Below, in pieces: positions 1-42,450 of a DNA stretch of 42,450 nucleotides. Source of the stretch: Candidatus Levybacteria bacterium CG2_30_37_29 (lineage in GTDB: Bacteria > Patescibacteriota > Microgenomatia > Levybacterales > GWA1-39-11). Position numbers and translations under genes: made by a program. The stretch is taken from contig MNYS01000010.1 in the NCBI GenBank assembly GCA_001873215.1, forward strand, positions 1-42,450, in the 5' to 3' direction. The notes beneath the pieces are model-generated. The model was not told the origin of the DNA. It saw nothing but the letters and a program-made list of their open reading frames with translations, and did no database searches. How positions within the stretch are numbered: the stretch's first letter is position 1; each line of letters opens with the position of its first letter.

Positions 1-249
1 AATTTCAAAGTTTTTGGAAACAATGCCCTTGTCGTAGTCTATTGTCCCCCAATCATATGTGTTTGAGTCAACCGAAACTGAAACTTGTGAATCAGCCGTC
101 ACTTGTGGGGTAGCACCCATTCTAGTACCAAAGAAAACAGCAATCCCTAGTATCAAGACCGTCATAACAACAATCCCAATAATGAACTTGTCTGGACCTC
201 CACCTTTAATATTTTTGTTGTTTGATGGACTGCAACAATCGTGATTCAT
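1..249 (-). CDS. DUF1573-type membrane-anchored protein, partial (C-terminus beyond window edge)
   Basis: Not in ORF track because it runs off the edge. Reverse complement from ATG at 249 reads MNHDCCSPSNNKNIKGGGPDKFIIGIVVMTVLILGIAVFFGTRMGATPQVTADSQVSVSVDSNTYDWGTIDYDKGIVSKNFEI: one TM helix, then the DUF1573 start (DWGTIDYDKGIVSKNFEI). SD-like AGGAGA upstream. Confidence 0.75.
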   Translation of the reverse strand, partial: MNHDCCSPSNNKNIKGGGPDKFIIGIVVMTVLILGIAVFFGTRMGATPQVTADSQVSVSVDSNTYDWGTIDYDKGIVSKNFEI

Positions 250-251
250 AA

Positions 252-1046
252 TTATTTCTCCTGACTTAGGGTTATTGTTAATTTGGTTTCAAAATCAACC
301 GGATCATTAGAGTGTATGGATACTTCTCTGGTAACCGCGCCTGTCAGGTCTGGGTGAACAGTAGGATCGTAGTAAACCTTGACTTGTGCTTCACCACCCG
401 GTGCTATTGCCACTTTCCAGTTTGGATCAGGCGATTCATGTCCATGACCAGCCATATAGAATCTGGGGCCTTCTTTGCCCTGATAGACCAGACTTGCCGA
501 TGTGCAGCCGCAGGAGGAAGATAGTTTATCGACAATCAAATCGCTTTTACCCTCGTTTTTAATCACAAATTTAGTTGTAACAATGCCTTTCTTCAAGCTT
601 ACCGTTCCCAGATCTCTCTTTACTTCCGGTGTCGTGACTTTAGGTGCATCCTTGGGTGCGTTTGCCAGTAGCTTTTCCCGTAGGGCACTGCGTTCTGACT
701 CGTCAGCAAGTCGTTCCAGCCCAAACTCTTGAGCAGTTGCCAGAATGACATCGTCCTTATTAGCACCGGTACTGACTTTCTGGTCGATATAGTCAATCAT
801 CTGAGTCATGGATCCGCAGCAGGGTTTTTCCTTGTTTAGAGGCTGACCACAACAGGGGCAGGTAAACATAGGATAGATTTCTTTTGCTTCAACTGCAGCT
901 ACCGTAATGGAAACTTCCACTCCGTGCTTCATGCCGAATTCCTGGACAGATGAACTAAGCGGGCTGATAAAGAGAATGACTATACCGAGCAGTGTAGCCA
1001 ATTGCCAGAAAAGTTTTCTTGGTGAGAGGTTTAGTTCCTTTTTCAT
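252..1046 (-). CDS. Membrane-anchored protein with CcmH-like CPCCG/CCG Cys-rich domain plus DUF1573 domain
   Basis: 264 aa; N-terminal TM; FTCPCCGQPLNKEKPCCGSM...IDYIDQKVSTGANKDDVILATAQEFG resembles the CcmH/NrfF arrangement; C-terminal DLGTVSLKKGIVTTKFVIKNEGKSDLIVDKLSSSCGCTSA is DUF1573-like. Confidence 0.75.
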   Translation of the reverse strand: MKKELNLSPRKLFWQLATLLGIVILFISPLSSSVQEFGMKHGVEVSITVAAVEAKEIYPMFTCPCCGQPLNKEKPCCGSMTQMIDYIDQKVSTGANKDDVILATAQEFGLERLADESERSALREKLLANAPKDAPKVTTPEVKRDLGTVSLKKGIVTTKFVIKNEGKSDLIVDKLSSSCGCTSASLVYQGKEGPRFYMAGHGHESPDPNWKVAIAPGGEAQVKVYYDPTVHPDLTGAVTREVSIHSNDPVDFETKLTITLSQEK

Positions 1047-1052
1047 AGTGGG

Positions 1053-2054
1053 TTAAACCCCACAGCCACCACCACCCTGTTGAGGTTTGGGAAGGCTCTG
1101 AGTTTTCTGACGGGTTTGCTGATAGCCCTGCGCACTGGAGTATTCGACACCCAAGACCGTCTTGGCATCCACTTGGTTCCAGTTCTTGCCCTGTTCCTTA
1201 AAGTAGGTGGCCAGATCGATATATGTTTGCGGGAACCAGAAGGAGTTAATTTTAAGGGCTACATCGTACATCTTCTGCTCGCTGGCTCCGTTTTTGGCCA
1301 TCAGTTCCAACAATCCCAGCATAGCCATACCGTGGTTGCAATCCGGGAAGTGAGTCGAGTTTCCACAGCAAGGCCGGTAAATCCCGCGAGATACTTTATC
1401 GACCAATGCCTGCTGCTCGGTAGTTAATGTTACATAGGCATGTTTGCTGTAATGGTCAATACCCGCGCCTTTGGCCAAAGACCAGCCGCCGGTTGACGCA
1501 AAGTTGCCTGCACCACCATATTGTTTGTCAGCCATTTCACCGTTTTCCAGAATATCGTTCTTGTTAGCCAGACCGAATGCCCACAAAAGATCCAGTAAAT
1601 AACGACTATTCTGCTGGTTCATAACAATAGGTTGATTACTGTTGCCCGACAACATCTGTTCTTCGGTATTGGTTAAACCTCCTTCAAATAGGGCTCTGAA
1701 TTTTGCTTCATCAATGACTCCATCTGCGGTCATTTTTTTTCCTAAATCTCCCCAAGTAATAGGGAGAGCAACTCCAGCATCGGGAAGGACAGCCTTTGTA
1801 AGTGTCGCAGTATCAATGCTTCCCTGTTCAATGGGGGCTTGGGCAGTCGTAGCTTGTTGCTTATTTAGTAACGGATTTTTGAGAAATGAAAGTTTTGGAG
1901 TAATAGATATTTCAAAAACCTGCGTCAGAAGAATAATGGCGAAGAGAAATAAAGCCGTTCCTTTCCAAAAACTTGTTTTTTCGCTCAGATGTGACAAGTT
2001 ATTCAGGACGTTTCTTTTCTTTTTACTTATTGCTGGTTTTGTTTTATCTATCAT
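1053..2054 (-). CDS. Membrane-anchored Cys/His-rich protein of unknown function, C-terminal GGGGCGV
   Basis: 333 aa; N-terminal TM; YRPCCGNSTHFPDCNHGMAMLGLLELM motif; AAGGAG SD upstream of the ATG. Confidence 0.7.
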   Translation of the reverse strand: MIDKTKPAISKKKRNVLNNLSHLSEKTSFWKGTALFLFAIILLTQVFEISITPKLSFLKNPLLNKQQATTAQAPIEQGSIDTATLTKAVLPDAGVALPITWGDLGKKMTADGVIDEAKFRALFEGGLTNTEEQMLSGNSNQPIVMNQQNSRYLLDLLWAFGLANKNDILENGEMADKQYGGAGNFASTGGWSLAKGAGIDHYSKHAYVTLTTEQQALVDKVSRGIYRPCCGNSTHFPDCNHGMAMLGLLELMAKNGASEQKMYDVALKINSFWFPQTYIDLATYFKEQGKNWNQVDAKTVLGVEYSSAQGYQQTRQKTQSLPKPQQGGGGCGV

Positions 2055-2100
2055 GCTTGCTCCTTAATTAGTAAGCCTATGCATGAAGATTACCAATACC

Positions 2101-2119
2101 AAGATGAAGCGAAGATGAA
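2101..2119 (-). promoter_or_regulatory. Tandem direct repeat AAGATGAAgcgAAGATGAA (11-bp period), candidate OmpR/PhoB-type regulator site
   Basis: Direct repeat read at 2101-2108 and 2112-2119, between the HK stop and the Cys-rich protein start. The 11-bp period matches tandem half-sites used by OmpR/PhoB-family regulators. Confidence 0.4.
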
Positions 2120-2121
2120 AT

Positions 2122-3513
2122 TTAGGAAAAGGTGATGGTGACGGTTGTGCCTTTGTTTAGAACGGAAGAGATCACTATCTTACCATCCAAATTCTCTACA
2201 ACTGCTTTTGATATGGCTAGACCTAACCCAGAACCCTTATTTTCGGCATTTACGCCGCGGAAGAAACGCTTAAACAACTGTGGCAAATCATTTTTAGATA
2301 TACCAATACCGGTGTCTTTGACCGCGATGATGATCGAACCGTGACGTTTTTTTAGAGTTAGATTAATTGACCCCTGTGGTTTGTTGTAATAAACGGCGTT
2401 ATAAACAATATTGCTTAGTGCCCGCTGCAACAACCCCTTACTGGCTTTAAATGTAACGTCTTTTTGGATGTCGGTTGTGATTGACAAATCCTTTTCTTCA
2501 CCCAGCGTGGTGGCTAGTTCGGCTAAGTCCGTCATGATATCCGTTAGAGAAACTCTCTCCAATTTCTGAGGTTTGTCAACGATTCTTGACAAGAATAATA
2601 AGTCGCCGATAGTGTCGTTGGCTTTATCAATGGTTCTAATCATGTCTTCACGGACTTTTTGCGCAGGGACAACAGCATTCTCTGTTTGCGAACGGAGCAC
2701 GGCCAAAGGAGTCTTAAGGGTATGGGCTGCATCGGAGAAAAACTGCCTCTCGTTGGTAAAAATGTGTTCCAACTTGGAGAACATTGTGTTGAGAGCTTCC
2801 TGAATCGTTTGTAGCTCCTGGGTAGGTGAAGTTATTGTTATTCGTCTAGAAAGAGATGCTGTATCGCTAACGGCCTTGGCTTGAGTAGCAATACTTTCCA
2901 GCGGATGAAGTTGCTTCTTTAAGAGTTTGTATCCCAGAAAAGCAATCGGCAATACCAGAAAGAAAACGACACCTAGAACCATTGCTACCAGTTTATACAG
3001 TGTCCCGTATAGTACTTGAGTTGAATATCCTACTGCCACAATGCCTTTGCCGGCATTTACTTGGGCTGGCATGGCCGCAAACCGGATATTGTTTTCGGTA
3101 AAATGGGTAGGGGTTGAATCATATAAACTGCTGGAACCAAGCAGCTTTTGTAGTTGATGCTCGGTCACCAGAGCCACATCGGGACTGTTTGTTTCCAGAA
3201 TCGCTGAACCGTCAGGAGAAAGCACTACGACAGTCATACCTCTGGCGCTAACCAGATTTTTAATCAGGCTATCCCGTTCTTCGCCACGATAATTTTCTAC
3301 TACCTGTTTAGCCTCGTTTACCGCAATATGAACGTGGTGGTCGATCTGATCCTGAAGCGTCACCCAAAACAGTCCGCTAACGGATAGCAGAAGCAGTAAG
3401 ACAATTACCCCAACTGATAAAATATACCACAGGGTCAAACGCCCCCGTAACGTTCTGGTCATTTTTTGTAGAATGCTATTTTTCATACTTACCCAAGATA
3501 TAGCCCTTACCAC
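2122..3513 (-). CDS. Two-component sensor histidine kinase (HAMP, HisKA, HATPase)
   Basis: 463 aa; two TMs; FFSDAAHTLKTPLAVLRSQTE H-box; NIVYNAVYY N-box; DTGIGI and GSGLGLAISK G-boxes. Confidence 0.93.
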   Translation of the reverse strand: MVRAISWVSMKNSILQKMTRTLRGRLTLWYILSVGVIVLLLLLSVSGLFWVTLQDQIDHHVHIAVNEAKQVVENYRGEERDSLIKNLVSARGMTVVVLSPDGSAILETNSPDVALVTEHQLQKLLGSSSLYDSTPTHFTENNIRFAAMPAQVNAGKGIVAVGYSTQVLYGTLYKLVAMVLGVVFFLVLPIAFLGYKLLKKQLHPLESIATQAKAVSDTASLSRRITITSPTQELQTIQEALNTMFSKLEHIFTNERQFFSDAAHTLKTPLAVLRSQTENAVVPAQKVREDMIRTIDKANDTIGDLLFLSRIVDKPQKLERVSLTDIMTDLAELATTLGEEKDLSITTDIQKDVTFKASKGLLQRALSNIVYNAVYYNKPQGSINLTLKKRHGSIIIAVKDTGIGISKNDLPQLFKRFFRGVNAENKGSGLGLAISKAVVENLDGKIVISSVLNKGTTVTITFS

Positions 3514-4153
3514 GGATAGTTTTAATAAGACTAACCTTCGAATGTTTCTCTAACTTTCTTCTCAAGTTACGAATATATACATCAATGACATTTGAAAACG
3601 TTTCAAAATCGCTACCCCAAATATGCTCCATGAGCATGGTTCTGGTAATAATTTGGCCGTTATGTTGGGCTAGATACTCCAATACCGCAAACTCTTTTGC
3701 TGTCAAATCTAAGGTGTGGTTTCCTACTTTGGCAAAGTGCTCTGCTGGTTTTACCTCTAAGTCACCGATATTAAGAACGGGAAGTGCACTTTGGCTATTT
3801 CTTCTGATTACTGCTCTGATACGGGCGGTTAGTTCATTCGAGTCCGCCGGTTTAGGTACATAGTCATCCGCTCCCAGATTCAATCCCTTAATGCGGTCTT
3901 CGACTTGGCCTCTGGCAGTGACGATAATCACTGGTGTCTTATTTTCTGCTTTTCTAAGACTGGCGAGCAGGTCAAAACCACTACCGTCAGGAAGGTTAAT
4001 ATCCAGTACTACACAGTCATATTCGTTTATTTCGGTTTGAGCTAACCCGTCTTCCCGGGTACTTGAAGTATCAACGGCGAATCCGTCTTTAACGAGAACC
4101 TGCTCAAGATTTTTTGCAAGCGTTTGATCGTCCTCAATAATTAATAGTTTCAT
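3476..4153 (-). CDS. OmpR-family response regulator
   Basis: 225 aa; MKLLIIEDDQTL...DCVVLDINLPDGSGF...VTARG...GADDYVPKP receiver plus winged-helix output DVYIRNLRRKLEK...TIRGKGYIL. Overlaps HK start. Confidence 0.95.
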   Translation of the reverse strand: MKLLIIEDDQTLAKNLEQVLVKDGFAVDTSSTREDGLAQTEINEYDCVVLDINLPDGSGFDLLASLRKAENKTPVIIVTARGQVEDRIKGLNLGADDYVPKPADSNELTARIRAVIRRNSQSALPVLNIGDLEVKPAEHFAKVGNHTLDLTAKEFAVLEYLAQHNGQIITRTMLMEHIWGSDFETFSNVIDVYIRNLRRKLEKHSKVSLIKTIRGKGYILGKYEK

Positions 4154-4425
4154 ATTTTGTATTTGCCTAAATATATGATTAAAGCTTTATTTTCATCATC
4201 GAGCCTATAAATTCGCCTTTTACCCGATTTATTTGAAGATGCTAGGTTATTTTTCCTTAGCACCTGCAGATGCTGACTGACGTTTGATTGGCACTTATTT
4301 AATTGACGACCTAGTTCATTGACACTTTTAGCGCTTTCGAATAACACGTCAAGGATCCCCAATCTTATCGGATGAGATAAGGTCTTGTAAAATTCTACAA
4401 ATTGATATGACAATAATCCAGACAT
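4150..4425 (-). CDS. ArsR-family HTH transcriptional regulator
   Basis: 91 aa; FYKTLSHPIRLGILDVLFESAKSVNELGRQLNKCQSNVSQHLQVLRKNNLASSNKSGKRRIYRL; overlaps RR start by 4 nt. Confidence 0.9.
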   Translation of the reverse strand: MSGLLSYQFVEFYKTLSHPIRLGILDVLFESAKSVNELGRQLNKCQSNVSQHLQVLRKNNLASSNKSGKRRIYRLDDENKALIIYLGKYKI

Positions 4426-4435
4426 ATGCGCTTTT

Positions 4436-4460
4436 TAGAATAACTTCTGAATATATTCTA
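4436..4460. promoter_or_regulatory. AT-rich inverted repeat, candidate ArsR autoregulatory operator
   Basis: TAGAATA-N11-TATTCTA with inner palindrome GAATATATTC, 11 nt upstream of the arsR-type ATG. Confidence 0.4.
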
Positions 4461-4512
4461 TATCAATAGAGGAAATAAGGCGAGGAAATCTACCTTGCCC
4501 CTAATATTTTCC

Positions 4513-4890
4513 CTAAACCTGGTATTCTACCAATAAGCACTCGAATTTTGTTTTTATTGGCAACAGGTGATGAACTCTACCCGCTTCGGGCGGTAAACTG
4601 TCCTCCAATGGCTCTACAGTGGCTACCGGCTTCTCATTTAATGGTGTTTCAGTTGCTTTTTCTTGCCTTTGGACTAATTCTGGACCAAGCAGGATATCAA
4701 CATACTGATCAAGGTCTAGCTCCTCCAGCATCATCTTTTGTAGAGCTCGTTTGCGAATCAACCAGTGTTTTATATCCTCTGGGTTGTTAGGGTCAGGTTT
4801 GTCCTGCACAATGAGTTTGTCATATAAAAGCAATATATGATTGAGGCGAGCTTGTTCATCCCCGACCGAACGAAGTGAGGGAGGGGACAA
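4513..4890 (-). CDS. Hypothetical protein (125 aa); N-terminus encoded in a palindromic cluster, start uncertain
   Basis: Open frame in same direction as arsR; TTG start proposed by ORF track; first ~13 codons lie in hairpin-forming sequence. Confidence 0.45.
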   Translation of the reverse strand: MSPPSLRSVGDEQARLNHILLLYDKLIVQDKPDPNNPEDIKHWLIRKRALQKMMLEELDLDQYVDILLGPELVQRQEKATETPLNEKPVATVEPLEDSLPPEAGRVHHLLPIKTKFECLLVEYQV

Positions 4891-4928
4891 GGTTTCCTTA
4901 TCCCCGACATTTCGACAAGCTCAATGTC
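4859..4928. repeat. Cluster of adjacent hairpins (REP-like)
   Basis: GGGGAcAAGGtttCCTTaTCCCC (4883-4905) directly abuts GACATTtcgacaagctcAATGTC (4906-4928); preceded by CCCCgaccgaacgaagtgagggaGGGG. Confidence 0.6.
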
Positions 4929-4964
4929 TTCGACTTTTATTGTTTATATTGCAAAATGGACACT

Positions 4965-5360
4965 TTAAAGTTTGGTAAGATCTTTGCTTAGGCTTTTTCC
5001 GATAAAACCAAGAAGTTCTGACACTTCTTCAGCTTGTTTTCCATCAACAGGTTTTCCATCCGAATCAAAGCACACCTCACTGTTTATTAAGTATATTCTG
5101 CGGGAAGAATTATCTTGCCCACAAAAAGCGTTTATTGAAAAACTTGTGCCGTAGCAAATATTTTCTATCCAAACTAATTGATCCACCTCGTCACTAGAAC
5201 GAATTACAATTCTACTAACAAATTTATCCTGAATATCACTGCCGTTTCCTTTAATGAATATTCCCTGATTAGATATAATGTCCAAAGCATGTAGAAAAAG
5301 ATTGTGAGTTATATTTTTTGGGGCAGATTTTATATCGGTTGATATTTTCTGTTCCGTCAT
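4965..5360 (-). CDS. Hypothetical protein (131 aa)
   Basis: Intact ORF with plausible composition; no recognised family. Confidence 0.5.
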   Translation of the reverse strand: MTEQKISTDIKSAPKNITHNLFLHALDIISNQGIFIKGNGSDIQDKFVSRIVIRSSDEVDQLVWIENICYGTSFSINAFCGQDNSSRRIYLINSEVCFDSDGKPVDGKQAEEVSELLGFIGKSLSKDLTKL

Positions 5361-5468
5361 CGTTACTTTTTAACACTTTTTAAAATATTTTTCCACCCCT
5401 CACCGTTTATAAGGTATATTATTCCAGGAACAAATACGCAGGGCATTACAGTTGTGGCCAGAAAAATA

Positions 5469-5480
5469 TTTTAGTATAAT
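5469..5480 (+). promoter_or_regulatory. tRNA-Gly promoter -10 (TTTTAGTATAAT)
   Basis: Exact 12-mer shared with the tRNA-Arg and tRNA-His upstream regions; TTGTGG 17 nt upstream as weak -35. Confidence 0.65.
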
Positions 5481-5530
5481 ATGAATGCTTGCAGGTGCGA
5501 GAACAGTTTGCGCCTGTAAGCATTGGTAAC

Positions 5531-5602
5531 GCGGGCTTAGTTCAGTGGTAGAATGCGACTTTTCCAAAGTCGAGGTCAGGGGTTCGAAACCCCTAGCCCG
5601 CT
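5531..5602 (+). tRNA. tRNA-Gly (TCC)
   Basis: GCGGGCT/AGCCCGC acceptor; anticodon arm CGACT-TTTCCAA-AGTCG; T-loop TTCGAAA. Confidence 0.96.
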
Positions 5603-5633
5603 CACAAAACCCCTTTCAATCTTCTGATTAGCG

Positions 5634-5642
5634 TGTTACAAT
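5634..5642 (+). promoter_or_regulatory. Extended -10 TGTTACAAT, 7 nt before ATG (leaderless candidate)
   Basis: Read directly upstream of ATG 5650. Confidence 0.5.
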
Positions 5643-5649
5643 CTGCTTC

Positions 5650-6345
5650 ATGACTCAACCTGAAGAACATCCGAGAAATTTAGGAACACTATACACCGAT
5701 GGTGAAACACAGGCAATTCTTCATAAAATAAAAGGAGTTGACGGAAAAGAATTTGTAGAAGAACCTTTTTCCGACGGTGCTTGTCTTATCAGTGAAAATA
5801 CAAGGTATTCCCTGCTTTCTTTGTTAAATATAATAGAAAATCCTGATGGAACAATTCATACAGTTCCTACTTCACACGGTTTAGCAGTAAAACATCCATA
5901 TAGAAAAGCAGAAGAAATGGCAAAAAATGTTTTCTCTTTATTTAAAGAAGATAAAAATGGAATAATGGTTCAGGCAAGCAGTTGGGTGCAGAGAAATTTT
6001 AATAATCAGGCTCAAGCTGATGCTTCACGGGATGCGGCAACTATAGGTATGGGGGTTGTACTTCAAGCGTTTCATATGGAAATAGGTCCGCAATTTATAG
6101 ATAGATTTAAAAAATTAGATCCTCAAGTTTTGGCAAGTGTTTTTAAAAATGGGATTTTAGCAAGCGAAAACAAGACAATCTTCGGAAGAATAAAAAGTAC
6201 TCAAATTCCTGAGTTCCAGGCTAATTTAAATGAAGTTCTATCTGCTCTGGCTCATTACATAACTTATAATAACTCAATGATGGTTGGAGCAGTTGAAATG
6301 TATAAGGTCATTGATACAATGTGGGATTTCTTAAAAAAAGATTAA
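5650..6345 (+). CDS. Hypothetical protein (231 aa)
   Basis: Long ORF with promoter-like element immediately upstream; no recognised domain. Confidence 0.75.
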   Translation: MTQPEEHPRNLGTLYTDGETQAILHKIKGVDGKEFVEEPFSDGACLISENTRYSLLSLLNIIENPDGTIHTVPTSHGLAVKHPYRKAEEMAKNVFSLFKEDKNGIMVQASSWVQRNFNNQAQADASRDAATIGMGVVLQAFHMEIGPQFIDRFKKLDPQVLASVFKNGILASENKTIFGRIKSTQIPEFQANLNEVLSALAHYITYNNSMMVGAVEMYKVIDTMWDFLKKD

Positions 6346-6370
6346 TACGACCTATTGAAACCTCTCAACA

Positions 6371-7678
6371 ATGGGGAGTATAATGATATTTCCTATGACG
6401 AATTTGTATTCTTCCTCTTCTGAACAAATTCGGCAAATTGCACAAAAACAATCACTTGATAAAGATAAGTTAGAAAAGTTTCTTGTTCCGGAAAATATTG
6501 TTGAGGCGACACTCCCTCTTTTAAAAGATGACGGCAGCACTATTTTTGTAAAGGCATTTCGAATTCAACACAACAGTAATTTGGGTCCTTACAAAGGAGG
6601 AATAAGAATTCATGCTCAGGTTTCAAAAGATGAAGTTATGGCATTATCTCTCTGGATGAGTCTTAAGTGCGCAGTTGCAAATCTCCCATTTGGAGGAGGT
6701 AAAGGCGGAATTGTTATCGATCCAAAAACACTTTCTGAAAAAGAACTTGAGCGGTTAAGCAAAGAATACGCAAAGAGTATGTTTGATGTAATCGGCGCTC
6801 ACAAAGATATTCCGGCGCCTGACGTAAACAGCAATCCTAAAATAATCCAATGGATGGTAGATGAAATTATTAAGATTGCAAAAGAGAAAAATCTTCCCAT
6901 TCCCGAAAACGAGCTTTATGCGACTTTTACAGGAAAACCCATTCAAAACCATGGGCTTACGGTTAGAGAAGAGTCAACAGGTATGGGAGGGGTAATTATT
7001 TTATTGGAGCTTTTAAAAAAGCTTGAAAAAAATCCTAAAGAATTAAGTATGGCTGTTCAAGGTTTTGGGAATGTAGGCTATCATTTTGCAAGAATTGCAC
7101 AAAAAAAGGGATTTAAAATTCTTGCAGTTTCTGACTCAAAAGGCGGAATAATTGCAAAAAACATAGACGCAGAATCACTTGATATTGACTTGGTTGCCAA
7201 TTGTAAAAAAGAAAAGGGTTATGTTGCCGGATGCTATTGTGCAGGAGGTGTATGCGATTTAACTAAAGGAAAAGTAATTACAAATGAAGAATTGCTCGGA
7301 CTTTCTGTAGATATTTTAGTACCATCTGCTTTAGAAAATGTAATTAACGAATCTAACATGAAAAATGTAAAAGCAAAAATTATTGTTGAAATGGCAAACG
7401 GGCCGGTGAGTCCTGAAGCATACGAATACTTATCAGATAAAGGAGCTATTATAATTCCGGATATTCTTGCAAACTCAGGAGGAGTTGTCGGATCATACAT
7501 TGAGTGGAAACAAAACCTTGAAAATACAACGTATTCAAATGATTCTGCCTTCAATGAATTAGATGAAAAATTAACTACAGCTTTTGAAAATGTTTGGGAA
7601 AAATCACAGAATGAAAAAATACCTCTTAGACAAGCCGCGCTTGTTGTAGGTCTTGAAAAAATTCTTGCAAAATACTAA
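6371..7678 (+). CDS. gdhA: Glu/Leu-type dehydrogenase, likely glutamate dehydrogenase
   Basis: GPYKGGIRIH, LPFGGGKGGIV, PAPDVN, GFGNVG, ANSGGV motifs. Start may be 6395 (MTNLY), since TATAAT lies at 6379-6384 inside the annotated 5' end. Confidence 0.93.
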   Translation: MGSIMIFPMTNLYSSSSEQIRQIAQKQSLDKDKLEKFLVPENIVEATLPLLKDDGSTIFVKAFRIQHNSNLGPYKGGIRIHAQVSKDEVMALSLWMSLKCAVANLPFGGGKGGIVIDPKTLSEKELERLSKEYAKSMFDVIGAHKDIPAPDVNSNPKIIQWMVDEIIKIAKEKNLPIPENELYATFTGKPIQNHGLTVREESTGMGGVIILLELLKKLEKNPKELSMAVQGFGNVGYHFARIAQKKGFKILAVSDSKGGIIAKNIDAESLDIDLVANCKKEKGYVAGCYCAGGVCDLTKGKVITNEELLGLSVDILVPSALENVINESNMKNVKAKIIVEMANGPVSPEAYEYLSDKGAIIIPDILANSGGVVGSYIEWKQNLENTTYSNDSAFNELDEKLTTAFENVWEKSQNEKIPLRQAALVVGLEKILAKY

Positions 7679-8883
7679 TGGATATTTACGAAGAATCGCT
7701 AAGGCTTCATAAAAAACTTAAAGGAAAACTTGAGGTAATTTCAAAAGTAAAAGTAAAAAACAAGCATGATCTTTCTTTGGTTTACACTCCCGGTGTTGCG
7801 GAGGTTTGCAAAGAAATTGCAAAAAATCCCCAAAAGGCATACGATCTGACAATTAAAAACAATACGGTTGCAATTATTTCAGACGGTTCGGCTGTTCTGG
7901 GCCTCGGGAATATCGGTCCGTATGCGGCTATTCCGGTGATGGAGGGAAAAGCTTTGCTTTTCAAAGAATATGCCGGTATTAATGCTTTTCCAATTACGGT
8001 TCAAGCACAAAACTCTTTTGAAATAATTAACTTGGTAAAAAATATAGCGCCGGTATTTGCCGGAATAAATTTGGAAGATATATCCGCGCCGCGGTGTTTT
8101 GAAATTGAAGAAGCACTTCAGGATATTGGAATTCCCGTTTTTCACGATGATCAGCATGGAACGGCAATAGTTTTACTTGCGGCACTTATTAATTCTGCAA
8201 AACTTGCAGGAAAAGATATGAGAGATCTTCGCGTTGTCATTAATGGTGCAGGTGCGGCAGGAACAGCAATTGCGCAATTATTGCTTTGTGTTGGTCATGA
8301 TCCAAAAGTATGCGAGCCTGTACGCGAAATTATTGTTTGCGATTCAGTCGGAATTATTACAAAAGCAAGGCCAGATATTCAAAATAATTTTTGGAAAATG
8401 CGACTTGCAAATATTACAAATAGGAATGATATATCAGGAAATCTTGTCGAAGCGCTAGAGAATGCTGACGTATTTATAGGTGTAAGTAAAGGGAACGTTT
8501 TGGATCCGCTACTTATAAAAAGAATGGCAAAAAAACCTATTATTTTTGCAATGGCAAATCCTGCTCCTGAAATTTTACCGGACGTTGCAAAAAAGGCAGG
8601 AGCTTTTATCGTTGGGACAGGAAGAAGTGATATGCCAAATCAAGTAAATAATGTTTTGGCTTTCCCCGGAGTTTTCTTGGGTGCAATAAGGGCGCGGGCA
8701 AAAACTATCAGTAATGGCATGAAAATAGGTGCTGCATTTGCTCTTGCTTCATGTGTCCAAAAACCAACGACTAATAATATTCTTCCCTCTTCTCTTGATA
8801 AATCAGTTTCTGAAATTATTGCAAGACGTGTTGAAAAAGTATATAGAGATGAACAGAAACAAATACTTGTTTCCCACCGGTAA
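7678..8883 (+). CDS. NAD(P)-dependent malic enzyme
   Basis: LSLVYTPGVAEVC, FHDDQHGTAIV, GAGAAGTAIA, MANPAPEI motifs; start codon overlaps the gdh stop (TAATG). Confidence 0.95.
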   Translation: MDIYEESLRLHKKLKGKLEVISKVKVKNKHDLSLVYTPGVAEVCKEIAKNPQKAYDLTIKNNTVAIISDGSAVLGLGNIGPYAAIPVMEGKALLFKEYAGINAFPITVQAQNSFEIINLVKNIAPVFAGINLEDISAPRCFEIEEALQDIGIPVFHDDQHGTAIVLLAALINSAKLAGKDMRDLRVVINGAGAAGTAIAQLLLCVGHDPKVCEPVREIIVCDSVGIITKARPDIQNNFWKMRLANITNRNDISGNLVEALENADVFIGVSKGNVLDPLLIKRMAKKPIIFAMANPAPEILPDVAKKAGAFIVGTGRSDMPNQVNNVLAFPGVFLGAIRARAKTISNGMKIGAAFALASCVQKPTTNNILPSSLDKSVSEIIARRVEKVYRDEQKQILVSHR

Positions 8884-8901
8884 TTTTGAATCTATCTCCA
8901 T

Positions 8902-8913
8902 TTTTAGTATAAT
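8902..8913 (+). promoter_or_regulatory. tRNA-Arg promoter -10 (TTTTAGTATAAT)
   Basis: 12-mer identical to those before tRNA-Gly and tRNA-His. Confidence 0.65.
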
Positions 8914-8945
8914 TTGACAAGGTCTAGGTTTAAATAAACAATTTT

Positions 8946-9018
8946 GCGCCTGTAGCTCAATGGATAGAGCAATTCCCTTCTAAGGAATAGGTTGCGTGTT
9001 CGACTCACGCCAGGCGCG
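8946..9018 (+). tRNA. tRNA-Arg (TCT)
   Basis: GCGCCTG/CAGGCGC acceptor; anticodon arm ATTCC-CTTCTAA-GGAAT; T-loop TTCGACT; no encoded CCA. Confidence 0.95.
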
Positions 9019-9084
9019 CAGCGTAAGTTCCGCTTAGCGGAACAACGCTGCTGAAACGTTAAAATCATTGATTTTTTACGTTTC
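9019..9084 (+). repeat. Two tandem hairpins filling the tRNA-Arg/rhomboid gap
   Basis: CAGCGTaaGTTCCGcttagCGGAACaACGCTG (9019-9050) then GAAACGTtAAAATCAtTGATTTTttACGTTTC (9053-9084). Confidence 0.7.
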
Positions 9085-9104
9085 GCCACTCGATAAATTA
9101 TATT

Positions 9105-9791
9105 ATGTTTCCGCTTTCTGACACACATCGGTTAAAGGGATTTCCTTTTGTAACAATCGGTCTAATAGCTTTAAATGTTTTTATATTCATAGAACAACTA
9201 ACTTCTGATGATCCAAATGCGCTTATTTCTCAATTCGCGCTCATACCAAAAAACGTTTCATTCTTTAATATTTCAACGCTTACGCCATTTGTTACTTCAA
9301 TTTTTCTTCACGGTGGATTTTTGCATATTGCGGCAAATATGTGGTTTTTATGGATATTCGGTGACAATATAGAACTTGAAATAGGAAGAATCCGCTATCT
9401 TTTACTATTTATTTTTGCAGGAATTTTTGGAAACGTTATGCAATATTTATTTTTAAGCGCGTCTCCTATTCCTATGATAGGCGCATCAGGTGCTGTTTCG
9501 GGAATTCTTGGAGCATACGCAGTTATTTTTCCAAGGAATAAAATAAAAACACTTTTGCCATTGCTTTTTATTTTTACGGTTGTTCAAGTGCCAGCTTTGT
9601 TTTATACTGTCTATTGGTTTGTTATTCAATTATTTTCAGGAATTTTTTCCCTTCCTTTTGCATTCCAAACAGGTGGTGTAGCTTTCTGGGCTCATATTGG
9701 AGGATTTTTAACAGGGGTGTGGTTTGTTCGAAAGTTTCCATATATTAAAAGTTCAAATACCGAAATTATTGAAGGCGAAATTGTCGAATAG
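9105..9791 (+). CDS. Rhomboid-family intramembrane serine protease
   Basis: HGGFLHIAANMWFLWIFGDNIE, GASGAVSGILGAY (catalytic Ser), FWAHIGGFLTG (catalytic His). Confidence 0.95.
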   Translation: MFPLSDTHRLKGFPFVTIGLIALNVFIFIEQLTSDDPNALISQFALIPKNVSFFNISTLTPFVTSIFLHGGFLHIAANMWFLWIFGDNIELEIGRIRYLLLFIFAGIFGNVMQYLFLSASPIPMIGASGAVSGILGAYAVIFPRNKIKTLLPLLFIFTVVQVPALFYTVYWFVIQLFSGIFSLPFAFQTGGVAFWAHIGGFLTGVWFVRKFPYIKSSNTEIIEGEIVE

Positions 9792-9797
9792 TCCCTT

Positions 9798-9809
9798 TTT
9801 TAGTATAAT
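9798..9809 (+). promoter_or_regulatory. tRNA-His promoter -10 (TTTTAGTATAAT)
   Basis: Same 12-mer as the other two plus-strand tRNA promoters. Confidence 0.6.
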
Positions 9810-9856
9810 ACAAGAACAATTTTAAATTTAAAATTTTAAATTTTTAATTGAAACAC

Positions 9857-9930
9857 GGTGGATGTAGTTCAACAGTAGAACGCCAGATTGTGGATCTGGA
9901 GGTCGCGGGGGCAGCACCCGTCTTCCACCC
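9857..9930 (+). tRNA. tRNA-His (GTG) with encoded G-1 and atypical T-loop
   Basis: G-1 + GTGGATG / CTTCCAC + C73; anticodon arm CCAGA-TTGTGGA-TCTGG; T-stem GCGGG/CCCGT encloses GGCAGCA instead of TTCRANY. Confidence 0.85.
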
Positions 9931-9991
9931 AAGAAAACTAGCTTCGAGAACTATATCAAATTATTGTATCCCTCGACAGGATTTAAACTTT

Positions 9992-10000
9992 TGGTATACT
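9992..10000 (+). promoter_or_regulatory. Extended -10 TGGTATACT, 8 nt before ATG 10009
   Basis: Suggests start of the next gene is 10009, not 9964. Confidence 0.45.
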
Positions 10001-10008
10001 TAAGGTAT

Positions 10009-10554
10009 ATGTGGAAGTATAAGAACCTAACTTTTTTTTGCATATCGTTAATTATTGCCTTTATTGTTTTTAGTTATGAGCCGTTTCATATATTTCTTAT
10101 AAGTCTTGGTAATCTCGGTTATATTGGAGCTTTTCTTGGAGGAGTTTTGTTTGTTTCTATTTTTACGGTAGTAACAGGAGCAGTAGTTCTTTTGGTGCTT
10201 GCAGAAAGTTTATCACCAATAGAAATTGGAGTTATTGCAGGACTAGGTGCGGTAATTGGAGATTTTACCATCTTTCGTTTTGTCAAAGGTAATTTAGCCA
10301 CAGAACTTAAAAGTATATACGATCATCTTGATGGAGATCATCATTTGATAAAATTACTTCATTCCAAATATTTTGGTTGGACATTACCTGTAATCGGTGC
10401 GATTGTTATTGCTTCTCCTTTACCTGATGAGATAGGCGTAAGTCTTATTGGAATTTCAAAGATGAAAACTTATCAATTTTTGGTTATCTCCTTTATTCTC
10501 AATGCTGTTGGTATCTTTCTGGTTGTTTCGGCCTCTTTAGTAATTAAGCCGTAA
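10009..10554 (+). CDS. Small multi-TM membrane protein (start re-assigned from 9964)
   Basis: MWKYKNLTFFCISLIIAFIVFSYEP...; multiple hydrophobic helices; promoter-like element directly before 10009. Confidence 0.7.
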   Translation: MWKYKNLTFFCISLIIAFIVFSYEPFHIFLISLGNLGYIGAFLGGVLFVSIFTVVTGAVVLLVLAESLSPIEIGVIAGLGAVIGDFTIFRFVKGNLATELKSIYDHLDGDHHLIKLLHSKYFGWTLPVIGAIVIASPLPDEIGVSLIGISKMKTYQFLVISFILNAVGIFLVVSASLVIKP

Positions 10555-10670
10555 AATCCTATATCTAAACATGACATGAATAATGGTTTATTTCTTTTGT
10601 TTATGGTTATGAACTGAATTATATTCTTTTGTGATACACTTGAATAAACTATAAAATTATTAAGCCATAT

Positions 10671-11114
10671 ATGATAGTGACAAAAAAGAAAGTAATCGAG
10701 ATAGTTTTACCTATTGGGTATGTTATTTTATTAATTTCTACTCTATGGAATCAACATCTTGACATTAGCTTTAACAACATTGTTGCAGGTACTATTCAGT
10801 TGTCAACACCAATTAATGTAATTCTTCTTATACTGATAAAGTTGGTACCATTGCGTTTCTATAAATTTATTCAGTGGGTTTTGGGGGCACTATTCATAAT
10901 TTTTAATCTCTTTTGGGCACATTTCCATTTGAGTATTTTGGGATTGGCTTCTGGCAATAGAAATCCTAATCCGTTTGCATATAATTTATCAATATATACT
11001 GTCTTTTTTGCTTACTACTTGTTTCATAATCCAAAAAAGAGAAATCTCTATACATATCTAACACTACCCATACTATTTACAACTACACTTCTCTTATTAT
11101 ACTTAAGCATGTAA
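10671..11114 (+). CDS. Multi-TM membrane protein of unknown function
   Basis: 147 aa, four or more hydrophobic segments. Confidence 0.6.
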   Translation: MIVTKKKVIEIVLPIGYVILLISTLWNQHLDISFNNIVAGTIQLSTPINVILLILIKLVPLRFYKFIQWVLGALFIIFNLFWAHFHLSILGLASGNRNPNPFAYNLSIYTVFFAYYLFHNPKKRNLYTYLTLPILFTTTLLLLYLSM

Positions 11115-11167
11115 GCTGACTCTTTGTGCACCGTCTTCCACTCTAAGTTATTTAGCCACAAAACTTG

Positions 11168-11176
11168 TGATATAAT
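11168..11176 (+). promoter_or_regulatory. Extended -10 TGATATAAT, 6 nt before ATG 11183
   Basis: Places predicted TSS on the A of the start codon. Confidence 0.6.
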
Positions 11177-11182
11177 CTCTTT

Positions 11183-11524
11183 ATGGCACTACCTTTTTCT
11201 CCATCAGTAAGTAAAAACGGTTTTGTATTTATCTCTGGTCAAGTTTATTTAACTGAAGAAGGAAAACTTCTTGAAGGAACAATTGAAGAACAAACACATC
11301 AGGTAATGAAAAACATACAAAAGATTTTGCAAAAGGATAATTTAGATTTTAATAATGTCGTTAAAACAACAATCTATACAACGGATATGTCTTTGTATGG
11401 AAAAGTTAACGAGGTATATGCTTCATATTTTCAAGAACCTTATCCAGCAAGAGAAATGGTCTGTGTTGGCGAATTGCCCCTTGGCTCAAAATTAGAGGTA
11501 AGTATGATTGCTGCTAAAGAATAG
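11183..11524 (+). CDS. RidA/YjgF family protein
   Basis: FVFISGQVYLTEEGKL...QTHQVMKNIQKIL...VKTTIYTTDMSLYGKVNEVYASYFQEPYPAREMVCVGELPLGSKLEV. Confidence 0.93.
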   Translation: MALPFSPSVSKNGFVFISGQVYLTEEGKLLEGTIEEQTHQVMKNIQKILQKDNLDFNNVVKTTIYTTDMSLYGKVNEVYASYFQEPYPAREMVCVGELPLGSKLEVSMIAAKE

Positions 11525-11575
11525 CGAATAGAGTTGCGAATGCTGTTCTGAAAAACATCTTAAAATACTCCAACC

Positions 11576-11584
11576 TGATATAAT
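11576..11584 (+). promoter_or_regulatory. Extended -10 TGATATAAT, 6 nt before ATG 11591
   Basis: Same geometry as the RidA gene. Confidence 0.6.
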
Positions 11585-11590
11585 AATTTT

Positions 11591-12026
11591 ATGGCACTGT
11601 CAAATAGTGAACCGTGTTCTGTTTGCGGCAGATACAAGAATAGGCGAGTCGCGATAGACGCAATTATAATCAGGGATAATAAAATCCTTCTTATTAAGCG
11701 TGCATTTGAACCTTTTAAAGGATTTTGGGCTCTCCCGGGAGGAGGAGTAGATTTTGACGAAACAGCAGAAGACGCTGTTCGAAAAGAGGTTTGGGAAGAG
11801 GTTGGTCTAAAAGTTACGTCAATAAAATTTTTAAATATTTATACTGATCCTGATAGAGATCCCAATCAAGTTACTGCTCTTGCGTACTTTGCTGAAACCG
11901 AAGGGGAAACCAAAAGCAGGGAGCGATGCAAAGGAATGTGAATTTTTTCCCCTCAACCATTTTCCTGAACCGGTGGCGCTTGATCACAAGAAAATTATTC
12001 AAGAATACCTTGACAAAAGAAGTTGA
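11591..12026 (+). pseudogene. Nudix hydrolase with apparent frameshift (ORF 1 ends 11941; reading frame resumes to TGA 12024-12026)
   Basis: GGGVDFDETAEDAVRKEVWEEVGL Nudix box intact. After ETEGET the next frame reads KAGSDAKECEFFPLNHFPEPVALDHKKIIQEYLDKRS*, consistent with one extra A in AAAA. Confidence 0.75.
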
Positions 12027-12038
12027 AGTTTGAAGCTT

Positions 12039-12047
12039 TGGTATAAT
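12039..12047 (+). promoter_or_regulatory. Extended -10 TGGTATAAT, 7 nt before ATG 12055
   Basis: Read directly. Confidence 0.55.
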
Positions 12048-12054
12048 TATCTTC

Positions 12055-12915
12055 ATGTCGTATATACTTTTTGCTTGGATTGCGTCGCTTTCTTCAGGTT
12101 TGCTCGTAGTAATCACAAAATTAACCAGTAAGCATGCGATCGCAAACCCATGGCTCTTTAATTTTTTACGGACTTTAGTTGTTGTTCTTTTTATTATTCC
12201 GCTTGCTTTAATTAACAATTCGAGTATGCCCCATAACTGGCTTCCAATTGTTGCTGCCGCTATCACAAGCGTATTATTTTATATCTTTTATATTCTTGCC
12301 ATTTATAAGCTGGATGTTTCGACAATAGTTCCGCTCTTTAATTTCAGAACGGTATTTGCAGTTTTACTTGGCGTTTTATTATTTCAAGAAAAATTTACAT
12401 CTTATCAATATTTTCTTGTTCTGATAATTATTATTGCGGGGATTTTTTCAACAATTGATGAAAAATTTAACGTACGTTCATTTTTCAACAAAGCGGTTGG
12501 AATAGCGCTTTTAGCGATGATATTTCTGGCCCTTAACAGCGTAGCGGTAAAATGGGCTTTTATGTTTGATGATGTGTGGACGGTAAATTTGTGGATAGGA
12601 GTAATTAGTTTAATTATAGTCTTACCGACATTGCCTTTATTTTATAAAGATTTGTTTAAGGTTGGGCGCAATCAAATTTTGTCGATTGGAGTAATTGGTT
12701 TTTTCCAAACAATAACCAATTTGACATTCACGCTCGCGCTTGCTGTTAGTGTTGGCATAACTTCTGTTATTGTAACTATTCCGTTTTCTATGATTCTGGC
12801 TGTTCTGTTTTCTGTTTTTGCGCCCAAATTACTTGAAAAACATACTGCAAAAATTTACATAATACGTTTTACTGCCGCAGCAATCATGATTTATGGAGCA
12901 TTACAGCTGTCGTGA
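12055..12915 (+). CDS. EamA/DMT-family transporter
   Basis: 286 aa, ~10 TM helices with two-fold repeat character; LYKLDVSTIVPLFNFRTVFAVLLGVLLFQEKF-type segment. Confidence 0.85.
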   Translation: MSYILFAWIASLSSGLLVVITKLTSKHAIANPWLFNFLRTLVVVLFIIPLALINNSSMPHNWLPIVAAAITSVLFYIFYILAIYKLDVSTIVPLFNFRTVFAVLLGVLLFQEKFTSYQYFLVLIIIIAGIFSTIDEKFNVRSFFNKAVGIALLAMIFLALNSVAVKWAFMFDDVWTVNLWIGVISLIIVLPTLPLFYKDLFKVGRNQILSIGVIGFFQTITNLTFTLALAVSVGITSVIVTIPFSMILAVLFSVFAPKLLEKHTAKIYIIRFTAAAIMIYGALQLS

Positions 12916-12919
12916 CAAA

Positions 12920-13843
12920 ATGAAAAAAGCAAAAAAGTTAAAAAATAAAAAAAAATCAAAACAACAAATTAAAAGAAGATTGGGACTGATTAAGGTTCTT
13001 TTATACATTTTTGTAATTTGTTTTGCTATATACGGCGTAAAAATGTATATAAACAAATATGCTGGGCCTGGTACCTATAATGTTGCAAAGAAACTTGCAA
13101 AGGTAAAATTAGAAATGCCTACAGCTATTCCAACCACAATTCCACCAACTACTTTTGTTGAGGAAATCCCAAGCGGTTTTTGTCTTCGTGTTCCTGTGAT
13201 CTTTTACCACCACATAGAGCCAATTGACCAGGCAAAAATAGAAGGACACGCTCAACTTACTGTTGATACATCAAATTTTGAGAACCAGATGAAATACCTA
13301 AGCGATAATGGATATACTTCATATTTTGCAGAGGATCTTGCAAACGCACTGATTAATAACCAAAGTCTTCCTGGAAAACCAGTTGTTATTACAGTTGATG
13401 ACGGATACAGTGATTTTTTCTCTTACGGATTTCCTATTATTCAAAAGTACAACATAAAAACGAGTCTTTTTATTCCTACGGGATTAATTGGTGTAGCAGG
13501 TTACATGACTTGGGACAATATAAGAAACATGGAAAGAAGCGGCGTTGTTAATTCATACAATCATACATGGTCTCATTATTCTATGGGTACAAATGACGAT
13601 ACAAAAATAGAACAAGAAATTCAAGCAGCTAAGTTTCAATTGATTGACCAGCTTGGTAAGGCTAATGATATTTTCGCATATCCTTATGGAACAACCAGTC
13701 CTGAAGCAATTAATGCTTTGCAAAATAAAGGATTTAGGGCCGCATTTACAACTATTCCGGGATATTATCAATGCGATAGTTATATCTTAAAACTTCGCCG
13801 CACCCGCATCGGCAACGCTTCTCTCTCTGTCTACGGTCTCTAA
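12920..13843 (+). CDS. Membrane-anchored polysaccharide deacetylase (NodB-like)
   Basis: VPVIFYHHIE, VVITVDDGYSDFF, SYNHTWSHYSMG, FAYPYGT motifs. Start 12920 preferred over 12893 (adjacent to upstream TGA). Confidence 0.92.
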   Translation: MKKAKKLKNKKKSKQQIKRRLGLIKVLLYIFVICFAIYGVKMYINKYAGPGTYNVAKKLAKVKLEMPTAIPTTIPPTTFVEEIPSGFCLRVPVIFYHHIEPIDQAKIEGHAQLTVDTSNFENQMKYLSDNGYTSYFAEDLANALINNQSLPGKPVVITVDDGYSDFFSYGFPIIQKYNIKTSLFIPTGLIGVAGYMTWDNIRNMERSGVVNSYNHTWSHYSMGTNDDTKIEQEIQAAKFQLIDQLGKANDIFAYPYGTTSPEAINALQNKGFRAAFTTIPGYYQCDSYILKLRRTRIGNASLSVYGL

Positions 13844-14123
13844 ATTTTTATCACAAACTGGTATAGTTTGATTCTTTTGTTCTAGTTTTGTTCGATTGTT
13901 TTTCGTATATTTTTCTAATAATATTATCTTATGCTACTGCTCATTCACTTCATTCAGGGTAAACCCAAACTTTCAAAACTTGTTCGAAGCATTATTAAAA
14001 TGTATATTTTTTGGATACTATATTAAGAATTTTAAAGCTCAAATTTTAAATTTTAATTGAAATCTAAATGTTTAAAAGATTAAAAATTGATTTAAAATTT
14101 ATAATTTAAAATTAAAAATTATT

Positions 14124-15362
14124 ATGCAACGCACAATTCTCCATATAGACTTTGACTCGTTCTTTGCTTCGTGCGAGCAGCACTTTAATCCAAATTTAAG
14201 AAATAAACCTATTGGAGTAACTGCGGCAAACGGAAGAACGTGCATTATTGCTGCAAGCAGGGAGGCAAAAAAATTCGGTGTCAAAACAGGGACACGAAGT
14301 TGGGAAGCGGAAAAATTGTGTCCGAAAATTCAGCTTATCAAAGCGGACTTTGACAGATATCTGGAAATTACAAAAAAGTTTATCCAAATTGCAAGCCTAT
14401 ACTCTCCCCTTGTTGAAGTTTTTTCTCTTGACGAAGTATTTATTGACATAACTCCTGTTTTGCATTTGCATAAAAGCGTTGATGATATTGTGGATGCGTT
14501 TAAGAAGCAACTTGCAGACGAAATAGGTCCTACAATTACAGTTTCCGTAGGCGTATCCTACAACAAACTGCTTGCAAAACTGGCAAGCGGTATGAATAAG
14601 CCTGACGGATATGTCGTTATTACAAAAGAAAATCTTGATACCATTTACAAACAAACTGAGCTTACCGATATTTGTGGCATAGGAGAAAGATACAAGCAGC
14701 GTTTAAACTTTCTTGGCATCAATAATTTGATGGCTCTTAGGGAGTATCCGTTCTTGGCTCTCAAACAAGAATTTGGTACCGTAGCATCGCAAAATCTTAT
14801 GAATTTTGCATGGGGATATGATGACAGCCCCGTTATTTCATATCTTGAAGAAACATCCGCAAAATCCGTAGGAAGAAATTATTGTTTGCCGAAAAATGAA
14901 TATGATAAGGAAAAGATATTACAGGTTTTGTTTGAGCTTTGCGAAGAAATTGCAATAAAGCTTAGAAGGCTTAAGAAAAAAGGAAGAACTGTAGGGTTGT
15001 ATTTGTCGGGTGAAGGAAATTATAACCAGCGCAAAACCGCAAAAAATTATACAAATTCAGGACAAGACATTTTCAGGGTTTGCAAAGGACTGTATGATAG
15101 TTGGAAAGATTTGTTGATGGTGCGTCAAGTTGGTATATATGTGTCAAATTTAATTGATGAAACTTACATTACTCCATCTTTATTTGAAAACCCTAAAACC
15201 GAAATAGTTATGCGTGTAATTGATGGTATTAACGAGCGTTTTGGTCATCACACGGTTCGTAAAGGATACGTTTTGTCTGCTCCTAAGCTTGACACAAAAC
15301 CAAATGGTTTTTTAGCGGACAGATGGGAAAGAATAAACCTTGCCAACAATTTGGCGGTATAA
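14124..15362 (+). CDS. dinB: DNA polymerase IV (Y-family)
   Basis: ILHIDFDSFFASCEQ, VFSLDEVFIDIT, SVGVSYNKLLAKLASGMNKPDG, CGIGERYKQRL motifs. Confidence 0.96.
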   Translation: MQRTILHIDFDSFFASCEQHFNPNLRNKPIGVTAANGRTCIIAASREAKKFGVKTGTRSWEAEKLCPKIQLIKADFDRYLEITKKFIQIASLYSPLVEVFSLDEVFIDITPVLHLHKSVDDIVDAFKKQLADEIGPTITVSVGVSYNKLLAKLASGMNKPDGYVVITKENLDTIYKQTELTDICGIGERYKQRLNFLGINNLMALREYPFLALKQEFGTVASQNLMNFAWGYDDSPVISYLEETSAKSVGRNYCLPKNEYDKEKILQVLFELCEEIAIKLRRLKKKGRTVGLYLSGEGNYNQRKTAKNYTNSGQDIFRVCKGLYDSWKDLLMVRQVGIYVSNLIDETYITPSLFENPKTEIVMRVIDGINERFGHHTVRKGYVLSAPKLDTKPNGFLADRWERINLANNLAV

Positions 15363-15366
15363 AAAA

Positions 15367-15768
15367 TTAAGTAATGTTTTCTGGATCTTTTTCTTTCCAA
15401 GAGACAACCATACTGGGGCTTGAATTAACAATTCTATATCCGTCTTCTCTTAATTTTCTGGCTTCGTCGAACGGGTTATCATGTCTACTAATTGTTTTTG
15501 TAACAACCTCGATACTCTCTGAATCATAAACTAAAGCCATGAATACACGTGTAATGGCTCTCATTGAAGTTTCAGATCCAATTATTGCTTTTGGAGTTTT
15601 GAGATCGACAACTTTTAGTCCTGCTTCAGCAAAAAAATTAAGTTCACTTTCATCCCTAAAATGTACAAGCTTACATCCTTTAGAAAGTGAAAATTCAGGA
15701 ACATCAGGTAAACGCCCGAATTCCCATTGATCCAAAACAACTCTTCGAACAGATTCCAATGCTTGCAT
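15367..15768 (-). CDS. Hypothetical protein (133 aa)
   Basis: Intact ORF convergent with dinB; no recognised family. Confidence 0.6.
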   Translation of the reverse strand: MQALESVRRVVLDQWEFGRLPDVPEFSLSKGCKLVHFRDESELNFFAEAGLKVVDLKTPKAIIGSETSMRAITRVFMALVYDSESIEVVTKTISRHDNPFDEARKLREDGYRIVNSSPSMVVSWKEKDPENIT

Positions 15769-15804
15769 AGATTAATTCAGACTATTTTTTGTATCTATTA
15801 TATG

Positions 15805-15877
15805 TGAGCGACCAGGGTCTCGAACCCTGAACCTATTCCTTAAGAGGGAATTGCTCTACCAATTGAGCTAGTCGCCC
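15805..15877 (-). tRNA. tRNA-Lys (CTT)
   Basis: GGGCGAC/GTCGCTC acceptor; anticodon arm ATTCC-CTCTTAA-GGAAT; T-loop TTCGAGA. Confidence 0.94.
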
Positions 15878-15899
15878 TTTAAAACTTCGTTTCTTGGGA

Positions 15900-16012
15900 C
15901 CATGTTTCTCCCGATTAAATCGGGATCAAATGTGGCCCAATATACATCTATATTATATACAACATTGCGCCACATTCGTGCAAAGCAAGAACGTGGTGCC
16001 GAGCTAAGCGAT
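15900..16012 (-). repeat. Palindrome-rich spacer between tRNA-Arg and tRNA-Lys
   Basis: CCCGATTAAATCGGG nested within GGGCCACATTT...AAACATGGTCCC; second stem GCGCCACATTC...GAACGTGGTGC (one mismatch plus wobble). Confidence 0.55.
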
Positions 16013-16013
16013 G

Positions 16014-16085
16014 CGCCTTCGAGAGGAATCGAACCCCCATCAACGGTTCCGAAGACCGCCGCTCTATCCATTGAGCTACGAAGGC
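16014..16085 (-). tRNA. tRNA-Arg (TCG)
   Basis: GCCTTCG/CGAAGGC acceptor; anticodon arm GCGGT-CTTCGGA-ACCGT; T-loop TTCGATT. Confidence 0.94.
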
Positions 16086-16203
16086 AAGCATAAAAGTTAC
16101 TTACAATTCTAACAAATATCCCAGACTCACACAACCACACCTATCCTTTGATTCAAACCTGATTTTTGTTATAATTAATGGGTCTTTAAAAATCACCCAA
16201 CTT

Positions 16204-17142
16204 ATGAAGATTGAATATTCAATTGTTATTCCTGTTCTCAACGAAGAAGAAAGCATCGAAGAACTATTTGTAAAAATAAGAGAAGTATTCAAAAAAATCA
16301 AAACCGGTTATGAAGTCATTTTTGTCGATGACGGATCAACAGACTCCTCTCTTCAAATTTTAAAAAATCTTGAGAAATCAAATAAAGATGTAAAACTGTT
16401 TTCATTTAGAAGAAATATGGGAAAGCCTTATGCTCTAATGCAGGGATTTAAAAAAGCAAAAGGTGAATTTATCGTAACCCTTGATGCAGATTTGCAAGAC
16501 GATCCGTCAAATATTCCAACCATGAGGTCAAAGCTTGATGAAGACAATTTTGATCTTGTAACAGGTTGGAGAAAAAACAGAAAAGATACTTTTTTCAAAA
16601 AGATTACTTCAAAAATTTTTAACAAAGTTGTTTCATTGATGTTTGGTGTAAAAGTACATGATCTCAATAGCGGTTTGAGACTCTACAGAACGGACGCTGC
16701 GCAGCAATTAAAATTATATGGAGGAATGCATAGATTTATACCAATTATCATGTATAAAATGGGATATAAAGTTGGAGAACAAGCAACTATACATCACGAG
16801 AGGAAATACGGAGTTTCAAAATATAAATCTTCAAAAGTAATAAGCGAAATCCCGGATATATTTACGATATATTTTTTAACTAAATATACCAATCGCCCGC
16901 TTCATTTTTTTGGAAAAATAGGAAGTCTTGTATTATTTGCAGGTGTTTTAATTTTGTTATATCTTTCCATTCTTCATTTCATAGGGGAAAGTATTGGAAA
17001 TAGACCTCTTTTACTTTTAGGAATACTTCTTGTTATTGCAGGAATTCAAACTATATTTACGGGACTTCTTGCGGATTTGCTGGTTAATATGAACTCAAAA
17101 AAGGAAGACTCATTTCCCCTCAAATATGGTTTGGAAGAATAA
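16204..17142 (+). CDS. Family 2 glycosyltransferase with C-terminal TM helices (DPM/GtrB-like)
   Basis: YSIVIPVLNEEESIEEL, FVDDGSTDSS, VTLDADLQDDP, DLNSGLRLYR; two C-terminal TMs. TGTTATAAT at 16167-16175. Confidence 0.93.
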   Translation: MKIEYSIVIPVLNEEESIEELFVKIREVFKKIKTGYEVIFVDDGSTDSSLQILKNLEKSNKDVKLFSFRRNMGKPYALMQGFKKAKGEFIVTLDADLQDDPSNIPTMRSKLDEDNFDLVTGWRKNRKDTFFKKITSKIFNKVVSLMFGVKVHDLNSGLRLYRTDAAQQLKLYGGMHRFIPIIMYKMGYKVGEQATIHHERKYGVSKYKSSKVISEIPDIFTIYFLTKYTNRPLHFFGKIGSLVLFAGVLILLYLSILHFIGESIGNRPLLLLGILLVIAGIQTIFTGLLADLLVNMNSKKEDSFPLKYGLEE

Positions 17143-19474
17143 TATTGTTAAAAGAACCAAGAGTATATTAACAATTTTTCTTGGAATTCCGCTTACAATT
17201 ATTTCATTATCTTTTTTGTTTCTAGTTATTTTTTCGGGACGTAATGTATTTATTCAACAACTCACAAATCTAAAATTTCCCCCTTTTTTGCTAAGCATCG
17301 TTTTCTTTATGATTTTTTTCTTCCTAAGATCTATTGTTTGGAAACAAATTCTTGGAAAGTTAGGGTCCGAATTAAAACTTGAAGATGTTGTTTACTTCTC
17401 ATCATTAACAGAATTAAAAAGATATATTCCGGGTAGCATATTCTCTTATGTTGGAAGACTTTTCCACTTCGGTCAACTTGGTGTGAAAAAGAAAATAATT
17501 ATTAAGGGAACTGTTTTGGAAGCGTCTCTTCATATACTGTCGAGTTTTATTATCTCTATTTCGGGCATAATTTATCTTTACCAACTTTCACGCCAAAATA
17601 TTTTATTTCAATTTATGCCACAGGGGATTTATTCTGTTGGATTGTATATTTTTATCACAATATGTCTTTTTTTGTTATTTATTTTTTTAAAGAAAAATTT
17701 ACGTAACATATTTAAATTTACAGACGAGTTTTTTATAAGTATTCTTTCATGGATTTGCTATGCGATAGCAAGCGTTCTTATTGTTGTATCTATATCGGGA
17801 TTTAATCCATACACAATTGTATCGCTTGGATCGTTTTTTGTTTTAGCATGGTTAATTGGATATCTTTCGATTATTACACCGTCAGGCGTTGGGGTAAGGG
17901 AAGCAGTAATTGTCTTTGGTTTAAGTTATATCGTTCCCATTCAGACGGCGGTGGCAGTAGCATTGCTTGCTAGAATTGTTTTTGTATTTTCAGAATTTAT
18001 TTTTTTTGTGTTTTCCTCCCTATTTTATAAATGGAAAGGTTTTTTAAAAAAGAAATTATTATCGTATTCCACTCAAAGTATTTTACTTTTCATATCAATA
18101 TTTACATATATTAGCTATTTTTCTTATGTAACCTTTGAAAAACATCTTAATTTTTTTACAGGGCGATTTGATTTAGGGAATATGGATCAAACGGTTTGGA
18201 ATACAATTCATGGAAGGCTTTTTCAACTGACAAATCCAGACGGAATAAATTCTATTTCGCGTCTGGGAATTCACGCCGACTTTATTTTAGTTCTTCTTTC
18301 ACCAATTTATCTGCTTTGGCAAGATCCAAGAATGCTTTTGTTTGCACAAACCGTATTTATCGCACTTGGTGGATATTTTATATATAAAATTGGACAATTT
18401 GTTATGAAAAATAACTCGCTTGCTTTTATTTTTTCTCTTTCTTACCTTCTAAATCCTTTCGTACAAAAGCAAAATCTCTATGATTTTCATGCCGTAACAC
18501 TTGCAACGACATTTCTTGCCGCATCTTTTTACTACATTTTAATCAAGAAATGGAAAATGTTTTTACTTTTTATTACTCTAGCAGTTCTTACAAAAGAAAA
18601 CGTTTTTATTACCTCTTCTTTATTGGGAATATATTTATTTAGAACAAAAAGAAAGCTTGGGGTTATTGTTGCTCTCTTGTCAATAAGTGCATTTTATACG
18701 TTGGTTACATATTTTATTCCTAATGCTAGGGGAGGGCAACATTTTGCGCTTGAATATTTTCAAGAATTCGGAGATACACCTTTTATGATAATAAAAAATA
18801 TATTTTTTACACCCAACAAAACCATTGCTGCAATTTTTACCTACCCAAATTTTCAGTACATTTTTACATTATTTTTTCCGGCTGGATTTTTATCATTTAT
18901 ACAGCCACTTGCTTTGATTTTTTGTCTTCCTGATTTGACAATTAATCTTTTATCTAAAAATACAAATTTTAAATCAATAACGTTTCATTACGCAGCAACA
19001 ATAATTCCATTTATATATATCTCTTCAATATACGGTGTACAAAAACTTTTGAAAAGTAAATTATTTTCAGAAAAACTTATTTTATATTACATTATTTTCT
19101 CTTCAGTTTTGTCAGCATATTTTTTAGGTCCACTTCCTGGTGCTAAATCTCCAAGTCTTGAGATTTTTGCAAACAAAGTTAATGAAAGCCAGGAAATCAG
19201 AGATTATTTGAAAAAAATACCGCCAGTCCTCAGTATTTCCGCAACAAACAATTTGGGCGCACATATTTCACACAGAGAAAAAATATTCACTATTCCACAA
19301 GGAATCAGGGAAGCAGACATGATACTTTTTCTATTAAATGATAAATTTGCACAGCCATCTCTTGAGGCACAAGAAGAACTAGCTGAACAATTAAAAAATA
19401 ATAATAGCTATATTCAAGAATTTAAAATAGGGGATTTTATTGCGTTTAAAAGAAGCACTTTTCGTTTGCAGTAA
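17126..19474 (+). CDS. Fusion: UPF0104/lysylphosphatidylglycerol-synthase-type flippase domain + DUF2079 membrane domain
   Basis: N-terminal LKRYIPGSIFSYVGR...ITPSGVGVREAVIVFGLSY (LPG synthase TM family); C-terminal FDLGNMDQTVWNTIHGRLF...IHADFILVLLSPIYLLW...LYDFHAVTLATTFL...KENVF (DUF2079). Confidence 0.85.
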   Translation: MVWKNNIVKRTKSILTIFLGIPLTIISLSFLFLVIFSGRNVFIQQLTNLKFPPFLLSIVFFMIFFFLRSIVWKQILGKLGSELKLEDVVYFSSLTELKRYIPGSIFSYVGRLFHFGQLGVKKKIIIKGTVLEASLHILSSFIISISGIIYLYQLSRQNILFQFMPQGIYSVGLYIFITICLFLLFIFLKKNLRNIFKFTDEFFISILSWICYAIASVLIVVSISGFNPYTIVSLGSFFVLAWLIGYLSIITPSGVGVREAVIVFGLSYIVPIQTAVAVALLARIVFVFSEFIFFVFSSLFYKWKGFLKKKLLSYSTQSILLFISIFTYISYFSYVTFEKHLNFFTGRFDLGNMDQTVWNTIHGRLFQLTNPDGINSISRLGIHADFILVLLSPIYLLWQDPRMLLFAQTVFIALGGYFIYKIGQFVMKNNSLAFIFSLSYLLNPFVQKQNLYDFHAVTLATTFLAASFYYILIKKWKMFLLFITLAVLTKENVFITSSLLGIYLFRTKRKLGVIVALLSISAFYTLVTYFIPNARGGQHFALEYFQEFGDTPFMIIKNIFFTPNKTIAAIFTYPNFQYIFTLFFPAGFLSFIQPLALIFCLPDLTINLLSKNTNFKSITFHYAATIIPFIYISSIYGVQKLLKSKLFSEKLILYYIIFSSVLSAYFLGPLPGAKSPSLEIFANKVNESQEIRDYLKKIPPVLSISATNNLGAHISHREKIFTIPQGIREADMILFLLNDKFAQPSLEAQEELAEQLKNNNSYIQEFKIGDFIAFKRSTFRLQ

Positions 19475-19479
19475 ACAAA

Positions 19480-20823
19480 TTACCTTTCAAGTGTGTATGC
19501 ATAAGGAAAGTACAAAAACGAGGCAGGGACGTCATCTGTCAGATATTTTTGAAAATCCGCATAAATTATAAGCCGTTTTCCCTGATCATTCGTAGAGCGT
19601 CCATCTTCAAGTAATTTATCAATTCGCAAATTTTTATATTTAATAATATTGCTTATTTGATCAGAATGCCAAAGAGTATATTGATCAGGATCTTGAGAAA
19701 TTTTAAAAGGATATAAAAGGATTTGGAATTTCTTTGGTATTTCGGTCACAATTTTTACTTCAGTTTTTATTCCTAAGGCCTTCCAATTTATAGCGATATT
19801 ATCTGCCAAACTTTTATATTCTTCAGTTGTTGAAATTTCAAACTTCTTATCAAGATCTTTCATTCCTGATAAAAGTGTAGTTGCAATTTCTATATCAGAG
19901 ATTCCATAATTTGGCGGTTTTGAAAAAAAGATTGAGTCCGGAGGAATTGATGAATATGCACGTAAACCTTCTGAGAATTTTGGAGGAAGAGCATAATTAA
20001 GAGCTTGACGCAGTTTTTTATTCGACAACAATGAGTCTGCGTTATTATAAAAGAGTGATACTAACTCATCATAATTTATGTTTTTAGTAACTCTAGTATT
20101 TTTCCAACTCCCCATATCACTTCCTTTAATTGACAGATTGGTAACTCCTATTGCAGTATCAATTTCTCCAAGCGCAAAAGCCGTTTTTAGTGCATTCTGA
20201 GACGGATAAAAGTAGATTGTTTTTCTAGAACCGGAATTATTTATATTTTGAAGAATTATCAATTTTACAAATCCTCCGTTTATATCAATTCTTTTAACTT
20301 TGTATGTGCCAAGTCCTTGAAAATTTTTAATAAATAGTGGTTTTGAAACAGAAGATAAAAAAGGAGAATAAGAATTTTTCATCTCATATGAAATTGTATT
20401 ATCATTTATGACTTTTTTGACAACATTTTTAAAATCAAGACTTATATTTTTTGCAGTTAATTTTTCACCGTTGTGGAAAAATAGTCCTTTTTTAAGATGA
20501 AAAACGTAAAGTTTTCCGTCGTTTTTTATCTCCCAGCTTTCTGCAGCTCCCGGAACTATCTTTCCATTAGGCAAAACGGAAGTAAGTCCAAAGCTTAAAT
20601 CACCGGTTACATTTTCAGGAAGAGTTTGAGGTGTATGTATTCCAAAGTACCCTACCCTACGGACTGTTTTTTCAAAAAGAGGTGTAATAAAAAAATTAAA
20701 AAAATAGGCAAAAAGGAAAAAAACGACTGCTCCAATAAGAATTGAAGCAAAGATAATTTTTTTCCATTTCTTAAAATACGCCTTGAGCAGCCATAAATAG
20801 TAACGTTTTCTAACAAAGCTCAT
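19480..20823 (-). CDS. N-terminally membrane-anchored peptide-type ABC solute-binding protein (SBP_bac_5-like)
   Basis: LPNGKIVPGAAESWEIKNDGKLYVFHLKKGLFFHNGEKLTAKNISLDFKNV...KKLRQALNYALP; TM at N-terminus, no permease/ATPase genes nearby. Confidence 0.88.
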   Translation of the reverse strand: MSFVRKRYYLWLLKAYFKKWKKIIFASILIGAVVFFLFAYFFNFFITPLFEKTVRRVGYFGIHTPQTLPENVTGDLSFGLTSVLPNGKIVPGAAESWEIKNDGKLYVFHLKKGLFFHNGEKLTAKNISLDFKNVVKKVINDNTISYEMKNSYSPFLSSVSKPLFIKNFQGLGTYKVKRIDINGGFVKLIILQNINNSGSRKTIYFYPSQNALKTAFALGEIDTAIGVTNLSIKGSDMGSWKNTRVTKNINYDELVSLFYNNADSLLSNKKLRQALNYALPPKFSEGLRAYSSIPPDSIFFSKPPNYGISDIEIATTLLSGMKDLDKKFEISTTEEYKSLADNIAINWKALGIKTEVKIVTEIPKKFQILLYPFKISQDPDQYTLWHSDQISNIIKYKNLRIDKLLEDGRSTNDQGKRLIIYADFQKYLTDDVPASFLYFPYAYTLER

Positions 20824-20838
20824 AAATTTTGGAGTTAT

Positions 20839-21054
20839 TTATTTTGTTACCAGTGCAAGAATTGAGGTTGCAGCAAAAAAAACCGCAAGGACTATCGTTG
20901 CATAGAAAAGTACTTTTTCAAGTCCTTTTTTACTTCTATAACTTCCTGTACTTCCACCGAAAGCAATACCTGATGAGGTTCCTCTATTTTGGAGTATTAC
21001 AGCTACAATTAACAAAATTGCAATAATCATTTGAATAATAGTTAGTATTTTCAT
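20839..21054 (-). CDS. secG: Preprotein translocase subunit SecG
   Basis: 71 aa; two TMs; LLIVAVILQNRGTSSGIAFGGSTGSYRSKKGLEKVLFYATIVLAVFF. Confidence 0.88.
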   Translation of the reverse strand: MKILTIIQMIIAILLIVAVILQNRGTSSGIAFGGSTGSYRSKKGLEKVLFYATIVLAVFFAATSILALVTK

Positions 21055-21455
21055 AGGTCACCAAACAACCATTTCTGAAGTTTTATAAGTAAGTATATTG
21101 TAGCAGATATAGCCAGAAAAGACAAAAGCGGCGACAAGTTTATAGAATTAAAATTAACAGCATATAAATGTATTGAGGGAAATGTAAATTGTTTTATGAC
21201 AATAACTTTAAAAAATGATGAAGCGATAAGAAGTGCAATAATTGTCGGAACAAAAGCTACAAGACCAAATGAAAAGGTTTTTAATGGAAAAAGGATTGTT
21301 GAAAAAATAGGATTGAGAATTTTATGTATGATTAAAACAATTATTGCCGCAGTAAAAAAATTTTCAGGATATTTTACAACAAGCCCCGATAAAAAAAGAG
21401 ATGTAAAGTATATAGAAAGACCCGTGATTGTAAAGTCTTTTAAAAGTCCTCTCAT
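21051..21455 (-). CDS. Four-TM membrane protein, phage-holin-family/DUF-like
   Basis: 134 aa, KDFTITGLSIYFTSLFLSGLVV...LIIHKILNPIFSTILFPLKTFSFGL. Confidence 0.65.
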   Translation of the reverse strand: MRGLLKDFTITGLSIYFTSLFLSGLVVKYPENFFTAAIIVLIIHKILNPIFSTILFPLKTFSFGLVAFVPTIIALLIASSFFKVIVIKQFTFPSIHLYAVNFNSINLSPLLSFLAISATIYLLIKLQKWLFGDL

Positions 21456-21486
21456 TTATTAAATGATATCAAATATCTTCTATATT

Positions 21487-22794
21487 TCATAGTTTATGTA
21501 ATTCTTCATTTAAAAATTTTTTTTGTCTTAACAATCTATGATAAGTAATGGCAAATCTATGTGCTTCATCTCTAATCCTTTTAAGCAGATTGAGACCGGG
21601 ATTAGCAAATGGAACACGGACTTGAGCGTATGATACCGAATAGTCATTTTTTACAGCCGGAACTATAATTATTTCTTCTTTTTTCGCAAGTCCTATTACC
21701 GGTATTTTTGTATCATGCAAAAAAAGCACTTTTAATGCTGCTCCGACTTGTCCTTTCCCACCGTCTACGACTATTAAATTTGGCGTTTGCCATTCTTTAT
21801 GTTTTAGTCTTCTTAGAAGAACTTCCTGTATCATAAAAAAATCGTCAGGAGTGCTTTTAAGTTTAATTTTAAACCTACGGTAGTCTTTTTTTGATGCATG
21901 CCCTTTTATAAAAACAACAAGAGAAGCTGTTGCATTCTTTCCCTGAATATTTGAGATATCATAGCACTCAATTCTTTCAAGACTCGTTAATTTAATATTA
22001 TTTGTTTGAAAAATCTGTTTAAGGTCATATAGTTCATTTTTAATTCTCTCATAGTAAAGATCCGGTCGTTCTTCATATCTAAATGCTTGGTAATTATCGC
22101 TTGTAATAAGATTAACTTGTTCAATTTGTTTTTGTACCATTGACGCTTTTTCAAATTTCTCGTCTTTTATATATTTTTTTTGTTCCCTCAAAAGTAAATT
22201 TAACACTTTTTCTTTGTCTCCTTTTAGAAAAGCTTTCATTTTTTTTAAATTACTTTTATATTCAAAAAGATTTTGAGGAAAAAAAGGTATGCATGGACAC
22301 ATTCCAATATGATTAAATAGACACCTTTTTTTAGGATGGTTTTTAATGCTTTGATAAGGAAAGATTTTTCTGATAGTCCTAAGAACTGTCTTAACGTCTA
22401 ATACGTTAGGATAAGGACCATAATATTCTCCTGTTTGACTATTTTTTTTTCGACTGATTGCAACATATGGGATTTTAGTCTTTGAGATGCAAATATACGG
22501 GTATGATTTATCGTCTGAAAGCTTTATGTTATAAAAAGGCTTGTACTTTTTTATAAGGCTTGCCTCAAGCAAAAATGCTTCAATTTCAGAACTAACAGGT
22601 ATATGCTCAACTTTATGGACTTCCTCTCTAAGAAGAAGTGTTTTTGCATCAAGATTTGATGGTTTTGCAAAGTATGAAAAAACTCTTTTTTTAATATCTT
22701 TTGCTTTGCCAACATAAAGAATTTTGGCATTTTTGTCTTTAAATATATATACTCCTGCAGTTGTTGGAAGCGATTTTAGTTTTTCTTTGTTCAC
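21487..22794 (-). CDS. uvrC: Excinuclease ABC subunit C, short form without C-terminal HhH region
   Basis: TTAGVYIFKDKNAKILYVGKAKDIKKRV GIY-YIG; YYGPYPN; ECYDISNIQG; LIVVDGGKGQ; RDEAHRFAITYHR, then stop 12 residues later. Confidence 0.93.
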   Translation of the reverse strand: MNKEKLKSLPTTAGVYIFKDKNAKILYVGKAKDIKKRVFSYFAKPSNLDAKTLLLREEVHKVEHIPVSSEIEAFLLEASLIKKYKPFYNIKLSDDKSYPYICISKTKIPYVAISRKKNSQTGEYYGPYPNVLDVKTVLRTIRKIFPYQSIKNHPKKRCLFNHIGMCPCIPFFPQNLFEYKSNLKKMKAFLKGDKEKVLNLLLREQKKYIKDEKFEKASMVQKQIEQVNLITSDNYQAFRYEERPDLYYERIKNELYDLKQIFQTNNIKLTSLERIECYDISNIQGKNATASLVVFIKGHASKKDYRRFKIKLKSTPDDFFMIQEVLLRRLKHKEWQTPNLIVVDGGKGQVGAALKVLFLHDTKIPVIGLAKKEEIIIVPAVKNDYSVSYAQVRVPFANPGLNLLKRIRDEAHRFAITYHRLLRQKKFLNEELHKL

Positions 22795-22798
22795 AATT

Positions 22799-25681
22799 TT
22801 AGTCTAATTCTTTTTTCAAATACATACCTGTAAAAGATGAGGGTGTTGCGATAATTTGCGCCGGTGTTCCTTGTGTAACAATTTCTCCTCCGCTGTCTCC
22901 GCCTTCAGGTCCCAGATCAATTACGTAATCGGAATTTTTAATAACATCCATATTGTGCTCTATGACTATGACAGTATTTCCTTTTTCAACAAGTTTTCTT
23001 AAGACATAAATTAGTTTTTCAAGGTCTGCAAAATGAAGTCCTGTTGTCGGCTCATCTAGAAGATATAGGCTTCCTCCTCCGCCTTTTTTTGAGAGCTCAG
23101 ATGCTAATTTAATTCTTTGTGCTTCTCCTCCTGATAGAGTTGTTGCCGATTGACCAAGCTTGATATAAGATAACCCGACTTCTTTCAGAGTTGAAAGTTT
23201 TGTTGAAAGTCGATCGTGGAATGAAAAAAAGGACAAAGCTTCATCAACGCTCATGTCCAACACTTCTGAAATATTTTTTCCTTCAAACAAAATTTCAAGC
23301 GTGTCGCTTGTATACCTTCTGCCGTTGCAAGACTCGCATTGAATATAAACATCAGGCAGGAATTGCATTTCAATTTTCAATTGTCCTTCTCCTTCGCAAG
23401 TTTCACATCTTCCTCCTTTAACATTGAAAGAAAAACGTCCAGGACCGTATCCGCGAAGCCTTGCTTCTTTTGTGTTAGCAAAAGTGTCCCGTATAAAAGT
23501 GAATGCCCCCGTGTATGTAGCAGGATTGCTTCTTGGCGTTCTTCCAATCGGTGATTGATCAATCATAAATACTCGTTTTAACAACTCGTCTCCTGTTAAA
23601 TAAGAAAATTTTCCGGGTCGCTCTTTATGATAAGGATTTTTTTTGACTGCTAAAGCATGATATAAAACATCATTGATAAGAGTAGATTTCCCGCTACCTG
23701 AAACTCCGGTTATGCTAATTAAGTTTTCTAAAGGAAAGTTAACAGTAAGGTTTTTAAGATTATGCTCGTTAACTCCTCCAATTGTGAGCATTTTGTTTTC
23801 TGAATATATCTGTTTACCTTGCCTCTTAATTGAGATTTTTTTTCGTCCGGATAAATATTCACCTGTCAAAGATTTTGTGTTATTTTTAATTTCGTTAGGT
23901 GTTCCCTGCGCGATAATTTTACCCCCTTCAAGACCTGCTCCCGGCCCTATATCAAAAATGTAGTCTGAAGCCTCCATTGTTTCTCTATCATGCTCTACGA
24001 CTATAACACTGTTTCCCAGATCCTTGAGTTTTTTTAGAGTATTTATAAGTTTTGTATTATCTCGAGGATGAAGGCCTATTGATGGTTCGTCCAAAACATA
24101 CAAAACTCCTGAAAGACCGCTGCCGATTTGACTTGCAAGCCTTATTCTCTGCGCTTCCCCTCCTGCAAGGCTTTGCGCGCTTCGAGACAGTGTCAGGTAA
24201 GATAATCCTACATCAAGTAAAAATTTTAGCCTGGTAATTATTTCTTTTAATATAATTCGTGCAATTTGAACTTCTCGTGTAGTCAATTTTTTTTCAAGGA
24301 TCAATACAAAACCATATGCGTCCTCAATGCTCATATCGGTTGTTTGTACTATAGATTTATTGTCAATAGTAACGCCAACTGCCTCTGTTTTAAGACGCGC
24401 TCCAAGACACACATCACAAACTTTAGGGGTCATAAATTTTTCAATTTCTTTTTTAATAAGTTCTGATTCGGTATCATGATACTTCGTTTGTAAATAGTTA
24501 ACGACTCCTAAAAACTTCTCGTGAATTTTAGTTCTTTCACCAAATCTATTTGTACCCGAAACAGTGTAAATTTTATCTCCGGTTCCGTGCATTATAAAAT
24601 TTTTATCTTCATCGCTAAACTCTTTAAGATGTTTTGTTTGCGAAATATTATTATCTTCAAGCGCTTTTCTAAACACCCTTGCAAACCATGTATCTTGAGA
24701 TGAAACATTTGAAAATGCCAAAATTCCGCCTTCTGCTATTGATAATTCCTTTGCCAATACTAAATCTTCGTCAATTGAAAATAGCTCACCAAGACCATTA
24801 CACTGCGGGCAAGCTCCATATGGAGAATTAAAAGAAAAAAGTCGCGGTTCTACTTCAGGAATAGGCGTACCGTCAAAGCTACACGCAAACTTTTGAGAGT
24901 AAAACATATCCTCTGTCTTTTCAGGTTTTTCCGGAATTGAAAATCCTTTATCCAGTATTTTTGAAATAATTACTTCACCATTACCCAAATTTAATGCTTG
25001 CTCAACAGAATCAAGAAGCCTTTGTTTATCAAAGTCTTTTTCTACGGTAATTCTGTCTACAACAACGTCTATGTTGTGTTTGTTTGTTTTTATCAAAACG
25101 TAATCTTCGGAAAGAAGAAAAACTTTTCCGTCAATCCTTACTCTTTGATATCCTCTTTTTTTAAGGTCGCGGAAAAGCTCTTGATATTCACCCTTTCTTC
25201 CTTTAATAATAGGGGCAAGAATAAGAATTCTGGTCTTCCCTGCTCCCAAATTTTTTAAAATTATATCTTCAACAATTTTTTCTTTTGTAGTATGGGTTAT
25301 CTCAAGTCCGCACTTTGGACAGTGAGGGTGTCCAATTCGGGCAAATAAGAGACGCATATAGTCATAGATTTCAGTAACCGTTCCGACTGTTGAACGGGGA
25401 TTGTGAGATGCGCTTTTCTGGTCTATTGAAATACTTGGTGAAAGACCTTCTATAAAATCAACGTCGGGCTTTTTCATAATCCCCAAAAATTGACGTGCAT
25501 ACGAAGATAGACTTTCAACATATCTTCGTTGACCTTCAGCATAAATAGTGTCAAAAGCAAGTGAGCTTTTTCCGCTACCTGAAAGACCGGTAAATACAAC
25601 AAGCTTGTATTTTGGAATTTCCAAGTCTATGTTTTTGAGGTTATGTTCCCGCGCCCCTTTAATAATTATTTTATCAAGCAT
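22799..25681 (-). CDS. uvrA: Excinuclease ABC subunit A
   Basis: Two Walker A ([27 protein letters not shown]), [12 protein letters not shown] / [12 protein letters not shown] signatures, CPKC/CETC zinc modules. Confidence 0.98.
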
Positions 25682-25698
25682 AGAAAGTTATCTATTTA

Positions 25699-25743
25699 GC
25701 TTCGTTTACGAAGCGCAATGTACTACTTTTAAAGTAGTACATT
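25699..25743. promoter_or_regulatory. Paired hairpins/palindromes in the divergent uvrA / DUF84 promoter region
   Basis: GCTTCGtttaCGAAGC (25699-25714) and perfect 27-nt palindrome AATGTACTACTTT-T-AAAGTAGTACATT (25717-25743), adjoining a minus-strand TATAAT. Confidence 0.6.
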
Positions 25744-25785
25744 ATAGACTATCTTCGGTGAATAATTCAAGCATAGAGACCTGTG

Positions 25786-25794
25786 TGCTATAAT
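25786..25794 (+). promoter_or_regulatory. Extended -10 TGCTATAAT, 7 nt before GTG 25802
   Basis: Read directly. Confidence 0.55.
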
Positions 25795-25801
25795 ATTTTT
25801 T

Positions 25802-26335
25802 GTGAAAAAAGTTGCAGTCGGATCGAGAAATCCGGTAAAAATTCAAGCCGTAAAAACGGCGTTTGAAAAAGTATGGCCAGATGAAAAATGGGAAGTTGTT
25901 GGAATTGAAGTATCCTCAAGTGTATCAAATCAACCAATGAGCGATAAAGAAAGTATAAAAGGCGCACGTAATAGAGCAAAAAGAGCTCTCAAAAAAATTA
26001 AAGCTGATTTTGGAGTAGGAATTGAGGGAGGTTTGCATAAAATCGGCAAAAATTGGTTTGATTGCGGATGGCTGATTGTTATTGATAGCAGTAAAAAAGA
26101 AGGAATCGGCTCAACAATTAGAGCGCACACGCCAGCCAAAATGATGAAACATATTTTTGACGGAAAAGAGCTGGGAGAAGCGTGTGATATTATTTTTAAC
26201 AGAAAGAATGTTAAGCAAGCAGAAGGTCAATTCGGGCTGTTAACAAACAAACACATAACCAGAACTTCAGGATATATTGATGGAGTAACAATAGCCCTTG
26301 CCCGATTTATCCACCCCGAATTGTACGAGGATTAA
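25802..26335 (+). CDS. DUF84/YjjX-type inosine/xanthosine triphosphatase
   Basis: VAVGSRNPVKIQAVKTAFEKVWP...GIEVSSSVSNQPMSDKESIKGARNRAKRAL...GVGIEGG. Confidence 0.92.
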   Translation: MKKVAVGSRNPVKIQAVKTAFEKVWPDEKWEVVGIEVSSSVSNQPMSDKESIKGARNRAKRALKKIKADFGVGIEGGLHKIGKNWFDCGWLIVIDSSKKEGIGSTIRAHTPAKMMKHIFDGKELGEACDIIFNRKNVKQAEGQFGLLTNKHITRTSGYIDGVTIALARFIHPELYED

Positions 26336-28311
26336 AAAACATGGCGTAAGTATTTTATCTTATCCCGCAGGAGCGCTGCGGTTTCAAAATCAAGGCTTTT
26401 TGCAGCCTCAATCATCTCTTTTCTCAATTTTTTAATAACTTTCTCCCGCTCGTCCGGTAAAAGAACTTCCTTTTCCATAAGAGGTTTTATGTCTTCTAAA
26501 ACGTCCACTTTCTCAACAAGCCTGGCACGTATTATTTTTTCAACAGATTTTGGAGTTATACCATGCTTTTTGTTATAGGAAAGCTGGTGATTTCTTCGCC
26601 TGTCAACTTCTTTTATTGCCTCACTCATAGAACCGGTTATGCTATCCGCATACAAAAGCACTCTTGAGTCTACTCTTCTTGCTCCCCTACCCATTATTTG
26701 AATAAGTGACGTTTTGCTTCTCAAAAAGCCTTCTTTATCAGCATCCAAAATTGCAACAAGGGAAACCTCAGGAAGGTCCAGTCCTTCTCGCAATAAATTT
26801 ATTCCGACTAAAACGTCATAAGTTCCGTCCCGTAACTGATCTAATATGTCTTGTCTATCAAGTGTTTGTACTTCTGAATGAAGATAGGTTACTTTAATTC
26901 CGCGTTCCTCGAGGTAAACAGATAAGTCTTCTGCCATTCTTTTTGTTAACGTTGTAACCAGCACTCTTTCTTTCTTTTTAATAACACGTTCTATTTCGGA
27001 AATTAAATCATTTATTTGTCCTTCGCTTGGACGTACGATTATTTCCGGATCCACAACCCCGGTCGGCCTAATAAGCTGTTCTGCGATATTTTCTGAACCG
27101 GCAAGACTTGTCTCATATTCGTTTGGTGTAGCACTTGCAAAAATAGTACTATCTATTCTTTCAAGAAATTCGCTATACATAAGAGGTCTATTATCAAAAG
27201 CAGAGGGAAGACGAAAGCCGTAGTCAACAAGAGTTTTCTTTCTTGCTCGGTCACCATTATACATTCCTCTTATTTGAGGAATTGTAATATGCGACTCGTC
27301 AATTACAACAAGCCAGTCGTCTGATACAGATCTAAAATACTCCAATAAAGAAAATGGGGCTTCACCCGGCGCTCGTCCGTCAAAATACCGTGAGTAATTT
27401 TCAATACCGTTTACATAGCCGAGTTCCTTAATCATTTTTAGGTCATATTCTGTTCTTTGAGAAAGCCTTTGTGCCTCAAGAAGTTTTCCTTCTAATCTTA
27501 ACTCGGTAAGTCTTTGGGCCAAATCGTGCCTTATTTGAACGAATACACTTTCATAACTTGCAGGGTCGGTTATATAGTGTTTTGCGGGGTAAATTGTTAT
27601 AGAATCAACATTTTTAATAAACTCTCCGGTTAAAGGATCCAAAACTTCTATTTTTAGAATAGTATCATCTTCCAAAATAAATCTTACGATAAAATCATCA
27701 TACGAAGGATACAATTCTATTACCTCACCTTTTGCTCTAAAAGATCCGCGCTTAAAATTATAATCATTTCGGACATACATCAAATCAAGAAACCTTTCCA
27801 TTAAATGTTTTCTTTCAATTTTCTGTTGTTTTGAAAGAGTAAAAACAATTTTTTTGTATTCTGCAGGCGACCCTAAATTATAAATACAGGAAACAGACGC
27901 GACAACGATAGTATCGGGACGGGTCAAAATATTTGTCGTTGCGGCAAGTCTAAGCTTGTCAATTTCCTCATTTATTTCCGTTTCTTTTGCAATGTACGTA
28001 TCCGTTGTCGGCATGTAAGCTTCAGGCTGGTAGTAATCGTAATATGAAACAAAATAAGAAACGGCATTTTCAGGAAAAAAGTCTCTGAATTCCTGGTATA
28101 GCTGAGCTGCAAGAGTTTTATTATGGGAAATTATAAGAGTGGGTTTTTGAATTTTTTGAATAACATTTGACATTGTAAATGTTTTACCGCTGCCGGTTAC
28201 TCCAAGAAGTACTTGAGATTTTTCGCCTGTCAAAAATCCCTTTGTCAATTTTTCTATTGCGTAAGGCTGATCACCCGTTGGTTTGAATTTTGGTTTGAGC
28301 TTGAATTTCAC
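26332..28311 (-). CDS. uvrB: Excinuclease ABC subunit B
   Basis: QVLLGVTGSGKTFT, YYDYYQPEAY beta-hairpin, DESH, NLLREGLDLPEVSLV, QIMGRGAR, C-terminal UVR motif. Confidence 0.98.
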   Translation of the reverse strand: MKFKLKPKFKPTGDQPYAIEKLTKGFLTGEKSQVLLGVTGSGKTFTMSNVIQKIQKPTLIISHNKTLAAQLYQEFRDFFPENAVSYFVSYYDYYQPEAYMPTTDTYIAKETEINEEIDKLRLAATTNILTRPDTIVVASVSCIYNLGSPAEYKKIVFTLSKQQKIERKHLMERFLDLMYVRNDYNFKRGSFRAKGEVIELYPSYDDFIVRFILEDDTILKIEVLDPLTGEFIKNVDSITIYPAKHYITDPASYESVFVQIRHDLAQRLTELRLEGKLLEAQRLSQRTEYDLKMIKELGYVNGIENYSRYFDGRAPGEAPFSLLEYFRSVSDDWLVVIDESHITIPQIRGMYNGDRARKKTLVDYGFRLPSAFDNRPLMYSEFLERIDSTIFASATPNEYETSLAGSENIAEQLIRPTGVVDPEIIVRPSEGQINDLISEIERVIKKKERVLVTTLTKRMAEDLSVYLEERGIKVTYLHSEVQTLDRQDILDQLRDGTYDVLVGINLLREGLDLPEVSLVAILDADKEGFLRSKTSLIQIMGRGARRVDSRVLLYADSITGSMSEAIKEVDRRRNHQLSYNKKHGITPKSVEKIIRARLVEKVDVLEDIKPLMEKEVLLPDEREKVIKKLRKEMIEAAKSLDFETAALLRDKIKYLRHVF

Positions 28312-28318
28312 AGGTCTT

Positions 28319-28327
28319 ATTTTAACA
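28319..28327 (-). promoter_or_regulatory. Extended -10 TGTTAAAAT, 7 nt before the uvrB GTG
   Basis: Minus-strand TGTTAAAATAAGACCTGTG. Confidence 0.45.
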
Positions 28328-28490
28328 CAATAGGATTTTTATTCGTTCTTCAAGAAAACATCTTCTATGAGGAAACTCTCGCTTTAAAGTTTGAGAAGAT
28401 GCTATATTGTTTGTACCAGTTTGTCTATCTTGACAACTTCGGATAATTTTCGTATAAATTTAGTATAAATTATTTATAGATTAATTAAAA

Positions 28491-28522
28491 CTAAACCCTA
28501 ATAACTAATATCTAAACCCTAA
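28491..28522 (+). promoter_or_regulatory. Direct repeat CTAAACCCTAA x2, 21-bp period, upstream of lexA
   Basis: Copies at 28491-28501 and 28512-28522; ATG at 28529. Confidence 0.5.
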
Positions 28523-28528
28523 ATAAAA

Positions 28529-29188
28529 ATGACTGCCGTTTTATACAGAAAAGAAAGAGAACTCCTAACATTTATTCTTCAATTTCAAGAACAACATGGA
28601 TATTCCCCTACTCTTCGTGAGATGGCTGATGCAACAGGCAGACGGAGTGTTTCAACAATCCATGCCATCATAAGAACTCTTGTTGATAAGGGGTATATGC
28701 AAAAAGTTGAAGGAAATACAAGAACTCTAAAGGTTTTGAAAAAGGAAAATATTGATTCTATTCTCGGAACAACCACAAGGGCTCTAGGTCCAAGCATAGC
28801 GCTTCCGCTTTTCGGATATATTGCAGCAGGAAAACCTCTTGAACCCCATGTTGATCCCGAAGCAACATTTGCTGTCGCATCAAGTATGATTTCAGGGAAA
28901 AAACCGTCATACGTATTGCAGGTAAAAGGAAGCTCTATGATTGAAGATGGAATTTTGGACGGTGACTTTGTAGTGATTGAAAAAACCGAGACGGCAAATA
29001 ACGGAGATATTGTTGTGGCCTTGGTTGATGAAAATCTCGCGACCTTAAAACGTTTTTATAAAGAAGACGATAAAGTTGTTCTAAGACCTGCCAACCGGGA
29101 TATGGACCCTATTTACCCAAGGTCTATAAAAATACAGGGAATTGCCGTATCTCTTGTCCGGAGATTTAACTTCTCCTCTACTTCTTAA
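28529..29188 (+). CDS. lexA: LexA repressor
   Basis: ELLTFILQFQEQHGYSPTLREMADATG HTH; cleavage-site region LFGYIAAGKPL; GSSMIEDGI catalytic Ser; LATLKRF catalytic Lys. Confidence 0.96.
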   Translation: MTAVLYRKERELLTFILQFQEQHGYSPTLREMADATGRRSVSTIHAIIRTLVDKGYMQKVEGNTRTLKVLKKENIDSILGTTTRALGPSIALPLFGYIAAGKPLEPHVDPEATFAVASSMISGKKPSYVLQVKGSSMIEDGILDGDFVVIEKTETANNGDIVVALVDENLATLKRFYKEDDKVVLRPANRDMDPIYPRSIKIQGIAVSLVRRFNFSSTS

Positions 29189-29807
29189 ATAATTTTTTTC
29201 TTAGACTAAGATGTTTTTCAATATACACAACAACAGCCAAAATTATTAATCCTGCAATTATAAACTCAAACTTTCTGTAATACGGCTCAAGAGAATTCCA
29301 GTTTTCTCCTAAAACAAATCCGATATACGTCAAAAATATTGACCAAATAAGACATCCAAAAGTTGTATATACAATAAATTTTTTCAAATTCATTTCAAAC
29401 ATACCTGCAGGAAGAGAAATTACTGTACGCACAGCAGGTAATAAGCGTGAGATAAAAATTATTTTGTCTCCGTATTTTTCAAACCACTTTCTTGCGCGGT
29501 TATATTCATGTTCTGAAAGTAAGACAAATTTACCATATTTCTTAATAATTCCAAGAAGTACAGTTTCCTCCAGAACGTAACCTATGTAATAAGCAGCCAG
29601 AGAGCCGGCAACATTTGCGAGTGTACCTACGATAACAATTAAAGTAAAAGATAGCTGTCCTTTTGAAGCAAGAAACCCGGCAAATGGCATTGTAATTTCT
29701 GAAGGAATCGGAATAAGAGCAGACTCAAGCGCCATAAGAATGAATATTCCAACATAACCCGTAGAGCTAATTAGTTGTATAATGTAGTGTCCTAAAACTT
29801 CAATCAT
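29178..29807 (-). CDS. DedA-family (SNARE-associated) membrane protein
   Basis: ALESALIPIPSEITMPFAGFLA...GSLAAYYIGY...FISRLLPAVRTVISLPAGMFEMN. Confidence 0.94.
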   Translation of the reverse strand: MIEVLGHYIIQLISSTGYVGIFILMALESALIPIPSEITMPFAGFLASKGQLSFTLIVIVGTLANVAGSLAAYYIGYVLEETVLLGIIKKYGKFVLLSEHEYNRARKWFEKYGDKIIFISRLLPAVRTVISLPAGMFEMNLKKFIVYTTFGCLIWSIFLTYIGFVLGENWNSLEPYYRKFEFIIAGLIILAVVVYIEKHLSLRKKLFKK

Positions 29808-29886
29808 AAAACAAAATGAGTAAAATTGTCATATCGTTAAATAGCATAATTATTCAAGCTATTTAGCTATTCTGAGTATTTATATT

Positions 29887-30585
29887 ATGTCACTTTACAT
29901 TGTATCAACGCCTATTGGTAATTTGCAAGACATTACTTTGCGCGCAATTGAAATTTTAAAAAGCTCGGATCTAATTCTGTGCGAAGATACCAGAGTTACA
30001 GGTGGACTTTTGTATCATTTAGGAATTAAAAAAGAAATGCAGGTAATAAATGATTCAAATGAAGAAACTAAGATTTATGAAATGTTAAAATATCTCCAAA
30101 ACGGTAAAAATATAGCGCTTGTTTCAGATGCAGGTACTCCTCTTATTTCAGATCCGGGATTTAAACTTATCCGCGAAGCTATCAAAAAAAATATTAAAAT
30201 TGTTCCAATTCCGGGTCCAAGCTCTATTACAACAGCTCTTTGCACAGCCGGTGTTCCAACGGATAAATTTTTATATTTAGGATTTTTACCTGATTCTTAT
30301 GAAAAGAAAAAGAATACACTTCTGCGCCTGAATGATTCTCTTACATCTTTGTCTTCTAACAAACTTTCTCCAACCGTAATTTTCTTTGAATCTCCACACA
30401 GATTATTAAAAACCTTGGATGCGCTCCAAGAGGTTTTTGGAGACATAGAAATTGTTGTCGCACGTGAATTAACCAAAATATACGAAGAATTTTTAAGAGA
30501 TAAATTATCTTTGTTAAAATTACATTTTGAAAAAAGTTTACCTAAAGGAGAATTTGTTATTCTTATTAATTCAAAAACAAACTAA
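29887..30585 (+). CDS. rsmI: 16S rRNA (cytidine(1402)-2'-O)-methyltransferase RsmI
   Basis: LYIVSTPIGNLQDITLRAIEIL, CEDTRVTGGLL, LVSDAGTPLISDPGFKLI, PIPGPSSITTAL, FFESPHRLLKTL. Confidence 0.97.
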   Translation: MSLYIVSTPIGNLQDITLRAIEILKSSDLILCEDTRVTGGLLYHLGIKKEMQVINDSNEETKIYEMLKYLQNGKNIALVSDAGTPLISDPGFKLIREAIKKNIKIVPIPGPSSITTALCTAGVPTDKFLYLGFLPDSYEKKKNTLLRLNDSLTSLSSNKLSPTVIFFESPHRLLKTLDALQEVFGDIEIVVARELTKIYEEFLRDKLSLLKLHFEKSLPKGEFVILINSKTN

Positions 30586-31838
30586 ATTTGTTTTAATTCT
30601 GCCTCAATTTCCGTAAGCCTGTTATATTTGAGCACGCGTTCATGAACAGGTGCGCCAAACTTTACATAGTCTGCGCCTACTCCGACTGCAAAATCAGCAA
30701 TAAAATCATCCATTGTTTCACCGCTTCTTTGAGATACAACAATTTTTAAGTTCTTAAATTTTGCCATCTCCACAACCGCCAGAGTCTCTGTAACCGTTCC
30801 TGCTTGATTAGGTTTTATAACCATACCGTTTATAACATTGTTATCTAAAGCAAGCTGAAGCCTGTATGGATTTGTTGTTGTTATATCGTCTCCTATTATT
30901 AAAGTTTTTGAAGAAAGAGCATTATATATTTTTTTCCAACCCTCCCAGTCATCTTCCGCAAAAGGATCTTCTATATAAATAAGTGAGTATTCATTAAAAA
31001 TATTTGTATAATATTCAACCAAATCATCTTGATTGTAAGGCGTTGGCCGGTCCAAAAGTCTATACTCTTTTCCATCCAGAAAAAAATGCGCGGCCGCATC
31101 AACTCCCAGAAATACGTCAAACGAAAATTTATATCCCGATTGATCAATAGCCTGCTTTAAAAGATTCAAAGCTTCTATATTTGAACTGGTGACCGGAGAG
31201 AAACCGCCTTCATCTGCGTTTAAAGTTGAAAGATTTCTATCACGCAAAAGCGTCCTAAGCGATGAGTATACGGCGCTGGCAATTTCAAGGCTTTCTGAAT
31301 AAGTTTTTGCCGACGCAGGAACAAGTAAAAATTCTTGAAAATTTATGCTGCCTTGTGCATGTTTTCCGCCTTCAATAATGTTAAACATTGGTGTAGGAAT
31401 TTTTGCAGGTTTATCATTAAGGCCCAAAAATTGACGGATATATACTGACAAAGGAAGAAGAGAACTTTTTGCTCCTGCTTTTGCAACAGCCTGAGAAACA
31501 GAAAGAATAGCATTTGCCCCAAGTCTTCCTTTATTTTGAGTCCCGTCAAGCTCAATCATTAATTTATCGATTTTTTGCTGGTCGGTACAATCCATACCTA
31601 CAATTTTTGGGGCAATAATTGTTTGTACGTTTAAAACGGCATTTTTAACTCCAAGACCACCGAATCTTTTTGTGTCACCGTCTCGTAATTGTGAAGCCTC
31701 ATATACGCCTTTTGTTGCCCCGTTTGGTACCGATGATTTTGCCCAGACACCATCACTTAATATAATTGTTGTTTCAATTGTAGGATTGCCCCTTGAATCA
31801 AGTATTTCCTCGGCAAGTACTTGTTTTATCTTTGCCAT
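30582..31838 (-). CDS. eno: Enolase
   Basis: EILDSRGNPTIETTI, GANAILSVSQAVAKA, SINFQEFLLVP, DEGGFSP, YIEDPFAEDDWEGW, IGDDITTTNP, KPNQAGTVTE, SQRSGET. Confidence 0.98.
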   Translation of the reverse strand: MAKIKQVLAEEILDSRGNPTIETTIILSDGVWAKSSVPNGATKGVYEASQLRDGDTKRFGGLGVKNAVLNVQTIIAPKIVGMDCTDQQKIDKLMIELDGTQNKGRLGANAILSVSQAVAKAGAKSSLLPLSVYIRQFLGLNDKPAKIPTPMFNIIEGGKHAQGSINFQEFLLVPASAKTYSESLEIASAVYSSLRTLLRDRNLSTLNADEGGFSPVTSSNIEALNLLKQAIDQSGYKFSFDVFLGVDAAAHFFLDGKEYRLLDRPTPYNQDDLVEYYTNIFNEYSLIYIEDPFAEDDWEGWKKIYNALSSKTLIIGDDITTTNPYRLQLALDNNVINGMVIKPNQAGTVTETLAVVEMAKFKNLKIVVSQRSGETMDDFIADFAVGVGADYVKFGAPVHERVLKYNRLTEIEAELKQI

Positions 31839-31842
31839 AATT

Positions 31843-33300
31843 TTAGACTAAAATGCTTCCTGTTAATATTGAGCCTGTAGTTCCGTCAAGTGTCACAATT
31901 GTATCTTTACCGAGATAAAATTGATTTTGAGCATCTATTCCTATAGCAACTGTGGGAACACCAAGATTTTTAACTCTTATAACTGATGCAAGCCTATCGT
32001 TGTATTTTTTAAGGATTAGACCACTTGCCCTCTTTACTTCAGGTAGATAATTATCAATAGAAAGTGAAGTTACAACAATGTGTCCTCTTTTGATTTGAAA
32101 AAAATCCGCTGGATTATTAACATAGACAATTTTTCCTATTCCAATTCCCGGAAATACTGCAATTATGTCTTTTGACTCACTAAAATTTTCTTCAACGTAT
32201 GGCGTATATTCATATCTTGCCTTAACATATATTTTATCCACCTTCGCAGAAAACCGAGAGCGTAAGCTCGCGGATGAATGTGAAGAAATTTCTGCTTCGG
32301 CGGATTCCACTCCGCCGTGCAGAGTGGAGAAGATATCGCGGGTGTTAACCCGCGGATCTTCATCTTTAACGCAAACCCACTCAATTACTTGAGGGAAATA
32401 ATATTTTTTTTCAGCCTTTTCCGTTAATGTAGCCAAATATAGTATCAATCCGTCACTAATTTTTTGATTTTGTGAATATTTTTTTTCTACTTTTGATTTT
32501 ACAAAAACACCTTTTTTATATATATGCATTTCTTCCTGCCGAACTATTTTTTTTTCTACAATACCACCTTTATTTTTCAAAACTGTGTATGTGTCATAAT
32601 CAAAACCCGTTTCTAAATACCCAAAGCCTGCTGCTATAAATACATTTTCCTTATCCAAGGTTTTGGATGAGCCTGAAGCTAATACGTCAAGTACGTTTGT
32701 TATAACTACTGAACAATTCTCACAAGCCTCAATAAATCCGTTTTTATATCTTTCTATCAAGGCAGAAGGGATATAGCAATATGACCAAATTTTTCTTAAT
32801 GCATCCATTACAACAGCGTCCCCTTTGAAAATTTCTGCTGTTTTGCAGTATCTTTCGTTTAAAAAGCATTGCATGTTAGATTGTTGTATTAGAACGTATG
32901 AGTTTTTTCCAACAGACTCGTAAAAAGAAAATATTTGATCTGACAATTCACGAGGAACTTTTGATTTTTGGATAAGTTTTTGAATATGCGATGAAACCTG
33001 AAGAATAGATGCCTGATTATCAAAATTTATACTTCCTAAAAGGTGATTGATTTTCTTTTTTAGATTTCCCTCCTGCAAAAAAAGTTCGTATGCGTTTGAC
33101 GTTACGACAAAACCCGGAATAATAGGAAATCCGTTATGAGACATCCCTCCAATAGAAGCCGCTCTTTCTCCTGCATATGCAATGTCGTCATTCTCAACAT
33201 CATTTAAAGACACCACAAAATCATGTGATCTGATCATACTATTATTTTGGACAAAATCTGAGGAAAAAGCAAGACTTCTGTCTGAAAGAAAATTACGCAA
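31843..33300 (-). CDS. Degenerate PEP-synthase/PPDK-like protein (catalytic His and ATP-grasp motifs absent)
   Basis: GERAASIGGMSHNGFPIIPGFVVTSNAYELFL resembles PPDK_N; GHIVVTSLSIDNYLPEVKRASGLILKKYNDRLASVIRVKNLGVPTVAIG resembles the mobile domain but without the TCHAAI His motif. Confidence 0.75.
   Translation of the reverse strand: MRNFLSDRSLAFSSDFVQNNSMIRSHDFVVSLNDVENDDIAYAGERAASIGGMSHNGFPIIPGFVVTSNAYELFLQEGNLKKKINHLLGSINFDNQASILQVSSHIQKLIQKSKVPRELSDQIFSFYESVGKNSYVLIQQSNMQCFLNERYCKTAEIFKGDAVVMDALRKIWSYCYIPSALIERYKNGFIEACENCSVVITNVLDVLASGSSKTLDKENVFIAAGFGYLETGFDYDTYTVLKNKGGIVEKKIVRQEEMHIYKKGVFVKSKVEKKYSQNQKISDGLILYLATLTEKAEKKYYFPQVIEWVCVKDEDPRVNTRDIFSTLHGGVESAEAEISSHSSASLRSRFSAKVDKIYVKARYEYTPYVEENFSESKDIIAVFPGIGIGKIVYVNNPADFFQIKRGHIVVTSLSIDNYLPEVKRASGLILKKYNDRLASVIRVKNLGVPTVAIGIDAQNQFYLGKDTIVTLDGTTGSILTGSILV
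32243..32361. repeat. GC-rich multi-hairpin palindromic element inserted in frame within a CDS
   Basis: CGaGAGCgtaaGCTCgCG (32255-32272), CGGCGGattccactCCGCCG (32298-32317), alternative TTCCACTC...GAGTGGA, GAAGATatCGCGGGTgttaACCCGCGgATCTTC (32329-32361), enclosing GCAGAAA...TTTCTGC. Confidence 0.75.
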
Positions 33301-34342
33301 GCACTTTTAATTTATCCTTAAAAAAGTCAACCCAAAGATTTGTTGCGGGATTTTGTTCGTAGATAAGTCCCAAATAGAGAGTTAAAAAACTTCCGTACGC
33401 CAAAACCTGTAAAAAATCCTGGTATATATTATCGCCGTTTGCTGTAAATTCATATATATCATGATTATTTTTTTGTACGACCTCCAAAGTCAGCATCATT
33501 CTTTTTTTAATTTTGTCTGAATAATTCTTTGAGTTAAAGCTTATAAATTTCAAATTAGTAGGATTTGGAAACTGCAAACCTTCCATAAGATGGTGGTTAA
33601 GATCCGGAACCAAATAATACGCAGAAAAGGTTTTACTTGTTTCATTGAATTGATTCCTTAAAATTTGAGCGTTTCCTGCTAGGTGTTCTGCGGCAAATAT
33701 AACCGGAATTTTTCCTATAAAATTTTGGACGTCATTTTTTGCTTGATCTTTAATATCTCCAAAAATGCCTTTTAAATTCTCAATTGCTCCTGTCAAATTT
33801 TCATTGTTTAATTTTATAATTCCGACTTTTGCTAAAAGACCCATAAGACCCACTATTGTGTATCCGTTTCCAAGACGAGGCACTCCTGCAGGATTTAGTG
33901 CACCATCAAAAATATATGAAGGAATATTATTTTTTCTCGCAAAGTCTGCCAGCTCTCCCCCTTTTGTCAAAATGAGCATTTTTGCTCCTTTTTGCAGTGC
34001 CTCAAAACCACAAGACAACACTTCTTCTGTAGTTCCAGAATAAGAAGTTAAAACAACCAATGTGTTTGAATTTACAAATACTGGAAGATGATAATCAGAT
34101 ACAATTTCAACAGGATAGCCAAAATCTGCACCAAGAAGTGCTTTTGTGACAAGAGCGCCGTAAATTGATGCACCCATGCCGCAAAAAACTATGTTTGAAA
34201 CAGTCCCAAGGTCAGCAGGAAGAGATAATTCTTGAACTTGTTTCCATGCTACATCAAGTTGTTGCGGAAGCATTTCAGTCGAACCGAGAGTATTTTGCGG
34301 GTCAATTTTCTTTATAGCTTCTATATCACTGAGATCAATCAT
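33293..34342 (-). CDS. Bifunctional phosphoglucose/phosphomannose isomerase (SIS domain)
   Basis: NIVFCGMGASIYGALVTKALL...LVVLTSYSGTTEEVLSCGFEALQKGAKMLILTKGG...LNHHLMEG. Confidence 0.9.
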   Translation of the reverse strand: MIDLSDIEAIKKIDPQNTLGSTEMLPQQLDVAWKQVQELSLPADLGTVSNIVFCGMGASIYGALVTKALLGADFGYPVEIVSDYHLPVFVNSNTLVVLTSYSGTTEEVLSCGFEALQKGAKMLILTKGGELADFARKNNIPSYIFDGALNPAGVPRLGNGYTIVGLMGLLAKVGIIKLNNENLTGAIENLKGIFGDIKDQAKNDVQNFIGKIPVIFAAEHLAGNAQILRNQFNETSKTFSAYYLVPDLNHHLMEGLQFPNPTNLKFISFNSKNYSDKIKKRMMLTLEVVQKNNHDIYEFTANGDNIYQDFLQVLAYGSFLTLYLGLIYEQNPATNLWVDFFKDKLKVLA

Positions 34343-34785
34343 ATTTCTCCTCTTTCTTTTTTACGCTGTTCCGGAGTTTCATCAGGCCGCGCATAATCAT
34401 CTTCAAGCCTCCAAGTTGTTCCCATCTCAGGAGTTGAAACCTCTACAATGTCGCAATCCGTAATACCCACCAATCTGTGTCTCTGACCAATTTTACATGT
34501 GTACCCTTGACCTGCATCTAGTTCTGTTTCAATCAATTCTCCCTTTTCATTTTCCCAAACAACTTTTCCGCGACCATTAATAATAAACCAGCTTTCCTGT
34601 TTTTGATCATGCGCCTGTAAAGACAAGCGCTTTCCTGCGCTGACATGGAGAATTTTTCCCATATAAGGAATTCCTTCAGGAACCCAATGAATTTCCCATC
34701 CCCACGGTTTTTCTATTCTTCTAACATATGGAGAAGTACTGAATTTAGTTTTATCAAATTCCGGAATTTGCTTTTGACCACTCAT
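34339..34785 (-). CDS. Cupin-type mannose-6-phosphate isomerase-like protein
   Basis: RRIEKPWGWEIHWVPEGIPYMGKILHVSAGKRLSLQAHDQKQESWFIINGRGKV. Confidence 0.88.
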   Translation of the reverse strand: MSGQKQIPEFDKTKFSTSPYVRRIEKPWGWEIHWVPEGIPYMGKILHVSAGKRLSLQAHDQKQESWFIINGRGKVVWENEKGELIETELDAGQGYTCKIGQRHRLVGITDCDIVEVSTPEMGTTWRLEDDYARPDETPEQRKKERGEI

Positions 34786-34791
34786 AATAAA

Positions 34792-36186
34792 TTAATGTCC
34801 TGTGGAATCCCAGTCTTTACTTACAATAGGAAATTTGTCAAGTTTTTCTTTGAATAGTTTCTTAATTTTTTCAAGACCTTCCTCTGTTTTTGCCTCAAAT
34901 CGTAGTACTAAAGTTGGTGTATTAGACGATGCTCTAACCAAGCCCCATCCGTCATCTACATATACACGGGCCCCATTTATATCGTTTACGTTATATCCTT
35001 CTTTTTTAAATTCTGCAACTAATTTATCTACCACATTATATTTATCTTCATCCGTTGTTTTAACTTGAATTGTTGGGGTTGAGATATAATACGGAGTTCC
35101 TGCAATTATTTCTGAAAGCCTCTGGTTTTGGCTTGATAAATATTCTAATAATTTAAGACCTGCGAAAAATGCGTCATCAAATCCATAAAAATCATCAACA
35201 AAGAAAATATGTCCGCTCATTTCACCTGCCATAGCTGCCTTTTCTTCGGTTAATTTTGCTTTAATATATGAATGACCTGTTTTCCACATGATAGGGATTC
35301 CTCCATGGGCTTTTATGTCTTCCGGAAGAGCTTCCGAAACTTTAACGTCAAAAACTATTTTTGCTCCCGGATGTTTTGAAAGAACAAGCCTTGATAGAAG
35401 AATAATATATCTGTCAGGCCAAATGATATTACCTTTATCGTCAACCAGTCCAAGTCTGTCTCCGTCTCCGTCAAACGCAAACCCTAAATCACAACCGTTA
35501 TCAACAGTTTGCTTACCCGTATCTTCCATCATTGCCGTTCCGTCAGGGTTTGGAGTATAGTTGGGGTATGCGGGATCAACATTTGTAAAGTGTTCAACTA
35601 TCTCACATCCTGTTTTTTTAAGAAGTTCCGGAGCAAAATGTCCGGCAGTCCCATTACCCGTATTAACTAAAATTTTAAATTTCTTAGTAATTTTTGATCT
35701 TGAAAGTAAGTCCTCTATGTAAGCATCTTTTATATCTTCTTTTCTTACCGTACCTTTCCCATTTACAAACTCTTCGTTTAAAATAATATTGTAAAGTTCC
35801 TGCATTTCAGCTGTCAGAAGAGTGGAAGAAAAATCCGTACCGAATTTTGCCCCGTTCCAGCCGACAGGATTGTGACTTGCAGTAATCATAACAAGGCCTT
35901 TAACTTTCAAATAATACTGAGACCAATAGCTCATTGGGGTTGTTGCTGTTCCGATATCGACAACATTTATTCCTGATTCAATAAGCCCCTTTACCATATT
36001 TGCATGAAAGCTTTTTGAAGTACCACGAGCATCGTGGCCTACAACAGTCTCAGTGAGATTTCTTTTTTTCAGAAATGCTCCGAACCCTCTACCCATGAAA
36101 TAAACAGAGGTGTCATTCATTTCATCCTCTGATTCGCGGCCCCTGAGGTCATATTCGCGAAACATTGTTTTTTTAAGCTGTGGCAT
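34792..36186 (-). CDS. Phosphomannomutase/phosphoglucomutase
   Basis: FREYDLRGRE, TASHNPVGWNGAKFG, FAFDGDGDRLGLVD, GEMSGHIFF motifs. Confidence 0.96.
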   Translation of the reverse strand: MPQLKKTMFREYDLRGRESEDEMNDTSVYFMGRGFGAFLKKRNLTETVVGHDARGTSKSFHANMVKGLIESGINVVDIGTATTPMSYWSQYYLKVKGLVMITASHNPVGWNGAKFGTDFSSTLLTAEMQELYNIILNEEFVNGKGTVRKEDIKDAYIEDLLSRSKITKKFKILVNTGNGTAGHFAPELLKKTGCEIVEHFTNVDPAYPNYTPNPDGTAMMEDTGKQTVDNGCDLGFAFDGDGDRLGLVDDKGNIIWPDRYIILLSRLVLSKHPGAKIVFDVKVSEALPEDIKAHGGIPIMWKTGHSYIKAKLTEEKAAMAGEMSGHIFFVDDFYGFDDAFFAGLKLLEYLSSQNQRLSEIIAGTPYYISTPTIQVKTTDEDKYNVVDKLVAEFKKEGYNVNDINGARVYVDDGWGLVRASSNTPTLVLRFEAKTEEGLEKIKKLFKEKLDKFPIVSKDWDSTGH

Positions 36187-36250
36187 ATTTTTTATCTTAT
36201 AGAACTTCTGGCAATAAATCTAGACATTTTCCTGACAATGCAATATTACA

Positions 36251-36937
36251 CTATAACTTGGTTTTTATAAGCATGTCAAGTTGATCGGAAAAACTTAGCG
36301 GAAGAGTACTTGTTTTGGCACCTATTTCAAGCTCAAATAGATTTCTAAAAAAGCCAAGTAGTCTATTTTTATCCCAGTTTTTTAACTGACTTTCAAGTTT
36401 TTGAATCTGCCATCCCTGCATAGAACTTGTTTCAGAAAAACTATTTTGATTACCATATGAAAGCATAAGAAGAACCCTTATTCTTTTTATTATATGATAA
36501 AAAATTAGTTCTGGCGGAACTTGCTCTTTTAATTTTTGAAATGTTTCAAACGACATAGATCCGTTTCCGGGCATAAGATTATCAAGAAAGGGAAAAAGAT
36601 ATTTTGGAAGAGTAAAAGCTGTTACTTTTGCACCAATTAATTTTTCAAGAAGCCTTTTATCGATTGCATCGTCGTGCCACAAAACAATATCTGTATCTTT
36701 TGAATTTGAAAAAGTTAAAATTTTTGCTATGAAAGGTTTTATACTCGTGCTTTTTATATCTTGAAGAATAATTATTTTCTTGTCTTGAAAAAGGCTTTTG
36801 GCTTCAAAGGCGTTAAAAATATCAATACCAGAAGATTTATCAAGGTCAAAAACGAAAACGTTGGATGTGCTTTTGAGAAATTCCTGCAATTTTTCTCTTG
36901 AGGCAACCGCATCTTCACCGTGTAAAACGTAAATCAT
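36251..36937 (-). CDS. Divergent HolA-like (DNA polymerase III delta) protein
   Basis: IYVLHGEDAVASREKLQEFL...FEAKSLFQDKKIIILQDIKS...; overall HolA-like organisation, low similarity. Confidence 0.6.
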   Translation of the reverse strand: MIYVLHGEDAVASREKLQEFLKSTSNVFVFDLDKSSGIDIFNAFEAKSLFQDKKIIILQDIKSTSIKPFIAKILTFSNSKDTDIVLWHDDAIDKRLLEKLIGAKVTAFTLPKYLFPFLDNLMPGNGSMSFETFQKLKEQVPPELIFYHIIKRIRVLLMLSYGNQNSFSETSSMQGWQIQKLESQLKNWDKNRLLGFFRNLFELEIGAKTSTLPLSFSDQLDMLIKTKL

Positions 36938-37031
36938 ATATTTAATTTTTAATTTTCAGTTATCAATTTTTAATAAATTTTCAATGACGCATTGTAACAT
37001 TCAATGGAAATTGTAAATTATAAATTGAAAA

Positions 37032-37427
37032 TTATTTACTTTTCATCATCCTATACAACCTATCAACTTCCTTGTCTATTCTTTTTCCTCCGTATCTATG
37101 CGGAAGAAGACTTCCGGAGAAATTCTTAGGTATATGCAAAAGCTCATGAATCAAAACTTTTACTTTTTGTTCATCATTAAGGCGGTCGAATTTTTCAGAC
37201 AAAACTTCAATAACATACGTTGGTGGAACCTGTAAGACTTCTTGAAAGATTTTTGGGAAAGCCCAAATTCTAGCATATGCTCGGGCTGTAGATCCGGTTG
37301 TTCGGTAGCAAAAAACTTGTTTATGGGGAATATGTGCAAATTCTAAAAGCTTAACTAGTGAATTTAATTGTTTTTTTAAAAACAAGTCTTCTTTCCACTG
37401 AAGATTTGAACGTTTTTTCTTTCCCAT
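37032..37427 (-). CDS. Putative zinc metallopeptidase
   Basis: KVLIHELLHIPKNFSGSLLPHRYGGKRID: HExxH-like helix (HELLH) with downstream His. Confidence 0.75.
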   Translation of the reverse strand: MGKKKRSNLQWKEDLFLKKQLNSLVKLLEFAHIPHKQVFCYRTTGSTARAYARIWAFPKIFQEVLQVPPTYVIEVLSEKFDRLNDEQKVKVLIHELLHIPKNFSGSLLPHRYGGKRIDKEVDRLYRMMKSK

Positions 37428-37483
37428 AATAAAAGGTTTAAGCAGAAAATCTACCTAAACAGTAAGGTATTCTATCACATTTT

Positions 37484-38647
37484 TTAGAGCCCCAAAATGC
37501 TTTTAAAATAAAATTTTATAATCCCTGACGGTTTTAAATAAGGAGGAGGAAATAAGGCTGTAGGCCTAAAGTTTCTGATTCCCAAAACAGCTTGAATGAC
37601 ATTTTTAGGAGGTGGAGGAGGAGAATTTAAATCAGGCTCCCCTTTTATTTTTGAAATTCCCTCAAAGACTTTTGCGTAGGGTGTTAAACCGGCACTTTTT
37701 ATAAATGAAAATTTGTCAAACTGACCGTTCTGGGACTCAAGCAAAAAAGGAGTAATAGCAACAATTTTATCACTATCTTTTTTCCATACATCTTCAAAAG
37801 CACGCGTATAATACGTTCCGATGGTATCATCGCTAAGAGCTTTACTGTTCCATCCTGTTTCAGTTATAAAAATGGGTTTTTTTAAAGATGTAAAGCTTGA
37901 TATGATGTCGTACTCAAATCTATAACTGGCAATTCCCATTGGTCTGTTAGGATTTGTGTTTTGTGAAAAATTAGGATTTGGATAAGAGTGACTTGCGAAT
38001 CCGTCAATTCTATTATATACGGTTGGGCGTGCCTGTCCCATTTGTCGAAGATAATCAAACACGTTCATGTATTTTCCTTTTTCATTCGGAGCGGCATTGT
38101 CAAGTCCACCCATAATTATAAAAAAATCATTGTTTTTACTTTTAAAAACATCTACCGCATAGTCAATAAGAGACGCATACTCTTCAGGATTTGGTGCATC
38201 ACCTCCCCATTCGTCAAAACGGTTTGTCTCGTTGAAAAAAAGAATATATCTGTTCTTTGTAGGCCAATAAATAGAGGACAAAAAATTAGCAAAATCCAAA
38301 ACATCCGATTCTGTTGGTTTTCTCCACACACCTGATTCTTTATAGTCACTTTCCGTTGCAAGACGTAAAATTGGTATTAAATGAGAGCTATAGGCACTCA
38401 CCATGAAGGTTTGCCATTTATCAAGGTCCTTGTCCCCTACCTGAATAGGAATTGTTACGTATCCCCAATCTCCTCCGGCAGAATTTACCAATTCACGGGC
38501 TTTTGCAAGCTCTGTAGGAAATAAAATATGTATTCCGAAAAAATTATTTGGCCGGCTCAGGGGATCATAAATTGCATAAGCATCTTTGCAAGAAATGATT
38601 ACAAAAAAAATTAGAAAAAATACAATAAATTTACATTTCCAAAACAT
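37484..38647 (-). CDS. Secreted GH-A-like glycoside hydrolase
   Basis: N-terminal signal-like helix; LFFNETNRFDEW (acid/base NE) and KPIFITETGWNS (nucleophile E); Pro-rich C-terminal linker. Confidence 0.75.
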   Translation of the reverse strand: MFWKCKFIVFFLIFFVIISCKDAYAIYDPLSRPNNFFGIHILFPTELAKARELVNSAGGDWGYVTIPIQVGDKDLDKWQTFMVSAYSSHLIPILRLATESDYKESGVWRKPTESDVLDFANFLSSIYWPTKNRYILFFNETNRFDEWGGDAPNPEEYASLIDYAVDVFKSKNNDFFIIMGGLDNAAPNEKGKYMNVFDYLRQMGQARPTVYNRIDGFASHSYPNPNFSQNTNPNRPMGIASYRFEYDIISSFTSLKKPIFITETGWNSKALSDDTIGTYYTRAFEDVWKKDSDKIVAITPFLLESQNGQFDKFSFIKSAGLTPYAKVFEGISKIKGEPDLNSPPPPPKNVIQAVLGIRNFRPTALFPPPYLKPSGIIKFYFKSILGL

Positions 38648-38655
38648 ACAGAATA

Positions 38656-38664
38656 ATTATACTA
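38656..38664 (-). promoter_or_regulatory. -10 element TAGTATAAT, 8 nt before ATG 38647
   Basis: Minus strand GTATAATTATTCTGTATG. Confidence 0.5.
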
Positions 38665-38681
38665 TGAAGATTAAAATGAAT

Positions 38682-38858
38682 CTACTTTTTTCTACTTTTT
38701 GAAGATCCGGAAGGTATGTACCAAAGAATAATTCCTCCAACAGCAAATAGTGCGCCTGTCAGCTCACTTTTATCTTTAGTAAAAACTGAAATTTGAGGAA
38801 AAAAATAAATTACAAACCCCACTAATACCAACAATACCGCCATATTTTTTTTGTCCAT
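38682..38858 (-). CDS. Small two-TM membrane protein (58 aa), absent from the supplied ORF track
   Basis: Reading 38858 to 38682: MDKKNMAVLLVLVGFVIYFFPQISVFTKDKSELTGALFAVGGIILWYIPSGSSKSRKK*; strong SD AGGAGG 7 nt before ATG; TTGACT upstream. Confidence 0.7.
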   Translation of the reverse strand: MDKKNMAVLLVLVGFVIYFFPQISVFTKDKSELTGALFAVGGIILWYIPSGSSKSRKK

Positions 38859-38980
38859 ATAATTCCTCCTAATTACTATGTAATACCATAAAAATTAATT
38901 AGTCAAGTATCAATTATCGAAAAAAACATGAAATGATAATTATATGTATATGGTACGGGACAAAATGCTATTACAAAATG

Positions 38981-39259
38981 TTATTTTGCCTTTTTTGAAG
39001 ATATCTGTGCTCTTTGCTTCATTACTCTTTCTTCACGCTCTGCTTTCATTGTTTCATTTTTAACTCTTTTTGCCTCCAGTTCCTTTTCTACGATTTTTTG
39101 GCAATCTTTATCGGGGCAAATTGTTTCCGTGTGTGTAAGAACAGATACTCCTGAATACGTTTCCAATTCTTCTTTCCACGTTTTTAGAAATACCCTTTTT
39201 TTTCCACAACGAGTGCAGTTTGTAAAATTATATGTTGATTGAGCTTGTGAAGTTATCAA
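38981..39259 (-). CDS. Small zinc-ribbon protein with basic C-terminal helix
   Basis: CTRCGKK...CPDKDCQKIVEKELEAKRVKNETMKAEREERVMKQ; likely TTG start. Confidence 0.65.
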   Translation of the reverse strand: MITSQAQSTYNFTNCTRCGKKRVFLKTWKEELETYSGVSVLTHTETICPDKDCQKIVEKELEAKRVKNETMKAEREERVMKQRAQISSKKAK

Positions 39260-39312
39260 AGTGAGTGTATTTTACCACAATTTTGCTTAAAAGTCAAAGC
39301 GAATAAGCATCT

Positions 39313-39792
39313 TTAGACCTGAACTGATAAAATTTTATATGAAATTGGGCCTTTCGGTGTACGTACAACTGTGTGGTCGCCGACTTTCTTACCGACAAGA
39401 GCATGACCTATAGGTGATTTGACCGAAATACTGTTGGTTTTGGGATTTGACTCATATGTACCCACAATCCGGAAAGTCTTATTATCTTTTCCGTCAAATA
39501 TTTCAACAGTAGATCCTATTCCGATAATTCCGTTATTGCTTGAAGTACGTACAACGGCAAATTTTATTATATTCTTTAGCCTTCGTAAATTTGCATCAAT
39601 TCCGGAAAGTCTTGATCTGGCACTTTTATACAATCCGTTTTCTGATAAATCACCTAAATTCCTTGCATCAGATAAAGTTTTTACGGCGTCAGGACGTGTC
39701 CGAAGAAGAGTTTCGTAGTCTTTTTTTATTTTATCAAGACCTTCCTTGGTAAAAGATATAGGGTAAATTTTACGGATATTTTTTTTATACAT
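39313..39792 (-). CDS. greA: GreA/GreB-family transcription elongation factor
   Basis: ISFTKEGLDKIKKDYETLLRTRPDAVKTLSDARNLGDLSENGLYKSAR...SPIGHALVGKKVGDHTVVRTPKGPISYKIL. Confidence 0.92.
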   Translation of the reverse strand: MYKKNIRKIYPISFTKEGLDKIKKDYETLLRTRPDAVKTLSDARNLGDLSENGLYKSARSRLSGIDANLRRLKNIIKFAVVRTSSNNGIIGIGSTVEIFDGKDNKTFRIVGTYESNPKTNSISVKSPIGHALVGKKVGDHTVVRTPKGPISYKILSVQV

Positions 39793-40087
39793 ATTAGATT
39801 TTGTGATCCCGCTAGTACCTTAAACAGACTGCGTGAATTCTCCGAAACATTTCTGTCTATGAGTAGTTTACCAGATTTAGTGTGGTGGTTGTGCCCCGAA
39901 TTAGCCTCGACAATGCCGGTGATAAAAGAATAAGCCAATTTTCACCACAATTTACTACTTTCAAATCTTAATGTTTTGCGGATTTTTTCTGTATAATAAA
40001 GTGCAATAACTATTTTCAATTAATATGGTGGAGAATAAGATAAGATTACTGTAAAAAATTATCGACCTTATAATAGATCAAAGCTTT

Positions 40088-40096
40088 TGATATAGT
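40088..40096 (+). promoter_or_regulatory. Extended -10 TGATATAGT, 6 nt before ATG 40103
   Basis: Read directly. Confidence 0.5.
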
Positions 40097-40102
40097 AGAA
40101 AT

Positions 40103-41866
40103 ATGGGTATGAAATTTTACTGGCAAATTATCCGTTCTGTCACGAAGGCAATCTTTAGCAAGAAGACAACCAGGTTGTCCACGTTCGAATCTCCAAAAAA
40201 AGGATTTAGTCTCCTTATCATTTCAATTGTTATTGCTGTTTTTCTGGTTCTTTTGGTAGGAGTATCGTGGAAATTCTGGTCGGAAAAAACTGCTTCCAGG
40301 GAAACAACAAATCCTAGCTCCGGTCTTTTTGGCACGATGGTTGCTTTTAATATAAGTGATGCTGATTCGATTAACGATACACAAGGTAAGGTAAATGCCC
40401 TCCAAAATGGCTGGACTGAATTTAAAAAGGACAACTCGGCTTACCAAAATCTCCTAACCAATCTGCAGAAAGTTGTTGAAAACCGTACTAAGCTGGTGAA
40501 AACAACCGGTTTTACTGTTGACCGGGGAAGTTTTGGTTATTTCACCTGGAATGTAATCGAACCCCAAAAAGGGCAATTTGACTGGGGCTTAACCGATATG
40601 TATGTGCAAGGAGCGTCAAACGCTGGCATGAAAATCTCTGCCGTTATCCAGCCTTTTGCCGGTTGGGACCAGAAAAATACTCAAGTCAAGACTAATTGTA
40701 GCATGCTTGATGCTGCTTATTATGATTATAAGGCCGGAGCGCCAAACGATCTTACCGAATACGAAAACTTTCTGACGAAGACGGTTGAACGGTATAAAGA
40801 TAATGTTGCCGTTTGGGAAATCGGCAATGAGCCTGACGCAAATTGTAGCGGTTACGAAAACAATCCCGAAGCTTACTTTAATCTACTCAAAGTTTCATCG
40901 GAAACTATTAAGAAAGCGGATCCTTCGGCAAAAGTAGTGAATGGCGGTGCTTCGGGTCATTCTAATAACAGTGAGGAGATAAGTTTCTGGACTAAATTTT
41001 TTGCTCTCGGTGGCGGCCATTACATTGATTACTTTAATCTTCATTACAACACCGAACGCAGTCATGACGCTAAGTTGGACACTGCTGCTTTCCAGGAAGA
41101 TTTGACCTTTTGGAATAATCTGATGGATAAAAACGGTGGCAAAAAACCTTTATACCTGACGGAATTCGGCATTTATTCTGGTTCCCCATCTGATCAACTA
41201 GCCGGTCAGCTTCTGCAAGGACAATCGCCAGCCGCAAATCAACCGGTTTCTGCCCCGTCATCCGGACAATCTTCCAATCAACCGTCTAATGGTAAATGCG
41301 GTGATGGAATTTGCGATGCATTTGAAAAGCAAAATTCCAATGCGTGTCCGCAGGATTGTGGCGGGGGAAGCTTACCGGGCGCAAATCCAGGACAACTTTC
41401 CGGGCAACCAATTCAGAATCAAGTCACTGGTCAAAGTGTCCAGCCGGACCAAGGGCAAGCCCTGCGCAACGTAAGCGAAAACGAGCAAGCAGACTTATAT
41501 TTTAAAGATTCTGTTATTGCTTTTGACAATGGCGCTAAAATGGTTTTTATTGATTTGATTGGTCCGGGCAATAACGTGGTCGGCTCTTCAATGGCGTTTA
41601 ATACCGATGGCCAACCGCGGCTTTTTCTCACCACATTAAAAATGATTGACCGTAGGATTAGTGGTTTTTCTAAAGTCGAAAAGATTGCTGATGGTCAATA
41701 TAAATTTACTGTAAATGACAAATCGGTCTATGCTCTTTGGTCAGAAAAAATGCCAGCAGAAATTACAGGGCAAGTTACAATTACTCATATTGATGGCTCC
41801 CAAACCATTGAAGATGCGGCACATGTCAGTTTAAGTACTGAACCGGTCCTTGTCTCAGAAGACTAA
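40103..41866 (+). CDS. Membrane-anchored GH-A-like glycoside hydrolase with Gln/Pro-rich linker and Cys-rich CGDGICD...CPQDC module
   Basis: N-terminal TM; FTWNVIEPQKGQFDW, VWEIGNEPDAN (acid/base), LYLTEFGIYSG (nucleophile); CGDGICDAFEKQNSNACPQDC. Confidence 0.85.
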   Translation: MGMKFYWQIIRSVTKAIFSKKTTRLSTFESPKKGFSLLIISIVIAVFLVLLVGVSWKFWSEKTASRETTNPSSGLFGTMVAFNISDADSINDTQGKVNALQNGWTEFKKDNSAYQNLLTNLQKVVENRTKLVKTTGFTVDRGSFGYFTWNVIEPQKGQFDWGLTDMYVQGASNAGMKISAVIQPFAGWDQKNTQVKTNCSMLDAAYYDYKAGAPNDLTEYENFLTKTVERYKDNVAVWEIGNEPDANCSGYENNPEAYFNLLKVSSETIKKADPSAKVVNGGASGHSNNSEEISFWTKFFALGGGHYIDYFNLHYNTERSHDAKLDTAAFQEDLTFWNNLMDKNGGKKPLYLTEFGIYSGSPSDQLAGQLLQGQSPAANQPVSAPSSGQSSNQPSNGKCGDGICDAFEKQNSNACPQDCGGGSLPGANPGQLSGQPIQNQVTGQSVQPDQGQALRNVSENEQADLYFKDSVIAFDNGAKMVFIDLIGPGNNVVGSSMAFNTDGQPRLFLTTLKMIDRRISGFSKVEKIADGQYKFTVNDKSVYALWSEKMPAEITGQVTITHIDGSQTIEDAAHVSLSTEPVLVSED

Positions 41867-42164
41867 AAAAATCTTTCTAGGATCTAGTTTTACAAAGGAA
41901 ATATTCCCCTGACTTATCTAATGAAGAGTTGAAGAAAATACAAGTGTTTGTTTATGAATTATGTTGTGAAGTAATACAGTACTTTTATGGAGATGGTTGA
42001 GATAAGGATGGTAAAGATTTAAGTGTTAAAAACAAGAAAGATTGAATTAACAACCTAATCACGAGTTCGAATCCTGCTCGGTCTCTTGCTTATAGGCTTA
42101 AATTTGAGGAGTTTTCCAAAATTTCTTGAGGCTAAAAGCCACTGATAACACAAATATTATTGGG

Positions 42165-42236
42165 TGAGCCGACCGGGATTCGGACCCGGAACCAAAAGCT
42201 TAAAAGGCTTTTGCTCTACCGTTGAGCTATCGGCCC
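42165..42236 (-). tRNA. tRNA-Lys (TTT), T-loop TCCGAAT
   Basis: GGGCCGA/TCGGCTC acceptor; anticodon arm AAAGC-CTTTTAA-GCTTT; T-arm CCGGG-TCCGAAT-CCCGG. Confidence 0.92.
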
Positions 42237-42369
42237 TTCGTCGTCAATGTACATTACTGCACCTGACCTCTCAGAACCAGGTTTAAGCAAGTTGAATCTG
42301 GCCCAAAAGTTCGAATGACTTGTAAATTTTAACAGAAGGTAGGTGGCTAAATCAACCTATAAACAAAGG

Positions 42370-42420
42370 GTCTAGACAAGATTAAGCGCCATTAGGTGTT
42401 AAAATAGATTGTCTAGACAA
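42370..42420. promoter_or_regulatory. Pair of GTCTAGACAA sites, 41 bp apart, second within perfect palindrome TTGTCTAGACAA
   Basis: Copies at 42370-42379 and 42411-42420; core GTCTAGAC resembles GntR/HutC-type operators. Confidence 0.45.
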
Positions 42421-42450
42421 TGCAAAACAGATATTTAAAACATACACATA

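Follow-up and report, generated by a model that had tools for sequence, protein, structure and literature searches.

How did a protein gene come to contain a GC-rich run of hairpins that leaves its reading frame open? The gene in question encodes a PEP-synthase-like protein of Candidatus Levybacteria bacterium CG2_30_37_29 and lies in the window studied here, an entire contig (C4, 42,450 nucleotides) of a 1.0-Mb assembly that is 99.6% complete. Rickettsia is the best-known source of palindromic elements inserted in frame. A recent review merely speculates on their presence in other prokaryotes (PMC10969869). A preliminary description, prepared from sequence alone, had proposed that consecutive hairpins at 32243-32361 represent a mobile palindromic element that lies in frame and codes for protein, the counterpart in a different lineage of those in Rickettsia and Wolbachia. 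The hairpins were located as described, the open frame and the peptide given for it were both correct, and the span held in part, the exact borders being those in Table 1. The interpretation is supported, with mobility and translation remaining inferences.

Table 1. Host gene, inserted element and structural parts, in window coordinates.
Feature	Position	Strand	Remarks
Host gene, PEP-synthase-like protein with PPDK_N domain	31843..33300	-	485 aa, TTG start; Pfam match
Mobile element (mobility inferred), left to right end	32238..32363	+	126 bp = 42 codons; boundaries from aligned copies and empty sites
Retained target TTTAT (gene strand: ATAAA)	32233..32237	+	5' of left end; also at the empty site of orthologue L155
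Left-end unit, outer stem CTTCGCA/TGTGAAG around left hairpin	32242..32285	+	matching unit at left end of tnpA-bearing L224
AGAAAA directly 5' of left hairpin, candidate left guide bases	32248..32253	+	placed as in IS200/IS605 (PMC6006769); function inferred
Left-end hairpin CCGAGAGC-GTAA-GCTCGCGG	32254..32273	+	compensatory changes in 6/8 pairs (helix 3)
Middle hairpin	32291..32323	+	occupies tnpA position of full elements; tnpA replacement inferred from L224
Right-end hairpin GAAGATatCGCGGGT-gtta-ACCCGCGgATCTTC	32329..32361	+	compensatory changes in 5/8 inner pairs (helix 6)

The insert, its copies and its hosts

With a GC content of 0.54 the element stands out from the remainder of the host gene (0.33), whose reading frame runs through it uninterrupted. 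Its fold as RNA reaches -63.4 kcal/mol (z = -7.4 against shuffled sequence) and the fold as DNA is comparably extreme (z = -7.9). Most of the hairpins listed in the preliminary description belong to one branched structure. This structure is backed by covariation between copies: both sides are altered in 82 cells and 93.8% of cells are paired, as opposed to 7-11 cells and 40-50% in a control in which the partners were slid. The host protein is considerably shorter than the PEP synthases of relatives (755-799 aa) and lacks the C-terminal part found in these. Since this part is absent and a second PPS-like open reading frame of 820 codons is present elsewhere in the genome (G000:C10:171865), the host gene is possibly a paralogue.

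According to the preliminary description, its proposal would have been refuted by a lack of further copies in this genome and its relatives, or by orthologues that all carry the segment as a conserved domain. Neither refutation applies. A whole-genome search with the segment retrieved three further full copies (E = 1.4e-42, 3.7e-31 and 4.3e-13; identities of 90, 84 and 75%), and the element is therefore not due to chance. One copy (L002) resides in frame within the triosephosphate isomerase gene tpiA, in the same orientation and frame as in the ppsA-like gene, such that related insert peptides appear in triosephosphate isomerase (NNEAPRVNARGIFSTLPNGAESAEAEISSHSSSNLSSRFSAKVDK) and in the PEP-synthase-like protein (DEDPRVNTRDIFSTLHGGVESAEAEISSHSSASLRSRFSAKVDK). 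Another (L003/L016) sits precisely at the stop codon of a methyltransferase-like gene and the remaining one (L004/L017) is intergenic. When the four full copies were combined in a covariance model, a further five diverged elements of about 120 bp were detected in the same genome, along with single diverged elements in genomes of the same family. Copies within a genome are generally 80-95% alike (maximum 98%), so that recent spread is not required.

Four of the five diverged elements of this genome, L018, L019, L021 and L022 (contigs C3, C7, C10 and C1, about 120 bp each), form a sister group. They resemble the main element at the left end, TTCAAGAAAACC-hairpin-GGATGAATTGAA, and differ from it at the right end, AACATCTT..AAGATGTT. 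They mostly lie immediately 3' of genes.

Outside this genome, about 45 copies were found in Patescibacteria of many candidate phyla. A search with the pattern of the right hairpin arms returned 48 stretches in named genomes, nearly all of them patescibacterial (Woese-, Davies-, Gottesman-, Curtiss-, Ames-, Chisholm-, Nealson-, Sungi-, Portnoy-, Uhr- and Berkelbacteria). With a model derived from 32 copies and strict filters, the element was detected in 26 of 381 genomes sampled from the phylum, a figure to be taken as a minimum. Every host of the element is a metagenome assembly. A match in Methylomirabilota (L063) lacks the left end and is apparently due to chance, and a phage origin was rejected in the absence of any match among 2.9 million viral contigs. 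The open-access literature searched, restricted to openly licensed papers, did not contain an earlier report of the element in Patescibacteria.

Frame-preserving insertion without target duplication

A typical copy reads TTTAT|CCCCCTTCGCAGAAAACC-hairpin-GGATGAATGCGAAG-TTTTCTGCTTCGGAGGGATTTCGCTCCCGACGAAGC-TGGGGAGAAGATACC-hairpin-GGGAGCTTCAT|, and the boundaries are fixed across copies, T(T)TAT| on the left and CTTCAT| on the right, the latter being also the last letters of the window element. The target is found on the left side only, as TTTAT in 40 and as TTAT in 47 of 48 copies, and none of the 48 is accompanied by a target-site duplication. Copy lengths range from 84 to 176 bp, most are multiples of three, chiefly 126 or 129 bp, and no transposase gene or long open reading frame of their own occurs within them.

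The segment is absent from orthologues as a clean indel. Triosephosphate isomerase lacks the insert, located between the first helix and the second strand, in 16 aligned relatives, and PEP synthase continues uninterrupted through IEW/SEW...K.YIVQTR in 13 relatives. At the very codon concerned, the tpiA orthologues L140, L143, L146 and L147 contain the target as AATAAA or TATAAA, while at the empty site of the ppsA orthologue L155 the letters GATAAAATATAT are identical to those directly following the element in the window. As the target is thus present at empty sites, insertion took place between pre-existing bases and without duplication.

All 14 clearly intragenic copies keep the frame and have lengths in multiples of three, namely 126 or 129 bp except for a single copy of 96 bp. 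Pfam supports TIM, GatB, YrdC/TsaE, FemAB and PIN proteins as hosts; UvrA-, RecJ- and VanW-like proteins are additional hosts as judged from their sequences. Among non-coding copies only 17 of 28 have such a length (Fisher p = 0.0075). It must be kept in mind that counting via open reading frames that span the element favors multiples of three by construction. This bias was countered by joining the flanks and by comparing the classes of empty sites with those of all TTTAT sites. Joined flanks did not reveal a clearly disrupted gene at any copy of another length. Two copies were borderline in the TTTAT-site classification, L098 (near the start of an open reading frame) and L069 (possible stop).

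The consequences of insertion depend on the phase in which the target, A|TAAA on the gene strand, is met by the start of the element, A|TGAAG. On account of these letters, a TAA stop codon that is hit becomes a TGA stop codon (nnA-TAA to nnA-TGA), and 13 copies are so placed behind an upstream open reading frame of at least 60 codons. In the phase nAT-AAA, which turns into nAT-GAA-GCT, the frame is free of stops in 25 of 32 typical copies; it is used by 12 of the 14 intragenic copies, including those in the ppsA-like gene and tpiA of this genome. The third phase yields ATG-AAG-CTC and is open in 23 of the 32. The frame downstream is preserved because the target is not duplicated and most copies are multiples of three in length. 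An insertion would therefore either add about 42 residues to a protein, translation of the insert being inferred, or exchange one stop codon for another. Stop-codon sites account for 10 of 49 copies compared with 1.7% of all TTTAT sites (about 12-fold enrichment, p = 8e-9), and intragenic sites are rarer than expected (18 of 49 copies, 72% of all TTTAT sites, p = 4e-7). Both deviations indicate that insertions are evidently filtered by selection.

Terminal hairpins, probable transposon origin and rival explanations

What the preliminary description could not see is the origin of the element, which possesses the terminal hairpins and boundaries of IS200/IS605-type transposons. The same right-end hairpin, GAAGATACCCCG..CGGGGAGCTTCAT, directly follows the stop codon of an IS200 tnpA on a cyanobacterial contig (L101/L092), and close forms of it are present 3' of tnpA in the patescibacterial elements L205 and L212. 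The tnpA-bearing patescibacterial element L224 combines a left end with TTTAT, identical spacing, an outer stem TCGCA/TGCGA and GAATACTCC-hairpin-GGGGATGAATGCGA with a right end of the form AGATACTGCGG-hairpin-CCGCAGTAATTCAT. These matches were obtained with model R2 and by inspection. The resemblance of L224 to the window element is one of architecture, not letter by letter, and an autonomous element with full-length identity to the latter was not found. The IS200-type tnpA of L224 contains one in-frame TGA.

The most plausible reading is a non-autonomous, PATE-like element of Patescibacteria that derives from IS200/IS605 and would be moved in trans by a Y1 transposase, both mobility and transposase being inferred. 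In this view, the two ends of an IS200-type insertion sequence make up the element, the transposase gene has gone and the third hairpin stands where tnpA would have been in the ancestral IS-like element. In IS200/IS605, guide bases located 5' of each hairpin determine where TnpA cleaves the single-stranded DNA (PMC8266576, PMC6006769). By analogy, both hairpins would be recognized in single-stranded DNA by a Y1 (HUH) TnpA supplied in trans, which would cut the element out and place it 3' of TTTAT, leaving the target as a single copy. Insertion into nnA-TAA would restore the stop, and insertion into nAT-AAA would usually provide a stop-free frame and about 42 extra amino acids. AAAA and GAAG are found at the expected guide positions 5' of the hairpins, with too little variation to probe pairing with the cleavage sites. 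Transposition in trans, guide function and translation of the insert thus remain inferences, and evidence from transposition, transcripts or proteins is not at hand. The mobilizer, perhaps a visiting or since-lost IS200, is likewise only inferred, because a canonical IS200 tnpA is absent from this genome and a Y1 gene was not detected in five of the 19 element-bearing genomes checked.

A different source of mobility could be provided by the domesticated TnpA_REP (RAYT) transposases common in these genomes, which would make the element REP/BIME-like. In fact, five TnpA_REP-like Y1 genes (206-247 aa) are encoded in this genome, 14 of the 19 element-bearing genomes checked contain Y1 genes, mostly of TnpA_REP-like size, and in two genomes (L106, L113) a weak diverged match lies less than 1 kb from a TnpA_REP-like gene. 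This reading is nevertheless unlikely. The TnpA_REP-like genes of this genome are flanked by other short palindromes, and model R1 found nothing convincing in the flanks of such genes in this genome and its family. Furthermore, the element has two unlike ends and no GT[AG]G foot on its hairpins, it persists in the five genomes without a Y1 gene, and its ends resemble IS200 elements with tnpA instead. Even less probable is a functional structured RNA, be it a guide RNA, riboswitch or terminator, that was dispersed incidentally. It would account for the strong covarying structure along the full length and for the placement of several copies at the ends of genes, a position in which a terminator role of the right hairpin is conceivable. 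However, a transposon that moves as a single strand and has its ends recognized as hairpins should show covariation just as well, Rfam yields no match at E <= 1, a TnpB above cut-off is absent from this genome, and the copies occur sense and antisense to genes and within coding sequence, with fixed boundaries and empty sites. The open frame and the similar peptide in two proteins might suggest a normal protein domain, or a loop that arose in the protein as a peculiarity of the lineage. This can be all but excluded: the same DNA is found with the same boundaries between genes and also at stop codons, it is reversed in two genes, and orthologues lack it.

Some specific identities were also considered and rejected. 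The segment GTGG..ACCGCGGG is T-box-like, but neither a T-box nor another known RNA was matched in Rfam at E <= 1. A TnpB guide RNA (omega RNA) was dismissed for want of a TnpB domain above cut-off in this genome and hence of a linked tnpB, and an autonomous IS200/IS605 insertion sequence because the element is too short to encode a Y1 TnpA.

Other palindromes share the genome with the element. Each of the TnpA_REP-like Y1 genes (L028, L034, L040, L047 and L050) is associated with a short palindrome of its own, e.g. GGGTCCGACCC, GAGGTGGCACCTC and CGATCCCGTATCG, and together they amount to a compact collection of REP-like systems for a single small genome. A second, far shorter palindrome, CCTGCCTGCCGGCAGGCAGG (core CCTGCCGGCAGG), occurs at 17 sites (reversed control: 0), among them L246 in the gene for IMP dehydrogenase, L233, L234, L235, L238, L239, L244, L245 and L247; L095 is a site in another genome. 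At most inspected sites an open frame runs through it and gives the peptide (L)PAGRQ, as in AARNLPAGRQETNIPVIADGG of IMP dehydrogenase; this peptide is not mentioned in the open-access literature searched. Short palindromes are also nested in copies of the main element (L069, L054, L075, L089, L091), such as CCTGCCTGCCGGCAGGCAGG in L069 and GGTCGAACGTCGCCAAAGGCTTTGCCGACGGCGCGAG in L075 and L089.

Relation to known elements and significance

The element, probably derived from IS200/IS605, behaves like the palindromic elements of Rickettsia, has the anatomy of a PATE, and the chemistry of its transposition can be identified. It shares with the PATEs of Haloquadratum walsbyi the lack of a transposase and of terminal inverted repeats, and near-terminal palindromes related to IS605-type ends; some PATEs are fused transposon ends (PMC3119063). 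PATEs stem from haloarchaea, and the sections of that work bearing on the matter do not report frame-preserving insertion into genes or stop codons. The patescibacterial element, in contrast, has a conserved third hairpin and a nearly constant length in multiples of three. With IS200/IS605 it has in common two different subterminal hairpins, a short T-rich target on the left only, the absence of duplication (PMC6006769, PMC8266576) and ends similar to those of tnpA-bearing L224, L101, L205 and L212, but it lacks tnpA and tnpB and measures only 84-176 bp in total. REP/BIME sequences with their TnpA_REP are likewise dispersed palindromes tied to Y1 transposases; REPs, however, are 21-65 nt long, mostly extragenic and equipped with a GT[AG]G foot (PMC8266576, PMC6006769), whereas the element has two distinct ends and no foot.

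The Rickettsia palindromic elements (RPE) are similar in being about 100-150 bp long, rich in hairpins, dispersed and inserted in frame into unrelated genes with a related peptide (PMC10969869). The patescibacterial element belongs to another phylum and the likeness is one of behavior only, as a relation in sequence to RPE families was not tested. A transposon origin of RPE is not stated in the relevant sections of that review, whereas the ends of the patescibacterial element identify one.

A phenomenon of the Rickettsia type is thus now seen across Patescibacteria and can be traced to a transposon family of known chemistry, and survival of the frame is explained because insertion does not duplicate the target. 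Triosephosphate isomerase and GatB are among the core enzymes that carry inserts, so it becomes possible to test how gaining about 42 residues at one stroke affects the evolution of proteins in minimal genomes. A bolder reading bears the possibility that selection has shaped the family into a gene-compatible parasite, with a length in multiples of three, an open reading frame on the strand found within genes and, at one end, first bases that restore a stop codon upon landing in TAA. Whether its harmlessness evolved or is a mere accident is not decided by the evidence. If the bolder reading were true, a gene-compatible parasite would represent a general route from single-strand transposons to protein-coding palindromes, and could explain the Rickettsia elements as well.
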